64,000 nt of DNA, taken from Methylobacter sp. (GTDB taxonomy: Bacteria; Pseudomonadota; Gammaproteobacteria; Methylococcales; Methylomonadaceae). This document shows, piece after piece, positions 1 to 64,000 of the stretch (positions are counted from its first letter, which is position 1; each line of letters starts with the position of its first letter). The stretch covers positions 1 to 64,000 of the forward strand of contig NZ_SCTW01000044.1 in NCBI RefSeq assembly GCF_004322395.1. Direction: 5' to 3'. The translations under genes were made by a program, and so were the position numbers. The notes under the pieces are model-generated. The model had not been told where the DNA came from, made no database searches, and saw nothing but the letters and a program-made list of their open reading frames with translations.

Positions 1-67
1 AAAATGGAGTTGTAACTTAGCCCCTAGCCGTAACAAGTTAGGGATTTGATAATTTTTGGAGGTAGAA

Positions 68-820
68 ATGGCAGCTACAACTGAATCAGTGAGAGCTGAT
101 GCTGCGGAAGCACCGCTGTTAAATAAGAAAAATTTGATCCTTGGAGCACTGCTTTATATAGTGTTTTATGGTTGGGTTCGTTGGTATGAAGGTGTCTATG
201 GCTGGTCAGCTGGTCTAGATTCATTCGCTCCTGAATTCGAAACATATTGGATGAACTTTCTTTATATTGAGTTTGTTTTGGAAGTATCAACCGCAGGTAT
301 TTTGTGGGGTTATATCTGGAAAACTCGTGATCGTAAAGTGATGTCAATCACACCAAGAGAAGAGTTAAGAAGACATTTTACTCATTGGACTTGGTTGGCA
401 ATGTACGGTATCGCTATTTATTATGGCGCTAGCTACTTCACAGAGCAAGATGGTACTTGGCATCAAACAATCGTTCGTGATACTGACTTTACACCAAGTC
501 ATGTTATTGAATTCTATTTGAGCTATCCAATCTACATCATCACTGGTGGCGCTTGCTTCTTATATGCAAAAACAAGACTTCCTACTTATCAGCAAGGTTT
601 GCACCTTCAGTATATGGTAGCGACTGTTGGTCCTTTCATGATTCTGCCAAATGTTGGTTTGAATGAATGGGGTCACACTTTCTGGTTTATGGAAGAGTTG
701 TTTGTTGCTCCTTTACACTATGGTTTCGTATTCTTCGGATGGGCAGCTTTAGGTGTATTGGGTGTTGTGAATACAGAAGTTATGGCAATTGCTAAGCTTC
801 TGAAAAAAGACTTAGCTTAA
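68..820 (+). CDS. pmoC: Particulate methane monooxygenase subunit C
   Basis: Integral-membrane subunit of the copper enzyme pMMO, which oxidises methane to methanol in intracytoplasmic membranes. The 250-residue product has several hydrophobic helices and the conserved stretch TDFTPSH, whose Asp and His are metal ligands in the family, followed by the family segment GLNEWGHTFWFMEEL. The ATG at 68 is preferred over the in-frame TTG at 56 because a strong GGAGG lies at 58-62 at correct spacing. First gene of pmoC-pmoA-pmoB. Ammonia monooxygenase amoC is homologous, but the operon order and the methanotroph-like PmoA and PmoB make pmoC the better call. Confidence 0.97.
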   Translation: MAATTESVRADAAEAPLLNKKNLILGALLYIVFYGWVRWYEGVYGWSAGLDSFAPEFETYWMNFLYIEFVLEVSTAGILWGYIWKTRDRKVMSITPREELRRHFTHWTWLAMYGIAIYYGASYFTEQDGTWHQTIVRDTDFTPSHVIEFYLSYPIYIITGGACFLYAKTRLPTYQQGLHLQYMVATVGPFMILPNVGLNEWGHTFWFMEELFVAPLHYGFVFFGWAALGVLGVVNTEVMAIAKLLKKDLA

Positions 821-841
821 TTTAAGTCTTTGGTTGTAATT

Positions 842-897
842 ACTATCTCCTCGCTGTTTCGCCTTTTTCGGGGCGGAACAGCAAAGGGTAAGATAGT
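842..897 (+). promoter_or_regulatory. Intercistronic stem-loop between pmoC and pmoA
   Basis: An 11-bp stem (853-863 pairs with 872-882, one G-U pair, loop 864-871) lies inside a second 7-bp pairing (ACTATCT 842-848 with AGATAGT 891-897). No T-run follows, so it is more likely an mRNA-processing or stability element than a terminator. It sits between the pmoC stop and the pmoA ribosome-binding site (TAGGAGG). Confidence 0.6.
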
Positions 898-938
898 CAA
901 TTAATAAAAATAATTTAAATCCTTTAGGAGGTAAGCTA

Positions 939-1682
939 ATGAGCGCATCTCAATCAGCTGTACGTTCACGCGCTGAAGCAATTAAAGTTTCACGTACGTT
1001 CGATTGGCTAATTCTGTTTACATTGTTCTTCGTTGTACTTGGTGGTTATCACGTTCACTTTATGTTAACTGGTGGTGACTGGGATTTCTGGACCGACTGG
1101 AAAGATAGACGTCTATGGGTTACTGTTGTGCCTATAGTTGGTATTACTTTCCCTGCTGCTGTTCAAGCTTGCTTGTGGTGGCGTTACCGTTTGCCTTTTG
1201 GCGCGGTAGTTTGTGTTTTAGGTCTGCTTTTAGGTGAGTGGATCAACAGATATATTAACTTCTGGGGTTGGACTTATTTCCCAGTAAGTTTTTGCTTCCC
1301 TTCACAACTAGTACCAGGTGCTATCGTTCTTGATGTTGTGTTAATGCTGTCAAACAGTATGACAATTACAGCAGTGATCGGCGGTATGGCATGGGGCCTG
1401 TTGTTCTATCCAGGCAACTGGCCAGTTATAGCTCCATTACATGTTCCTGTTGAATACAATGGCATGATGATGACACTGGCTGATTTACAAGGTTACCACT
1501 ACGTAAGAACTGGTACACCTGAGTACATCAGAATGGTTGAAAAAGGCACATTAAGAACTTTTGGTAAAGACGTTGCTCCAGTATCAGCATTCTTCTCTGC
1601 TTTCGTGAGTATCTTGATTTACTTCTTGTGGCATTTCTTCGGTAGATGGTTCAGTGGTACTTCATTCACCCAAGGCTCTTAA
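939..1682 (+). CDS. pmoA: Particulate methane monooxygenase subunit A
   Basis: Membrane subunit of pMMO and the standard phylogenetic marker for methanotrophs. The 247-residue length is the usual PmoA length. It begins with the family-like MSASQSAVRSRAEA and contains conserved segments such as GDWDFWTDWKDRRLWVT and WGWTYFPVSFCFPSQLVPG, typical of type I methanotrophs, plus multiple hydrophobic helices. A good AGGAGG ribosome-binding site lies upstream of the ATG. Co-transcribed with pmoC and pmoB, separated from pmoC by a hairpin-containing spacer. AmoA is the paralogous alternative, but the sequence reads as PmoA. Confidence 0.98.
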   Translation: MSASQSAVRSRAEAIKVSRTFDWLILFTLFFVVLGGYHVHFMLTGGDWDFWTDWKDRRLWVTVVPIVGITFPAAVQACLWWRYRLPFGAVVCVLGLLLGEWINRYINFWGWTYFPVSFCFPSQLVPGAIVLDVVLMLSNSMTITAVIGGMAWGLLFYPGNWPVIAPLHVPVEYNGMMMTLADLQGYHYVRTGTPEYIRMVEKGTLRTFGKDVAPVSAFFSAFVSILIYFLWHFFGRWFSGTSFTQGS

Positions 1683-1792
1683 GAGCTTGGTTGTAGGAAA
1701 TCACACAAAAAGACTGGTGTCAAAAAGAGAAAATATGCTGTTGACATCAGATACTCTGAAAACTATAGATTCTCTATTATAGAGGAGGATAT

Positions 1793-3037
1793 ATGAAATT
1801 AATAAAAGACAAGGTTGCTAAATTATCCTTTGTCGCACTGCTGGTAACTGTTACAGCAGCGATGTTTTACGCACCAACTGCATCTGCTCATGGTGAAAAG
1901 TCGCAAGCTGCATTTATGCGTATGCGTACAATTCACTGGTTTGACCTGAACTGGTCAAAAGACACTGTTGCTGTTAACGATACTATGACAATTTCTGGTA
2001 AATTCCACGTTTTCGCTGGATGGCCTGAAACTGTTGATAAACCAGAAATCTCATTTTTGAACATCGGTATTCCAGGACCTGTATTTATTCGTCAAGGTTC
2101 ATGGATCGGTGGTCAATTGGTTCCTCGTTCAGTTACTCTGGAACTGGGCGATACTTATGAGTTCAAAGTATTGTTGAAAGCACGTCGTCCAGGTGACTGG
2201 CACGTACACACAATGATGAACGTAAAAGGCGGTGGTCCAATCATCGGTCCAGGTAAATGGGTAACTGTTACTGGTTCTATGGGATCATTTGTTAACCCAG
2301 TTACTACGCTGTTAGGTGATACAATCAACCTGGAAACGTATAACCTGAGCAACACTTACTTCTGGCACGCTTTCTGGTATGCCTTAGGTTTGGCTTGGTT
2401 GGGATATTGGGCTCGTAAACCAATTTTCGTTCCACGTCACATTGCTATGGAAGCAGGAAAAGCAGATTCTTTGATTACTGCTGGTGATAAGAAAGTTGGT
2501 GTTGGTTTTGCAGTAGCTACAATGGCAATCGTTGCATTTACTATGAGCAGCACAAATGCAGCATACCCTGTAACAACTCCATTACAAGCTGGTTTGTTAC
2601 GTGGCATGAAGCCAATTGAACTTCCTGCAAGAACTGTTAACGTTAAAGTTGAAGATGCAACTTATCGTGTACCAGGTCGTGCAATGCAAATGACATTGAC
2701 TATCACTAATAATGGCGATTCTTCAATCCGTTTGGGCGAGTTCAACACTGCTGGTGTTCGTTTCTTAGATGCTAAAGTTCATGTAGATGAAACAGGCTAT
2801 CCAGATGACTTGTTGGCTGAAGAAGGTTTGACTGTTAGTGATAACAGCCCAATCGCTCCAGGTACATCAAGAACAGTACAAGTTACTGCTTCTGACGCTG
2901 CTTGGGAAGTTTACCGTTTAGCTGACTTGATCTATGATCCAGACAGCCGTTTTGCTGGTTTGTTATTCTTCTTTGATGAAGCTGGCAACCGTCAAATGGT
3001 TATGGTAGATGCTCCATTAATTCCATCTTTCATTTAA
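1793..3037 (+). CDS. pmoB: Particulate methane monooxygenase subunit B
   Basis: Mostly periplasmic subunit of pMMO with two cupredoxin-like domains. The 414-residue product starts with a signal peptide cleaved near ASA/HGEK, which leaves His33 as the mature N-terminus. His33 and the pair in DWHVH (137, 139) match exactly the copper-binding histidines of the family. Two hydrophobic helices (about 187-205 and 235-252) link the two soluble domains. A strong AGAGGAGG precedes the ATG, and a rho-independent terminator follows. No pmoD-like gene is present directly downstream in this window. Confidence 0.98.
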   Translation: MKLIKDKVAKLSFVALLVTVTAAMFYAPTASAHGEKSQAAFMRMRTIHWFDLNWSKDTVAVNDTMTISGKFHVFAGWPETVDKPEISFLNIGIPGPVFIRQGSWIGGQLVPRSVTLELGDTYEFKVLLKARRPGDWHVHTMMNVKGGGPIIGPGKWVTVTGSMGSFVNPVTTLLGDTINLETYNLSNTYFWHAFWYALGLAWLGYWARKPIFVPRHIAMEAGKADSLITAGDKKVGVGFAVATMAIVAFTMSSTNAAYPVTTPLQAGLLRGMKPIELPARTVNVKVEDATYRVPGRAMQMTLTITNNGDSSIRLGEFNTAGVRFLDAKVHVDETGYPDDLLAEEGLTVSDNSPIAPGTSRTVQVTASDAAWEVYRLADLIYDPDSRFAGLLFFFDEAGNRQMVMVDAPLIPSFI

Positions 3038-3083
3038 TGAAATAATTAACTGGCGACTTTTGTTGTCAGTTAAGGAATTGAAG

Positions 3084-3118
3084 CCCCTGTTACCAATAGG
3101 TAGCAGGGGCTTTTTTTT
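3084..3118 (+). terminator. Rho-independent terminator of pmoCAB
   Basis: A 12-bp stem (3084-3095 with 3100-3111, one G-U pair, loop AATA) rich in G-C is followed by a run of T. Its position directly after pmoB marks the end of the operon. Confidence 0.9.
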
Positions 3119-3600
3119 GGAAATTTTTGTGTTTTATTTGGGAAATACCGAATCGGTCTTTTAGTAGCGATAAATGTCAACATAACTGTCACTAAAAGTT
3201 TTTCAGATTAATGAACCTAAATATAAAAGCACTTGCCTTTGCTTAAACAGAGATCAGCAGACAGATTTTTGGGGGCGCGCGCAATTGACCACGAAGGATG
3301 TTACAAGTGCCAATCTTTAGAATAAGACATCAGTGCTGCAAGAGCGTCAACCGCTCCACAATTCTTTGAAGAAGGCGGCGATGTTAGGGTGGCGCTTTTC
3401 CACTTTTTCAACCTCTGCATGGGGGGGGGCTGGTGATGGTTTCGGACTGTTGATGAGGCCGGACAGTGTTCATGGGGCAGCCGGCTCAGCAACGACTAGA
3501 GCCCGGAGGAGGAGCTGTGTTTGGAAGTCACTTGTTTGTGCCGCCTTGCACTTCAATATTCAGTGTAAGACGTAGGTTGGCTAACATACAAATGTGATCT
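3119..3600. other. Gene-free stretch between pmoB and the IS3 element
   Basis: No convincing coding sequence is seen. Short open frames on both strands have no recognisable domain and no ribosome-binding site. The stretch contains a run of nine G at 3421-3429. On the minus strand near 3350-3410 one frame reads EVEKVEKRHPNIAAFFKEL, which could be a relic of a lost gene, but it is too short to assign. Confidence 0.5.
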
Positions 3601-3624
3601 TGCCCTGATTTCACGGACACTGAA

Positions 3625-4490
3625 CTAAGCGACTTTTTTAGCTTCAAAAGTTTCTGGGCGATTAGCCCAATTTGGAATGAAGCCGTTTGCGATTGTAATA
3701 CACTTCAAACTATTCGAACACTTGATACTTGGCTTGCGAACGCGTCAAAAAGTGTTCGCCATGAACCGCTTCGACCTTAAAGCTATGGCTCCAGCTTTCC
3801 ATTGCTGCATAATCATAGCAATCGCCTTTCTTGCTCATGCTACAAACCAATTGATGTTGGGTAAAAAGCTTCTGATAAGCGGCAGAACAATACTGGCTGC
3901 CCCGGTCTGAATGCACAATGACACCCTTTGGCAGGTGACGACGCCATAATGCCATTATCAAAGCATCACAAACCAAAGCAGCTGTCATTCGTTCGCCGGT
4001 AGCCCAACCAATTACTCGGCGGCGGGAATAAAGCTCAAGCACCACCGCCAAATACAACCAGCCTTCTTCCGTCCAAATATAAGTGATGTCCGACGCCTAC
4101 TTTTGATCAGGCACATCCGCAGTAAAATTTTGTTCCAACAGGTTGGGCGCGACAGGCAAGGAGTGGTTGCTGTTGGTGGTGGCTTTATATTTCTTGGCGG
4201 CTTTCGCACGCAAGCCATTGTCCTTCATCAGCTTAGCCACGCGGTGCCGGGGCTGGCCGATTTGCCTTCTTCTTGAAGCCGCCGGGAGATTCTGGGTGAG
4301 CCGGGTCGGCTTTTTTCGTCATCAAAGATACGTTTGATTTCAGTCGCCAGCTCTTGGTTAGCTTGATCCCTCTGTCAGAGAGGGGCCGATTTTTCCAACT
4401 GTAGTAACCACTGCGTGAAACCGATAGCATGCGGCACATCATGCCCACGGGAAAATGATCTTCGTTGCCCTTAATCATGGCGTACTTCAC
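3625..4490 (-). pseudogene. IS3-family transposase OrfB, broken
   Basis: DDE integrase-type transposase with clear homology along its length: N-terminal MKYAMIKGNEDHFPV and SRSGYYSWKNRP, the first catalytic Asp in [15 protein letters not shown], the second in [10 protein letters not shown], and a Glu in [12 protein letters not shown]. Reading requires at least three frame changes (near 4380, 4245 and 3665). It also meets in-frame stops, one at 4097-4099 where TAG replaces the Trp expected just before the first catalytic motif, and one after YQVFE near 3709. The original stop is at 3625-3627. Confidence 0.85.
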
Positions 4491-4786
4491 TTGGGCATTT
4501 TCGCAAAGTACGCTGCCGCCTTTTTTAAAAAAGCCACTCTTCCAAGACGGGCGTTTTCTCGTTTGAGGCGCGCCAGTTCAGCTTGTTGGAGCTTTTGCTC
4601 TTCAAAAGGCTGGCCTGTCTGGCGGCGTTTTGACCGCCATGAATAGAGCATCGATTCGGCAAGTCCCAAATCCTGGGCTACCTTGGGAATACCATCACGA
4701 TCGGCACGTTCCAATGCCTGTTCTTTAAACTGAGCTGTGTATTTGTTGCGGACAACTGCTGTTGTTGATTCTTTTTTGGGTTTCAT
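4487..4786 (-). CDS. IS3-family transposase OrfA
   Basis: The 99-residue protein has an N-terminal helix-turn-helix (YTAQFKEQALERAD ... VAQDLGLAESMLYSWR) and a C-terminal leucine-zipper-like segment (ELARLKRENARLGREVAFL-like), the normal OrfA plan. It overlaps the start of orfB by 4 bases, the usual arrangement for programmed frameshifting to an OrfAB fusion. OrfA itself is open, but the element is probably dead because orfB is broken. Confidence 0.85.
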   Translation of the reverse strand: MKPKKESTTAVVRNKYTAQFKEQALERADRDGIPKVAQDLGLAESMLYSWRSKRRQTGQPFEEQKLQQAELARLKRENARLGRVAFLKKAAAYFAKMPK

Positions 4787-4952
4787 TATTGATCTCGGTT
4801 TTAGAGATTACTCTCTTAGTCGAGTGTCCGCTAGATCGGGACAAGATCAGAACATATCTGCCAAAAATAATGGCCTGAAAATATTGAATTTCCGGCCATT
4901 AATAAAAGATTTTTGCTAAAAACGTAAAACGTTAACAGTAGTCAACAAAACT

Positions 4953-6392
4953 TTAGTGAGTTAAGTCATGCCCAACAGTGATAACTTTTAAAGCATTAGT
5001 ACCGCCCGGAATTCCTTCCAGATCCCCCTGAGTAATAATAAATGTATCTCCATCCGCAGCAACACCTCGTCTTTTCAATTCTACAATAATTGCTCTGTTA
5101 ACTGCGGCGTGATCACTAAGGTCATGAATAAAGAGCACCGGAAAAACGCCGCGGTATAAAGTGACTTTGCCAAGTGTTTCTTGATGAGGGCTGAATGCAA
5201 AAATTGGAATGCCTGAGCTGATTCTGGACATCCATAATGTTGTAGAGCCTGATTCGGTTAACGCAGCAATGCCATGGATTTTAGTGTGATTAGCCAGATA
5301 CATTGCAGACATTGCAATGGATTCATCGACGCGCTCAAATTGATCATCGACCCGATGTCTTGAGACACGGACTTTAGGTTGTTTTTCAGCTTCAACACAA
5401 ACACGATTCATTGCACCAATGGCCTTAACCGGATATTTACCAGATGCGGTTTCAGCAGATAGCATAATGACATCAGTGCCATCATAAACTGCATTGGCAA
5501 CGTCAAAAACTTCGGCGCGAGTAGGAATTGGATTGTCGATCATCGACTCCATCATTTGTGTTGCGGTAATCGCAACACGATTGAGCTCTCGGGTGCGCTT
5601 AATCAGCATTTTTTGCACGGCAGGCAGGTTGGCATCACCAATTTCAACGCCGAGATCGCCTCGAGCAACCATGACGGCATCCGATGCAAGGATAATTTCA
5701 TCAATAACATCCAAAGCTTCAGCTCTTTCAACCTTAGCTACGATGCCTGCGTGACAACCTTCGGCAACTAACAGACGGCGTGCTTCATGAAGATCTTCGG
5801 CGGTGCGCGGAAAAGAAATGGCTACATAATCACATTTCATTATCGCGATCGTTTTAATGTCTTCTTTGTCTTTATCGGTTAGGGCAGCTGCAGAGAGGCC
5901 GCCGCCCAGCAGGTTAATACCTTTGTTATTAGATAGATCGCCGCCAACGATAACGGTACAGTTAACGCGCATGTTTTCAACATTGACTACGTCAAGCACA
6001 ATACGTCCATCATCGAGTAGTAGCCTGCTGCCTGGCTTGACTTCTAGAGCTAAAGGTTCGTAAGTAATGCCGACTTGAGTATTATCTCCCGCCATCGGAT
6101 CAAGATTGATATCCAAAGCAAAATCCTGTCCTTCGTTTAAAAACACTTTAGTATCTTTAAATCGGGCGATACGAATTTTAGGCCCTTGCAAATCAGCCAA
6201 AATGCCAACCAGCCTACCGGTTTTTAGGCTAAGTTCACGTACAGCATTGGCTCTGTTGATGTGGTCTTGAGCGGAACCATGTGAAAAGTTCATGCGAACA
6301 AAGTCAAGGCCCGCAGCAAACATGCCTTCTAGTACGCCCGGCTTATCCGTAGCCGGGCCTAGTGTTGCTAAAATTTTGGTTCTTCTTAACAT
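4953..6392 (-). CDS. pyk: Pyruvate kinase
   Basis: Converts phosphoenolpyruvate and ADP to pyruvate and ATP in the cytoplasm. The 479-residue length matches bacterial PykA/PykF. Visible motifs are VRMNFSHG (32-39; Arg33, Asn35 and Ser37 bind phosphate and K+), ADLQGPKIR (66-74), the catalytic Lys region [12 protein letters not shown] with [13 protein letters not shown] for metal binding, and TQMMESM. It follows gapA after 15 bases on the same strand, forming a glycolytic pair. Confidence 0.96.
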
Positions 6393-6407
6393 TAGATAGG
6401 AAATCCG

Positions 6408-7421
6408 TTATTTTGCGTTGACTAAAGCAATTGTGGTATCCAACATACGGTTTGAGAAGCCCCATTCGTTATCATACCAAGATAAAACTTTTACAAAGGT
6501 ACCATTCATGACTTTAGTTAATGACGCTTCATAAATTGACGATGCAGGATTATGATTAAAGTCGATTGAAACCAAAGGTTTTGTATTGAAGTCCAGAATG
6601 CCTTTTAATGAGCCTTCGGATGCGGTTTTTAGAATTTGGTCGATTTCTTCTTTGCTGGTATTTCTGGCTGCTTGGAAGGTTAAATCGACAACAGAAACGT
6701 TAATAGTTGGTACGCGCATTGCGAAACCATCCATTTTGCCAACCAGTTCAGGCAATACTAAGCCAACAGCCGCAGCTGCACCGGTTTTAGTAGGGATCAT
6801 TGATTGTGTGGCTGAGCGGGCGCGGTGTAAATCGCTGTGATAAACGTCAGTCAGAACTTGGTCGTTGGTGTAAGAGTGAATAGTGGTCATTAAACCATGC
6901 ACCACTCCGACTGTGTCGAGCAAAGGCTTAACTAAAGGTGATAAGCAGTTGGTTGTGCATGAGGCATTAGAAATTACGGTGTCTGAAGCTTTCAAAACAT
7001 CATGATTTACGCCGTAGACGATAGTTGCATCGACATCATTGCCGCCGGGTGCGGAAATAATAACTTTTTTTGCTCCGGCAGTAATGTGCGCGGATGCTTT
7101 GGCTTTGCTGGTGAATAAACCGGTACATTCGTGAACGGCATCAATACCGAGCTCTCCCCATGGCAATTTTGATGGGTCTCTTTCTGAGAAAACCTTAATT
7201 TTATCGCCGTTAATAACGATATTGTCGCCATCGACACTCACTTCAAAAGGAAATTTACCATGCACTGAGTCATATTGAGTCAGGTGAGCATTTGTTGTAG
7301 CGTCGCCTAAATCATTGATTGCAACAATTTGAATTTCATTGGTACGGCCTGCTTCGTATAATGCACGAACGATATTACGTCCAATACGACCATAACCATT
7401 GATTGCAACTTTAATTGGCAT
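6408..7421 (-). CDS. gapA: Glyceraldehyde-3-phosphate dehydrogenase, type I
   Basis: NAD(P)-dependent oxidation of glyceraldehyde 3-phosphate to 1,3-bisphosphoglycerate. The 337-residue product has the Rossmann start [19 protein letters not shown] (8-26), the active-site SNASCTTNC with Cys155, and the C-terminal [12 protein letters not shown]. First gene of a gapA-pyk pair on the minus strand; the start is supported by a purine-rich GGAG-like site just upstream (CTCTGGAGAATATC region on the minus strand). The symbol could also be gap or epd-like, but the length and motif favour gapA. Confidence 0.95.
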
Positions 7422-7664
7422 AGATATTCTCCAGAGTGATGAAATGAAAACGTAAACGGATAACTCTAAAGCTTCCGAGAATCCTACTAATTATATCAAA
7501 ATTTAAGATCATTAGTCTATTGACGTAGAAAACCCAGCAAGGCAATCGCGCCATGTCAAAAAATACCCTATAAATCAACATAAAGAATATTGCAAAAACA
7601 CTTATCTAAAGTATGGTTTTTGAATTTACAATAATTTAAAAATCAAATTCGACCGAACTGAGCG

Positions 7665-8063
7665 GTGTACCCGATTGTGTTCGACTTGACGGCTTGCAAT
7701 GAGAGGCGTCATCGACTCTTTCGCACATCGGATATCGATTACTGCAGAAATTGGATGGCGTTCAATAATTTTTCGCGCAAAAAATTCAGGGTTCCTGCTG
7801 TTCATCTAAAACCCATCGCAAGGCAAAGTCAGCTATTCGCGCACAGTCCTCATGTCGTGCCGTTAAGCGATACCGATGATGCGTTGCTCGTGAACTGGTG
7901 CAAACTCACCATCTGCACAGAGGACGGATCGGAGTTATATCGTAATACCTTGACTGTTATTGATTTTGGGTCGGGCTTGACCGTTGTTAAGGTTTTTTTT
8001 CAAGAAGTTTTATGCTGTATAAGATGCATATGGCTCAAAAAGTTTAATGTTGTTAGATATTAA
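7665..8063 (+). pseudogene. Possible relic of a DDE transposase
   Basis: A 132-codon frame opening with GTG. The middle reads PLSDTDDALLVNWCKLTICTEDG and SELYRNTL, which resembles the strand-rich core of certain ISNCY/IS4-like transposases (pattern DTDDA-x-x-VNW-x-E followed by YRN). The rest is not recognisable, no C-terminal catalytic Glu region is present, and the frame overlaps the end of cyaA tail-to-tail. It has no clear ribosome-binding site. Treated as a decayed fragment; it may also be meaningless. Confidence 0.3.
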
Positions 8064-10866
8064 ATTTGTCTTCTATTTTTTGTTTGTAGTTTAAATAATG
8101 AATGGTTTGCAGTTTTTCTGGGCTGTCAACGCGGAAGGTGGAAAGAGGCAGGTCAATATCAGTAATATGAATTGGATAATTAATCTTATCGCTCCTCAAT
8201 TGGAGTATGTGTTGGTAAACGGCGTAAAAAACCTGATTGCCGTAGTCTAGCGAGGAAAACTCTTTTTCGTCGCAGTAAATCGTATAGGTAGTGCCATTAT
8301 GAGTATTTTCTCCAGTGATACGTAGGCTTAATTCCTTGTTTGATGATGTGGTTTCCAATTGTATAGGAGTATAGGAAAATACGCCGACAGGACTTTTTTT
8401 GATTTCATAATATTCGATAGTTAAGAGTGTCTCAAACAGATTGCGGTTGAGGATCGATTCTAAAAAAATAGAGTATTGCTTAAGTAGTTGGCTAGCGTTT
8501 GCTTTGCTGTGCTGCTGAATATACAAAGCTCCTTTTTCATCGACAATATATAAACTGGTGCTCGCCTTGTTCTCATAATAAAAAAGCTGAATCACTAGCG
8601 GTCTGTTCAGGGAATAAATTAGTTGGATGGGAGTGTTGTCAAGGACAGCTTGATCAAAGTGAATAGTGCTGAACTTTGCCTGAGGGCTGGTTAATTCGCT
8701 TAATAGCAGTTTTTTTGTGGTCAGTTTTTTATAACTTAGGATTTTGTTTGTGGACTGGAAGACATAAAATGAAGTTCCGCCAGTTAAAATATAACGGGGA
8801 GAGCGATTAGGATGTTGTTTAGAAAAGAGCTTAACCAAAGTGTTGAATACCATCTCAACACGGTGAATAATGCCTTTGGCTCGTGCTGGCGTGTGGCAAA
8901 CCAATTTCAGAGTGTCTAAAGATAGCGGTTTTTTGTTATTATTAATAATGTCCGTTAAGCAGTTAAATAATCCCTCGATGCCTTCATTTTGACTGGTTGT
9001 TATCTCGCTCCAGCTGGATAATGAAATTCTGCTTGCAGATTGGATAAAGCACTGACGGTTCATCCCGTAACTTAATGCATCGGAACGCTCACTCATAACG
9101 CACAGTCCATCGTCATCTGAAATTCCCATATTTATAATAATCAGTGAATTCAGCGGAACTTTGGGAGTTTGATAAGTCTCCAGCGGAGTATCGTAGTTAA
9201 AGTTCTGTGTTAAAAAAACATTAATTTGCGCCAAGGCTGAATACAGCTCTTCATTCGGCATTTTGAGTGAATATGAACTGAACTGGATCTGTAGTTGTTT
9301 GTGATATAGTCCATTGACGACCAGCCAGCAGAGAACTTCAATTAAAGTCCGGCATTTTTGTATGGGTTCGAAATCTGCGGCATTATCCATATGTACGTTT
9401 TTTTGATCGTATAAGGCCCATCCATCATTACCTCCGGGAAAGCGATTTTCTACGATAGATAAAGTACTCTCTTTTGAGTGAACTGCTGAGCGCGTAGTAA
9501 TGATTTCAATCTTGCCCGGCTTTTTTTCCAAAAATGAATGAAGTTTTCTGCCGATCAATTTCAGATCGTCACTGTTTTCCTGATTTTGGGCTACATGGTT
9601 TTTGGCAAACCCCATTATCATGCGGTAGCAGTGAGTCAGTTGTTGCAAAATAACGGCGTGCTCTGACGTCGCTTTTCTTATATTCCAGAGCCGCAGATGC
9701 TTAAGATTATTAGTAGTAGCCGCCGGCCAATTCCATTGTGCAGCAATATATTGCATATATTTCTCCCTGTCAGCTCGCGTCTGGGAGTCCATGGCGTTGT
9801 TGGACGCCCCTATTACTTTTAAATAAAAACATTGACGAGCCAAGGCTAGCCTTCCATGACTATGGGCGTTTTGCAGGTACTTTTCGACTTTTTGATAAAT
9901 GAGCAAATACGGGTCGAGATCGGTTGTCATATAGCTACCCTGGTAAACGGCTTTTTTTATGTCTTGGCAAAGCCATTCAGTTTTAGGATATTCGCTGGCA
10001 TAGCATTCCATTAGTAGCAATTTCAATAACGATTTGTGCGGCGAATGAAGAGCTTTATAAAGATGCCAGAGGGTTGCACTGGTAAACTCTTCAGCCGGGA
10101 CAGCATCAAAACCACCGAAGTCGATAAGTTCATGCTCGGGAATGAAGAGATTCTTTATTAAATGTTTGATATAGCGTGAGTAATTGCCTTCTTCATGAGG
10201 TGGAACGAGCCACCATGCAGGGCTTTTCCCGGCAATATAAATTGCCGTCCGATAAAATTCTTCGAGTAGTAGATAATGCTGTGTTTGACCGCTACTTTCT
10301 GTAGAAATCGGGGTGTTTTCACCGAGTTGAAATTGTTTACTGTCTATTAGAAAGAAATGCACTTCCAACCCTAAAGATGTAGCCCAGTTCTCTATTGCAG
10401 TGGCTTTTTTTTGCAGTTCATCAATAGCACGGTCTGATAGACCGGATTGATGGCATAACCAGATATCCATGTCACTGGTTTTGGAAAAGGCAATACTGCC
10501 GACGCTACCCATCAAAAACAGTCCTTCGATAGGGAGAATACCTGATGCCGTGCGGGTATGATATTTGAAATTTTTCGCAAGTTGCTTAGCGGCATTTATT
10601 GCCTGAATGCCAGGGTTGTACTCAGGTATTCCTGCGGGTGTTGCCGAGGAAATAAATCCCGGCAGCATGGGAAGATTGCAATGAAAAAGTAATGGCAATA
10701 AATCTAAAAATATTTGTTGGCGAGGTTGTAGAAATTCCTGAACGCGTTGTTCACGAAGCTGATTTAAGCGTTTAAAGCGGCGTTTGATCGTTTGAAGGTC
10801 TTGTATGCTGATTTCTTCGCCGGGCGAGCCTAAATGGATAGACGGCTCTTGGTGTGGTTTGGTCAT
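8053..10866 (-). CDS. cyaA: Class I adenylate cyclase
   Basis: Makes cAMP from ATP. The 937-residue product belongs to the enterobacterial class I family: the nucleotidyltransferase motif GSVGSIAFSKTSDMDIW lies at about 120-136 with the metal-binding Asp pair (132, 134), preceded by a conserved N-terminus with LPPL-type segments (LDLLPLLFHCNLPMLPG). The large C-terminal half corresponds to the regulatory region and is more divergent. It starts 15 bases after argH on the same strand, so the two are probably co-transcribed. It implies a cAMP/Crp-type signalling system; a cNMP-binding HDOD protein is encoded at 27-29 kb. Confidence 0.92.
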   Translation of the reverse strand: MTKPHQEPSIHLGSPGEEISIQDLQTIKRRFKRLNQLREQRVQEFLQPRQQIFLDLLPLLFHCNLPMLPGFISSATPAGIPEYNPGIQAINAAKQLAKNFKYHTRTASGILPIEGLFLMGSVGSIAFSKTSDMDIWLCHQSGLSDRAIDELQKKATAIENWATSLGLEVHFFLIDSKQFQLGENTPISTESSGQTQHYLLLEEFYRTAIYIAGKSPAWWLVPPHEEGNYSRYIKHLIKNLFIPEHELIDFGGFDAVPAEEFTSATLWHLYKALHSPHKSLLKLLLMECYASEYPKTEWLCQDIKKAVYQGSYMTTDLDPYLLIYQKVEKYLQNAHSHGRLALARQCFYLKVIGASNNAMDSQTRADREKYMQYIAAQWNWPAATTNNLKHLRLWNIRKATSEHAVILQQLTHCYRMIMGFAKNHVAQNQENSDDLKLIGRKLHSFLEKKPGKIEIITTRSAVHSKESTLSIVENRFPGGNDGWALYDQKNVHMDNAADFEPIQKCRTLIEVLCWLVVNGLYHKQLQIQFSSYSLKMPNEELYSALAQINVFLTQNFNYDTPLETYQTPKVPLNSLIIINMGISDDDGLCVMSERSDALSYGMNRQCFIQSASRISLSSWSEITTSQNEGIEGLFNCLTDIINNNKKPLSLDTLKLVCHTPARAKGIIHRVEMVFNTLVKLFSKQHPNRSPRYILTGGTSFYVFQSTNKILSYKKLTTKKLLLSELTSPQAKFSTIHFDQAVLDNTPIQLIYSLNRPLVIQLFYYENKASTSLYIVDEKGALYIQQHSKANASQLLKQYSIFLESILNRNLFETLLTIEYYEIKKSPVGVFSYTPIQLETTSSNKELSLRITGENTHNGTTYTIYCDEKEFSSLDYGNQVFYAVYQHILQLRSDKINYPIHITDIDLPLSTFRVDSPEKLQTIHYLNYKQKIEDKFNI

Positions 10867-10880
10867 GATGAAGCTGCTAT

Positions 10881-12275
10881 TTATACGGATGCTATGTGTT
10901 GTCGTGCTGCCTGGATGGCGAGCCTAACAGTATCAGGGGCCGTGCCGCCAATGTGTTTACGAGCCGCAACCGAGCCTTCCAGAGCTAAATAGTCAAAAAC
11001 ATCATCTGCAATCAGTTCCGAAAAATGCTGTAGTTCTGACAAGGACAACTCCGATAAATCGCGCTGGCTTTCCAATCCTAAGCGTACTGCCAAGCCCACG
11101 ATTTCATGGGCATCGCGAAAAGCCATGCCTTTGCGTACCAGGTAATCGGCAAGATCGGTAGCCGTGGCGAAACCGCGTTTGGCTGAGTTATACATATTGG
11201 CCTTTTTGGCTTCGATGTGCGGAACCATGTCCGCATAAGCCCGCAAGCAGTTGATTAAGGTGTCGGCGGTATCGAAAAGAGGCTCTTTATCTTCCTGGTT
11301 GTCTTTGTTATAAGCCAGTGGCTGGCTTTTCATCAGCATCAGTAGCGAAACCAAGTGGCCGGTTACCCTGCCTGATTTACCGCGCACCAGTTCGGGTACA
11401 TCGGGATTTTTCTTTTGCGGCATAATTGATGAGCCGGTGCAAAATGCATCGGGTATCTCGACAAAGTCAAACTGGGCGCTAGACCACAAGATCAGTTCTT
11501 CGGAAAAACGCGATAAATGCATCATGATCAAGCTACCGGCCGCCGCAAATTCAATCGCAAAATCGCGGTCGCTTACCGAATCCAGGGAGTTCGCAGAAGG
11601 TCTGCTAAAACCAAGCAGTTCAGCCGTCATGTGGCGGTTTATCGGGTAACTGGTTCCAGCCAGTGCAGCCGCTCCCAACGGCATGATGTTGATGCGTTTA
11701 CAACAATCCTGCAATCTTTCCCGGTCTCGGCTGAGCATTTCAAACCAGGCCATCAGGTGATGACCGAAAGTAATCGGCTGAGCGACTTGCAAATGAGTAA
11801 AACCCGGCATGATGGTGTCGGCATGTTGTTCCGCCAAATCCAGGATAGCTGTTTGCAGGCGTGTGAGCTCGCTTAATATCTGATTGATTTCACTGCGCAA
11901 GTAAAGCCGAATATCCGTAGCGACCTGATCATTGCGGGAGCGTCCGGTATGCAGTTTTTTTCCGGCAATGCCGATTAAATCAGTCAGGCGGGCTTCAATG
12001 TTCATATGGACATCTTCCTGCTTGATCGACCAGACGAACTCGCCGTTAATGATTTCCTGAGCGATTTGGCTCAGACCATTAATAATAGCGTCGCGTTCCT
12101 GCTCGGTCAGAATGCCGCAAGAGCTAAGCATTTTGGCATGAGCGATTGAACCATCAATGTCCTGTTGCGCCATGCGTTGGTCAAAATCGACAGAAGCGGT
12201 GAATACCTCGACAAAGGCATCGGTTGCTTGGGCAAAACGGGCGCTGGAAAGTTTATCGGAATTAACGTTAGACAT
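10881..12275 (-). CDS. argH: Argininosuccinate lyase
   Basis: Last step of arginine synthesis: argininosuccinate to arginine and fumarate. The 464-residue length is standard. The fumarase/aspartase superfamily signature [12 protein letters not shown] is at 281-292 with the catalytic Ser; the acid/base His is in [11 protein letters not shown] (His161); the N-terminal substrate loop carries [15 protein letters not shown] (107-121). First gene of an argH-cyaA unit on the minus strand. It is divergent from hemC, an arrangement also seen in other gammaproteobacteria. Confidence 0.97.
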
Positions 12276-12447
12276 GGTGGTTTTTGCGAATTGGCTTAAA
12301 TAGTCAAATTATACAGCTAAAGCTTCCGCTCCTGCTAACGCTCCTTGTCTAGATTCCTGTGGGCAAAGAATTCAAGTTCGATTAACCGCCATCAACTTAC
12401 ACAGGTTACAATACCGTTATTTATTGTTGAAAATGAAAGGTGTTCTT

Positions 12448-13374
12448 TTGACTGAAAAAATTATTCGTATTGCAACGCGCAAGAGTCCTTTGGCTTTGTG
12501 GCAAGCAGAACATGTTGCAGAACGGTTGAAACGCGCATTTCCGGGGTGCCGGACTGAACTGGTTAAAATGACTACTCAAGGCGATAAGATCCTTGATGCG
12601 CCTTTAGCCAAGGTTGGCGGCAAAGGCCTGTTTGTAAAAGAGCTTGAGCAGGGCATGTTGGAAGGTTTAGCCGATATTGCGGTGCATTCGATGAAAGATG
12701 TGCCGGTAGAGTTTCCGGACGGTTTGCATTTGGCGGCCATTTTAACTCGCGAAGATCCGACCGATGCCTTTGTTTCCAAACATTACCCGACGTTACATGA
12801 CTTGCCGGTTAATGCCAAAATCGGCACGTCCAGCTTGCGCAGGCAGTGTCAAATTAAACAACTTTATCCCGATGCAGAGATATTATCGTTGAGGGGTAAT
12901 GTAAATACCCGTCTGTCCAAGCTTGATGCAGGAGAATATGATGCTGTTATTCTTGCCTCAGCCGGTTTAAAAAGACTCGGCATGGCTGAACGTATTACCC
13001 AATACTTGGATACATCAATCAGTTTGCCGGCGGTAGGGCAGGGTGCTATAGGCATAGAATGCCGGAGCGATGATCTTGAAATCAACCAGATGCTGGCTGC
13101 GTTGCACGATAGCGAAACAGGGTTGTGCGTGACAGCGGAAAGAGCGATGAATGCGCGCCTGAATGGCGGCTGCCAAGTGCCGATTGCAGGCTTTGCACAG
13201 TTGCAGGGTGAGCGGCTGTTCATGCGCGGATTGGTCGGAAGCCCTGACGGCAGCCTGATTTACCGGTCTGAACGGACGGATAGCCTGGACAAGGCGGAAG
13301 CTATCGGCAAAACGATTGCTGAAGACTTATTAGCCCAAGGCGCAGATAAAATTCTGCAAGCGCTGTTTCATTAA
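12448..13374 (+). CDS. hemC: Hydroxymethylbilane synthase (porphobilinogen deaminase)
   Basis: Condenses four porphobilinogen molecules into hydroxymethylbilane. A TTG start at 12448 is chosen: AAAGG (12436-12440) is well spaced, homologues begin at this [18 protein letters not shown], and this numbering puts the dipyrromethane-cofactor cysteine of [10 protein letters not shown] at position 242, as in E. coli. Upstream in-frame ATG (12433) and TTG codons are alternatives. Other motifs are HSMKDVP and GTSSLRRQ. First of four heme genes (hemC-D-X-Y). Confidence 0.96.
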
Positions 13375-13376
13375 AT

Positions 13377-14177
13377 ATGGTTTTGAACGGCTTGCATATT
13401 TTAGTGACGCGGCCTGAGCATCAGGCGGATAACCTGAGCCATTTAATTGAAGAGCAAGGCGGGATAGCCGTAAGGTTTCCCACGCTGGAAATCGCGTCGA
13501 GAGATAATGCCTGCGAGATAAAAGCCACGTTGGCGAATCTGGACAAGTTCCAATGGGTAATTTTTATTAGCGCCAATGCAGTAAATTTTGCTCTAAAGGC
13601 GAATAGTGGCAAAATAGCCCGTATAATCATCCCCCCCGCCCCCCCTTTGCAAAAAGGGGGCCGGGGGGGATTTGCCGCAGTTGGGCAGGCTACGGCGCAA
13701 GCCATGAAAGTGGCCGGATTACCCGTCGATTTAGTGCCTGAAAATGGTTATAACAGCGAAGCGTTGCTGGCGATGCCTCAATTACAGCAAGTGGAAGGAC
13801 AAAATTGTTTAATTATTCGCGGTGAAGGCGGACGTGAGCAGCTGGCAACAACATTACGCAGCAGAGGCGCAGAAGTTGATTATCTGGAAGTATATAAAAG
13901 GATAACGCCCCGGATTGATAACTCGCCAGTGGTCCAACTGCTTGCACAACGCAGATTGGATGCCATTACCGTGACCAGTGCAGAAGCATTGCAAAACTTA
14001 AGTGCAATGTTGGATGAAAGAAATAGTAAGCTATTGTTATTAATACCCTTGGTGGTAGTTAGCGATAGGATTAGGTATATAGCTGCCGATATGGGATTTA
14101 ATCGAATTGCTGTGACGGATAGTCCTACCGATAAAGCAATTCTTGAGACAGTAATAACGTGTGTGACAGGGGAATAG
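13377..14177 (+). CDS. hemD: Uroporphyrinogen-III synthase with an in-frame repeat insertion
   Basis: Cyclises hydroxymethylbilane to uroporphyrinogen III. Two Rossmann-like halves are visible, with family segments VTRPEHQADNL (10-20), FISANAV and AAVGQATAQAM, then CLIIRGEGGREQL and ITVTSAEAL. It starts two bases after the hemC stop, so translation is probably coupled. An unusual Pro/Gly-rich stretch (about residues 84-99, PPAPPLQKGGRGGF) sits just before the conserved AAVGQATA and is encoded by a C-run/G-run palindrome, a mobile-type repeat inserted in frame. The 266-residue length is slightly longer than usual. Confidence 0.92.
   Translation: MVLNGLHILVTRPEHQADNLSHLIEEQGGIAVRFPTLEIASRDNACEIKATLANLDKFQWVIFISANAVNFALKANSGKIARIIIPPAPPLQKGGRGGFAAVGQATAQAMKVAGLPVDLVPENGYNSEALLAMPQLQQVEGQNCLIIRGEGGREQLATTLRSRGAEVDYLEVYKRITPRIDNSPVVQLLAQRRLDAITVTSAEALQNLSAMLDERNSKLLLLIPLVVVSDRIRYIAADMGFNRIAVTDSPTDKAILETVITCVTGE
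13629..13671. repeat. C-run/G-run palindrome inside hemD
   Basis: Nested palindrome: CCCCCTTTGCAAAAAGGGGG core with outer CCCCCC and GGGGGG arms ending in AT. It is read in frame through hemD without a stop. A related palindrome occurs at 33264-33317 at the end of panC, so this is a dispersed element. Confidence 0.8.
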
Positions 14178-14178
14178 A

Positions 14179-15435
14179 GTGGCCGAATTGAGTGAACAAC
14201 AAGAACAGAATGTGAGTGAAAATAAAAAAGCTCACAGGTCGCGTAGCGGACTCTGGTTTGGCATCATTGTGCTGCTCATCATTTTAGCTGTGGCAGGCAT
14301 CGGTTTTTATCTTTTTCAGGAATTAAGAACTCAACAGGCCGATTTAGGCGGGGAAGTTAACAAAGGCGATATGCAACTAATCGAGTTGTCGAAACAAATT
14401 AGCGGTTATCAAACGCAACTTGCAGCCATTCAATCCCAACTGGCCACCGTAGAAGCCGATGTTGCCGGAAAAGAAGCCCATTTTTCCAAAACCTTGGCGG
14501 ATTTTTCCAAACTGCACACCGAAAAACTGGACAGCACGCGCAATGAATTAAATACTGCAATTTCGCAGGTACAACGCCAATTAGGCAAGACACGCGGCGA
14601 CTGGTTAATTGCCGATGCCGAATATCTGTTAAGCATAGCCAATCAACGTCTATATCTAATGGGCGATGTCAATACCACACGTGAAGCGCTGGAAGCAGCG
14701 GATCAACGTCTCAGAGAAAGCGGCGATGCAGGGGCGTTTAAAATACGCGAGCAAATCGCCAAGGATATTACCGCCATCCGTAATGTAGCTGTGGCCGATA
14801 TTGTGGGCATGTATGCCTCGATACAAGCGCGGCAAGATCAGGTCGATGGTTTAACCTTGCTTTTACCTTATACGGGAAAAGCATTGACACAGCCCAAGCC
14901 ACCACAGGAGCCTGCCGATAAAGAAAGCCAAAATCTGCTTGATTCTGCATTGGGACAACTCGAAGGAGTAGTAACTCTTAGACACACCGAACACCCCATC
15001 AAGGAAATATTAACACCGGAAGAAGCCCAATTTATTCGTGAACAGTTAAGAGTAAAGCTGGAAATGGTCAAAATTGCTCTGGTTCAGCAAAACGAGCGGC
15101 TTTATCAATCCAGTCTGGCCGATGCAAAAAAATGGACCGAACAAAATTTTGCAAAGAATCCGGAAACGAGCAATTTTATTGCCGAGCTGGACAAGTTTAA
15201 CGCTATTAAAATCCGCAGCCACTTCCCTGATATCAGTTTGTCATTGAAAATGCTTAGAGACATTACCAAGCTGAGATTGGAAGCCGATAAAGCTATGCCG
15301 CCTGCTGAAAAAGTCAAATCCGAACAAGATAAACCCGTTGAACCAGTAAAACCGGCAGAGGCAGTTAATCCAACCGAAACAGCGCCGTCCGCTGAGCCAG
15401 CTAAACCGGTTGAAGCAGCACCTGCAACACACTAA
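14179..15435 (+). CDS. hemX: HemX-family membrane protein of the heme operon
   Basis: The 418-residue protein has a cytoplasmic N-terminus, one membrane helix (about 25-46, GLWFGIIVLLIILAVAGIG), a long coiled coil (about 50-140) and the HemX domain (WLIADAEYLLSIANQRLYLMGD). The tail (about 385-418) is a low-complexity Pro/Ala/Glu repeat. It starts with GTG one base after hemD. The family is often annotated as uroporphyrin-III C-methyltransferase, but it lacks the SAM-binding methyltransferase fold; a structural or assembly role in the heme operon is inferred from gene order. Exact function is unknown. Confidence 0.88.
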   Translation: MAELSEQQEQNVSENKKAHRSRSGLWFGIIVLLIILAVAGIGFYLFQELRTQQADLGGEVNKGDMQLIELSKQISGYQTQLAAIQSQLATVEADVAGKEAHFSKTLADFSKLHTEKLDSTRNELNTAISQVQRQLGKTRGDWLIADAEYLLSIANQRLYLMGDVNTTREALEAADQRLRESGDAGAFKIREQIAKDITAIRNVAVADIVGMYASIQARQDQVDGLTLLLPYTGKALTQPKPPQEPADKESQNLLDSALGQLEGVVTLRHTEHPIKEILTPEEAQFIREQLRVKLEMVKIALVQQNERLYQSSLADAKKWTEQNFAKNPETSNFIAELDKFNAIKIRSHFPDISLSLKMLRDITKLRLEADKAMPPAEKVKSEQDKPVEPVKPAEAVNPTETAPSAEPAKPVEAAPATH

Positions 15436-15450
15436 TCCAGAGAGTACATA

Positions 15451-16683
15451 ATGAAAAATATAATGTATTTCCTGGGTTCGTTGCTTCTTGCCATTGTTAC
15501 CGCTTTTTTAGCCTATAAATGGCTGGGCGGGTTTGAAAATCCCGGCTATGTACTGATAGGTATTGGACATTGGTCCATGGAAACCTCGTTAATCGTTTTT
15601 GCGGTTAGCCTGATCATGGGATTTTTTATATTTTATATCTTCTTCAGATTTTTAGGCTGGCTGCTCAGATTGCCGGGCCAAATCAAAAATCGCGGCAAAA
15701 ACATCAAATTTGACCGTTCGCAGCAAGCCTTGATTGCAGGCTTGGTCGATTCCGCCGAAGGCAACTGGGAAAAAGCCGAAAAAGTATTAATCAAACATGC
15801 CTCGCACAGCGGCGCGCCTTTGATTCATTATTTGACCGCAGCAAGAGCCGCACAATCCCGTGGCGCATATGACAAAAGGGATGAATACCTAAGAAAAGCA
15901 GCCGATCAAGCGCCGGGTTCCGATGTCGCGATAGGCCTGACTCAAGCCGAATTGCATTTATCGGAAAAGCAATTCGAACAAGCCCTGGAAACGCTGACCC
16001 GCCTGCATTCGATCGACCCGACTCACGCCAGCGTTTTAAAATTATTACACCAAGCCTATCAACAAGCCGGCGATTGGGAAGGCGTCCGCAAATTGATCCC
16101 GTCACTGAACAACAACAAGGTGTTGATGGAAGCCGAGATAAAATTGCTGGAGACCGAAGCATTCAGCAAATTGTTAAAGCAGGCGGCCGAGCGAGGCAAC
16201 GCTGATGAAATCGACTCGCTGTGGTCGGAAATACCCGATTACATAAGAAATATGAAAGGCGTTTCGGCGATCTATTTTGCCGCGATGATTGATGCCGGAG
16301 CGGGCGCAAAGGTCGAAGGCGGCTTGGCCAGAGCCTTGTCGACAACCTGGGATCAAACGCTGGTCGTGTTGTTCGGCAATGTCCAGTCGATTGATGTCGC
16401 AAGACAACTTGAAACGGCCGAACAGTGGCTGCCGATGCATCCTCGGGATGCCGTGTTCTTGACCGTACTGGGCAAGTTGAGCATGAAATGCGGCGATAAC
16501 CAAAAAGCTGGAACTTACCTGACCAAAAGCCTGTCAATAGAACCTACTGTTTCGGCTTATCAAATATTCGGCGATTTGCTGTTTGCCCAAGGCGATAAAG
16601 ACAGAGCTAGCGAGTGTTATAAGCAGGGTTTGGAGTTGGCGTCTAGTGAGATTGTCAGCCGGATTGATTTAATATCAGGATAA
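15451..16683 (+). CDS. hemY: HemY protein, TPR-containing membrane protein
   Basis: The 410-residue protein has two N-terminal membrane helices (about 6-22 and 42-68) followed by TPR-like helical repeats (EGNWEKAEKVLIKHA, EKQFEQALETLTRLH, CGDNQKAGTYLTKSLSIEP, QGDKDRASECYKQGLEL). This is the HemY_N plus TPR layout of the proteobacterial protein next to hemX, distinct from the Bacillus protoporphyrinogen oxidase also called HemY. It is linked to late heme synthesis by context and lies 15 bases after hemX. Confidence 0.92.
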   Translation: MKNIMYFLGSLLLAIVTAFLAYKWLGGFENPGYVLIGIGHWSMETSLIVFAVSLIMGFFIFYIFFRFLGWLLRLPGQIKNRGKNIKFDRSQQALIAGLVDSAEGNWEKAEKVLIKHASHSGAPLIHYLTAARAAQSRGAYDKRDEYLRKAADQAPGSDVAIGLTQAELHLSEKQFEQALETLTRLHSIDPTHASVLKLLHQAYQQAGDWEGVRKLIPSLNNNKVLMEAEIKLLETEAFSKLLKQAAERGNADEIDSLWSEIPDYIRNMKGVSAIYFAAMIDAGAGAKVEGGLARALSTTWDQTLVVLFGNVQSIDVARQLETAEQWLPMHPRDAVFLTVLGKLSMKCGDNQKAGTYLTKSLSIEPTVSAYQIFGDLLFAQGDKDRASECYKQGLELASSEIVSRIDLISG

Positions 16684-16991
16684 GCGACAGGAGGGGGAGC
16701 TACGCGACGTGTAAAAGCACGAAGTAACCCGTCGTATCAACTATTAAACTCGCAGCTCCGAATTTTTAACGCCCTGTAAATCGAAAAATCATATTCCAAC
16801 CTACATTTAATTCAGAGTAGGATATGACCGATCTTTTACTTTATAGAGATAAATTAATGCTCTAGATCAAGCCCTAACCGTCATGCGTAGCTGCGATTCA
16901 GCTACGGTGGCAGCCAACTGATTAATTAGCTTGGCGGGTATCATCAAGTTCTTGGTTTTTGTAGACATGGACAGTCGTGGCGAAAACAGCC
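16684..16991. other. Intergenic stretch with inverted repeats, no gene seen
   Basis: No coding frame is supported. It contains an inverted pair GGAGCTACG (near 16697) and CGCAGCTCC (near 16750), a second imperfect pair TCATATTCCAACCTAC and GTAGGATATGA (near 16788-16825), and a short hairpin GTAGCTG...CAGCTAC near 16887-16905. One of these may end hemY transcription, but none has a T-run. Confidence 0.45.
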
Positions 16992-17321
16992 TCAAAAGTT
17001 ATTTTGATTGGTCATTGTTTGATCCTTGCTCGTGTTGGTCGGGGTTAGTTTTGCCAGCTTTTCTTTCAGAATGTCGACTTCTCGTGCAAGGCGGTTGTTC
17101 ACACCCATGATTTCCTGAATATCCACTGTTTGCGGGGTTATGATTTCTTCGTTTGTTATGGTTTGTATTTCAATATGGCTTTTGTCTTTGACATAAGTTG
17201 TGTATTGATGGCCTTGCGAATATTCTTGTTTGTATTGATCGGCAGCCACCACAAGGGCCAGCATTTCCGGAGTAACTTCAATGTAGTTGTTAGTTTTGAC
17301 TAGAATTTTTATATTGCTCAT
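16992..17321 (-). CDS. Hypothetical protein with C-terminal coiled coil
   Basis: 109 residues, not recognised. An AGGACG ribosome-binding site lies 5 bases before the ATG. The first two thirds are mixed; residues about 68-92 (IMGVNNRLAREVDILKEKLAKL) predict a coiled coil, and the tail is Thr/Asn/Gln-rich. It stands alone between inverted repeats in an accessory region. It could be a remnant of a mobile or phage gene, but nothing in the sequence shows that. Confidence 0.5.
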   Translation of the reverse strand: MSNIKILVKTNNYIEVTPEMLALVVAADQYKQEYSQGHQYTTYVKDKSHIEIQTITNEEIITPQTVDIQEIMGVNNRLAREVDILKEKLAKLTPTNTSKDQTMTNQNNF

Positions 17322-17368
17322 GGGTACGTCCTAAATTTATGCACCATCTTTGGCGCGGATTAATTAAG

Positions 17369-17456
17369 AGTTATAGGATGCGCCGACGATAGAAGACGCA
17401 TCGTTTATGAGATCGGCTTGAACCATGCGCTTCGTGCCTTAGTGCATCCTATAACT
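17369..17456. repeat. Palindromic intergenic repeat with 13-bp arms
   Basis: Perfect inverted repeat AGTTATAGGATGC (17369-17381) and GCATCCTATAACT (17444-17456), with further internal complementarity (GATGCGC with ATGCGC). It has the size and form of a REP or MITE-like dispersed element. It encodes nothing. Confidence 0.7.
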
Positions 17457-17588
17457 TTTCGGCAGCTAACGACCCCAAAGAGGCATTCGGCGTTAGATAT
17501 GGTTTTATCTGTTGCTCAGCGCTTCCTGCAATTGTTGCCGGATTTGTTCGATCCCAGTCAAGTTGGCTAAAATTTGGAAAAGGTTATT

Positions 17589-18533
17589 TTATTCAGTAAA
17601 AAGCTCAATACATTTTTCTCTGGCTGAGGCTGGAGCATAAATAAAATCTTTATTTTCGATGACATCTTTTCCTGTGGCGCTATAAAGTTTTTCTTTTTCC
17701 ATTTCCCAGCGTGTTTTGAAATAGTCGAGAAACAGCTCGGTCATATTCCAGCAGTCCGATTCGAACGAAGTCTGATCGCTGAAATTAAGCCCCGTTTCCC
17801 AATGCAGATAAGGCATTTTCGAAACCGGCTCGGTTAAATAATAGCTGCTATAAACTTCAACTTTCCTGGACTCTTTGCGGATGATAATAAACAAGGGAAT
17901 GCAGGGCAGACCGTCGTAAACAAAAACGCCTAACGACCCCGTTATCTTATCTCCTATGCGGCTAATCACATCTTCCAGTGAAACTTTGAATAATTTGGAG
18001 TATTCGTTGAATTCGTGCGGGTTAAAGCCGGTCGTTTCCGTTGCGCGCAATTCGCCGATGTGGCAATCGGCTTTTAAAATCAACATCCTGAAATGCACGC
18101 CATTTTTTATCCCATTCTCCAGTTCCCGCGATTTGTTTTTGAAACGAGGGTCGAAAGTGATCAGCCAATAGACATAATCCCCCGATTTTAATCCTTGCAT
18201 AATTTGGCTGAAATCGAATTCTTTATTGGTGATACCGGAAAATCCTCTTTTAACGGAATTCAGCAAAATGCTATCGATGTACTTGGCAAGAGTTTCACGC
18301 AAATTGATTTCGGACTCCTTGTGCTCTTCAGCAGCGATAAACCAGTGGTGAAAATAACCAACCGAAACGACGACGGATACGAACAGGCCAAATTCCGAAA
18401 TGATTTTGAATATCCATTCATATTCTTGGTAGGCAGGATTATGGACCAGCCCCTCAAATAACTTATAAATCGTAAATCCGCCGAAAATTAGCACCAGCGA
18501 TAAAAGCCATTTGAGTTTTTTAGTCGTGGTCAT
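17589..18533 (-). CDS. Hypothetical membrane-anchored protein
   Basis: 314 residues. Two N-terminal membrane helices (about 8-25 and 42-66) are followed by a soluble domain with alternating strands and helices (DYVYWLITFDPRFKNKSREL, VHFRMLILKADCHIGELRAT, IPLFIIIRKESRKVEVYSSYYL). The soluble part loosely recalls phospholipase-D-like folds, but no HKD motif is present. No neighbour gives a functional hint. It lies just left of the nested insertion sequences. Confidence 0.6.
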   Translation of the reverse strand: MTTTKKLKWLLSLVLIFGGFTIYKLFEGLVHNPAYQEYEWIFKIISEFGLFVSVVVSVGYFHHWFIAAEEHKESEINLRETLAKYIDSILLNSVKRGFSGITNKEFDFSQIMQGLKSGDYVYWLITFDPRFKNKSRELENGIKNGVHFRMLILKADCHIGELRATETTGFNPHEFNEYSKLFKVSLEDVISRIGDKITGSLGVFVYDGLPCIPLFIIIRKESRKVEVYSSYYLTEPVSKMPYLHWETGLNFSDQTSFESDCWNMTELFLDYFKTRWEMEKEKLYSATGKDVIENKDFIYAPASAREKCIELFTE

Positions 18534-18676
18534 GATTTATGCCTATTTTGAAAAAGGGTCATCCTAAGTATCCTCTTCCGGTAATACATTGCCAATACCC
18601 TGGAGAAAGTCAATCAGCAATTCATTCGGATGAAAATACAAAATGGCCGAAGCCGGGTAGGTTGGGCAACAGCAAA

Positions 18677-18754
18677 GTAGGATGGGTAGAGCAACGCGAA
18701 ACCCATCGCATAGATGATTGAGTATGATGGGTTTCGGCTATAGCCTCTACCCAT
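18677..18754. repeat. Palindromic repeat used as IS110 insertion site (left part)
   Basis: GTAGGATGGGTAGAG (18677-18691) pairs with CTCTACCCAT (18745-18754), with an inner pair CGAAACCCATC and GATGGGTTTCG. The rest of the right arm, ATCCTAC, is found at 21692-21698, on the other side of the IS110-type element. The repeat was therefore split by that insertion. Confidence 0.75.
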
Positions 18755-18954
18755 ATATGGACTCCTCCGTTTTGCAAGCTTTTTCTCTTCAATCACTACA
18801 GTCAGTCAACGCAGTTGCTGCCATATATCCGGCCTGTTAATGAGGCCTTTGCCGCCTCTGGCCCTGATGGATTTCCGCGTATTTTCATCTCTATCATCCT
18901 ACCGGCCTCGAAGGCCCATGCGCTAAACGGATTCTTGAAAACACCGGTCTGACC

Positions 18955-20460
18955 GGAATGGCACTTACTTAAGAGATAACTCTATGAATTAATAAAATAA
19001 AAGGGCTGGCCTGGTGATAAGCTTTAGTCACCAAACCATCGTAACCACCCAACAGCCAGCCCCTATGCATATTAACCGTTCCGTGTTATCCCAACAACAT
19101 CGCATTCAACGTTACGCGGCTGCCAGCGACGCATTTAGTTTTTTCAACCAGCTCACCTCGCCAGAACTACTGGACACACTGGAGTCAACACTGCCCGAAC
19201 ACCGTGAGCGGCTATTTCCTCCGACCGAAACACTGTCCATGTTTCTCGCACAAGCCCTGAAACCGGATCGTTCCTGTCAGAACATCGTCAATGATGCCGC
19301 TGTGAAACGGCTGACCCATGGCTTGCCACAATGCAGCACGAAAACAGGCGGATACTGCAAGGCGCGTCAGCGCTTACCGCTGGACATGGTATCAACAATA
19401 GTGCGTCACACCGGCAGCCTGATTGCTGCGCGAGCCCCCAAGACCTGGCGCTGGTACGGACGGCGTGTACGACTGGTGGACGGCATGACCGTCACCTTGC
19501 CGGATACGCAAGCCAACCAAGGCGCCTATCCCCAACAGAACGGCCAGAAGCCCGGACTGGGTTTCCCTATCTGCCGCATTGTCGGGGTAACCTGCCTGTC
19601 CAGTGGCGCAGTGCTTGATGCCTCCATGGGCAACTTCAAAGGCAAAGGCAGTGGTGAACAAGCGCTCCTGCGGACGCTTCTGGATACCTTTAAGTCAGGC
19701 GATGTGATGCTGGGGGACGCTTTCTATAGCGCCTACTTCCTGCTGGCAGAACTCCAATCACGTAGCGTGGATGCATTATTTGAACAACATGGCTCACGCA
19801 AGCGCTCGACCGACTTCCGCCAAGGCAAAACGCTGGGCAGCCGGGATCATTTGATTACGCTGACAAAGCCGAAAGTGCGTCCACATTGGATGACGGCGGA
19901 GCAGTATGTGGCTGCGCCGGATACGCTCACCATTCGCGAACTGGAAGTCGGCGGCAGAATATTGGTAACGACACGGACATGCCCAAACACTATCCCCAAA
20001 GATGCCCTGAAGGATTTATACCAGCGCCGCTGGCAGGTGGAGTTGGATATTCGCAACATCAAAACCACGCTGGGCATGGAAACCCTGAGCTGCAAAACAC
20101 CGCAGATGGGCGAGAAAGAGATGTGGGTTTATCTGTTGGCCTACAATCTGATTCGCCTGATTATGGCGCAATCCGCATTAATGGCCGATGTATTGCCACG
20201 CACCCTGAGTTTCAAACACACGCTCCAACTTTGGCTGGCCTGGAGCGGAACACCGAATCAACCCGATAATCGAAGCAATATCATCAGACTGCTGGTTCTG
20301 GTGGCTGAGCAGTCTATTGGTAACCGACGCGGGCGAATTGAGCCGAGAGCCGTCAAGCGACGACCCAAACCCTATCCGCTACTGACAAGAACAAGACCTT
20401 TGGCAAGGGAGCAAGTGAAAAAATATGGGCATCCGAAAAAGCTTAAGTAAGTGCCATTCC
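18955..20460 (+). mobile_element. Complete IS4-family insertion sequence with 9-bp target duplication
   Basis: Perfect 19-bp terminal inverted repeats GGAATGGCACTTACTTAAG (18955-18973, 20442-20460) are flanked by the direct repeat GGTCTGACC at 18946-18954 and 20461-20469. The single transposase gene is open throughout. Intact ends, target duplication and gene suggest recent insertion. Confidence 0.95.
19014..20450 (+). CDS. IS4-family transposase
   Basis: DDE transposase of 478 residues (GTG start); an ATG at 19065 giving 461 residues is equally plausible. Catalytic residues are visible: Asp in LVDGMTVTLPD, Asp in LGDAFYSAY, and the IS4-specific YREK signature in YQRRWQVELDIRNIK (Tyr, Arg, Glu and Lys at the expected spacing). 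The reading frame is intact and its stop lies within the right inverted repeat. It drives the element at 18955-20460. Confidence 0.95.
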   Translation: MISFSHQTIVTTQQPAPMHINRSVLSQQHRIQRYAAASDAFSFFNQLTSPELLDTLESTLPEHRERLFPPTETLSMFLAQALKPDRSCQNIVNDAAVKRLTHGLPQCSTKTGGYCKARQRLPLDMVSTIVRHTGSLIAARAPKTWRWYGRRVRLVDGMTVTLPDTQANQGAYPQQNGQKPGLGFPICRIVGVTCLSSGAVLDASMGNFKGKGSGEQALLRTLLDTFKSGDVMLGDAFYSAYFLLAELQSRSVDALFEQHGSRKRSTDFRQGKTLGSRDHLITLTKPKVRPHWMTAEQYVAAPDTLTIRELEVGGRILVTTRTCPNTIPKDALKDLYQRRWQVELDIRNIKTTLGMETLSCKTPQMGEKEMWVYLLAYNLIRLIMAQSALMADVLPRTLSFKHTLQLWLAWSGTPNQPDNRSNIIRLLVLVAEQSIGNRRGRIEPRAVKRRPKPYPLLTRTRPLAREQVKKYGHPKKLK

Positions 20461-20567
20461 GGTCTGACCGGTTTGCCATCGTGTTGAAAAATGCCTCACA
20501 ACTGGGGAGTGACTGTTAAAACCTCTTTAAATGTTTAAAAAAATGGGGTATTGCGTGCCCCCTTTGT

Positions 20568-21599
20568 TTAGATGCTGGCCGATACCGGGGTGTGGTAGCT
20601 CTCTGTCCGAGTCAGCAGCGCCCAGACGATTCGGGCGTTTTTGTTGGCGACCGCCACTGCCGCGATATTGGCGTTGCGCCGTTTTACCAAATCGTTGATC
20701 CAACGATTCTGTGCATCGTCTTTCTTTGCCGCAGCTTTGACTACCGCTCTGGCCCCGTGGATCAGCAAGGTGCGTAAATAGGCGTCGCCGCGCTTGCTGA
20801 TACCCAGCAGCTTCGGTTTGCCGCCGCTGGAATCTTGCTTAGGAACCAGACCCAACCACGCCGGAACTTGCCGCGACTTGTCAAAGGCCTTACCGTCGCC
20901 CAACGAAGCCAGTAGCGCCGTGGCACTGATCGGTCCAATGCCTGGTACTGTACCGAGCGTTTTACTGACGGCGCTTGACTGGTGCAGCACCAGAATTTTT
21001 TCCCCGTAAGCCGATACTTGTCTATCCAGTTCGATTAGCTGTTGGTGCAGGTCTGCAAAGATTTGCCGCGCCGCTTTCGTCAAGCCATTTTCGGCATCTT
21101 TCACTATCTCCGCCGGCAGGCGCTTGTGTAGTTGCGTTAGGCCTTGACCACTGACTATCCCGTATTCGTTCAATAAGCCCCGCAAGCGATTGGCTTGCGC
21201 CGTGCGTTCTTTAACTAGGCCGCTACGCGCCCGGTGCAGCATCTGGATGTCTTGTTGCTCAATGCTTTTTATCGGCACGAAACGCATGCTTGGCCGACTT
21301 ACTGCCTCGCAGATGGCTTCCGCATCGTTGGCGTCATTCTTATTACCTTTGACATAGGGTTTGACGAATTGCGGACTGATTAACCGTGCATCATGCCCCA
21401 ACTTGAGCAATTCTCGCGCCCAGTAATGCGCCCCACCGCAGGCTTCCAAGCCAATCAAGCAAGGCGACAAGTTAGCGAAAAAAGCCAACACCTGCCCCCG
21501 TTTGAGTTGTTTGCGCATCGCGACTTTGCCGTTCGCGTCCACGCCGTGAACCTGAAAAACGTTTTTTGCACTATCTAAACCGATTGTCGTAACATTCAT
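20568..21599 (-). CDS. IS110-family transposase
   Basis: RNA-guided DEDD recombinase. The ATG at 21599 (MNVTTIGLDSAKNVFQVHG) is preferred over a longer in-frame start because GAGGA lies just upstream and homologues start here. The N-terminal RuvC-like DEDD domain shows GLDSAKN, IGLEACGGAHYW and GNKNDANDAEAI. The C-terminal transposase_20 domain shows VPGIGPISATALLASLG and the region QDSSGGKPKLLGISKRGD with its nucleophile Ser. About 343 residues and intact. Its long downstream end is split by an IS4-type element. Confidence 0.93.
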   Translation of the reverse strand: MNVTTIGLDSAKNVFQVHGVDANGKVAMRKQLKRGQVLAFFANLSPCLIGLEACGGAHYWARELLKLGHDARLISPQFVKPYVKGNKNDANDAEAICEAVSRPSMRFVPIKSIEQQDIQMLHRARSGLVKERTAQANRLRGLLNEYGIVSGQGLTQLHKRLPAEIVKDAENGLTKAARQIFADLHQQLIELDRQVSAYGEKILVLHQSSAVSKTLGTVPGIGPISATALLASLGDGKAFDKSRQVPAWLGLVPKQDSSGGKPKLLGISKRGDAYLRTLLIHGARAVVKAAAKKDDAQNRWINDLVKRRNANIAAVAVANKNARIVWALLTRTESYHTPVSASI

Positions 21600-21704
21600 G
21601 GCGGATTCCTCTTTTTCATTTAAGTGGTTGTTACGTTCTTCCACTTTGGCACATCGCGATGCCGCTGGGAAGAGGAGGAGTCCATACCATTATCCTACGA
21701 GCTG

Positions 21705-21976
21705 ACCCGTAATTGGCCGTGGGCCGGGTAATCAATGGCATGAGTCAACACAGACTGTTCCGTCAGGTCATCGACTCAGTTTTTCAGATTCGGTTGCCTT
21801 CGACTTTTATCGAACAGGGATTCAACTCCACCCTGCTCAACCGCTGCTTTATAGCGATAGAAGGTATCACGGGACAAGCCCATCGTCTTACAGGCTCTGG
21901 ACACATTGCCTAGCTCTTCAGCCAGATTCAATAAGCCTACTTTGTGTTTAATGATTCTTACGTTATTCTCAAGCAT
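21705..21976 (-). pseudogene. IS481-family transposase, 5' remnant
   Basis: The N-terminal helix-turn-helix is clear (NVRIIKHKVGLLNLAEEL, NVSRACKTMGLSRDTFYRY, GGVESLFDKSRRQPNLKN). After LKN an in-frame TGA (21773-21775) interrupts, then the family sequence continues as VDDLTEQSVLTHAIDYPAHGQLRVS before homology ends at the palindrome beside the IS110-type element. The catalytic core is missing. The outer end of the element appears to be near 22055-22080 (GTTCAGACTTAACCTGACA on the minus strand). Confidence 0.8.
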
Positions 21977-22073
21977 GAGGGTTACCTCTTTTGGTTTGAT
22001 AAAAATTCGACACTTCTATCTCACCATTAACCCTCTCTCTTTTCAAGAGCGGTGTCAGGTTAAGTCTGAACTA

Positions 22074-23108
22074 TTACACATAATCACTAGCTGTTAAATC
22101 AGCACCAATACCATTTGGAATAGATGAAATCAGCCATTGCGTAGAGCCATGGCAATATTTTTGGCTAACTTCATCAATGTTGGAAATCCTTATCTCATCC
22201 TTGATGACCTTGAAGTAATAAATAACCTTGACTTTATAATCACCAAACTTAACTAAAAATACAGCCTTATCGTTACCTACATAACCGGCATTTGGTACAT
22301 ACTCATAATTAGCATTTAGCTTGTATTGTCCAGCTGCCGGATTATTTTCATAAGTAACATTACCACCATCATCTACCGATGTCCTTAGAACACCGAACTT
22401 GGGCTTCTGTATAATTTTAGTCTCGCCTGTTTCGATGAGGTCGGCGAATTTAGGAAAGTTTTGCACCGCCAAAGGAAAGTGCTTAGACTCAAAAGCAGAT
22501 GCAGCCACATAATTAGTTGCCAATGAAGAAAACCCACCATTTGCACTAGAAGCTGGAATACATGCCCCCACCGTGCCATACAAATCATCTGATATTGGTT
22601 TTGCGGTCGATGCTGCAACTAAGACTGTATGAGTCTGCGCCGACTCCGCATCAATAAAACTTGTATCCATTAATAGCATATCAATTTCTCCTACTTGTAT
22701 ATCGAATGCAGTCATAATCTGTTGCAACTGCGATGGTTGTATATTTGCGCTATCAGATTGATGTTGCGATATAGAAACGTCTTCAGCCAAGAGCCTTTTA
22801 GGCGTAATTGTTTCTAATCTATGCTTATTAAGAGTAATGCCAAATTGGGTATTGTAATATTTTCGAGCCTCGGTATTAATACCAGCCACCTTAAGTATTT
22901 CACTCATATTACCGTGAGCATTTTGCTCGTAAATAGTAGCATTGATTCCATTCCAAATCTCGAGTCTATTTGGAATATCATTAGTTCGGCCTCCATGCAC
23001 CCCCACAACAGTTCTTCTAAAATTAACAGTATCGTCATACTGTGGTGGCGCTCGATCTACAATATCATTTAAGCCGAGTAGGTCGAGCAACAACTTTTCG
23101 TTGCCCAA
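22074..23108 (-). pseudogene. Fragment of a large surface or adhesin-like protein
   Basis: 344 codons. There is no ATG or ribosome-binding site: the frame opens at a TTG a few codons after a TAG, and it ends at the edge of the IS481 remnant. The C-terminal part (YVPNAGYVGNDKAVFLVKFGDYKVKVIYYFKV) looks like a cadherin-like or Ig-like repeat found in giant secreted proteins. The N-terminal part (GLNDIVDRAPPQYDDTVNFRR, GGRTNDIPNRLEIWNGINATIYEQN) is not recognised. Most likely an internal piece of a longer gene, truncated on the C-side by the transposon. Confidence 0.55.
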
Positions 23109-23136
23109 TATTTTGGCTTTATATTCTCTCTATGGT

Positions 23137-23424
23137 TTATTCAAAAGTCACCGGCCATTTTCTTGCTGTATGAAAAACGGCCAAAATCTGAATTTGGTTT
23201 TCTTTCACACGATACGGCAAAATGTATTGGGTTCCTGTAATTACCAACTCTCGCGTTTCATCAATGCGACCAATCCGTCCTATGAGCGGGTTGTCTTGAA
23301 GCAGAATGGCTCGTTCTTTAATTTCGGAAAGTAAAACGCGGGCGGCGTTTGGGTTTTCTTCGGCAATATAGAGAAAGATGTCGCGTAAATCCTGGCGGGC
23401 TGGTTCGGACCAGACGATTTTCAT
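23137..23424 (-). CDS. ParE/RelE-superfamily toxin
   Basis: 95 residues with the ParE/RelE pattern: WSEPARQDLRDIFLYIAEENPNAA at the N-terminus, an internal NPLIGRIGRIDETRELVITGTQYILPYRV, and a C-terminal IQILAVFHTARKWP. Its ATG overlaps the antitoxin stop by 4 bases, so translation is coupled. ParE-type toxins poison gyrase and RelE-type cleave ribosome-bound mRNA; the GTQYILPYRVKENQIQILAVFHTAR form is closer to ParE. It is preceded by its antitoxin gene, the usual order. Confidence 0.9.
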   Translation of the reverse strand: MKIVWSEPARQDLRDIFLYIAEENPNAARVLLSEIKERAILLQDNPLIGRIGRIDETRELVITGTQYILPYRVKENQIQILAVFHTARKWPVTFE

Positions 23425-23678
23425 GCATTAGTTTTGGCTTTACGCTCAATTAAGTCTTCCATTTCTTTCATGACATCGGCATGATCGATTAACTCGCCTC
23501 GATTTGCCGCAGCGCTGCCTTGGGTGATTTTCTCAACTTGCCAAGCGTGAGTTTCCAGGTATTCCTTTATGGCTTGATTGACGAGGTCATTCCGCGATTT
23601 ATCTAGCGATCCAGCTAGGTCGTCCAGTTTATGTACGATTTCTGTTTCAGCGCTAATAGTAAATGCTTCGGTTGCCAT
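23421..23678 (-). CDS. Ribbon-helix-helix antitoxin
   Basis: 85 residues. The N-terminal ribbon-helix-helix (TISAETEIVHKLDDLAGSLDKSRNDLVNQAIKEYLETHAWQ) is a CopG/ParD-type DNA-binding domain; the C-terminal part (DHADVMKEMEDLIERKAKTNA) should bind the toxin. First gene of the pair, expected to repress its own promoter. Confidence 0.9.
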   Translation of the reverse strand: MATEAFTISAETEIVHKLDDLAGSLDKSRNDLVNQAIKEYLETHAWQVEKITQGSAAANRGELIDHADVMKEMEDLIERKAKTNA

Positions 23679-23782
23679 TATTGCCGCTCCGGTTTATTGA
23701 GGTTTGTTTGTAATCATATAGCATGCTTTATGGTCTTGCTAGAATAGATTGATGGCTAGGTTCCGGCAATCCCGGAATGGAC

Positions 23783-23828
23783 GGTTAAGCCGATCATGGT
23801 TCGACAGCTCACCACGAACGGCTTAACC
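23783..23828. repeat. Palindromic intergenic repeat containing GTTCGACAGCTCACCACGAA
   Basis: GGTTAAGCCG (23783-23792) pairs with CGGCTTAACC (23819-23828) around a core that resembles a GTTCGAC...CACGAAC repeat common between genes in many proteobacteria. It lies between the toxin-antitoxin pair and ubiD. Confidence 0.65.
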
Positions 23829-23862
23829 TTAAACTGCTCGTTTTAAGTCGGCAGCCCGCACG

Positions 23863-25323
23863 CTAAAACAAACTATCCCACATATCATCCACCTTCTTAA
23901 CCACCTCCGGCGACATCACAATAGTCCTGCCCCATTCCCGGTTGGTTTCGCCCGGCCATTTATTGGTCGCGTCGAATCCCACCTTGGAGCCCAAGCCTGA
24001 AACCGGCGAGGCGAAATCGAGATAATCGATCGGCGTGTTTTCCAGTATGGTCAAATCCCTGGCGGGGTCCATGCGGGTGGTCATCGCCCAGATCACATCC
24101 TGCCAGTTGCGGACATCGACATCGTCATCGACGACGATCACGAACTTGGTGTACATGAACTGGCGCAGGAACGACCAAGTGCCCAGCATCACGCGTTTGG
24201 CGTGTCCGGCGTATTGCTTTTTCATGCTGATCACGGCCATGCGGTAGGAACAGCCTTCCGGGGGTAGGTAGAAATCGACAATTTCCGGGAATTGTTTTTG
24301 CAGAATTGGCACGAAGACTTCGTTTAACGCGACGCCCAGGATGGCTGGTTCGTCGGGAGGTCTGCCTGTGTAGGTGCTGTGATAGATCGGCGCTTGGCGC
24401 TGGGTGATTCGTTCGATGGTAAACACAGGAAAATCGGCGACTTCGTTGTAATAGCCGGTGTGATCGCCGTAAGGGCCTTCCGGCGCGAATTCGCCGGGAT
24501 AGATAAAGCCTTCAAGCACGATTTCGGCGCTGGCCGGGACTTGCAAATCATTAGTCAGCGATTTGGCGACTTCCGTTTTGCTACCGCGTAATAATCCGGC
24601 AAACGCGTATTCGGACAGGGAATCCGGCACCGGTGTGACGGCGGCCAATATGGTTGCAGGATCAGCGCCTAAGGCCACGGAAACCGGAAAGGGCTGGCCG
24701 GGATGGGCGGACTGGAATTCTTTAAAGTCCAATGCGCCGCCGCGATGCGCCAGCCAGCGCATGATGACTTTGTTTTTGCCGATGACCTGCATGCGGTAAA
24801 TGCCCAGATTCTGCCGTTCTTTGTTCGGGCCTTTGGTGATGACCAGCGGCCAAGTAATCAATGGTGCCGCATCTTCCGGCCAGCAGGTTTGGATAGGGTA
24901 ATCGCTAAGGTCGATTTCATCGCCTTCCCGAATCAGTTCCTGACATGGAGGAGAGCTGATTATTTTGGGCGCCATATTCAGCACTTGCTTGAATACTGGG
25001 AATTTTTCCCAGGCGTCTTTCATGCCTTTGGGTGGCTCGGGTTCTTTCAGGTAAGCCAGTAACTCGCCGATGCCGCGCAACTCGGTAACGGATTCTGCGC
25101 CCATGCCCATCGCGACACGGCGTGGCGTGCCGAAAAGGTTGGCCAGCACCGGAATATTGGCGCCTTTGGGATTTTCGAACAGCAAAGCGGGACCAGCCCG
25201 TTTTAGGGTGCGGTCGCAAATTTCGGTCATTTCCAGGTACGGATCGACTTCAACGGTAATGCGCTTTAGCTCGCCCTGTTTTTCCAGTTGTTTGATGAAA
25301 TCGCGCAGGTCTTTGTAGATCAT
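23863..25323 (-). CDS. ubiD: 3-polyprenyl-4-hydroxybenzoate decarboxylase
   Basis: Prenylated-FMN-dependent decarboxylase of ubiquinone synthesis. The 486-residue length fits UbiD. Family segments are visible: [60 protein letters not shown] (metal/prFMN site with conserved Glu) and [19 protein letters not shown]. Last gene of the minus-strand operon; its ATG overlaps the prlC stop by 4 bases. The prFMN-making partner ubiX is not in this window. Confidence 0.96.
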
Positions 25324-27359
25324 GTCGCGATGCCGTTATGTCTGAGCAAGGCGTCAATAGTGGGTTTGCGGCCGCGGAAGCTGATAAATAGTTCCATCGC
25401 ATTTTGGCTGCCGCCTTTTTCAAGAATATTAGTTAAAAAAGCTTTGCCGGTTTCTGGGTCGAAAATACCTTTTTCTTCAAACATCGAGAAAGCGTCACTG
25501 GACAGAACTTCCGCCCATTTATAGCTGTAATAGCCCGCCGCGTAACCGCCGGCAAAAATATGCGAGAAGCTGTGTGCAAAACGGTTGAACCTGGGAGGAC
25601 GGACAACGGCAACCTGTTCCCTGACCTGTTCCAGAATTTCATAGATGCGGCCGCCTTTTTCAGGGTCATAGTCCCGGTGAATCCTGAAATCGAACAGGCT
25701 GAATTCCAGTTGCCTGACCATGATCATGCCAGCCTGGAAATTTTTTGCCGCGATCATTTTATCAAACAACGCATCCGGCAATTTCTCGTCGGTTTGATAA
25801 TGGCCCGACATCAACGCGACCGCTTCTTTTTCCCAACACCAGTTTTCCATGAACTGGCTGGGCAGCTCGACAGCATCCCATTCCACGCCGTTAATGCCGG
25901 AGACGCCCAGATGATCGATCTGGGTAAGCATGTGGTGCAAGCCGTGGCCGAATTCATGGAATAGCGTGGTAACCTCGTCATGGGTCAGTAATGCCGGGGT
26001 GTCGCCGGCCGGTGGGGTAAAGTTGCAGGTCAGGTAGGCGACCGGGATTTGAATAGTGTTGTCGAATTTCTTGCGGCTAACGCAATCGTCCATCCAGGCG
26101 CCGCCGCGTTTTTTGGCGCGGGCGTAAAGATCGAGATAAAACTGGCCGCGCAATTGGCCGGTTTGGTCATGGATTTGGAAAAAACGCACATCGGGATGCC
26201 AGCTGTCGAAATCCCTAATCTCGGAGATTTGCAAGCCGTACAGTTTTTCTACGATTGCAAACAGGCCGGGCAAGACGCGGGTGATCGGAAAGTAAGTTTT
26301 AACTTCTTCTTGCGATAGTTGGTAAAAATGCTGGCGCATTTTTTCCGAATAATAGGCCATATCCCAAGATTGCAGATCGTTAATGCCGTAGTGTTGTTTG
26401 GCGAATTCACGCAGTTCGGCCAGATCCTTGCGTGCATGCCGCCAGGATCGGTCGGCCAAGTCTTCAAGAAAATGGACGACATCATCCGGTTTTTCGGCCA
26501 TTTTGGTCGCCAGCGACAGTTCCGCGTAATTGTTGAACCCCAGTAGACGGGCTTTTTCATGACGCAAGGCCAGGATTTTTTCCATGTTTTCGCTGTTGTC
26601 CCACTGTCCGGCATGAGGGCCTTGGTCGGAAGCGCGGGTTGCGAAGGCTTCATAGTGCTCGCGGCGTAATTCGCGGTTGTCGGCGTAAGTCATCACCGAA
26701 ATATAGGATGGAAATTGCAGTGTGATCATCCAGCCGTCTTCATTATGGCTTTCGGCGGTCTGTTTGGCTTGAGCCAAAGCGGATTCAGGCAATCCAGCCA
26801 AATCCTGTTCGTCCCTGATCAGCTTGCTCCAGGCGTTGGTAGCATCCAGCAGGTTTTCTTCGTAGTTACTGGCGAGAGCGGACAGTTCCTGACTGATTTC
26901 TTTATAGCGTTGTTTTTTTTCGTTATCCAGGTCTATGCCGGATAATTTGAAATCTCTTAACGCGTTGCGGATGATTTTTTGCTGGGCTATGTCCAGTGCA
27001 GCAAATTCATCGCTTTCGGCAATAAAGCGATAAGCTTTAAACAATGCTTCGTTTTGCCCCATTTCAGTCGAGTAGGCGCTGAGTTTGGGCAGGCAAGCAT
27101 TGTATGCATCACGTAGTTCATCGCTGTTGACTACGGAATTCATGTGGCTGACCGGGGACCAGGCTTTGTTGAGCTTATCTTCTACATCTTCCAAGGGCTC
27201 GGCCAGGTTTTCCCAGGTGTAATGCTGTGTGGCTTGGAGGTGTTGTTCGACCGAGGCACGGGCTTCGGCCAGTAATTGGTCGATAGCCGGCACGACGTGT
27301 TCCGGTTTTATTTGGAAAAACAATGGCAGCGTGGAATTAGCTAATAAAGGATTGTTCAT
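25320..27359 (-). CDS. prlC: Oligopeptidase A (M3 family metallopeptidase)
   Basis: Cytoplasmic zinc peptidase that degrades oligopeptides, including cleaved signal peptides. The 679-residue length matches E. coli OpdA/PrlC. The HExxH zinc motif [11 protein letters not shown] starts at His468, with Glu469 catalytic and His472 a ligand; the third ligand region follows in [16 protein letters not shown]. The gene is 7 bases after the HDOD gene and overlaps ubiD, so it is in the middle of an operon. Confidence 0.95.
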
Positions 27360-27366
27360 AGTGGTA

Positions 27367-28725
27367 TTAAGAAAGAAAGTTCATGGCTGCATTGATGCGA
27401 TGCTTGGCTTTGTGCAGTATATCCAAAGAAAAGTCGGGTGTTAGTTTGCTGTTGTTAAGTTTAACGTAGGCAGGTATCGAGTTCATATATGGTATTTCCT
27501 TTGCTCTCGAGGTGCCGAAATAACTGTGCAATTTGGCTAGTATGACTATATCAGTCAGATTCAATTTATCTCTATCGCTTTCATAGAACCAGTTTTCGGC
27601 ATATTTAGGGATGTCGGTTAATTCCGGAGTAAAGCCCAACGTGTGCAGTACCAGGGAGCCGACCGACGGACTCAAAAACGGGATGGCCGATTCCAATATG
27701 TCCATGTTCGGGTATTCATTCGGATTCAGCTCGGCAAAATGCAATACCGGTATCGTCCCTATGTCACTGACCAGGCCGGCTAATAAGGCATCTTCCGGAT
27801 TAACCGTGCCGTTTTCCTGTGCAAGCACAAAACTCAAGCTGGAGACATAGAGGCTGTTTTTCCACAAGTTTTGCATTTTTTCCATCAGTTGCGGGTTCTG
27901 GCAGCTAAATAATTGCTTTAAGCTGATGCCCATGACCAGTTTGCGCGTTTGATCCAGACCCAATCGGGTAACAGCCGCATGGCAATTAGTAATCGGCGAG
28001 ATGGGCGAGTAAAGTGGGCTGTTCGCAAGTTGAATCAATTTGGCTACGATAGACGCATCTACACCGATAATTCTTACAACCTCGTTGATGCCTAAATCTT
28101 TTTCCATCGCTTCTTTCAATTTTAAGGCGACATTGGGTAATGAGGGCAGGCTTAATCTGTTTTCCCGGTAGGCCTTTGAAAAACTGGTAAAAAAACGGTT
28201 GTTGGCAATTTGTTCAGGTAACTCGATATCAATGAGCTCAACGGAAGCAGGCTCTTGGAGACTTTTACCCGACCATCGACAGATAAATTCTCCTGAAATC
28301 GCCAAAATAGTAATGTCTGTTTTAGCGAATGCCGTTGCTCCGCATACCTTACCGCTATTAAGCGGCAGGTTAGCCAGCGATGACTCTGCCGATAAGGTGT
28401 AGCGGTTGTCGCTATCCGGTTGAAGTTCAACACTTCCTTCAAGCAGATAAAAAACTGAACTGGTTTTTTGACCCAATCTGAAAATTACAGAACCTTGAGT
28501 ATACTTTAGTATCGTGTGGGCCAGTTGCTCAACATAGGCATCATCCATGTCTCGAAGTGGGGCCAGTCTTTTTAGAGTTGTGAGCGGTAGTTTTTTATAT
28601 TCGGTGGAAACAGGTTCCGAATAGGTAAGCGGATTGTTTGTGCTGGCGAGGGGGGCGATGTCTGGTTCTTTTTCGAGTGGAGTTTTCTTGGGCTTCTGAG
28701 AAAATATTTTAGTAAACCAATTCAT
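27367..28725 (-). CDS. Cyclic-nucleotide-binding HDOD signalling protein
   Basis: About 452 residues from the ATG at 28725 (MNWFTKIFSQKPKKT). A longer frame to 28866 would overlap the RDD gene and has a hydrophobic, unlikely N-terminus. Residues about 60-170 resemble a cNMP-binding (Crp-like) beta-roll (QGSVIFRLGQKTSSVFYLLEGSVELQ). The rest is an HDOD domain (RLSLPSLPNVALKLKEAMEKD ... VARIIGVDASIVAKLIQLANSPLY ... HAAVTRLGLDQTRKLVMGISL), a metal-free relative of HD-GYP phosphodiesterases. Such proteins relay second-messenger signals. A cAMP source (cyaA) is encoded 17 kb away. Target unknown. Confidence 0.85.
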   Translation of the reverse strand: MNWFTKIFSQKPKKTPLEKEPDIAPLASTNNPLTYSEPVSTEYKKLPLTTLKRLAPLRDMDDAYVEQLAHTILKYTQGSVIFRLGQKTSSVFYLLEGSVELQPDSDNRYTLSAESSLANLPLNSGKVCGATAFAKTDITILAISGEFICRWSGKSLQEPASVELIDIELPEQIANNRFFTSFSKAYRENRLSLPSLPNVALKLKEAMEKDLGINEVVRIIGVDASIVAKLIQLANSPLYSPISPITNCHAAVTRLGLDQTRKLVMGISLKQLFSCQNPQLMEKMQNLWKNSLYVSSLSFVLAQENGTVNPEDALLAGLVSDIGTIPVLHFAELNPNEYPNMDILESAIPFLSPSVGSLVLHTLGFTPELTDIPKYAENWFYESDRDKLNLTDIVILAKLHSYFGTSRAKEIPYMNSIPAYVKLNNSKLTPDFSLDILHKAKHRINAAMNFLS

Positions 28726-28786
28726 GATGACATCACGCGTTATTGTTTGAAAAATATGCAGTTTGGAGTTTTGTAATGGTAGCCGC

Positions 28787-29257
28787 TCAATGATGTGTAT
28801 CCTGAGTGTCAAAAAAAACAGCTGTTTGGGATAGATGATCGTGCCAACTGCGTTGATTTTTATCAATAAGAATCCACAAAAAGCCCAGTCCGAAAAAACT
28901 CCACGATATGATGGCTGTTATGAAACGAAGCAAAGCTTGTTTCCAGCTGATCGGTTTCATGTCTAGAGTGAGCACTTTTATTTTCCAAGCACGCAGGCCT
29001 AAGGTTTGTCCCCCATGAGTCCAAAACCAGGCGTAAAAGAAGAAGCTGACTAGCAGCAGATAAATGGGAAAAAAAAACTGTTGGTCAGTGAAAGCTTCGC
29101 CCGCATTTAAAGGAAGTAATACTGCAGTCGCGACAAATAAAAGGGCGATCAGCAACAGGAGGTCGTAGAATATTACTGTCAGGCGACGCAAAAAACCAGG
29201 CTTTGATATAGGATCATTACCTAGTTTTTGTAGTATATTCTTTGTTGACCCGACCAA
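28787..29257 (-). CDS. RDD-family membrane protein
   Basis: 156 residues with three hydrophobic segments. The Arg-Asp-Asp-type start motif is PGFLRRLTVIFYDLLLLIALLFV, followed by FYAWFWTHGGQTLGLRAWKIKVL, characteristic of RDD proteins, and LIDKNQRSWHDHLSQTAVF at the C-terminus. The start is uncertain: TTG at 29257 directly abuts the stop of the small upstream ORF. Function in this family is mostly unknown (some are ion or proton exchangers). Confidence 0.85.
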   Translation of the reverse strand: MVGSTKNILQKLGNDPISKPGFLRRLTVIFYDLLLLIALLFVATAVLLPLNAGEAFTDQQFFFPIYLLLVSFFFYAWFWTHGGQTLGLRAWKIKVLTLDMKPISWKQALLRFITAIISWSFFGLGFLWILIDKNQRSWHDHLSQTAVFFDTQDTHH

Positions 29258-29437
29258 TTAAATTTTAAATAAGGCTAGTTTTTGACCAAAATACATGCAC
29301 ATCGCCATTAGTGCTCCCAGCATTACGAGAGAAAATAAGAATGGCGGTCTATGGAACAGAAGAATGAAGAAATCTGTTGCAAAAAGGCTGGTTAACAAAG
29401 GTTGGTCAATTAAGCTATTAAGAATCTTTTTGAACAT
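29258..29437 (-). CDS. Small hypothetical membrane protein
   Basis: 59 residues from ATG at 29437 (MFKKILNSLIDQPLLTSL); a TTG five codons upstream is also possible. Two hydrophobic stretches (LFATDFFILLF and FLFSLVMLGALMAMCMYF) suggest two membrane helices. It directly precedes the RDD gene on the same strand with no gap, so it may be translated with it. Unrecognised family. Confidence 0.45.
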   Translation of the reverse strand: MFKKILNSLIDQPLLTSLFATDFFILLFHRPPFLFSLVMLGALMAMCMYFGQKLALFKI

Positions 29438-29655
29438 AACAATTCCTGTCAAGCACGCTAATGTTTGTGCGAGTGTTTAAAAAATGGTTATCTGATCTTT
29501 ATATTTAGTGTGTGCAATTGGGGCAAGCATAGAATTGCATGTAAAAAATCAGAATGGTGATTCTACTCCATTCAAAAGGGGAATGTAAAAGAAACTTGCT
29601 GATTGGGTTAGAATCCATTACCAATGATATAATTAAGATAATTAGAAAAATAAAC

Positions 29656-29672
29656 AAGGTGTAAAGACTATT
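29656..29672 (+). promoter_or_regulatory. Ribosome-binding site and probable AUU start codon of pcnB
   Basis: AAGGTG (29656-29661) is followed after 8 bases by ATT (29670-29672). Between the in-frame TAG at 29643-29645 and the TTG at 29796 there is no ATG, GTG, TTG or CTG in the pcnB frame. PcnB-like sequence nevertheless continues upstream of 29796 back to this ATT. Confidence 0.7.
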
Positions 29673-31040
29673 TTAAACTTCTTTAAAAAAATTATTAATT
29701 CAGCCAAAAATGATGCTGAGCCTATCTCCGCACAAGTCAAAATATATTCACGCGCGGAGCATAATATTTCACGCTCCCAGATCAGTGAGAACGCGTTGAA
29801 GGTTTTGTATCGATTGCAAAAGGAGGGATTCGATGCTTATCTTGTCGGCGGTTGTGTGCGTGATTTGCTGTTGGGACGGGAACCCAAGGATTTTGATGTC
29901 GTCACCAATGCCGATCCGGATCAAGTTAGAAAAGTATTCCGTAACTGCCGATTAATAGGGCGCAGATTTCGTCTGGCGCATGTGCATTTTGGGAGGGAAA
30001 TCATCGAGGTCGCCACTTTTCGGGGAGCAGGAGAGGAGCAAAACGACAATCAGCTACTCAACAAAGAAGGCCGCCTGCTGCGGGATAATGTTTACGGTAC
30101 GATTGAAGAAGATGTTTGGCGCAGGGATTTTACCGTTAATGCACTCTATTACAATATCAAAGATTTCTCGGTAGTCGATTATGTCGGTGGCATGGCCGAC
30201 CATAAAGCTGGGACAATCAGGCTTATCGGTGACCCCGATATGCGTTTTCGCGAAGATCCCGTGCGTATGTTAAGGGCGGTGCGTTTTGCCATTAAACTCG
30301 GTTTTAGGCTGGATCTCGATTGCGAGAAATCCATACATAACGACGCTCCGTTACTGGCCAGCATACCGTCCGCTAGGCTTTATGATGAAGTTTTAAAGCT
30401 GTTTTTATCCGGCTATGCGCTGCAAACTTTTGAGATGCTCAGACATTACGGACTTTTTCAAGTGTTGTTCCCTGCTACTGAAAACAGTTTGGAGATTGAA
30501 GAAGACGGTTTTCCCCGCTTATTGCTGATTAAAGCGCTGGAAAATTCGGATAACAGGATAGCTGAGGGTAAAACAGTTACAGCCTACTTTTTATTAGCGG
30601 CCTTTTTGTGGGAGCCAGTGCAAATGCTGGCTAAAGCAAAAATGGCTCAAGGCGAGGTTGAATATATTGCCTATCAGGATGCGGCAAGTGAGGTTATCGC
30701 CAGACAGATTAAAAGTACGGCTCTACCTCGTCATATCAGCATGGCTATGCGTGAAGTTTGGAATATGCAGCCCAAATTTAATGCGCGTATCGGTTCTAAA
30801 CCCAGCCGTTTGATTGGTCATCCTCGCTTTAGAGCGGGTTATGATTTTTTGTTATTACGCGCAGAAACCGGAGGAGCCGATCAGGAGTTGGCTGAGTGGT
30901 GGACCCGGTACCAAAATGCCGATGAAAATGAACAAAGAAAAATGACTCAGCCGCCACGTCGAGCCCAAAACAATAAATCGGGGCGCAAAAGAAACTATCG
31001 TGGAAAAGCTAAAGATAGTGCGCCAAAAACAGAGTCTTAA
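29670..31040 (+). CDS. pcnB: Poly(A) polymerase I
   Basis: Adds 3' poly(A) tails that promote RNA decay. The nucleotidyltransferase core is clear: AYLVGGCVRDLLLGREPKDFDVVTNA with the catalytic Asp pair, and FRNCRLIGRRFRLAHV; the RNA-binding region with FREDPVRMLRAVRFA follows, and the tail is basic (PPRRAQNNKSGRKRNYRGK). Homology to the E. coli N-terminus (AEHNISRSQISENALKV) lies upstream of the first conventional start at 29796, so the start is placed at ATT 29670, giving about 456 residues. E. coli pcnB is also known to start with AUU. It is followed by folK and the pan genes. Confidence 0.9.
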   Translation: MLNFFKKIINSAKNDAEPISAQVKIYSRAEHNISRSQISENALKVLYRLQKEGFDAYLVGGCVRDLLLGREPKDFDVVTNADPDQVRKVFRNCRLIGRRFRLAHVHFGREIIEVATFRGAGEEQNDNQLLNKEGRLLRDNVYGTIEEDVWRRDFTVNALYYNIKDFSVVDYVGGMADHKAGTIRLIGDPDMRFREDPVRMLRAVRFAIKLGFRLDLDCEKSIHNDAPLLASIPSARLYDEVLKLFLSGYALQTFEMLRHYGLFQVLFPATENSLEIEEDGFPRLLLIKALENSDNRIAEGKTVTAYFLLAAFLWEPVQMLAKAKMAQGEVEYIAYQDAASEVIARQIKSTALPRHISMAMREVWNMQPKFNARIGSKPSRLIGHPRFRAGYDFLLLRAETGGADQELAEWWTRYQNADENEQRKMTQPPRRAQNNKSGRKRNYRGKAKDSAPKTES

Positions 31041-31062
31041 AGTATTTTATTCAACATTAACC

Positions 31063-31566
31063 ATGAAAAACCCAACAACTGACTTGGTTACCGCTTATAT
31101 TGGCCTAGGTAGTAATCTTGAAAACCCTGTAGAGCAAATAAAATCAGCGCGCACTGCAATAGCACAAATCGCCGGAGTGCAGGAACTGGCGTTTTCCAGC
31201 TTGTATCATAGTTCGCCTATGGGTCCGCAGGACCAGCCTGATTACGTAAATGCAGTGATGTGCATCGCAACCAACTTGCCGCCGATAGATTTACTGCATT
31301 GTCTGCAACGCATTGAAAACGAGCAGGGGCGGGTGCGAAAAGGCGAGCGTTGGGGAGCGAGAACGCTGGATTTGGATATGCTGATCTATGGCGACCAGAT
31401 CATTGAGTTGCCTGATTTAATCGTGCCGCACACCGGTTTGGCTGAGCGGGCTTTCGTCCTGTATCCCTTGTATGAGATTGCTCCGCAATTGCAGGTGCCC
31501 GGAAAAGGCGACATTGCCGATCTGCTTGCCAAATGCCCCATGAATGAACTGAGACGGTTGGACTGA
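31063..31566 (+). CDS. folK: 2-amino-4-hydroxy-6-hydroxymethyldihydropteridine pyrophosphokinase
   Basis: Transfers pyrophosphate from ATP to the pterin precursor of folate. About 167 residues from ATG 31063 (MKNPTTDLVTAYIGLGSNLENP). Motifs: YIGLGSNL, SSLYHSSPMGPQDQPDYVNAV, and the metal/ATP signature RWGARTLDLDMLIYG (Asp-Leu-Asp). It lies between pcnB and panB in the same direction, a common gammaproteobacterial order. Confidence 0.95.
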   Translation: MKNPTTDLVTAYIGLGSNLENPVEQIKSARTAIAQIAGVQELAFSSLYHSSPMGPQDQPDYVNAVMCIATNLPPIDLLHCLQRIENEQGRVRKGERWGARTLDLDMLIYGDQIIELPDLIVPHTGLAERAFVLYPLYEIAPQLQVPGKGDIADLLAKCPMNELRRLD

Positions 31567-31603
31567 TTCTTGCCCAAGTCCATCAGGAACCCTTCTGAAT
31601 AAA

Positions 31604-32419
31604 ATGAATCAATATTCTTCCATAGATACGCTAAAGCCGTTGTCAATTATCGATCTGTCCGCGATGAAACAACGCGGCGAGAAAATTTCTTGTTTAACCG
31701 CTTACGATGCCGCATTTAGCGCAGTAATTGACAAAGCGGGGGTCGATATGATGCTGGTCGGAGATTCTCTTGGCATGGTTATTCAAGGGCGTGATACAAC
31801 GCTCCCGGTTACTATTAGAGATATGGTTTATCATACCCGCTGCGTCAGCAATGCCAGACGGCGGGCGTTTGTAATCGCTGATTTGCCGTTTATGACTTAT
31901 GCTACGCCAATCATCGCGGCCAAAAACGCCGCCAAACTGATGCAGGCAGGCGGCGCACAAATGGTTAAGCTGGAAGGGCCGAGAATCGATTGCGTCCGTT
32001 TTCTGGTCGATCAGGGCATTCCGGTTTGCGGACATTTGGGCTTGTTGCCGCAATCGATTAATCAGCTGGGTAGTTATAAAGTTCAAGGCAAGGAACAGGC
32101 GGCTGCCGATAAAATATTTGCCGATGCCCAGCAATTACAGCAAGCGGGTGCAGGGCTGTTGGTGTTGGAATGCGTGCCTGCAACTTTGGCTAAGAATATC
32201 AGCGCACAGTTAACGATTCCCGTTATAGGTATTGGCGCCGGTGTAGACTGCGACGGACAGGTGCTGGTGCTTTATGACATGCTTAATATCGGCATTGGCA
32301 AGCGTCCGCGTTTTTCCAGGAATTTCATGAGTGACGCAACAAATATCGAGGGAGCCATTATTGCCTATCATCAGGCGGTCAAACAGTCCCGATTTCCAGC
32401 TGCTGAACATAGTTTTTAA
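31604..32419 (+). CDS. panB: 3-methyl-2-oxobutanoate hydroxymethyltransferase
   Basis: Uses 5,10-methylene-tetrahydrofolate to make ketopantoate for pantothenate/CoA. 271 residues, the family length. Motifs: LTAYDAAFSAVIDKAGVDMMLVGDSLGM (metal-binding Asp), MVKLEGPRI, GHLGLLPQSINQLGSYKVQG, and IPVIGIGAGVDCDGQVLVLYDML. panC starts 6 bases after it. Confidence 0.97.
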   Translation: MNQYSSIDTLKPLSIIDLSAMKQRGEKISCLTAYDAAFSAVIDKAGVDMMLVGDSLGMVIQGRDTTLPVTIRDMVYHTRCVSNARRRAFVIADLPFMTYATPIIAAKNAAKLMQAGGAQMVKLEGPRIDCVRFLVDQGIPVCGHLGLLPQSINQLGSYKVQGKEQAAADKIFADAQQLQQAGAGLLVLECVPATLAKNISAQLTIPVIGIGAGVDCDGQVLVLYDMLNIGIGKRPRFSRNFMSDATNIEGAIIAYHQAVKQSRFPAAEHSF

Positions 32420-32424
32420 GATTT

Positions 32425-33333
32425 ATGCACATAGTTAAAACCGTATCGGAATTGCGCGATGCCGTCCGGGCGTGGCGTTCATCAGGACAGAGCGTTGCAT
32501 TGGTGCCGACGATGGGCAATCTTCATGCGGGGCATCTGGCGCTGGTGAATGAGGCTAAAAAAAGAGCAGATCGAGTGGTGGTCAGTATCTTTGTAAATCC
32601 TACCCAGTTTGGTGTTGGTGAAGATTTTGAGACTTATCCTCGTACCGAGCATGAAGATCAGCAAAAACTCAATGCCACCGGTGCGGATTTGTTGTTTCAG
32701 CCGGCTGTTTCAGATGTTTATACGCCGGATGCCAAAACGCTCGTGTCAGTAACCGGCTTGTCCGAATGGTATTGCGGCGCGTCCAGGCCGGGCCATTTTG
32801 ACGGTGTTGCAACAATTGTTTGTAAGTTATTTAATATGGTGCAACCGGATGTTGCGTTGTTCGGGCTAAAAGATTTTCAGCAGTTGACGGTGATACGGAC
32901 AATGGTTAGGGATCTGAATATTCCTGTTGAAATCGTTGGTGTAGCAACGGTTCGGGAGGAAAGCGGCTTGGCAATGAGCTCCAGAAACGGTTATTTAACG
33001 TCAGAGGAAAAAACGATTGCTGCAAAGCTGTACCAATCCTTATGTGCCGCGCGCGAGGCTGTTTTAGAGGGAGGGCAGTCTTATCAGGAAATAGAACGCA
33101 AGGCATTACAGTTTTTGCAGGAATCGGGTTTTCAGCCGGATTATTTTGTCGTGTGCAGGGCCAGTGATTTAAAAAAAGCAGACGAAAATGATAAGGAGCT
33201 GGTTTTGTTAGTGGCGGCTAAGCTCGGTAAAACCCGCTTGATCGATAATGTTTGCTTTTCCAGAAATCCCCCTCAATCCCCCTTTGGCAAAGGGGGAAGC
33301 CGCAGGCAGGGGGATTTAAATGCTAAAAGTTGA
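32425..33333 (+). CDS. panC: Pantothenate synthetase with a repeat-derived C-terminus
   Basis: Ligates pantoate and beta-alanine. The nucleotidyltransferase motif is VPTMGNLHAGHLALV (HAGH), with PTQFGVGEDFETYPRT, GLKDFQQL and MSSRNGYLT. The enzyme part ends near residue 280 (TRLIDNVCF). The remaining 22 or so residues (RNPPQSPFGKGGSRRQGDLN plus a short end) are encoded by a C-run/G-run palindrome that appears to have replaced the original end of the gene. The catalytic domain is complete, so it is probably still active. Confidence 0.95.
   Translation: MHIVKTVSELRDAVRAWRSSGQSVALVPTMGNLHAGHLALVNEAKKRADRVVVSIFVNPTQFGVGEDFETYPRTEHEDQQKLNATGADLLFQPAVSDVYTPDAKTLVSVTGLSEWYCGASRPGHFDGVATIVCKLFNMVQPDVALFGLKDFQQLTVIRTMVRDLNIPVEIVGVATVREESGLAMSSRNGYLTSEEKTIAAKLYQSLCAAREAVLEGGQSYQEIERKALQFLQESGFQPDYFVVCRASDLKKADENDKELVLLVAAKLGKTRLIDNVCFSRNPPQSPFGKGGSRRQGDLNAKS
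33264..33317. repeat. C-run/G-run palindrome at the end of panC
   Basis: Outer arms AAATCCCCC (33264-33272) and GGGGGATTT (33309-33317) enclose an inner perfect palindrome CCCCCTTTGGCAAAGGGGG (33278-33296). It is read in the panC frame and supplies its C-terminal residues. Related to the palindrome inside hemD (13629-13671). Confidence 0.85.
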
Positions 33334-33393
33334 TGCATTATTGCAATTAATGGATAATGCGCGGTTCTCAAAAGTATTTAGATAGTTTTTATT

Positions 33394-33780
33394 ATGCAAA
33401 TCACAATGCTTAAAGCGAAATTACATAGAGCTACGGTGACCCATTCAGAATTGGGTTATGAAGGTTCTTGCGCGATTGATAGCAATATTCTCGATTTATC
33501 GGGTATCAGAGAATACGAGCAGATACAGATTTATAATATCAACAATGGCGCACGTTTTACGACCTATGCCATTCGTGCCGAAGCAGGATCGGGGTTGTTT
33601 TCAGTTAACGGTGCGGCTGCCCGTTTGGCGTGCCCCGGGGATCTGATTATTGTTTGCTCGTTTGCAATATTGGATCAAAAAGAGGTTGAAAATCATAAGC
33701 CTACTTTGATTTACTTTAATGAAAAGAATGAGGTTCAGCGCTCAGCCAGTTCTATTCCGGTTCAGCCGTCCTCTGTTTGA
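33394..33780 (+). CDS. panD: Aspartate 1-decarboxylase
   Basis: Makes beta-alanine for PanC. A 128-residue pyruvoyl enzyme; the self-cleavage site is Gly24-Ser25 in YEGSC, exactly where the family has it, and the N-terminal [12 protein letters not shown] and [13 protein letters not shown]-like ([17 protein letters not shown]) segments are conserved. Completes panB-panC-panD in one operon. The maturation factor PanZ/PanM was not seen. Confidence 0.97.
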
Positions 33781-34092
33781 TTGCCCATCTTATCCTGTGA
33801 TTTCAGTGAATTAATTGATTTAAGTCTCTCGTATAGTCATCGTTAGTATTATTGAGGACGATGTCAGTCAGAGTATCAATGCGTTGAATTACTAAGCAGT
33901 ATTATCAGCCGACGGAAAGTCAGAACCGCACTTCAAAATTGCCTCGTGCATCTAACGTTTTTTATCTTGATTGTCGATTGCCTTAAGTAAAACCGCCGCT
34001 AAAAAGCGGCAGTAACAAAATATAATTGCTTAAGATGCAGCTAAAAATCAGGGATATATTTTTTCAAAGAGACATTTTGTGCGCTACTAGCT
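33781..34092. other. Intergenic stretch between panD and fliW, no gene seen
   Basis: The genes on each side converge. A small hairpin CCGCTAAAAAGCGG near 33992 is present without a clear T-run. No csrA or other small gene was found on either strand. Confidence 0.5.
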
Positions 34093-34548
34093 TTATGCGC
34101 CTTCAGAAACATTAATTTCATTGCTAATGTCGGTCAGCGTTATGCTTTGTTCTACTTGAACAAGCACTTTTTGCAAGCCTATTCTCTTTGCGCTGTTAAT
34201 TACCAGCGGAGATTTGATGGAGCCTTTAATGGTAGGCTGATCGGATGCGTCTTTATGTAAAATTATCAAGATAAGCGTATCGGCAGGATTTTCAATTCCC
34301 AAAGTGGCTTCTTCCGCGTCATTTAATACAAAGTCATAATTGATATTGAAAATAGACGGTTGGGCAACTGAAAAGACGAGAGACTCGTCATCTAAAGATT
34401 GCAGCCAGAAAACTAGGGAATTGTCGCCTTCCTGGTGAAATAGTTTGAAACGGGTTTGATCTTCAAAGCCTGGGATTCCATTGGGAAAGCTAATGATGGT
34501 GCTTGGGTCAATAGTTTGTTCGCCGAAAAAACTTGATTTAATTTTCAT
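34093..34548 (-). CDS. fliW: Flagellar assembly factor FliW
   Basis: 151 residues of the FliW family: TIISFPNGIPGFEDQTRFKLF near the N-terminus and a beta-rich body with NIENPADTLILIILH-like strands (LGIENPADTLILIILHK). FliW binds flagellin and, in other bacteria, antagonises the RNA-binding protein CsrA allosterically. It follows flgP and flgT on the same strand. No csrA gene is adjacent. Confidence 0.9.
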   Translation of the reverse strand: MKIKSSFFGEQTIDPSTIISFPNGIPGFEDQTRFKLFHQEGDNSLVFWLQSLDDESLVFSVAQPSIFNINYDFVLNDAEEATLGIENPADTLILIILHKDASDQPTIKGSIKSPLVINSAKRIGLQKVLVQVEQSITLTDISNEINVSEGA

Positions 34549-34632
34549 AATGAACTCTGGTAAAGGTGGAGATAAAGGTAAATATATAGTCTAAAGCCGT
34601 TAGTATAGCAAGGCTTGAATATAATGAGCTGT

Positions 34633-35955
34633 TTACCAGGACTTCACCCAATCGCCAACTTTGACGCCCAGTTCACGAGCAGGGATTTCCAATTTACCTG
34701 TAGAGTAACGGGGAGTGACACTGCGGATGGTTAATACGCCGGTCGGTTGCCTATCTCTACCTATAAAACTGGTGCCCCCATCAAGATTTAAATCATTGCC
34801 GCTCGTAGTATAAACCGCTAGTTGATCACCGACATTGATTCTCTCCTGTGTGCCTGCATCAATAACTACCTTGTCATTCTTAATGTCAATAATGCGGGTT
34901 GCAAAAGGGTAGCAACTTAAAGAGTGGCGAATATCGACACTTGCCCGATCTATAATCTGAGCAATTTTCTCGCCGGTCGAGGTGGAATTAAAACGCTCAC
35001 TGCCCACTGTATAAGATGCGGGTATCCATACATCGCCATCCACGGTATCGACATAGCGCTGCTGGTATATTAATGCGCCGGAAAATCCATCATGTACAAA
35101 AACATCGATTCCAATCCCGCGTTTGGCTACAACCTCGCGCGCCAAACTTCTGACGTATGCCAACGGCCCTGCACCTCTCATGTATTCGGTGGATTCGACT
35201 TCCAGATCCCTAATCACGCCCGAAAGTACAAATTGCACACCGTTTGATACAGCCAGTTGCATGACTTTTGACGGACGATAGGCTGTATTGCTTTGTAATT
35301 CCACAATACCAGTACCGGATGCACCAGCTCCAAAGTTTGACGAACGATAGGCTGATTGGTCTTGTAATGCCGGAGCCAAGTCGGCTCTTGGATATAAATT
35401 GATATTAGTGGCATTACTGCCGATAAAATCGCCGGACTCAATTAAAAGATTATTAAGTTCGCGTGGAATGCCGCTGGATAAATCCTGCGTTTCGTAACCG
35501 GTCACCTGTTCTTGTTTAGCTAAAGGAAAACCGGTTGCGATAATGCGTTTGCGATAATGGGTTGTACAGGAATTGTCGGCAGATAGCTCCACCATGGCTA
35601 TAACATGATAAATATTGTTGGCAGGCCATTCTTTGACAACTGTAGTGTTGTTTACGGAGGCAGCAGTACTGAGGGCAAAAGTATCCAACGAGACATCATT
35701 TTGATCGACCAAAGTCCGGCTATGAATATTAACAGAGGATTGCATAGAGGCTTGGCGGATAGCGTCTTGCAAGGCCTGCTTTCTTGCCAATAACGGCATA
35801 TCATTGTTGATTGCAGCTTGACCTTCGGCAGTTATTACATCAGTGCGAGGTTGAGCATTGGTTGCTACATTAGCGCTAGGTTGGACACTGTTGGCACAGG
35901 ATTGACTTAATAATATAAGCGATACCCATATACATCTGAATAATATTTTTGCCAT
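34633..35955 (-). CDS. flgT: FlgT-like flagellar H-ring protein
   Basis: 440 residues. A lipoprotein-type signal ends in LSQSC (about Cys19). Order of regions fits FlgT: an N-terminal domain with EGQAAINNDMPLLARKQALQDAIRQAS, a TolB-like middle domain (QLAVSNGVQFVLSGVIRDLEVES ... VFVHDGFSGALIYQQRYV), and a small beta-barrel C-terminal domain (VVIDAGTQERINVGDQLAVY). FlgT forms the H-ring around the outer-membrane basal body of Vibrio-type flagella. The neighbouring flgP supports the call. FlgO is not adjacent. Confidence 0.8.
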   Translation of the reverse strand: MAKILFRCIWVSLILLSQSCANSVQPSANVATNAQPRTDVITAEGQAAINNDMPLLARKQALQDAIRQASMQSSVNIHSRTLVDQNDVSLDTFALSTAASVNNTTVVKEWPANNIYHVIAMVELSADNSCTTHYRKRIIATGFPLAKQEQVTGYETQDLSSGIPRELNNLLIESGDFIGSNATNINLYPRADLAPALQDQSAYRSSNFGAGASGTGIVELQSNTAYRPSKVMQLAVSNGVQFVLSGVIRDLEVESTEYMRGAGPLAYVRSLAREVVAKRGIGIDVFVHDGFSGALIYQQRYVDTVDGDVWIPASYTVGSERFNSTSTGEKIAQIIDRASVDIRHSLSCYPFATRIIDIKNDKVVIDAGTQERINVGDQLAVYTTSGNDLNLDGGTSFIGRDRQPTGVLTIRSVTPRYSTGKLEIPARELGVKVGDWVKSW

Positions 35956-36082
35956 TCATCAAAACCGGTTTGTTGCTGTGAATAATTACGACGGCGCATA
36001 ATCATCTTTTAAGAGTAATGCATGTGGCGATAACCGCTTAGCTTATACCTTATATTACAAGGTTCAGATAATTTTGACCCGG

Positions 36083-36733
36083 TTATTTGCGACGGAATCC
36101 TTTGGTATTGGAATAATTGTAACAATCATCTCCATTACATCCTGAATTAATGCTCGATACTGTAGGTGGTTTTTGCTCGAAATCGGGTGCCGGATTTCCC
36201 GTATTTTGCTGAAGACACTGGTTAATCAGTTCGCTTGGGCCGTTAATGCATTCATAGAATCTTGGCGTCAAATCAAGCTCCACAACTGTTTCAAAAGTAT
36301 CGTCACCAGCATAGATGTCGCTGCCGATGGCTGAAGTTCTTTTCACTCTTGCTCCACGTAGGTAAGCATTAAGATAAATCTGATAATTATCATGGCTGAC
36401 TTCCATATCCCCGACTGTGGTTTGGCCGCGCAATTGAATGCCATTAAGCTGCTCGGCCAAACTTCTGTAAGCATCCATTTTAGATGCTCTCATGGCCATT
36501 AGTTTAATTTGCGAGCGCGAATACCGATCGCTTTTTTCGACAGTGCCATAGCCTATGGCGCTTAAAGTTTTATACGGTAGGGACACAATCGGTGTGGGCG
36601 GCGCTTTTTGAGTCGAGCAAGCAGTCGTCAATAAGCTGATGACTAATCCCGCTATCGCCAGGGATGATAAGTATGCCCCAAGCCTGTTGGAAACAAGCGC
36701 AATAAATGCGGGCTTTAAGTGGTTAATTTTCAC
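36083..36733 (-). CDS. flgP: FlgP-like LPP20 lipoprotein
   Basis: 216 residues from GTG. A hydrophobic N-terminal segment ends in a lipobox LLTTAC (about Cys39). The LPP20 domain follows: GYGTVEKSDRYSRSQIKLMAMRASKMDAYRSLAEQLNGIQL and VELDLTPRFYECI. FlgP is an outer-membrane flagellar disk or H-ring-associated protein in Vibrio and Campylobacter. The Gln/Asn/Ser-rich C-terminal tail with cysteines (GCNGDDC) is unlike the core. First of flgP-flgT-fliW; AGGAG lies 6 bases before the GTG. Confidence 0.75.
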   Translation of the reverse strand: MKINHLKPAFIALVSNRLGAYLSSLAIAGLVISLLTTACSTQKAPPTPIVSLPYKTLSAIGYGTVEKSDRYSRSQIKLMAMRASKMDAYRSLAEQLNGIQLRGQTTVGDMEVSHDNYQIYLNAYLRGARVKRTSAIGSDIYAGDDTFETVVELDLTPRFYECINGPSELINQCLQQNTGNPAPDFEQKPPTVSSINSGCNGDDCYNYSNTKGFRRK

Positions 36734-36882
36734 GGTACTACTCCTGTGTCAGTTTGCCAATGTAGCGGCTGATAAGTTAATTACTTAAATTATTTAGCGC
36801 CTAATCCAGCATAGACGGCAAACTTCTTTTTGCGCTCGAGCCGCATTGCATCGCAAGCCTATTCTCCTGTATCCTGCACCGC

Positions 36883-37353
36883 ATGCAAATAAATCTGATT
36901 TCAGTAGGAAACCGTATGCCGGGCTGGGTGCGGCAGGGTTACGACGAATATGCCAAACGCCTGCCCCGTGAATGCGAATTGGTACTTAAGGAAATTGCGC
37001 CGGGCAAGCGAACCAAAAACAGCGATGTCGCAAGAATCATCAAAGAAGAAGGCGAGCGCATGATTGCAGCGATCCCTCAAGGCGCGCATATCGTAACCTT
37101 GGATATACCCGGTAAATCATGGACAACTCCAGAATTGGCGCAAGCGATGCGGCGTTGGTTGGAAAGCGGGCAGCATGTCTCATTATTAATCGGCGGGCCG
37201 GAAGGCCTGGCTGATTCTGTCAAACAGCTGGCGCGGGAGTCATGGAGTTTGTCGCCGCTTACGTTTCCCCATCCGTTGGTGCGTATCGTTGTTGCCGAAC
37301 AGCTCTATCGCGCCTGGAGCATTCTCCACAACCATCCCTATCATCGACAATGA
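36883..37353 (+). CDS. rlmH: 23S rRNA pseudouridine-1915 N3-methyltransferase
   Basis: SPOUT-class methyltransferase that modifies helix 69 of 23S rRNA. 156 residues, the usual length; motifs [16 protein letters not shown], the SAM-binding knot LLIGGPEGL, and the C-terminal [33 protein letters not shown]. Its stop overlaps the start of maf by 4 bases. Confidence 0.97.
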
Positions 37354-37925
37354 CTGTGCAGATTATTCTTGCCTCAGCTTCTCCTCGTCGAAAGGAACTG
37401 CTGGATCAGATTAAGGTCGTTTATAGAGTTCATCCGGTCGATCTTGATGAGACGCCTTTGCCCAATGAGGCGCCGTTGGAGTATGTGCAGCGGTTGGCAG
37501 CTGAGAAATCTGCGGCATGTATCGCGCAGTTGGGCGCCGACTTGCCGGTTCTGGCGGCAGATACTGCTGTGGTTTTGGACGACTTGATTATGGGAAAACC
37601 TAAAGATCGGGATGATGCGTTTACCATGTTAAGACAGTTGTCCGGTAAAATGCACCGGGTTTATAGTGCAATTTCGCTTAGAGGCAAGGAACATGGTCAG
37701 GCGGTAAGCATTACCGAAGTGACTTTCAGGCAGTTGACAGAGTGGGAAATAGAGGCCTATTGGCAAAGCGGCGAACCGGTCGACAAAGCAGGCAGTTATG
37801 CAATCCAAGGGTTAGGCGGGGTATTTGTAGCGTCGATTAATGGCAGTTTTTCCGGAGTGGTGGGTTTGCCGTTGTTTGAAACTTCGGAACTTTTATCCAG
37901 GCAAGGTATTGAGTTGTTCAAATGA
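37350..37925 (+). CDS. maf: Maf-family nucleoside triphosphate pyrophosphatase
   Basis: House-cleaning enzyme that hydrolyses non-canonical or dTTP/UTP-type nucleotides. 191 residues from ATG 37350 ([21 protein letters not shown]), which overlaps the rlmH stop; the longer frame lies inside rlmH and is rejected. Motifs: [21 protein letters not shown] and the loop [12 protein letters not shown]. rng follows with a 4-base overlap, forming the common rlmH-maf-rng block. Confidence 0.95.
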
Positions 37926-39376
37926 GTGAAGAAATTTTAATTAACGTTACTCCGCCTGAGACGCGTGTTGCGGTTATTGAAAACGGCGTCTTGCAGGAAT
38001 TGATCATTGAAAGAACCCGACAACGGGGCTTAGTGGGCAACATCTATAAAGGCGAAGTATGTCGGGTTCTGCCCGGAATGCAGGCGGCTTTTGTCGATAT
38101 AGGCTTGCCCAGGGCGGCGTTTTTGCATCTTTCCGATTTGTGTGCCAAAGACTTGGAAAAAAAAGGCTCGGAAAATATCGAGCATTATCTGCATGAAGGC
38201 CAACATATTGTCGTACAGGTGGTCAAAGACCCTTTGGGCACCAAAGGCGCACGGTTAACGACGGAAATATCGATACCATCCCGGTTCCAGGTTTATATGC
38301 CTTATGCGCAAAATTCCGGCGTGTCCCAACGGATAGAATGCGAGACGGAACGAGTCCGGTTAAGGACGTGCCTCGACGCTTTCAGGCTGGAACATAAATG
38401 CGGCGGTTTTATTGCAAGAACAGCGGCGGAATGCGTGGATGAGACAGTATTGATTGCCGATATGACGTTTTTGCTGAAGCTATGGGAATCGATTGCCGCC
38501 AAAATTGCAGGAGCCAAGCCTAAGCAGTTTATCCATAAGGATTTGCCGCTGAGCATCAGGACGTTGAGAGACTTATACCGGGAAGGCATAGAAAGAGTCA
38601 GGGTGGATTCGAGGGAAACCTATCACCGCTTGGTTGAGTTTGCGGAGATTTTTGTGCCGGAAATCGTGCCGGTGATCGAGCATTATACCGGCGAGTGCCC
38701 TGTGTTCGACATTTACAGCGTAGAAGATGAAATTCAAAAAGCGCTAGATCGTAAAGTCAACTTGAAATCGGGCGGGCATCTGGTATTCGACCAAACTGAA
38801 TCGATGACCACCGTCGATGTGAATACCGGGGGCTATGTCGGCGGCCGCAACTTGGAAGAGACTATTTTTAAAACCAATCTCGAAGCGGCACAGACGATTT
38901 CGAGACAACTTAGACTCCGAAACCTCGGCGGTATTATCATTATCGATTTCATCGATATGCAAAGTCCGGATCATAAAAAGCAAGTGTTGCAGGCCTTTGA
39001 GCGGCATTTGGAAAAAGACCATGCAAAAACCAATATTACCGAAGTATCGGTGCTGGGTCTGGTCGAAATGACCCGCAAAAGAACTAGGGAGAGTCTGGAA
39101 CATATACTTTGCGAGCCTTGCAGCGCCTGCGGCGGCCGGGGCGTTTTAAAGACCGCAGAATCGATGTGCCTGGAAATATTCCGGGAGATTATTCGCGAAG
39201 TCAGGCAGTACAAAGTTCAAAAGATTTTGGTTTTGGCATCCAACGAAGTTGTGGAAATGCTGCTTGATGAAGAAGCGGATATGCTGGCTGAATTGGAAGT
39301 TTTTTTGAGTGTACGCATCAAATTTAGAGCTGAGGCTGAATATAATCAGGAGCAGTATGATGTGGTGCTGCTTTGA
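37922..39376 (+). CDS. rng: Ribonuclease G
   Basis: Endonuclease for 16S rRNA 5' maturation and mRNA decay. 484 residues, RNase G size (no RNase E scaffold tail). The S1 domain (about 38-125) starts GNIYKGEVCRVLPGMQAAFVDIG; the DNase-I-like catalytic domain has VDVNTGGYVGGRNLEETIFKTN and IIIIDFIDMQ with the metal-binding Asp; the Zn-link CEPCSACGGRG is near 398-408. Overlaps maf and precedes yhdP, the order seen in enterobacteria. Confidence 0.96.
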   Translation: MSEEILINVTPPETRVAVIENGVLQELIIERTRQRGLVGNIYKGEVCRVLPGMQAAFVDIGLPRAAFLHLSDLCAKDLEKKGSENIEHYLHEGQHIVVQVVKDPLGTKGARLTTEISIPSRFQVYMPYAQNSGVSQRIECETERVRLRTCLDAFRLEHKCGGFIARTAAECVDETVLIADMTFLLKLWESIAAKIAGAKPKQFIHKDLPLSIRTLRDLYREGIERVRVDSRETYHRLVEFAEIFVPEIVPVIEHYTGECPVFDIYSVEDEIQKALDRKVNLKSGGHLVFDQTESMTTVDVNTGGYVGGRNLEETIFKTNLEAAQTISRQLRLRNLGGIIIIDFIDMQSPDHKKQVLQAFERHLEKDHAKTNITEVSVLGLVEMTRKRTRESLEHILCEPCSACGGRGVLKTAESMCLEIFREIIREVRQYKVQKILVLASNEVVEMLLDEEADMLAELEVFLSVRIKFRAEAEYNQEQYDVVLL

Positions 39377-39588
39377 GACGAAAGGCGAAGGACTAAGGGC
39401 GAAAGGTGCAAGACTTTTAGCACAGAGCAAACGCCTTCAATGCTATTCCTAATCCCGCGGTTTTGTCCCCATGGTTTTATTCTTATGGGAAAGATAAAAT
39501 GTAGTTACAATTTTTAGCCCTTAGCCCTTAGCCCTTAGCCCTTAGTCATGAATCTTTTGCCTTTAGCCCTTCGTCTTTAATCTTTCTT
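39377..39588. repeat. Purine/pyrimidine inverted repeats between rng and yhdP
   Basis: A purine-rich arm right after the rng stop (GACGAAAGGCGAAGGACTAA and AAGGGCGAAAGGTGCAAG) is complementary to a pyrimidine-rich arm before yhdP (CCTTTAGCCCTTCGTC). The latter includes four tandem copies of TTAGCCC near 39517-39545. Similar arrangements occur at 45073-45126 and 59221-59290. Confidence 0.7.
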
Positions 39589-39589
39589 A

Positions 39590-42500
39590 GTGATCCATCA
39601 TATTAAGCGTGCAACGCGACATCTCATCTTCTGGTCATTAATTTCGGTAGCTGTCGGCTTGACCGGTGTACGGCTGTTATTATCAGGGATTGAACATTAT
39701 AAGGTTGATTTGGCGACCCACATCGGCGAATTGGTTGGCACGCCGGTAACCATAGGCCGCTTGGGTGCGAAAATGCGCGGCTTTAATCCTCAGCTGGTAT
39801 TAAAGGATATCGCCATTTCATCCCAAGCTGTCCCTGCCTGTCCCCCTTTGGGCGCTATGCATACAAACCCGCCCGCAGCGGATTTGTTATCCGCTTCTGT
39901 CTGCAATAACAAACCCGCTATCGAGTTTAACGAAATACGTCTGGGTATTAATGTGCTGGATATGCTGGTTAAACGGGATTTACTGTCATCGTCCTGGGTG
40001 ACCTTAGTGGGCGCCAAGCTCGCCATTAAACGGCAGCAGGATGGGAGTATTGTTATTGTTGGCTTAAAATCCAGCGATGGGCAGCCGCAATGGCTGTTGC
40101 AGGGAGGAAAATACGAAGTCCTGCAAAGCGAAATTAGCTGGCAGGATGAAACAAACCATAGCAGACCACTGTTGTTTAATGGAGTAGATCTAGCTATTCG
40201 CAATGATGGCGAGCGCCACAGGCTTAATATGCTGATCAAGTTGCCGAAAAAAGTCGGCGATACGCTAAGGGTGTCGGCAGATTTTGAAGGCAATGTTTTT
40301 GAGCCAGCGACCACTCAAGGGAGCATTTATATAGAAGGAAAAGCCGTTTTATTGTCTGAGTTGGCTGCCGGTTTTAGCTCCGTTCAGCCAGCGGTTTGTC
40401 TTAATTGCCGATGGCTGAGCGAAGCTGAAGCCGGGCGGCGGATAAATATCAATTCCGGCGCCGGCGATTTCAAAATCTGGGGCGATTGGAAGCAATCGCA
40501 ATTGGTATCTATGGATGTAGCGGCTCATATTAAAAAGCTGGCGCTGGTTCGGCAGGATAAGCAGGAGTTTTTCGTCAACGACCTGAATACCCGGCTTCGA
40601 TTGAGGGCGAATGATGTTGCCAACGATGCAGGCAAGCAGTGGCAATTCGATGTCAGCAACTTTTCCCTGGAAACCTTAGCTGGTCCGGAGCGTCTCGTTA
40701 AAAAATGGCCGGACGCCGTGTTTAGCGTTGCGGGTCAGCGCATGAATGATAATTCTTTATCTGAGGCGGCGCTGTTTGTCGAACAGCTTGATTTGCAGGA
40801 AGTGTCAGAATTGGCGCAGTTCTTCGTCCCGTTGCCTGATGAGCAGGACAAAATACTGGCGAAAGCCCAGTTAAAAGGAGCGTTGGAGAATCTTTCTTTG
40901 TTTGCCGATATCGATGCAAAAGCGATTGCAATTAACGGCAGGTTTACCAATATCAGTGTTGCTCCATTGTTGTCGGTTCCCGGTATAGAGAACTTGACCG
41001 GCCACATAAAGGGCAGTGAAAAGCAGGGTGCTATTACTTTTGCGACTAAAGACGCTGTGCTGGTTGCGCCGGACCTGTTCCGGGAATCCTTGCCGGTCCG
41101 CAGTCTTCAAGGTACGCTTGATTGGCTGCAAGCGAATGATCATTGGTCTGTATCGAGCCAGGCGATTGAATTGGATTCATTGAGCTTCCAAAGCAAAAGC
41201 CAGTTTCGTATCGATATTCCCGAAACGGACAAACCGATTTTTATGGATCTACAGAGTGTATTTGCCGGTGAGGACGCAAGCGAAGTCAAACATTATTTAC
41301 CGGTCGGCATTATGGACGAGGAAGTCGTCGCTTGGCTGGATCGCGCATTTGTTAGCGGACGCATGACCAACGGCGGCTTGTTGATTTACGGTAATCTGAA
41401 CGATTTTCCGTTTAACACAGCACCAGGTATTTTCGAGGCTGTATTTAATGGAGAGCAGTTCGATTTGTCATTCGATCCGGAATGGCCTCATATAACCGGC
41501 ATGAATGCCGAGGTCATGTTTTCGCAGGAAGGTCTCAAGGTTAATATTCTGCAAGGGCAATCCGGTATCGCCAGGGATGGTGTGTATGCCGCAAGTCCGC
41601 CGGGAGCGGGCGCGGCGATCGCCAGAGATAGTGCGCATGCTGCAAGCCAGTCGGGAGCTGGCGCGGCGAACGTGATCATTAAACAAGCCGAAGTTACTAT
41701 TCCAAATTTGAATGAAAGCAAACACGTACTGATTCAGGGCGATGCTGAAGGCGAAATCGATCAGGTTTTGGCGTATATGCAGCAGACGCCGCTAAGTTCA
41801 CCGGTGGATTCGTTGCTGGAGTCTATTACCCCGCAAGGAAATACTCAAGTAACACTGGATCTTAAAATTCCTCTGGTTGACGGAGCGCCAACCAAGGTCG
41901 ATGGAACGGCGCAGTTGAAAGACGCCAGACTGAACGTGAAATCGCTGGACTTGCCGGTCAGCAAGATTAACGGCAAACTCAAGTTCAATGAGCTGGGGGT
42001 TTATAGCGATACGATTCACGCTATGGCCTTGGGGCATCGTATAGAAATCAACATTGAAAGTTCGGATAGCCAAACCACAGTCAACGTGGAGGGAAATGTT
42101 GGAGTTGAGGATTTACAGAAACAATTCGACATGCCGTGGTGGAAAATCGCCCAAGGGTCGGCAGATTATCGGTTAAAGCTGGAGTTGCCGTATGGGGATG
42201 TTGCCCCTGAATTGGTGGTGGACTCGACGCTGTCCGGAGTATCGTTGGATTTACCCGAATCACTGGCCAAAACCCGGGAACAAAGTTTGCCTTTATTATT
42301 GAAGTTTAGCCTGGGCGATAAAGTGTTATTGCCGGTGCTGTTAAATTACGACAATAAACTGAAAGCGGCGATTCAGTTGGATACCGAAAAAAGATCCCTA
42401 TATTCAGGGCATGTTGTGGTGGGTAACGGTGAAGCTGCCCAGATCCAGGATGCAGGATTAAAGTTGGAGATCAACCGCGACCGCTTGGCTTTGCAAGACT

Positions 42501-43663
42501 GGTTAGGCTTGGCAACGGCTCAAGGCGCAGGCGATGGTGTTAAGGAACTAAAGATTCATAGCGCTCATGCTTTATGGAAGAAAACCGATATAGGTGGTTT
42601 CGATTTATCCCTAAAGCACGATGGCAACTATTGGACTGGGACATTAGCCAGTCCTCTCGCAAAGGGAAGCGTTCAGATACCTGCCGATTTTAAAAGCACT
42701 GACAGGATCAGTCTGGATATGGAATTATTGGATATTTCGGCGCTAAAGCAAGCGGCGCCGAAAGATACTTCGGCTCCGCAGATATTGTCGCCGGAGTTTA
42801 TGCCTTTATTGACGCTCACCAGTCAAAAAACGCTGTGGCAGTCGGTTGATCTAGGCCGGTTGTCCTTGAAAACCGAGCGCATACCGGGCGGCATGAATCT
42901 TGATCAGGTAGAGCTGATCGGAGAAAATCAAAAATTGGCCTTGTCGGGCGACTGGCGAGTAAGCGGCGAAAAAACGATAACGCATACCCAAGGCCATATA
43001 GAAGTCCCTCGTTTTGGACAATTGTTGACACAACTGGGCATTACCAAGGATATGACAGAAACCGATGCGGCCATTGATTTCATCGTCAATTGGAATGCGG
43101 CGCCGTATCAATTTTCACTGGAGGATTTGAACGGTCAAGTGGACGTTAAACTTAAAAACGGGCGCATCTTAAGTATAGAACCCGGATTCGGCCGGATACT
43201 GGGCATGCTGGCGCTGGCTCAGTGGATAAAGCGGGCGCAGCTCGACTTTAGCGATGTTTACCAGGAAGGTCTGACCTTTAACGGCATTAAAGGGCACTTT
43301 AACTTAGCGGACGGAATTGCATCGACTCATGACTTGGTCGTCGATGCCGTTCCGGCAAAAATCGCTATTAGCGGGGATACCGATCTTGTTAATCAATCTG
43401 TTGACCACATTGTCGATGTCACGCCTAAAAGTGCCGATGCCGTGCCTATTGCTGGTACAATTATGGGTAAGGTAGCGGCTTTGGTTGGACGGTCTTTAAC
43501 CGGCAAGGATCAGGAAGGGTTTTTCTTCGGTTCCCAGTATCTGGTAAAAGGCGCGTGGGGAAATGCAGAAATCATACCGATGCATAAAAATGACGGATTG
43601 TTGCAGAAAACCTGGAATGGTATTACCGACTTTCCATGGTTGCAGCAGCAAGAAGAACAATAA
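39590..43663 (+). CDS. yhdP: YhdP-family AsmA-like envelope protein with two in-frame repeats
   Basis: Very long bridge-like protein thought to carry phospholipids between inner and outer membranes. 1357 residues from GTG, with one N-terminal membrane helix (about 12-31, LIFWSLISVAVGLTGVRLLL), then periplasmic beta-strand repeats, and a C-terminal AsmA-like region (LSIEPGFGRILGMLALAQ ... FNGIKGHFNLADG ... AGTIMGKVAALVGRSLTGKD). Two 17-residue repeats (residues 660-676 and 677-693) are encoded by palindromic units also found in minC. A second insertion-like stretch lies near residues 85-112. Neighbours rng and nit match the enterobacterial order. Confidence 0.92.
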   Translation: MIHHIKRATRHLIFWSLISVAVGLTGVRLLLSGIEHYKVDLATHIGELVGTPVTIGRLGAKMRGFNPQLVLKDIAISSQAVPACPPLGAMHTNPPAADLLSASVCNNKPAIEFNEIRLGINVLDMLVKRDLLSSSWVTLVGAKLAIKRQQDGSIVIVGLKSSDGQPQWLLQGGKYEVLQSEISWQDETNHSRPLLFNGVDLAIRNDGERHRLNMLIKLPKKVGDTLRVSADFEGNVFEPATTQGSIYIEGKAVLLSELAAGFSSVQPAVCLNCRWLSEAEAGRRININSGAGDFKIWGDWKQSQLVSMDVAAHIKKLALVRQDKQEFFVNDLNTRLRLRANDVANDAGKQWQFDVSNFSLETLAGPERLVKKWPDAVFSVAGQRMNDNSLSEAALFVEQLDLQEVSELAQFFVPLPDEQDKILAKAQLKGALENLSLFADIDAKAIAINGRFTNISVAPLLSVPGIENLTGHIKGSEKQGAITFATKDAVLVAPDLFRESLPVRSLQGTLDWLQANDHWSVSSQAIELDSLSFQSKSQFRIDIPETDKPIFMDLQSVFAGEDASEVKHYLPVGIMDEEVVAWLDRAFVSGRMTNGGLLIYGNLNDFPFNTAPGIFEAVFNGEQFDLSFDPEWPHITGMNAEVMFSQEGLKVNILQGQSGIARDGVYAASPPGAGAAIARDSAHAASQSGAGAANVIIKQAEVTIPNLNESKHVLIQGDAEGEIDQVLAYMQQTPLSSPVDSLLESITPQGNTQVTLDLKIPLVDGAPTKVDGTAQLKDARLNVKSLDLPVSKINGKLKFNELGVYSDTIHAMALGHRIEINIESSDSQTTVNVEGNVGVEDLQKQFDMPWWKIAQGSADYRLKLELPYGDVAPELVVDSTLSGVSLDLPESLAKTREQSLPLLLKFSLGDKVLLPVLLNYDNKLKAAIQLDTEKRSLYSGHVVVGNGEAAQIQDAGLKLEINRDRLALQDWLGLATAQGAGDGVKELKIHSAHALWKKTDIGGFDLSLKHDGNYWTGTLASPLAKGSVQIPADFKSTDRISLDMELLDISALKQAAPKDTSAPQILSPEFMPLLTLTSQKTLWQSVDLGRLSLKTERIPGGMNLDQVELIGENQKLALSGDWRVSGEKTITHTQGHIEVPRFGQLLTQLGITKDMTETDAAIDFIVNWNAAPYQFSLEDLNGQVDVKLKNGRILSIEPGFGRILGMLALAQWIKRAQLDFSDVYQEGLTFNGIKGHFNLADGIASTHDLVVDAVPAKIAISGDTDLVNQSVDHIVDVTPKSADAVPIAGTIMGKVAALVGRSLTGKDQEGFFFGSQYLVKGAWGNAEIIPMHKNDGLLQKTWNGITDFPWLQQQEEQ
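41567..41668 (+). repeat. Two tandem copies of a 51-bp in-frame palindromic repeat in yhdP
   Basis: Copy 1 is 41567-41617 and copy 2 is 41618-41668. They encode IARDGVYAASPPGAGAA and IARDSAHAASQSGAGAA. Each holds a hairpin of the form GC(C/T)GC ... stem, loop CGGGA, stem ... GCGGC; the stems differ between copies by paired changes. A third copy is in minC at 61999-62049. Confidence 0.9.
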
Positions 43664-43675
43664 TGAGAGATAACT

Positions 43676-44491
43676 ATGAATAGATGTGCAGCCATACAGA
43701 TGGCATCAGGTCCTAATGTCAGCGCCAATTTGCTGGAAGCCGAAAAGCTGATAGCAGAAGCGGTTAAAGCGGGTGCAAAACTGGTGGCTTTGCCGGAAAA
43801 TTTTGCGTTAATGGGCGATCATGAACTGGACAAAATCAAAGCAAAAGAAGTCGACGGATCAGGTCCTATCCAGAGTTTTTTGTCATCGGTCGCTAAAAAG
43901 TATGCGGTTTGGGTAGTTGGAGGCACCATTCCGATTGCCGGTAACGATAGCAATAAAGTGCGGGCGGCTTGCTTGGTTTACAATGACCAAGGCGAGCGGG
44001 TGGCGCGTTATGATAAAGTGCATTTGTTCGATGTCAGTGTTCCTGGCAGCAATGATGTTTACCGCGAATCCGACTCTATCGAGCCGGGTACTGATCCGCT
44101 GGTGATTGACACTCCTTTTGGCCGGCTGGGCGTCGCGGTTTGTTATGATCTGCGTTTTCCAGAGTTTTTCCGCAAGATGGGCATGGAAATTCTGGTTATC
44201 CCGTCTGCATTTACCGCAGAAACAGGAGCTGCGCATTGGGAATTACTGTTGCGGGCGCGTGCCGTGGAGAACCTGTGTTATGTAATTGCGCCGAATCAGG
44301 GTGGTTTTCATCTTAACGGGCGAAAAACGTTCGGACATAGCATGGTTATCGATCCATGGGGTGTGGTGTTGGATTGCTATAAAACCGGCGGCGGCTTTGT
44401 TTCTGCGGAAATAGATCTGGAGCGTTTGGAAAAAGTGCGAGGCGCATTTCCGGCTTTGAGCCATCGTCGTTTTTTTGTGAATAATGAGTAA
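43676..44491 (+). CDS. Nit-type carbon-nitrogen hydrolase (deaminated-glutathione amidase-like)
   Basis: 271 residues of the nitrilase superfamily. The catalytic triad is visible: Glu41 (LPENFALMG), Lys114 (RYDKVHLFDV) and Cys156 (AVCYDLRFPE). The sequence matches the Nit1/YbeM group, which repairs deaminated glutathione, better than general omega-amidases (presence of NEWGH-like region ETGAAHWELLLRARAVENLCYV). It lies between yhdP and bamC. A symbol such as nit1 or ybeM could be used, but the exact substrate is not certain. Confidence 0.9.
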   Translation: MNRCAAIQMASGPNVSANLLEAEKLIAEAVKAGAKLVALPENFALMGDHELDKIKAKEVDGSGPIQSFLSSVAKKYAVWVVGGTIPIAGNDSNKVRAACLVYNDQGERVARYDKVHLFDVSVPGSNDVYRESDSIEPGTDPLVIDTPFGRLGVAVCYDLRFPEFFRKMGMEILVIPSAFTAETGAAHWELLLRARAVENLCYVIAPNQGGFHLNGRKTFGHSMVIDPWGVVLDCYKTGGGFVSAEIDLERLEKVRGAFPALSHRRFFVNNE

Positions 44492-44493
44492 TT

Positions 44494-45072
44494 ATGAGTG
44501 TAATAGTTAAAAGTTTATTGCTAATCGGTTTTCTGGTTTCTTGCGGAACCACCGAAGAAAGTCGCTATCGCGACACTGAAGCCCTTGAACGTCCGCCAAC
44601 AGTAATCAGCAGCACGGCCAAGGAACAGCGCACTGTCGACGACAGCTCAATTCCGAAGAAAAAAGACATCACTGGCTTAGGCTCGGATGTTTACCAAAAT
44701 ACGCCAACGCAACTGACAATCAAGCAGCCTTTTGGCGAGGCATGGAACACTTTAGGCCGGGCATTGAAGCAAAGCGGCATCAAAATAACCGATCATGAGC
44801 GAGATAAAGGCCAGTATTACGTTACTCAGGATACAGCAGATAGAACCAGTTTTTTTGCAAAAGCGACTGCTTTTTTAAGCGATGATCCGACTATTTATCT
44901 GCTAACCGTCAAGGATGACGGAGAAGAAACAACGGTAACTGCGACCATGGCCAATGCGACTGAACAAAGTAGTGCAGCTAAAGATGACATGCCGCAACCT
45001 TCTGCCGAAGGCGCGGAAGATCTGTTACAAGTATTGTTTAAGACGCTACGTGACAAGCTGGAAGAAGAATGA
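44494..45072 (+). CDS. bamC: BamC-like outer-membrane lipoprotein
   Basis: 192 residues. The signal ends in the lipobox LVSC with Cys17. The early segment SRYRDTEALERPPTV resembles the BamC unstructured N-terminus that binds BamD, and LTIKQPFGEAWNTLGRALKQSGIKITDHERDKGQYYVT is the first helix-grip domain. The protein lacks the second helix-grip domain of the E. coli form, so it is shorter. Part of the beta-barrel assembly machinery by homology. The region between rng-yhdP-nit and tldD is its place here, not next to dapA. Confidence 0.8.
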   Translation: MSVIVKSLLLIGFLVSCGTTEESRYRDTEALERPPTVISSTAKEQRTVDDSSIPKKKDITGLGSDVYQNTPTQLTIKQPFGEAWNTLGRALKQSGIKITDHERDKGQYYVTQDTADRTSFFAKATAFLSDDPTIYLLTVKDDGEETTVTATMANATEQSSAAKDDMPQPSAEGAEDLLQVLFKTLRDKLEEE

Positions 45073-45126
45073 CGAAGGCAAAGGTGCAAATTGTTTCGCA
45101 CCTTTAGCCTTGCACTTAAATCTTTT
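45073..45126. repeat. Inverted repeat between bamC and tldD
   Basis: AAAGGTGC (45080-45087) pairs with GCACCTTT (45098-45105) around a 10-base loop, extended by GGC and GCC with a one-base bulge. It starts just after the bamC stop and belongs to the same purine/pyrimidine style as 39377-39588 and 59221-59290. Confidence 0.7.
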
Positions 45127-45140
45127 ATTATGATTCGTCG

Positions 45141-46592
45141 ATGGAAATATTAAATCTTGCAAGACAAGCTATTCTGATGCCTGCCGGCATACAGGATGGC
45201 GATATTGAAAAAATTATGGGCCGATTGCTTAGTTCGCCGGTTGATGCGGCGGATATTTATTTTCAATCCAGCCATTTTGAATCTTGGGTCATGGAAGGCG
45301 GCATCATTAAAGAAGGCAGCCATAATATCGAGCAGGGCGCCGGAGTCCGAGCCGTATTCGGCGAGAAAACCGGTTTTGCTTATAGCGACCGGATTGAACT
45401 GCCGGTACTGTTGGAAGCGGCTAATAATGTTAAAGCTATCGTGCGGCAGGGTCAGGAAGCCGATCCCTTGCATTGCAAGGTCTCTACAAAACCAATCGAC
45501 TGGCCGAAGTATTACGCAACGCAAAACCCGCTAAAGTCGCTAGCCGATCAGCAGAAAATCGATTTATTGCACCGGGTTGAAAACGAAACACGCAAACTGG
45601 ACAGCCGGATTGAAGAAGTTATCGTTAGTTTAATCGGCGTCCATGAACATATTCTGGTGGCCAGGCAAGACGGTTCTTTGGTTGCCGATGTCCGTCCTTT
45701 AGTGCGGATGAATGTAACCGTCATAGTAGAACAGGACGGGCAGCGCGAACAAGGTAGTATGGGTGGCGGCGGACGTAGCGATTACAGTTATTTTATCGAC
45801 CGGGATACCGCACTTGAATACGGCCGCGAAGCCGTAAGGCAGGCATTGGTTAATTTGGAAGCCGTCGAAGCGCCTGCCGGTAACATGACTGTCGTGCTGG
45901 GCTCGGGTTGGCCGGGCATTTTGTTGCATGAAGCGATCGGCCACGGCCTGGAAGGCGACTTTAACCGCAAAGGTACTTCGGCTTTCAGCGGTCGCGTCGG
46001 CGAACGCGTGGCGTCCGATTTATGCACGGTAGTCGATGACGGTACCTTGGCGGGACGGCGCGGCTCGTTAACTATCGATGATGAAGGCACGCCTACCGAA
46101 AAAACCGTATTGATCGAAAACGGCATACTTAAAGGCTACATGCAGGATCAACTCAATGCCCGGTTAATGGGCGTCAGCCCTACCGGAAACGGCCGGCGCG
46201 AGTCTTATGCGCATCTGCCGATGCCGCGCATGACCAACACTTATATGCTGCCGGGGCAGCACGATCCTGAAGAAATTATAAAATCGGTAAAGAAAGGCCT
46301 GTACGCCAAAAACTTCGGCGGCGGGCAGGTCGATATTACCTCGGGTAAATTCGTATTTTCCGCCAGCGAAGCTTACCTAATCGAAGACGGCAAAATAACC
46401 CGTGCCGTTAAAGGCGCGACATTGATCGGCAATGGGCCTGATGTGTTAACCAAAGTGTCTATGGTCGGTTCCGACTTGAAGCTAGATAGCGGCGTCGGTA
46501 CTTGCGGCAAGGACGGACAAAGCGTGCCGGTCGGCGTCGGGCAACCTACGTTGAAGATTGATGGGTTGACGGTTGGCGGAACTAGCGTTTAA
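45141..46592 (+). CDS. tldD: TldD metalloprotease subunit
   Basis: Works with PmbA (TldE) as a heterodimeric zinc protease on unfolded peptides; in E. coli it processes microcin B17 and degrades the CcdA antitoxin. 483 residues; the zinc motif HEAIGH lies at 263-268, followed by [19 protein letters not shown]. The C-terminal [23 protein letters not shown] is typical. pmbA lies 466 bases downstream, separated by a small toxin-antitoxin-like pair. Confidence 0.96.
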
Positions 46593-46646
46593 GTAAAATT
46601 CACTCAATATTTTCTTTATACAAGAAATAGGGCGGACAGGGCAGCC

Positions 46647-46841
46647 ATAAAACTTGAATGGATTGAAAATGTTGTTGCCTTCCCGATTAAGACCCAAAGA
46701 CAAGCAGATGGGCGGTTTAAAAAATGGGGATTTATTCAGGAAGAGGAAAAATATCTAAGGGTTATTTTGCTGGAAGATAAAGAGACGTTTCATAATGCTT
46801 TCTTCGACAGAGGATTTAAAGAGGTAGACGATGAAAATTAA
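46647..46841 (+). pseudogene. DUF4258-like toxin fragment without start codon
   Basis: About 64 codons ending in KYLRVILLEDKETFHNAFFDRGFKE, the characteristic C-terminus of DUF4258-like toxins, plus an upstream WIENVVAFPIKTQRQADGRFKKWGFIQEEE. The frame is open back to the tldD stop but has no usable start codon. Its stop lies 11 bases inside the DUF2283 gene, the usual toxin-antitoxin overlap. Either the N-terminus is lost or a non-standard start is used. Confidence 0.55.
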
Positions 46842-47037
46842 ATATTTTGAAGATACCGATACAGCATTGCTGGAGTTTTCAGAGCATCCGGTTTTCGAGA
46901 CTAGAGAGATTAATGAAAATATTTATCTGGACTTGGATGAACATGGAAATTTGATTGGTATGACCATTGAGCATGCAATGTCGCAAGCAAATATTAATGA
47001 AGTTTCATTTCAGCAGATAAATCGCCAAGTTGCATAG
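46831..47037 (+). CDS. DUF2283-family protein, probable antitoxin
   Basis: 68 residues matching DUF2283: MKIKYFEDTDTALLEFSEHPV, ETREINENIYLDLDEHGNLIGMTIEHAM. In many genomes this small acidic protein follows a DUF4258 toxin. Here it follows a toxin fragment with an 11-base overlap, and AGAGG stands 6-10 bases before the ATG. The pair splits tldD from pmbA. Confidence 0.8.
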   Translation: MKIKYFEDTDTALLEFSEHPVFETREINENIYLDLDEHGNLIGMTIEHAMSQANINEVSFQQINRQVA

Positions 47038-47058
47038 AAAATAGATTAAGAGAACACA

Positions 47059-48390
47059 GTGCAAAATCACGAACATATAAACCACTTAAAAAACATCGTT
47101 CAGGACATCTTGGACGAAGCTGCAAAACAAGGCGCCAGTGCCGCGGAAGCAGGCCTGAGCCAGGAAAACGGCTTGTCCGTATCGGTGCGTCTGGGCGATG
47201 TGGAAACCATAGAGCATCATTGCGACCAGGGTTTGGGCGTGACCGTTTATTTCGGTCAGCGCAAAGGCTCTGCCAGCACCACCGATTTGTCGATCGCTTC
47301 AATTAAGGAAACGGTCGGCGCGGCATGCAGTATTGCCCGCTACACCAGCGAAGATAAATATGCCGGGCTGCCGGAAAAAGAACTGTTGGCTACCGAATTC
47401 CCCGATCTCGACCTTAACCATCCGTGGGATATCGGGGTCGATGGAGCCATTGTGTTGGCCATTGAATGCGAAGATGCGGCGCGCTCTTACCATCAAGAAA
47501 TCAGCAATTCCGAAGGCGCTTCGGTGGATACTCACCAAGGCATCCGCGTGATGGGAAACTCTCTCGGTTTTCTTCAAGGCTATGCTTCAACCCGTCATTC
47601 TTTAAGCTGCTCAGTATTGGCGCAACGCGGCGACAGTATGCAGCGCGATTACTGGTATACCGTAGCAAGAAATGCGCGCGATTTGGAATCCGCTGTTGAA
47701 GTGGGTAAAAAAGCAGCCGAGCGGACACTTCGGCGTTTGCAGGCGCGTAGCTTAAGCACTCGGCAGTGCCCGGTGCTGTATTGCGCGGAAACGGCTTCCG
47801 GTTTGCTGGGTTCGTTTGTCGGCGCGATCAGCGGCGGCAATTTGTATCGTAAATCGTCGTTTTTGCTGGATGCATTGGATAAGCAGGTCTTCCCGGAATT
47901 TATCCGCATTCACGAGCAGCCGTATTTAAAAGGGGCTTTAGGCAGTTGTGCGTATGATGGTGAAGGCGTAGCCCCCCAAACGCGCGATATAGTCAGCGAA
48001 GGTATTTTGCGCGGTTATGTGTTGAGTACTTATTCCGCCCGTAAGCTGGGCATGCGCAGCACTGGCAACGCCGGGGGCGTGCATAATTTAACGATCGACC
48101 CAGGCAAGCTTGATTACCAGGGCATGTTAAAAGAATTGAACACCGGTTTATTGATTACCGAATTGATGGGGCAGGGAGTCAATATGGTGACAGGCGATTA
48201 TTCGCGCGGCGCGGCCGGATTTTGGGTGGAAAACGGTGTGATCCAATTTCCGGTTGAAGAAATCACAATTGCCGGTAATCTGAAAGACATGCTTAAAAAC
48301 ATCGTCGCCGTGGGCAATGACGTCGATTACCGCGGCAATATTCGCACTGGTTCGATACTGGTTGAGCGGATGTCGATTGCCGGGGAATAA
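47059..48390 (+). CDS. pmbA: Metalloprotease PmbA (TldE)
   Basis: Partner of TldD. 443 residues from GTG; it lacks the HExxxH zinc motif, as expected for PmbA. Family segments: AEAGLSQENGLSVSVRLGDVETIEHH, DQGLGVTVYFGQRKGSASTTDLS, CAETASGLLGSFVGAISGGNLYRKSSFLLD and NMVTGDYSRGAAGFWVENGVI. Confidence 0.95.
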   Translation: MQNHEHINHLKNIVQDILDEAAKQGASAAEAGLSQENGLSVSVRLGDVETIEHHCDQGLGVTVYFGQRKGSASTTDLSIASIKETVGAACSIARYTSEDKYAGLPEKELLATEFPDLDLNHPWDIGVDGAIVLAIECEDAARSYHQEISNSEGASVDTHQGIRVMGNSLGFLQGYASTRHSLSCSVLAQRGDSMQRDYWYTVARNARDLESAVEVGKKAAERTLRRLQARSLSTRQCPVLYCAETASGLLGSFVGAISGGNLYRKSSFLLDALDKQVFPEFIRIHEQPYLKGALGSCAYDGEGVAPQTRDIVSEGILRGYVLSTYSARKLGMRSTGNAGGVHNLTIDPGKLDYQGMLKELNTGLLITELMGQGVNMVTGDYSRGAAGFWVENGVIQFPVEEITIAGNLKDMLKNIVAVGNDVDYRGNIRTGSILVERMSIAGE

Positions 48391-48455
48391 AGCTATTGTT
48401 ATGATGACTCGCATTGAATCATCATCTTCGGTAGTTTGATAGCAGGGGTTGAATC

Positions 48456-49052
48456 ATGTCGGCAACTTTACAATTGACCGGAACTTGGATCAGCGAGGAA
48501 GATTACTTGGCAGGTGAATTAGCCAGCGAAATCAAGCATGAATATATTGACGGCTATGTTTATGCGATGGCTGGAGCCAGCCGGAATCATGAAAGAATCG
48601 CCGGTAATGTTTTTGGCGAATTAAGTAACTTTCTAAAAAACAAACCGTGCGAACCGTTCAGCTCCGGCCTAAAAATCAAGACCGGCAGCCGGTTTTTCTA
48701 TCCCGATGTGATGGTTGTTTGCGCTGAAAACAAGCAGCATGATTATTACACCGAGTCGCCGGTAATTATTGTCGAGGTGCTGTCGAAATTCTCGCGGCGT
48801 ATGGATGAAACGACCAAACGCATCGCCTATCAAAGTATCCCTGGACTCAAAGAGTTTGTGTTGATCGAGCAGGATTTTGTCGATGTTGAAGTCTGCCGGA
48901 AAAGCGAAGGCTGGGTTTCCAATCATTATTTTATGGGCGACAGTGTGCGGTTTGACGCGATCGATTTGATGCTGACCGTTGAAGAAATCTACGCCCGCGT
49001 CGACAATGATGAGGTTCGTTCCTACTTTCAAGAACAACAGGCGCAACAGTAA
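48456..49052 (+). CDS. Uma2-family (DUF820) putative endonuclease
   Basis: 198 residues of the Uma2 family with a PD-(D/E)xK nuclease-like fold: an early GELASEIKHEYIDGYVYAMAG, the core FYPDVMVVCAENKQ with the putative metal-binding Asp, and PVIIVEVLSKFSRRMDETTKRIAYQSIPGLKEFVLIEQD. These proteins are abundant in cyanobacteria and some methanotrophs; their biological role is unknown. It stands alone between pmbA and the convergent pyrD. Confidence 0.85.
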   Translation: MSATLQLTGTWISEEDYLAGELASEIKHEYIDGYVYAMAGASRNHERIAGNVFGELSNFLKNKPCEPFSSGLKIKTGSRFFYPDVMVVCAENKQHDYYTESPVIIVEVLSKFSRRMDETTKRIAYQSIPGLKEFVLIEQDFVDVEVCRKSEGWVSNHYFMGDSVRFDAIDLMLTVEEIYARVDNDEVRSYFQEQQAQQ

Positions 49053-49059
49053 TTTGCGG

Positions 49060-50073
49060 TTAAAGGCCTCGCACAATATCGGTTATCAACTGCGGCCCGC
49101 GATAAATAAGGCCGCTGTATACTTGCACCAGACTCGCTCCCGCCGTTAATTTTTCCTGTGCATCGCTCGCAGTTAAAATCCCGCCTGCCGCAATAACCGG
49201 AATCTTGCCGTTTAATTCCGCAGCCAATCTCCGCACGACCAAAGTAGATTTTTCCTTAACCGGCGCACCGCTTAACCCTCCAGCTTCATTAGCAAGCGGA
49301 TGATCTTTAATCATGTCGCGGGCAATGGTGGTGTTAGTCGCAATTACGCCGTCAATCTCAAATTCCAGCAACAGTCTGGCAATATGCGTTATTTCATCGT
49401 CGATCAGATCGGGTGCGATTTTCAGGACTAAAGGCACGTATTTGCCGTGTTCTTGTTGCAGTTTCAGTTGCTCTTCTTTTAAAACGGAAATAAGGCTTTT
49501 GATTTCGTCGCCCTGTTGTAATTGGCGCAAATTCTTGGTGTTCGGCGAAGAGATATTAATAGTAATGTAGCTGGCAGGTGTATAAGCCTTGCGTAAACCG
49601 ATCAAATAGTCGTCAGCCGCATTTTCAATCGGCGTGTCGAAATTCTTGCCGATGTTAATGCCCAGAATGCCGGAGTAACCGCTTTGTTTTACCTGGGCCA
49701 GCAGATGATCTATACCTAAATTATTAAAGCCCATGCGATTGATGATCGCCTGATGCTCAGGCAGTCTGAACAGGCGCGGCTTGGGATTACCTGGTTGCGG
49801 GCGCGGCGTTACCGTGCCGATTTCTACAAAGCCGAAACCCAATGCGGCCAGCGCATTAATATAATCCCCATTTTTATCCAGACCTGCGGCAAGGCCGACC
49901 GGGTTTTTAAAACTCAGCCCCATGACGTTGACAGGCTTATCGTCAATTTTCGGGTAGACTAATTTTGATAAGCCCGAAATATACGCCGCATTCAGCAGTT
50001 TAAGCGTCACTTCATGAGCGGTTTCAGGATCCAGGGAAAATAATAAAGGGCGAAGTAATGGATAAATGTTCAT
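49060..50073 (-). CDS. pyrD: Dihydroorotate dehydrogenase (quinone), class 2
   Basis: FMN enzyme of pyrimidine synthesis coupled to the quinone pool at the membrane. 337 residues from ATG 50073 ([27 protein letters not shown]), whose N-terminal helices bind the membrane; a longer frame to 50112 overlaps the thiO end. Motifs: [55 protein letters not shown] (with catalytic Ser), and [16 protein letters not shown]. Confidence 0.95.
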
Positions 50074-50111
50074 AGGTTGTGACCGTGTAGGGGCGACCGG
50101 CTGGTCGCCCA

Positions 50112-51209
50112 TTAATGTTCGCTGTTTAATTGATAAGGTTCCGGCGCTACCTGCGTCGCACGCTGCAAAACCAGATCGGCCATCAGTTGCGCCGATGCCG
50201 GCCCCATCGCGAGGCCGTTTCTAAAATGCCCGGCATTGACCCATAAATTGCCGATTTCGGGATGCTTGCAGATATACGGTATGCCGTGTTCGGTACCCGG
50301 CCTTAACCCCGCCCAATGTTTAACGATGGGGAAGTTCTTAAGCGGCGGTAGCAAATTTAGCGCAAAAGCTTGTAGCCGGTCTCGGGCTTCTGTCGTAGTC
50401 GTCTTATTGAAGTTATCCTGCTCTACCGTGCTGCCCGCCAGTATTTTACCGTCGCGTCGCGGAATCAGGTATTGATCGCCATCCAGCACCATGTAGCTCA
50501 GTGTTTTCGGCTGGGCGTCAAACAACAGCATTTGTCCCTTAACGGGAGCAATTTTTGGCGCATCGCCGGCGGTCGACAAAAACTGCCGAAACAATTGCCC
50601 TGTCCAGGCGCCCGCAGCAATAATCAATTGGTTGACGGTGAACTGGCCGGAAGAGGTATCTATAGAAGTGATGCGGTTTTTAGTGACGTTAACGGCTTTT
50701 AACTCGCAATGTTCTATTAGCGTAGCGCCTTTATTGATCATGTCTTGTTTTAATGATTTGGCCAGCCGTGGATTGCGCGCTTGAGCAATCTCGGGCAGCC
50801 AAAGCGGCTGGTCGGGGACGGTATTCAACATATTAAAAAAGTCCGCGCCGGCAGGCCGACATAAAATATTGTTAGTGTTACACCACTCAACAGCCGCAGT
50901 AACATCGGGATTTTTAACGATCAGCAAGCCGCAGGGATTCCATTCCGGGTCTATCTGCGTTTCGGCAGTTAGTTGCGAGGCCAAAGCCGGATACAGTTTT
51001 AGGCTTTGTATCACCAGACGGGTAATCGCATCCGGTTGCCGCCATGGATAAAGCGGCAACAAAATACCGCCTCCCGCCCAGGATGATTCCCGGCCCAGTT
51101 CATTTTTTTCAATAATCGTGACGGTCGCGCCAGCCTTGATAAACTCGCGGGCTGTTAGTAAGCTGATAATGCCGCCGCCAATGATGGTGATGTCCGGGGT
51201 TGTAATCAT
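50112..51209 (-). CDS. thiO: Glycine oxidase ThiO
   Basis: FAD enzyme that oxidises glycine to the iminoglycine used for the thiazole of thiamine. 365 residues of the DAO family; N-terminal FAD-binding [29 protein letters not shown] (positions 7-35), then [29 protein letters not shown] and the C-terminal [16 protein letters not shown]. Other thiamine genes nearby are limited to thiC at 62.8 kb, which has a TPP riboswitch. No riboswitch was seen before thiO. Confidence 0.9.
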
Positions 51210-51647
51210 GATATATAAAAAAGATCAGGGTAAAAATAAATTAGGTAGGGCTAAACAGTTAATTAGAATAAATCACGATTATTGCCAATTTATGTTAGCA
51301 GGAAATCTATCCATTCAACTTCATGTGTTTTTTTGAGAAACAAGTATCAAATAGGCGGCTTTGACTTAGTGAGAAAGCAGTGACTCTATAATCATTATAA
51401 TGAATATCATCTTTAAATCAGTGTTGATTCTATATGTTGGCTAACGATAGGTTTGCTTTATTTTGCTTGAAAAAAGCGTAAAAAATAATAACTGTGGTCT
51501 GGATGAATAAACTGAATAATTTGTTGTTTTTTGCATACAGTCGGAGTCTTGGAGCGGATATTATCTTTTAATTGTTGATAAATAAGAAATAATTAATATT
51601 CAAAAAATGACGTTTAAACTTGTAGGGAAATGATTTAACTGCTACTA
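51210..51647. other. Gene-free upstream region of the outer-membrane protein gene
   Basis: AT-rich, with no coding frame of note on either strand. It separates the divergent thiO and the outer-membrane protein gene and presumably holds regulatory sites, but no recognisable operator was identified. Confidence 0.5.
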
Positions 51648-51676
51648 TTGACACCGGAAGATAGGCTTTGTTGTAT
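51648..51676 (+). promoter_or_regulatory. Predicted sigma-70 promoter of the outer-membrane protein gene
   Basis: TTGACA (51648-51653) and TTGTAT (51671-51676) are separated by 17 bases. A purine-rich GAGGGGG ribosome-binding site and the ATG at 51720 follow about 40 bases later. Confidence 0.6.
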
Positions 51677-51719
51677 TAAAGCAAATTTTTGTAAAATAAC
51701 AACCTCATGAGGGGGATAA

Positions 51720-52655
51720 ATGATCAATAAAACTAAACTAGCGCTGGGCATTGCGACAGCAACATTAACAATGACCGGTGCAATGGTTTCTCCACAAGCT
51801 GTTGCCGGCACAAAGGCGCAGCATCATGCTGAAGTAGCAGGTGTGAGCAGTAAAGTTGATGCATTGGAAGCGCAATTGCAAGCCATGCAGGCAGAAATAA
51901 GCCGTTTAAGAGCGGAAGCAAGCCGTCCCCATTCTAGTGCAGAGTCTGCCAAAGTTCAGGAGCTGGATCAGTGGATGACATCGGTTAAAAGCAAACCGGC
52001 TAAAAAAGATCACCACGATAATACTCTTTTCTTCCGTGGCGGTTATGCACATTCTAATGCACAAAGAGGCGGTACGCTGGATCCAACATCATTAGGAGCT
52101 CTCGGAAACCAAAATGGTTTGGTAAATGGTCCGATAAGCGATAAGGACGCATGGTATTTCGGTGCCGGCTTTGATTTTAGTCTGACTGATGATGTATGGG
52201 GTATGATGGATAATACTCAAGTGTTGGGTGAACTGATGTTTGACTATAAAGAAATTGGTACACGGAAACAAAATGGCATAAATGCCACTGCAACAGGGAA
52301 TGGCCTAGGTATCGGCAGTTTAGCAACGGTAACAGGGTTGCCTGCTGCAAATTCCGAAACTGCAACTGTCAGCCAGTTTACTTTAGCGGCTTCGCCAAAA
52401 ATCAAATTCCTGAAAAATAAACCTTTCAGACCTTGGTTGATTCCTGTAGGTTTTGAAGTTAATGTGATCAGTCCACCATCCGATGCAATTACCGTGTTGA
52501 GTCCAGGTATGCAGTTTGGTTTAGGTGCCGATTACAGAATATGGAAAGATATCTTCGTTGGTGCTGATGCTCGTTATCACCTTACTACAGGTAATATTGA
52601 TGGGGTTAGAACAGACGGAGTTACTGCTGGCGGTTACATTGGACTTGGTTTCTAA
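51720..52655 (+). CDS. Outer-membrane beta-barrel protein (Legionella MOMP-like)
   Basis: 311 residues with a signal peptide (cleavage near AVAG/TKAQ, about residue 30). A short coiled coil (about 43-67, SSKVDALEAQLQAMQAEISRLRAEA) precedes the barrel, a plan seen in Legionella major outer-membrane proteins and trimerising porins. The barrel has alternating strands (TLFFRGGYAHSNAQRGG, DAWYFGAGFDFSLTDDVWG, FGLGADYRIWKDIFVGADARYHLT) and ends with the aromatic C-terminal GGYIGLGF expected of BamA substrates. It has its own promoter and terminator, which suggests high expression. Channel specificity cannot be told. Confidence 0.85.
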   Translation: MINKTKLALGIATATLTMTGAMVSPQAVAGTKAQHHAEVAGVSSKVDALEAQLQAMQAEISRLRAEASRPHSSAESAKVQELDQWMTSVKSKPAKKDHHDNTLFFRGGYAHSNAQRGGTLDPTSLGALGNQNGLVNGPISDKDAWYFGAGFDFSLTDDVWGMMDNTQVLGELMFDYKEIGTRKQNGINATATGNGLGIGSLATVTGLPAANSETATVSQFTLAASPKIKFLKNKPFRPWLIPVGFEVNVISPPSDAITVLSPGMQFGLGADYRIWKDIFVGADARYHLTTGNIDGVRTDGVTAGGYIGLGF

Positions 52656-52683
52656 GCTAAACGCTTAAAAACAAATCCGACAA

Positions 52684-52713
52684 AAGGGAGGGGCTCAACC
52701 CCTCCCTTTTTTT
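52684..52713 (+). terminator. Rho-independent terminator after the outer-membrane protein gene
   Basis: AAGGGAGGGG (52684-52693) pairs with CCCCTCCCTT around a 5-base loop and is followed by a run of seven T. Confidence 0.9.
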
Positions 52714-52814
52714 ATGCCTGCAGAATTAAAAAGAGGTGCATGGCAAAAGCTCAAGGTAAAATAGCATTTTTCCGGTTTCTGCCGGGAAATAAATTAAATT
52801 AGACGCTACAAGCC

Positions 52815-53783
52815 ATGAAAACCCTTTATCCTGAAATTCAGCCCTATCAAACATTTTTTCTCGAAACCGGCAGCAAGCATGTCGTGTATGTAGAGCAAAG
52901 CGGCAATCCTGACGGTATTCCTGTTGTTTTTCTTCACGGCGGGCCATGCTCTGGCACCAAGCCGGATCATCGGCGTTTTTTTAATCCCGAGCTTTACCGC
53001 ATTATTTTGTTTGATCAGCGCGGCTGCGGCCTGTCGTTGCCTTTTGGCGAATTGGAAAATAATACTACTCAGGATTTGATTGATGATATGGAGCGTATCC
53101 GTAATCATTTAACTATTGATCAATGGCTGGTATTTGGCGGATCGTGGGGAGGGGCGTTGGCTTTGTTGTATGCTCAGCAGCATAAAAATAAAGTAGCAGG
53201 TTTGATTATTCGAGGAGTATTTTTGGCGCGGCAGCAGGATTTAGATTGGTTTGCCAAAGATGGTGCGGGCAGGATCTATCCTGAGCAATGGCAACGGTTA
53301 GTTGAAAGCATTCCTGAACAGAGTCAGGGTAATTTGGTGCAAGGTCTGTGCGATGTATTATGGGGCGAAGACGAGGTGGCGCAAAGACGGGCTGCCAAGG
53401 AATGGATGGCTTGGGGCGGGCAGGTATCATTAGGCAATGATTATCAGCCGAGCCCGAAAGGCGAACATGCGACGGAGAAAATGGTCAAACAGGTGCGCAT
53501 GGAATTGCATTATGCCAGGCATCATTATTTTATTGAGGAAAATCAGATCATGGATAACTGTAGCGGCTTGGCTAAAATTCCAACGGTTATCATTCATGGG
53601 CGTCAGGATTTTGTTTGTCCGATGGAAGCAGGCTACAGCTTGCATAAAGTATTGTCTAATGCCGAATATGTCGTATTGCCCAATGCAGGGCATGTTGCTC
53701 AAGGTAAGGAAATGGTCAATGCGTTGGTTACCGTAACCGACCGGTTTGCCGAGCACGACTATTATCATTCGAAATCGCTTTAA
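52815..53783 (+). CDS. pip: Proline iminopeptidase
   Basis: Alpha/beta hydrolase (S33) that removes N-terminal proline from peptides. 322 residues. Motifs: HGGPCSGTKPDHRRFFNPELYRIILFDQRGCG (oxyanion and family signature), nucleophile elbow GGSWGGALAL with Ser110, Asp in GRQDFVCPM and His in NAGHVAQG. It stands between two monocistronic regions. Confidence 0.95.
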   Translation: MKTLYPEIQPYQTFFLETGSKHVVYVEQSGNPDGIPVVFLHGGPCSGTKPDHRRFFNPELYRIILFDQRGCGLSLPFGELENNTTQDLIDDMERIRNHLTIDQWLVFGGSWGGALALLYAQQHKNKVAGLIIRGVFLARQQDLDWFAKDGAGRIYPEQWQRLVESIPEQSQGNLVQGLCDVLWGEDEVAQRRAAKEWMAWGGQVSLGNDYQPSPKGEHATEKMVKQVRMELHYARHHYFIEENQIMDNCSGLAKIPTVIIHGRQDFVCPMEAGYSLHKVLSNAEYVVLPNAGHVAQGKEMVNALVTVTDRFAEHDYYHSKSL

Positions 53784-53920
53784 ATTTGCATTCAACTGCC
53801 CTATAAAACCGTAAATGTTTTATCATTACACAAATTAATTAAGTTTCCAGGTTGTTGCAATTTATAGGAAACATGAGAAGCGCTGAACTTGAGCGACTTG
53901 AATACATTTTATACAGATAA

Positions 53921-54898
53921 ATGAAATTACATGATCAAAAGCTCCGTAAATTGGGCTTAGCTGTTATCCAGGTGGAAACGCAGGCGATTGCCGCCTTAGC
54001 CGATCAGATTAATGATGATTTTGTGCTCGCCTGCACGTTAATGTTCAACTGCAAAGGTCGTGTTGTGGTTACCGGTATGGGTAAATCAGGGCATATTGCC
54101 GGCAAAATTGCCGCAACTTTGGCCAGTACCGGAACGCCCGCTTTTTTTGTGCATTCCGGTGAAGCTAGTCATGGCGATTTGGGTATGATTACCCGGCAGG
54201 ATGTCGTGCTGGCCCTATCAAATTCCGGGGAAACCGAGGAAGTTTTAACGATACTGCCGATTATTAAACGGCTGGGCGTACCGTTAATAGCTATGACCGG
54301 AAACCCGGCCTCAACATTGGCCAAGTTTGCCACCACCCATATCAATGTGGCTGTTGAGCAAGAAGCTTGCCCGCTGGGTCTTGCGCCTACCTCCAGCACC
54401 ACCGCGGCATTAGTGATGGGCGACGCGCTGGCGGTTTCTTTGCTCGAAGCGCGGGGCTTTACTCGCGATGATTTTGCCTTGTCTCATCCCGGAGGGAGTT
54501 TAGGCAGGCGACTATTACTGATGGTGGGTGATATTATGCATGCCGACGAAAAAGTGCCCTCAGTATCGGAGTCTGCGCTTATTAGTCATGCCTTGTTGGA
54601 AATGACCGAAAAAAAGTTGGGCATGACAGCGATTGTCGATGCGGATAATCGCGTCACTGGTATTTTTACCGATGGCGATTTGCGGCGGATGCTGAGCAGA
54701 AACCTTGATGTACACAAAACCTCCATTACTGAAGTCATGACCCCTAATTGTGCGGTTATTTCGGCGGATATTTTAGCGGCTGAAGCCATGCAAATTATGG
54801 AACGGAAAAAGATTAATGCGTTAATTGTTGTTGATGAGCAGCAAAGAGCGATAGGCGCTTTAAATATGCATGATCTGATTCGCGCAGGGATCGTATGA
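53921..54898 (+). CDS. kdsD: Arabinose-5-phosphate isomerase
   Basis: First step of KDO synthesis: ribulose 5-phosphate to arabinose 5-phosphate. 325 residues: SIS domain (about 41-180; VVVTGMGKSGHIAGKIAATLASTGTPAFFVHSGEASHGDLG) then two CBS repeats (about 205-325). Its stop overlaps the kdsC start (ATGA). It begins the envelope operon kdsD-kdsC-lptC-lptA-lptB-rpoN-hpf-rapZ. Confidence 0.96.
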   Translation: MKLHDQKLRKLGLAVIQVETQAIAALADQINDDFVLACTLMFNCKGRVVVTGMGKSGHIAGKIAATLASTGTPAFFVHSGEASHGDLGMITRQDVVLALSNSGETEEVLTILPIIKRLGVPLIAMTGNPASTLAKFATTHINVAVEQEACPLGLAPTSSTTAALVMGDALAVSLLEARGFTRDDFALSHPGGSLGRRLLLMVGDIMHADEKVPSVSESALISHALLEMTEKKLGMTAIVDADNRVTGIFTDGDLRRMLSRNLDVHKTSITEVMTPNCAVISADILAAEAMQIMERKKINALIVVDEQQRAIGALNMHDLIRAGIV

Positions 54899-55443
54899 TG
54901 ACCGACATGGAACATGGCTTAGTCATTTTGGAAAAAGCCAAAAAACTTAAATTACTGATTTTGGATGTGGATGGGGTGTTGACGGACGGTCGCTTGTTTT
55001 TCGATAGTGAAGGCAACGAATACAAGTCGTTTCATGCGAGGGACGGTCACGGCATCAAGTTGCTGCGGCAGACCGGTGTTGAGGTTGCGGTCATTTCCGG
55101 ACGTAAGTCGAGCTCGGTTGCGCTACGTATGAAAAATCTGGGCATTGAACATGTGTATCAAGGCCATGAAAATAAAGTCGCTGCATTTAACGAGATTATT
55201 GGGCTGATGGGTATCACTCACGAACAGGCAGCGCATGTCGGCGATGACTTGTTGGATTTGCCTATAATGATTAGAGTAGGCTTGGCAATTGCGGTTAATG
55301 ATGCCAACTTTGCCGTTAAACAACGCGCCGATTGGTGTACGACATTGCCTGGAGGACAGGGCGCGGTTAGGGAAGTCTGTGATTTTATTATGCAGGCGCA
55401 AGGGCGTTTTGATGAAGTCTTGAATACTTACCTGACCTGCTAG
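54895..55443 (+). CDS. kdsC: KDO-8-phosphate phosphatase
   Basis: Dephosphorylates KDO 8-phosphate. 182 residues of the HAD family without a cap domain; the nucleophile motif is LILDVDGVLTDG with Asp24 and Asp26, then HARDGHGIKLLRQTG, VAVISGRKSS and HVGDDLLDLPIM. Tetrameric KdsC form. Confidence 0.96.
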   Translation: MMTDMEHGLVILEKAKKLKLLILDVDGVLTDGRLFFDSEGNEYKSFHARDGHGIKLLRQTGVEVAVISGRKSSSVALRMKNLGIEHVYQGHENKVAAFNEIIGLMGITHEQAAHVGDDLLDLPIMIRVGLAIAVNDANFAVKQRADWCTTLPGGQGAVREVCDFIMQAQGRFDEVLNTYLTC

Positions 55444-55456
55444 AGCATGAAGTAAA

Positions 55457-56026
55457 ATGACTAGGTTAAATGGCAACTATAATTATCTGTACCTGATCAT
55501 TATTGCATTAATGAGCTGGTGGCTGGTTAAATTAACCGGTTCGGATGAACTTAGCCGTATAACGGTTCCCCCGCACAGTCCTGATTATTTCAGCAAGGGC
55601 TATACGAAATGGGAAATGAGCGAGCTTGGCAAACCAAAGAGTAAATTAATTGCCGATCAAATGACTCATTACAGCGATGATCTCACCACGCATATGGTAA
55701 ATCCATTAATGTTTTTTTATAACGAGAAAACACCGCCGTGGGTGGTTAAATCGGAAACTGGCATTTTGTCTGCCGATGGCAATGATTTATTGTTAAACGG
55801 CAAGGTTTATGTCGACAGGGCTGCAGCCGAAGGCGTCAGGGAGCTTAAAATCTACACTTTCAATTTAAAAGTAAAACCGGCGACCAGTTATGCAGAAACG
55901 GATGCATGGGCAGAACTTATCAGTTTGCCGAGCTGGACTACAGGGATCGGTATGAAACTGGTTTTTGCAGAGCCGATTCATCTGGAATTGCTCTCTCATG
56001 TAAAGGGTAACTATGAAACAAAATAA
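55457..56026 (+). CDS. lptC: Lipopolysaccharide export protein LptC
   Basis: Inner-membrane-anchored bridge component linking LptB2FG to LptA. 189 residues, one N-terminal membrane helix (about 9-24), then a periplasmic beta-jellyroll (YTKWEMSELGKPKSKLIADQMTHYSDDLTTHMVNP, NDLLLNGKVYVDRAAAEG). Its end overlaps lptA by 14 bases. Confidence 0.92.
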   Translation: MTRLNGNYNYLYLIIIALMSWWLVKLTGSDELSRITVPPHSPDYFSKGYTKWEMSELGKPKSKLIADQMTHYSDDLTTHMVNPLMFFYNEKTPPWVVKSETGILSADGNDLLLNGKVYVDRAAAEGVRELKIYTFNLKVKPATSYAETDAWAELISLPSWTTGIGMKLVFAEPIHLELLSHVKGNYETK

Positions 56027-56570
56027 AAAATCTCTCGGCGGTGCGCTACGTGGGAGTGGCTGGTATTTACTGTTATTGGTTTTTTTTAGCGCGGGTGTTT
56101 ACGCTTTGGAAAGCGACGGCGATCAACCGATAGTCATCGACTCCGATACAGCGACTTACGATGATGTAAAAGCCATCAGTACTTATACGGGTAATGTGAT
56201 CTCCATTCAAGGCAGCATTCGAGTGAACTCGGACAAGTTGGTGGTTTACTTCATAGACGGTGAAGCTGACAAAATGATATTTACCGGTAATAAGGCAAAA
56301 TTTAAGCAAACCCCTCACGAGGGCGACCAAGATATAACAGGTGAAGCGTTAATAGGTGAGTATTATCCTAAAAAGAATTTGCTTATTCTCATTGATCAAG
56401 CCACCGTCTGGCAAGGCACTGGAGCCTATTCCAGTGACTTTATTGAATACGATCTGAAAACTTCGCTGGTTAAGGCGGGAGAAAAAGAATCGGCTACTAA
56501 ACGTGTCCACGTCGTAATACAACCTAAAACAAAAGAGCAGCAACCGGCCGCGAAGGACGGCAGCAAATGA
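56013..56570 (+). CDS. lptA: Lipopolysaccharide transport protein LptA
   Basis: Periplasmic LPS-bridge protein. 185 residues with a signal peptide (cleaved near VYA/LESD, about residue 31) and the OstA/LptA jellyroll ([41 protein letters not shown]). The C-terminus is charged and flexible. Followed after an AAGG-type spacer by lptB. Confidence 0.93.
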
Positions 56571-56625
56571 TAAGGTGCAGGGCACAAGATATATCTTTTT
56601 ATTTTTTACCGTTGACCTTTTAAGC

Positions 56626-57351
56626 ATGACCAGACTAGCCGCAAAACAGCTGATTAAAAATTACAATAAGCGCAACGTGGTTAACGGCGTTTCATTGCAT
56701 GTCGATACCGGTGAAGTCGTTGGTTTACTGGGGCCTAACGGTGCTGGAAAAACCACCAGCTTTTATATGATGGTAGGGCTGATCAAAGCCGATGAAGGCG
56801 ACATTACTCTCGATTCCCAAGTTATCACCCATCATCCGATGCATTTGAGGGCGCAGTTAGGAATAGGTTATTTGCCTCAAGAACCTTCTGTTTTTCGAAA
56901 GCTGAGTGTGGCGGATAATTTACGCGCAGTCTTGCAAATTCGTTCGGATTTATCTGAGGGACAGGCAGAGCTGGTGATCGAGGAATTGTTGCAAGAGTTC
57001 CATATCCTCCATCTGCGCGACCAAATTGCCTTGGGCTTATCGGGTGGTGAACGGCGACGTGTCGAGATTGCCAGAGCATTGGCGACCAATCCGCAATTTA
57101 TACTGTTGGACGAGCCTTTTGCCGGTGTTGATCCTATATCGGTAGATGACATAAAAAAAATTATAGAGCATTTGAAAGAGCGCGGCATCGGCGTGTTGAT
57201 CACTGAACATAATGTTAGGGAAACACTAGGCATTTGTGATCGTGCGTATATACTTAACGACGGTAGAGTGATTGCAGAAGGCGGAGCGGAAGCTATCGTT
57301 GCCAATGAGGAAGTGCGTAAAGTTTATTTAGGTAATAATTTTAGTCTTTAA
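56626..57351 (+). CDS. lptB: Lipopolysaccharide export ATPase LptB
   Basis: ABC ATPase that powers LPS extraction. 241 residues from ATG 56626 ([19 protein letters not shown]); the longer frame has no homology upstream and is rejected. Walker [13 protein letters not shown]-loop YLPQEPSVF, signature [16 protein letters not shown], Walker [13 protein letters not shown] and switch His in ITEHN. Confidence 0.96.
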
Positions 57352-57439
57352 TGCAGAGGCAATCTTTTGCAATTGCCCGCTCGACTAAACAAAAATAGAA
57401 TGTCCACCGGGAATTATCCTTACTAAAAAACGTAACCGA

Positions 57440-58885
57440 ATGAAACAATCCTTAAATCTTCGACTGGGTCAACAGCTTTCTATGACGCCGCAATTGCAGC
57501 AGGCGATCAAGTTGTTGCAGATGTCGACATTAGAGTTGCAGCAGGAGATTCAACAGGCTCTTGAGTCTAATATGATGCTGGAAATTAATGAGGAAGAAGC
57601 CACTGTTCAGGAAGCCGAAGTAATACCCGAGAAAAAAATCGATAATTCGGATTTACTGACCAGCCAAGGTTCGCAAACAGACATACCGGATGAGCTGCCT
57701 ATTGATTCTTCCTGGGATGATGTTTATGAATATGCGATGGAATCGGGTTCTAACTCTGCAGAGACTATTGAATTCGAAACACAGCGCAGTAAGTCCTCTA
57801 CTTTGCTTGATCATTTATTATGGCAAGTGGAGTTGACCTCGTTTTCAGAGCGGGATCATGCTATTGCGATGGCTATAATTGATTCCATTAATGAAGACGG
57901 CTATCTGATTAGTAGCCCCGAAGAAATTTTCCAGGGTTTGCAGAGCCAATTAGACGACTTGGATTTCGATGAAGTTAACGCGGTACTGCATAGGGTGCAA
58001 AACTTTGATCCGGCCGGTGTTGCAGCGATTGATTTAAAAGACTGTCTGAGATTACAGATACAGCAATTGCCGGAAGCGACACCTCATAAAGCTGAGGCGC
58101 TGATTCTTGTTACCCGGTATCTGGATTTATTAGCTACGCATGAGCAATCAAAACTGATGCGTAAATTGGGCCTGACAGAGATCCAACTGGATGAGGTGGT
58201 GGCATTAATCAGAAGCTTGGATCCTAAACCAGGCGCGCAAATTCAGGATTCGGATTCCGAGTATGTTATCCCTGATGTTTACGTGGTTAAGCGAAATGAT
58301 AAATGGCAAGTTAACCTGAACCCTGATATTGCGCCTAAATTGCGCATTAATCCTTTTTATTCAGGCATGATAAAAAGAGCGGATAACAGCAAAGATAACA
58401 CCTGTATGAAGGATCATTTGCAGGAAGCAAGGTGGTTTATTAAAAGTCTTCAGGGTCGTAACGATACCTTATTGCGCGTTGCCCGATGTATCGTGGATAA
58501 GCAAACCGATTTTCTTGAACATGGCTCTATCGCAATGAAGTCTATGGTGTTGAGGGATATTGCTGAAGAACTGGAGCTGCACGAGTCGACCATATCCAGA
58601 GTGACCACGCAAAAATATATGCATACCCCTAACGGTATTGTCGAATTTAAGTACTTTTTTTCCAGTCACGTTTCAACAGAAGGAGGGGGGGAATGTTCAT
58701 CCACGGCCATTAGGGCCTTTATTAAAGAGCTAATTAGTAATGAAAATCTGGCAAAACCATTAAGTGATAGTAAAATAGCCGAGCTATTAAAGGAAAAAGG
58801 CATCAATGTTGCTAGAAGGACAATTGCCAAGTATCGTGAAGCGATGCTTATTTCATCATCAAGTCAGCGTAAGCGTATTTTATAA
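57440..58885 (+). CDS. rpoN: RNA polymerase sigma-54 factor
   Basis: Alternative sigma factor for enhancer-dependent promoters. 481 residues. Region I is Gln/Leu-rich (NLRLGQQLSMTPQLQQAIKLLQMSTLELQQEI); an acidic region II follows; core-binding domain; HTH; and the RpoN box ARRTIAKYR at about 459-467. HVSTEGGGECSSTAIRAFIKELI is the conserved pre-box region. Genes downstream differ from E. coli: ptsN and the npr gene are absent. Confidence 0.97.
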   Translation: MKQSLNLRLGQQLSMTPQLQQAIKLLQMSTLELQQEIQQALESNMMLEINEEEATVQEAEVIPEKKIDNSDLLTSQGSQTDIPDELPIDSSWDDVYEYAMESGSNSAETIEFETQRSKSSTLLDHLLWQVELTSFSERDHAIAMAIIDSINEDGYLISSPEEIFQGLQSQLDDLDFDEVNAVLHRVQNFDPAGVAAIDLKDCLRLQIQQLPEATPHKAEALILVTRYLDLLATHEQSKLMRKLGLTEIQLDEVVALIRSLDPKPGAQIQDSDSEYVIPDVYVVKRNDKWQVNLNPDIAPKLRINPFYSGMIKRADNSKDNTCMKDHLQEARWFIKSLQGRNDTLLRVARCIVDKQTDFLEHGSIAMKSMVLRDIAEELELHESTISRVTTQKYMHTPNGIVEFKYFFSSHVSTEGGGECSSTAIRAFIKELISNENLAKPLSDSKIAELLKEKGINVARRTIAKYREAMLISSSSQRKRIL

Positions 58886-58932
58886 CGCGGTCTGGCAAAT
58901 AAAAAAACAATCATCATTAAGGAGTTTATCTC

Positions 58933-59223
58933 ATGCAAGTCATCGTAACAGGCCATCATCTTGAAGTAACTGACGCTTTAAAAGCACACACTGATTCAAA
59001 ATTTGAAAAATTAGCGCGTCATTTTGATAATGTTACCGATGTACACGTTATTTTAAGCGTGGAAAAGTTAGTTCAAAAGGCTGAAGCAACGTTGCAATTG
59101 AGTGGAGCTAAATTGTTTGCCGAAGATCATCAGGAAGATATGTATGCCGCCATTGATGCTATGGTGGATAAACTGGATCGTCAAATTATCAAGCATAAAG
59201 AAAAAAACTCACAGCATAGATAA
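58933..59223 (+). CDS. hpf: Ribosome hibernation-promoting factor (short form)
   Basis: 96 residues: the short HPF form that binds the decoding centre of idle ribosomes and drives 100S dimers. N-terminal MQVIVTGHHLEVTDALKAHTDSKFEKLARHFDNVTDVHVIL and C-terminal KLFAEDHQEDMYAAIDAMVDKLDRQI are typical. AAGGAG stands 6-7 bases before the ATG. Confidence 0.94.
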   Translation: MQVIVTGHHLEVTDALKAHTDSKFEKLARHFDNVTDVHVILSVEKLVQKAEATLQLSGAKLFAEDHQEDMYAAIDAMVDKLDRQIIKHKEKNSQHR

Positions 59224-59245
59224 GGTAGGAGCAAGGTAAAAGGGA

Positions 59246-59288
59246 CAAGGTAAAAGGTGCTTTTTTGAACCTTGAGCCTTTTACCTTG
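59246..59288. repeat. Inverted repeat between hpf and rapZ
   Basis: CAAGGTAAAAGG (59246-59257) is a perfect 12-bp match to the reverse complement of CCTTTTACCTTG (59277-59288), loop 19 bases. A direct copy of AAGGTAAAAGG also lies at 59233-59243. It stands where ptsN would be in E. coli. Confidence 0.85.
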
Positions 59289-59299
59289 AACCTGATTTC

Positions 59300-60157
59300 A
59301 TGAAATTATTGATCGTCAGCGGTCTTTCCGGTTCGGGTAAAAGTATCGCTTTGGATACACTGGAAGATTGCGGTTATTATTGTATTGATAATCTCCCGGT
59401 CATGTTGCTGGAAGACTTTATCAATCACATTCTGTTGGTGGATAAAAAAACCTACGCAAAAACAGCTATAGGCATTGATGCAAGGAATCAGAGCGAAAGC
59501 CTAGCCAACTTTTCCGAAAGCCTGGAGTTAATACGCAATAAGCAAATTGATTGTGAAATTATCTTTATGCAAGCTGAAGAGACTACCTTATTAAAGCGCT
59601 ACAGCGAAACCCGGCGGCGACATCCTTTGACGGATTTAAATGTGCCGTTAAGAGAAGCGTTAAAAATTGAAAAGGAAATGCTAAAGCCGATTGCCAAACA
59701 CGCGAGCGTGGTCATTGATACTAGTCGAACACATTATCACCAGTTACGTGAACTTATCAGGGAGCAGGTTGGTGAAAGGGATGTTAAGAATATTTCTTTG
59801 CAGTTTCAATCATTTGGTTTCAAACACGGTGTCCCGTTAGATGCCGATTTTGTATTTGATGCCCGCAGCCTGCCGAATCCATACTGGATTCCGGAATTGC
59901 GTGGACTAACTGGAAAAGATCAGCCGGTTATCGACTTTCTCAACAAACAGGAATTGGTTGCCGAATTTTTTAAAGATATCACCGGATTTCTTGAACGATG
60001 GATTCCCCGATTTGAAGCTGAAGGACGTAGTTATCTGACTGTGGCTATAGGCTGTACAGGTGGCCAGCACCGCTCAATTTATTTGGCAGATGCATTCGCC
60101 AAGCAGTTTAAAGGCCCTTTTTTAAATGTAATTGTCCGGCATAGGGAATTACAATAA
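59300..60157 (+). CDS. rapZ: RNase adapter protein RapZ
   Basis: Nucleotide-binding protein that in E. coli guides RNase E to the GlmZ small RNA and thereby regulates amino-sugar synthesis. 285 residues: Walker A GLSGSGKS (8-15), ALDTLEDCGYYCIDNLP, RRRHPLTD, and the C-terminal phosphate-binding CTGGQHRS. Last gene of the kds-lpt-rpoN operon. Confidence 0.94.
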   Translation: MKLLIVSGLSGSGKSIALDTLEDCGYYCIDNLPVMLLEDFINHILLVDKKTYAKTAIGIDARNQSESLANFSESLELIRNKQIDCEIIFMQAEETTLLKRYSETRRRHPLTDLNVPLREALKIEKEMLKPIAKHASVVIDTSRTHYHQLRELIREQVGERDVKNISLQFQSFGFKHGVPLDADFVFDARSLPNPYWIPELRGLTGKDQPVIDFLNKQELVAEFFKDITGFLERWIPRFEAEGRSYLTVAIGCTGGQHRSIYLADAFAKQFKGPFLNVIVRHRELQ

Positions 60158-60266
60158 GCCTATTTTTTAGAAGAGAATAGGTTTGCGGGTTACCTATTGT
60201 TGGTACAGAGGAGTTGTGCGCACGCCCCTTACCTACATCCGTGTAAGTAAGGTCTTTACATCGGCT

Positions 60267-60464
60267 TTACTTCAACGACAGCGTTTCAGCTCGGCCTATC
60301 ATCTCAATAGACAGTTTGTCTTCCTTGCATAACCAACCTATGGCGCGTTGAACATCGTTTTTATTGATGCCTGTTTCAGTGGTAACTTTATTTACACTGG
60401 ACGGTCCGTTATTATCCAGATAATTCCAGACTATTCCTGCTGCCTCGCCGATTGTATTAGACAT
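60267..60464 (-). CDS. Winged-helix protein of the DUF2582 family
   Basis: About 65 residues from ATG 60464 (MSNTIGEAAGIVWNYLDNNGPSS), preferred over the GTG at 60473 because AAGG lies just upstream. Helix-turn-helix pattern GPSSVNKVTTETGINKNDVQRAIGWLCKEDKL matches DUF2582, a small DNA-binding-like fold of unknown role. It follows minE by 15 bases and may belong to the min operon. Confidence 0.8.
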   Translation of the reverse strand: MSNTIGEAAGIVWNYLDNNGPSSVNKVTTETGINKNDVQRAIGWLCKEDKLSIEMIGRAETLSLK

Positions 60465-60479
60465 GGTGGTCACCTTAGC

Positions 60480-60758
60480 TTAGATTGTTGTTTTAGGAGT
60501 CTTGTTTTGATGTTCAGGTAGCACGATATTTAATTCCAGCGTCTCCTGAGTGTCGTTTTGTTCGAAATTAACCGATATGGCGTCTTGATCTACGTTAACG
60601 TATTTTCGAATGACTTCCAGTAATTCTTTTTGCAATTGAGGAAGGTAAGAAGGTTGGTTTCTGGAGCTACGCTCGTGAGCCACCAGAATTTGCAGTCTTT
60701 CCTTGGCAAGTGATGCCGAGCTGGCTTTGGATGTCCTAAAATAATCCAGTAAACTCAT
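60480..60758 (-). CDS. minE: Cell division topological specificity factor MinE
   Basis: 92 residues. Stimulates MinD ATPase and drives Min oscillation. The N-terminal amphipathic MSLLDYFRTSKASSASLAKERLQILVAHER includes the MinD-binding segment; the dimer domain follows (EVIRKYVNVDQDAISVNFEQND). Its ATG overlaps the minD stop by one base. Confidence 0.95.
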   Translation of the reverse strand: MSLLDYFRTSKASSASLAKERLQILVAHERSSRNQPSYLPQLQKELLEVIRKYVNVDQDAISVNFEQNDTQETLELNIVLPEHQNKTPKTTI

Positions 60759-61567
60759 TATTTTCTCCCGAACAGCTTCCCAAACAGGCCTTTTTTATCA
60801 TCTATGAATCGATGCGGCCTGTCTTCACCCAAATAACGTGCAATAACATCCGAATAGGCTTGGCCGGCATCGCTTTTTTCGTCGAGAATAACCGGGGTGC
60901 CGGAGTTTGATGCATTCAGCACCGACTTTGACTCCGGGATAACACCCAGCAAATGTAGCGATAAAATTTCCTGTACATCATCGACGCTCAACATCTCGCC
61001 CAATTTGACTCTCTCAGGCGAATAGCGGGTTAACAGCAGATATTCTTTAATGGGCTCTTCGTTTTGTTCGGCCCTGCGTGATTTGCTGGATAAAATGCCT
61101 AGCATACGGTCTGAGTCCCGCACTGAAGAGACTTCAGGATTGGTCACGATAAAAGCGTCATCGGCAAAATACATGGCCAAATGAGCGCCTTTTTCAATGC
61201 CGGCTGGGGAATCGCAGACGATGTACTTAAAGTCTCTTTTCAATTCATCCAAAATTTTGCCTACGCCCTCCTGGCTCAGGGCGTCTTTATCACGGGTTTG
61301 CGAGGCAGGCAGAATGTAAAGTTGATTGCAGTTTTTATCGCGTATCAATGCTTGGTTAAGGCTCGCTTCACCATTGATAACATTAACAAAATCATAAACA
61401 ACTCTGCGCTCGCAGCCCATAATCAAATCCAGGTTACGTAAACCCACATCAAAATCAATAACCGCTGTTTTGTGACCTTTTTTTGCAAGCCCCATGGCTA
61501 TGGCGGCGCTTGTAGTTGTTTTACCAACACCACCTTTACCTGATGTTACGACTATAATTCGTGCCAC
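60758..61567 (-). CDS. minD: Septum site-determining ATPase MinD
   Basis: 269 residues from GTG 61567 (MARIIVVTSGKGGVGKTTTSA), preferred over the TTG at 61582 because GGAGG is well placed. Deviant Walker A GKGGVGKT with Lys11 and Lys16, switch I region DFDVGLRNLDLIMGCERRVVYDF, switch II CDSPAGIEKGA, and a C-terminal amphipathic membrane helix (KGLFGKLFGRK). Confidence 0.96.
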   Translation of the reverse strand: MARIIVVTSGKGGVGKTTTSAAIAMGLAKKGHKTAVIDFDVGLRNLDLIMGCERRVVYDFVNVINGEASLNQALIRDKNCNQLYILPASQTRDKDALSQEGVGKILDELKRDFKYIVCDSPAGIEKGAHLAMYFADDAFIVTNPEVSSVRDSDRMLGILSSKSRRAEQNEEPIKEYLLLTRYSPERVKLGEMLSVDDVQEILSLHLLGVIPESKSVLNASNSGTPVILDEKSDAGQAYSDVIARYLGEDRPHRFIDDKKGLFGKLFGRK

Positions 61568-61596
61568 AAATGTTTCCTCCAAAGAGCCTGTATAAG

Positions 61597-62427
61597 TTAA
61601 ATGTCTTTAATAATTAAAGTATGGTTTTGTAAATAGATCTGAACGGGCCGGTTAAAAATTGCAGTATTCAAATCTTCGCTGATCTTATAATTTCCCGCAA
61701 TCGAAATTAGCTCAGCCTGTAAGTCGGAACAAAAAATACGCGCTTCGGTATTGCCTTGAACTCCTGCCAGCGCCCGGCCTCTTAGCGAGCCGTAAACATG
61801 AATGTTGCCCTCGGCCAGAATCTCGGCTCCTGCGCTAACCTGAGCTAAAATGACCAAATCACCCGAAGCATAAATACGCTGGCCGGAACGGACAGGATTG
61901 GTAATCATGGTAGTGATTGCCGCAACAGTTTGCGGTTCAGGCATAGGCTCGGGTTCTGGAATTTGTTGCTTTGGGGGTGCTGAAGACGTCGCTGTGCTCG
62001 CCGCACCAGTTCCCGACTGGTTTGCGGCATACACACCATCCCTGGCGATATGGCCGGAATGTACAGGAATGCCTAAATCCAGGGCCTGTTGGTTTTGTTG
62101 TGCAACACCGCCGCGTATTCCTATCGGCAATAAACCCAGCTTACGGATGACGCGAGTAAGCTCAGTAACATCGATGTCGAGATCATGTTTATTCAGTTCC
62201 TGCAAGTCAAACACCAGCGGCGAATTTTTGAAAAACTCAGGGGCTTGATGGATTTTTTCCTGTAATTGCTGCTCGATAGTTATGACATCATTACCGGCTA
62301 AAACCAAAACAGGCACAGAGAAAGTGCTGCTTTTAAATTCCAGCACCGGCGAGTAATGAATGTTCTGTTGAGAGTCTGTTGACATCCGTGAAATCTGGTT
62401 AGTCAGGAGTTGAACTGATTCTAACAT
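61597..62427 (-). CDS. minC: Septum inhibitor MinC with an in-frame repeat in the linker
   Basis: 276 residues as the longest frame; ATG at 62385 (MSTDSQQNIHYSPVLEFKSSTFSVP) is an equally likely start. The N-terminal domain inhibits FtsZ; the C-terminal beta-helix (DLVILAQVSAGAEILAEGNIHVYGSLRGRALAGV) binds MinD. Between them the linker contains a 17-residue insert IARDGVYAANQSGTGAA (residues 127-143) encoded by a palindromic repeat also present twice in yhdP, plus a Pro/Glu-rich stretch (PEPEPMPEPQ). First of minC-minD-minE. Confidence 0.93.
   Translation of the reverse strand: MLESVQLLTNQISRMSTDSQQNIHYSPVLEFKSSTFSVPVLVLAGNDVITIEQQLQEKIHQAPEFFKNSPLVFDLQELNKHDLDIDVTELTRVIRKLGLLPIGIRGGVAQQNQQALDLGIPVHSGHIARDGVYAANQSGTGAASTATSSAPPKQQIPEPEPMPEPQTVAAITTMITNPVRSGQRIYASGDLVILAQVSAGAEILAEGNIHVYGSLRGRALAGVQGNTEARIFCSDLQAELISIAGNYKISEDLNTAIFNRPVQIYLQNHTLIIKDI
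61999..62049 (-). repeat. 51-bp in-frame palindromic repeat in minC
   Basis: On the minus strand it contains the hairpin GCCGC, AA, ACCAGT, loop CGGGA, ACTGGT, GCGGC. It matches the two units in yhdP (41567-41668) over the full 51 bases, with stem differences that keep pairing. Confidence 0.9.
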
Positions 62428-62681
62428 TGCTGATAAAAAAAATCATTTTTACCGTGCGGATAAATTGCTTCTGAGATAAGCGCTAGCCCAATAATCTCTC
62501 TCAAATAAATGGATGTTTTTGCCTTGATGGCAGCAGATGGGCCGGTGTTGACTGAAAATGAGGTTTTTAAGATAGTCTTGCTTATCAAAACCATTTGTTT
62601 TATAAGGTGTTTATTGTGCGGGTGATGCTCTATAAGCTTGCAATCTGCGGCATTATACTTTAACTTAGGAATACATCCGTA

Positions 62682-64000
<1,319 letters not shown>

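Follow-up and report, generated by a model that had tools for sequence, protein, structure and literature searches.

The Methylobacter genome studied here contains a dispersed 51-bp unit, which we call type A. This unit is very probably a non-autonomous mobile palindromic element of Methylobacter (REP/RPE/MITE-like) that is able to live inside proteins. Its copies are dispersed and carry two covarying hairpins with loops that are largely GGA. They insert at WT/NNNG without target duplication, and their junctions are filled or empty in a patchy manner. Each insertion adds 51 bp, multiples of 51 bp, or shortened remnants; in genes, it adds 17 codons in frame.

Copies in the analyzed window

The window is the whole stretch of DNA analyzed, 64,000 nt of contig NZ_SCTW01000044.1 (GCF_004322395.1, Methylobacter sp.), and all window coordinates refer to it. 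The features are the following.

36654..36704, + strand: type A copy, decayed, near the start of the minus-strand ORF 36083-36733 (45.6 bits, E 2e-8)
39590..43663, + strand: host gene yhdP (PF13116)
41567..41617, + strand: type A copy 1 in yhdP, frame +0, peptide IARDGVYAASPPGAGAA (79.3 bits)
41618..41668, + strand: type A copy 2 in yhdP, in tandem at exactly 51 bp, frame +0, peptide IARDSAHAASQSGAGAA (61.5 bits)
61597..62427, - strand: host gene minC (PF05209, PF03775)
61999..62049, - strand: type A copy in minC, interdomain linker, frame +0, peptide IARDGVYAANQSGTGAA (80.6 bits)

The original prediction, made on the window alone, had reported three units of exactly 51 bp in yhdP and minC. 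Their positions, strands, and peptides are as it described. Coordinates and Pfam domain bounds also agree with the tandem pair in yhdP and with the linker position in minC, where the insert consists of residues 127-143, between MinC_N (29-101) and MinC_C (174-273). All three units are real; however, the decayed fourth copy at 36654-36704 (+) had been overlooked. Matches to a degenerate pattern covering the unit's first half occur at three places in the window, whereas 100 dinucleotide shuffles gave none.

Copy number and distribution

A 23-base pattern with up to three mismatches found 29 near-exact places in the same genome and 0 for the reversed control. We then built a covariance model on 27 of 30 copies, leaving out L014, L016 (1-nt insertion), and L024 (decayed). 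With this model, the genome has at least 60 matches at E<=1, at least 53 of them at E<=0.001. Matches are present in all 23 genomes of the genus, with 2 to 93 apiece; these counts are lower bounds, as the 150 best candidates were scored per genome. Among other genera of the family, one of two genomes had matches (three). None of the 16 genomes from other families of the order gave a match at E<=0.001. Across the class, at least 7 of 369 genomes, including the one studied here, had a match at E<=1e-5 among the best 16 candidates per genome.

An exact-pattern scan of named genomes detected at least 113 stretches. Most of the matches listed are from Methylobacter, among them Ca. M. titanis, Ca. 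M. oryzae, and M. tundripaludum SV96 and OWC-G53F. Among the matches listed, a few belong to Methylovulum, Methyloglobulus morosus, and a Methylococcaceae MAG, and one array belongs to Alteromonadaceae bacterium Bs31. Viral contigs had no exact matches to the element. Searched against Rfam, neither the yhdP copies nor the Bs31 array gave a match at E<=5. The sequences are mainly draft assemblies, and many are MAGs. The covariance search across the genome and its relatives thus gave what the mobile-unit idea expected, many copies with covarying stems, well beyond yhdP and minC.

The collected scan contains 258 copies. We used the 245 with a score of at least 45, which omits old copies. They form 190 arrays, which gave 181 sites with 150-nt flanks, including L180-L219, picked for being genic. 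For the headline site counts, L180-L219 were dropped (181 to 166 sites) and orthologous sites were collapsed, leaving 82 unrelated sites.

Structure and coding capacity of the unit

In hairpin 1, positions 3-7 pair with 12-16 around an NGGA loop. In hairpin 2, positions 22-34 pair with 40-50 around a CGGGA loop, with an AA bulge. RNAalifold, unprompted, yields the same two-hairpin fold as our manual reading. The original prediction described one hairpin. Its CGGGA loop and paired stem changes hold, but it missed the hairpin at positions 3-16 with the NGGA loop. Paired cells amount to 95.4%, with two-sided changes in 10 of 16 pairs, and none of 500 shuffles, which ignore relatedness, was this high. 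Slid controls were much lower, although the comparison is biased toward the structure, which was read from the same sequences.

The loops are well conserved among 29 copies. In loop 1, position 8 is free (G in 21, A in 6, T in 2), followed by G9 (28/29), G10 (28/29), and A11 (29/29). Loop 2 shows G37 in 28/29, G38 in 27/29, and A39 in 27/29. At pair 4-15, 186 of 236 copies have a G.T wobble and none has A.C, and the remaining pairs have 107 GT versus 69 AC, counted over copies that are not independent. Since A.C never occurs at this pair, the element strand is the folding strand. The consensus has the ends ATCG and GGCG, and the end sequences ATCGCC and GCGGCG form no mutual inverted repeat. 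It is stop-free in all six frames, like 173 of the 245 copies. Its frame +0 peptide consists of 17 residues and is rich in Gly, Ala, and Ser.

The covariation had been taken as a sign of selection or mobility acting on the nucleic acid. It is real. Nevertheless, it is not proof of selection, since correction of one hairpin arm against the other gives the same pattern. Hairpin-templated mutation is known in general: one arm is copied from the other at replication. It is a possible source of the stem covariation in place of structural selection, although we lean away from it. The 245 copies comprise 210 distinct sequences, and two-sided changes are commonest at pairs 32-42, 34-40, and 29-45, as templating may produce. 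However, hairpin 1 and the loop GGA hardly change while stem 2 is variable, which still calls for some recognition constraint.

Target site, frame use, and tandem arrays

The element prefers the target WT^NNNG. At the 82 unrelated sites, position -1 is T in 80 and position -2 is A or T in 75, and 62 have G at +4. Coding sequence spans 34 of the 82 sites. This number is a floor because the codon-usage test overlooks true genes, such as dnaN and the epimerase gene. By frame, these sites are 20 in +0, 6 in -0, 5 in -1, 2 in -2, 1 in +1, and 0 in +2. The motif alone predicts 8.9, 7.7, 3.2, 5.8, 6.1, and 2.3, respectively. Frame +0 is thus over-used against the motif expectation (p 1.7e-4), with some expected values being small. 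The earlier proposal that length and frame would spare the host protein agrees with this frame use and with the 51-bp steps.

Of the 82 sites, 38 lie in a frame of 100 codons or more on each side, as do 848 of 2023 motif positions drawn at random (p 0.43). Since the two shares are similar, there is no sign of gene avoidance.

Tandem copies lie exactly 51 apart in all 55 cases, in a set that includes the sites L180-L219, chosen as genic, and that leaves copies more than 56 apart unjoined. In a set with the same inclusion, adjacent copies share 45.1 of 51 positions versus 42.7 for random pairs. Neighbors are somewhat more alike than random copies, so local duplication contributes to the arrays. 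We also considered reinsertion at the left junction, which would be marked by a G at position 4. First copies have this G in 37/44 and downstream copies in 46/55, which gives no support.

Filled and empty sites in host genes

In this genome, Pfam identifies the hosts PurH, valyl-tRNA synthetase, RapA, the DNA polymerase III beta clamp (DnaN), YhdP, MinC, and a polysaccharide synthesis epimerase; one of the ten proteins queried had no Pfam match. We used the joined flanks as the query across the 23 genus genomes and then read the sequences, scoring remnants of at least 18 bp as filled. The filled sites were 9/22 in dnaN (13/22 empty), 8/22 in purH, 8/23 in valS, 8/21 in rapA, and 4/20 in minC. 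The purH gene of M. tundripaludum SV96 contains an insert.

In dnaN, purH, and rapA, filled and empty sites differ by exactly 51 bp in most cases, without target duplication. The exceptions are inserts of 102 and 63 bp (dnaN), 42 bp (purH), and 69 and 102 bp (rapA). In addition, purH of G002 holds a 15-bp remnant, scored as empty. The minC difference is 51 bp in two species and 66 and 93 bp in two others, where the unit is whole and the excess is unaligned flank. This junction has an exact empty site in G021 and is filled in G008, G009, and G012; several empty minC sites align poorly next to the junction. In valS, empty sites hold one variable codon (3 nt) and filled sites hold 21, 51, 54, 57, 72, or 153 bp. 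Four of the filled sites, at 54 or 57 nt, need a one-codon adjustment. The 21 bp of G009 valS are hairpin 1 alone. In valS of G009 and G008 (L164/L186, L172/L182), hairpin 2 (30 bp, 10 codons) was apparently lost exactly, leaving a 21-bp in-frame remnant.

The yhdP junction holds 102 bp in the genome studied. Of the 14 congeners read, 11 have it empty, and G020, G010, and G005 have 51, 42, and 75 bp there, respectively. Likewise, no protein match from 40 other family genomes spans YhdP residues 661-680; most matches stop at about 651-660 and restart at 681-700. YhdP and MinC therefore have clean in-frame empty homologues, and most relatives examined do not have these residues. Copies and empty sites across the genus support what was originally predicted: a structured, dispersed element that has entered unrelated proteins in frame.

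How the filled state is distributed among species bears on a second alternative. The insertions may be old, spread and lost chiefly by homologous exchange of alleles between Methylobacter species, with little current transposition. We consider this a minority possibility, on a par with templated mutation. On the concatenated flank tree, the filled state changes 2 times in minC, 6 in purH, 6 in dnaN, 6 in valS, and 7 in rapA, and only minC lies clearly beneath shuffled labels (18/1000 as low). The minC flank tree requires a single change. Same-site copies of minC are nearly identical (50.5 of 51 versus 44.3 at random), and those of purH are also above random (47.4 versus 44.7); 0 of 300 random sets were as alike. 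The copies in valS and rapA are weakly more alike than random (11/300 and 15/300 random sets as alike), and the sequence classes of the rapA copies cut across the tree, as exchange would predict. On the other hand, filled alleles are ungrouped on the gene trees of dnaN (8 changes), purH (6), and rapA (6). The same-site dnaN copies are less alike than random pairs, and several are decayed, which fits old decayed copies. Finally, allele exchange is unable to generate 82 unrelated sites or a target motif.

Related repeats

Type A has relatives in the same genome. One of them, type B, has one copy inside PolA; its recurring query range, 179-251, suggests a length of about 73 bp. Type C is a 51-bp repeat beginning ACYGCCAGGGATGGYGG, with one copy inside a GGDEF/EAL gene. 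Pfam confirms DNA polymerase I and a GGDEF/EAL protein as the respective hosts. In the GGDEF/EAL gene, type C adds exactly 51 bp (G000 loci L085, L078; L502-L542). Type B is apparently nested in type C in several species, with insert lengths divisible by three if one ambiguous base is counted. Another palindrome, GTAGGGGCGACCGG..CCGGTCGCCCCTAC or a close variant, is nested within the 51-bp element (L191, L302, L325). In G012 dnaN (L191), this nesting gives a total of 63 bp, and the frame is kept.

Kin repeats with a two-hairpin layout are present elsewhere in the Gammaproteobacteria: in the genus g148, in Alteromonadaceae bacterium Bs31, and in genome G230. Like type A, they show a CCAGGGATGG-like hairpin followed by a GGGA-loop hairpin, often in tandem. 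The Bs31 array (L253:550-810) contains about five related units, mostly 52 bp apart, and its hairpin 1 is a perfect CCCCAGGGATGGGG. In the gammaproteobacterium G230, two kin hairpin repeats (L475:77-127, 320-370) each follow a similar stretch ending GATTTTAGCTGGAATGACCG.

In g148, we found 23 matches of 48-52 bp, of which 11 were 51 bp; these are match lengths, and the unit length may differ. Neighbor spacing is 52 or 53 in two arrays. None of the 23 matches lies in long frames (at least 100 codons to either side), compared with 474 of 1380 random positions; the matches include array neighbors, so they represent fewer than 23 independent sites. We had considered divisibility by three as the cause of genic location. 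This idea is weakened by the 11 of 23 g148 matches that are also 51 bp.

Proposed mechanism and mobilizing enzyme

The element may spread as a hairpin-bearing nucleic acid, with a trans-acting enzyme that would recognize it. Genic insertions would survive for two reasons: the length of 51 equals 3 x 17, and the peptide they encode is small and probably flexible. Local duplication would be at least part of the origin of the tandem arrays.

As for the enzyme, a Y1 HUH transposase (RAYT/IS200-605-like) is our first guess. It is the weakest step of the proposal and somewhat likelier to be wrong than right. Type A has Y1-like traits: it inserts without duplicating its target and 3' of a short fixed sequence, and it has hairpins near both ends. 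The features of IS200/IS605-type elements are no target duplication, a short fixed 5' sequence, and subterminal hairpins. In contrast with this list, type A sites also have a fixed G at +4.

We made two checks for a single-strand (Y1/RAYT) transposase, locus linkage and orientation bias, and neither gave support. Y1_Tnp has 104 matches, distributed in 21 of the 23 genus genomes. No mobilizing gene was found by linkage: an element-like match was present at 1 of the 30 Y1_Tnp loci examined, and it is a type C-like relative. G010 has at least 85 element matches, yet it has one Y1_Tnp match, which is partial. Next to this match, at L352:1980-2090, a type C-like double hairpin lies between the inverted repeat AGACCTTCCAGGTTTT / AAAACCTGGAAGGTCT. 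Orientation relative to the leading strand, assigned by GC skew in M. tundripaludum, was 10 versus 11, without bias, in a small sample counted by hand. This count omits one tandem neighbor and includes two matches near the skew switch and type A relatives.

The same sites are occupied in distant species; on species or gene trees, each site requires 5-8 changes (1-2 for minC). The motif alone does not explain this occupancy. One bolder reading, which we regard as rather unlikely, treats these junctions as reusable docking sites. A two-hairpin cassette of 51 bp would enter and leave the same codon junctions exactly, without duplication, in dnaN, valS, purH, rapA, minC, and yhdP. The process would be site-specific recombination or RNA- or ssDNA-templated, tied to no known transposase, and species would switch 17-residue peptides of core proteins on and off.

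A role as RNA and other readings

The element could instead act as RNA, its GGA loops being a putative two-site landing pad for CsrA/RsmA in the mRNA, which would preserve the structure. We judge this quite improbable. CsrA prefers ANGGA in hairpin loops, and type A resembles CsrA/RsmA-binding RNA in having GGA in the hairpin loops, at two putative sites. Hairpin 1 reads C-A-N-GGA-T-G, GGA is nearly fixed in both loops of the 29 copies, and the element strand is the folding strand, as pair 4-15 indicates. The csrA gene is present in 23/23 genus genomes; this is weak evidence because csrA is common in Gammaproteobacteria. However, 13 of the 34 coding-spanning sites are in minus frames, where the mRNA bears the opposite strand. 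Moreover, the loop conservation may reflect young copies, as the scan kept well-conserved ones, or recognition by the mobilizing enzyme.

A further reading, in which the repeats would be ancestral protein sequence or a repeat at the protein level, has practically no chance of being right. Nothing beyond the similarity of the copies' peptides favors it. The proteins that contain copies are unrelated to one another, the copies occur in either orientation and in five reading frames, and some sites have no frame that spans them. The exact empty sites in congeners led us to reject this reading.

Significance

With the mobile palindromic element as our preferred reading, the few known cases of palindromes invading proteins in frame gain one in a free-living group with cultured members (M. 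tundripaludum). Methylobacter is a methane-eating bacterium, and its host proteins bear an extra 17-residue peptide that is absent in many relatives. Many of the genomes hold dozens of copies, several of which lie in core genes (replication, translation), and other congeners have empty orthologues. Hence, two questions can be addressed now: how the palindrome moves, and how proteins such as the sliding clamp tolerate an insert of 17 residues. The contrast with g148 (0/23 in long frames) raises the question of what permits the Methylobacter unit in genes. A length divisible by three would be a candidate for this permissive factor, though one weakened by the 51-bp matches in g148.

Comparison with known systems

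RPEs and intragenic REPs are already known, so in-frame palindromes are a known phenomenon. For this family, its two-hairpin form, its target, and the re-occupation of its sites, we found no prior description in the open-licence papers searched. None was found for methanotrophs either, in line with the original prediction.

The likeness to Rickettsia palindromic elements noted earlier is confirmed, without identity: in-frame insertion is shared, and length and hairpin layout differ. In the cited descriptions, RPEs are dispersed palindromes located in frame in conserved proteins and also in intergenic regions (PMC2229807, PMC10969869), with 105-146 bp and terminal inverted repeats (PMC2229807). 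Type A is likewise in frame inside conserved protein genes. By those descriptions, it differs in being 51 bp long, in forming two separate hairpins, and in having a gammaproteobacterial host.

The REP/RAYT system consists of short hairpin repeats, and the cited account places some within DNA-repair, polymerase, and tRNA-synthetase genes, including a REP that two Xanthomonas species have at roughly the same position of recB (PMC3733652). Type A is also a short hairpin repeat found in polymerase-subunit and tRNA-synthetase genes. The GTAG/CGTC REPs, as described there, have 20-40 bp, carry a GTAG or CGTC tag at one end, and are mostly intergenic (PMC3733652). Unlike these, type A has the ends ATCG..GGCG and two hairpins, and no gene avoidance was seen.

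MITEs are described as small, non-autonomous, and dispersed, some with open frames fused in frame; they end in terminal inverted repeats, and in many of them the target is duplicated (PMC2229807). In contrast to that description, type A has no terminal inverted repeats and, from filled versus empty sites, no target duplication. Nevertheless, it shares with MITEs a small size, non-autonomy, and dispersal.
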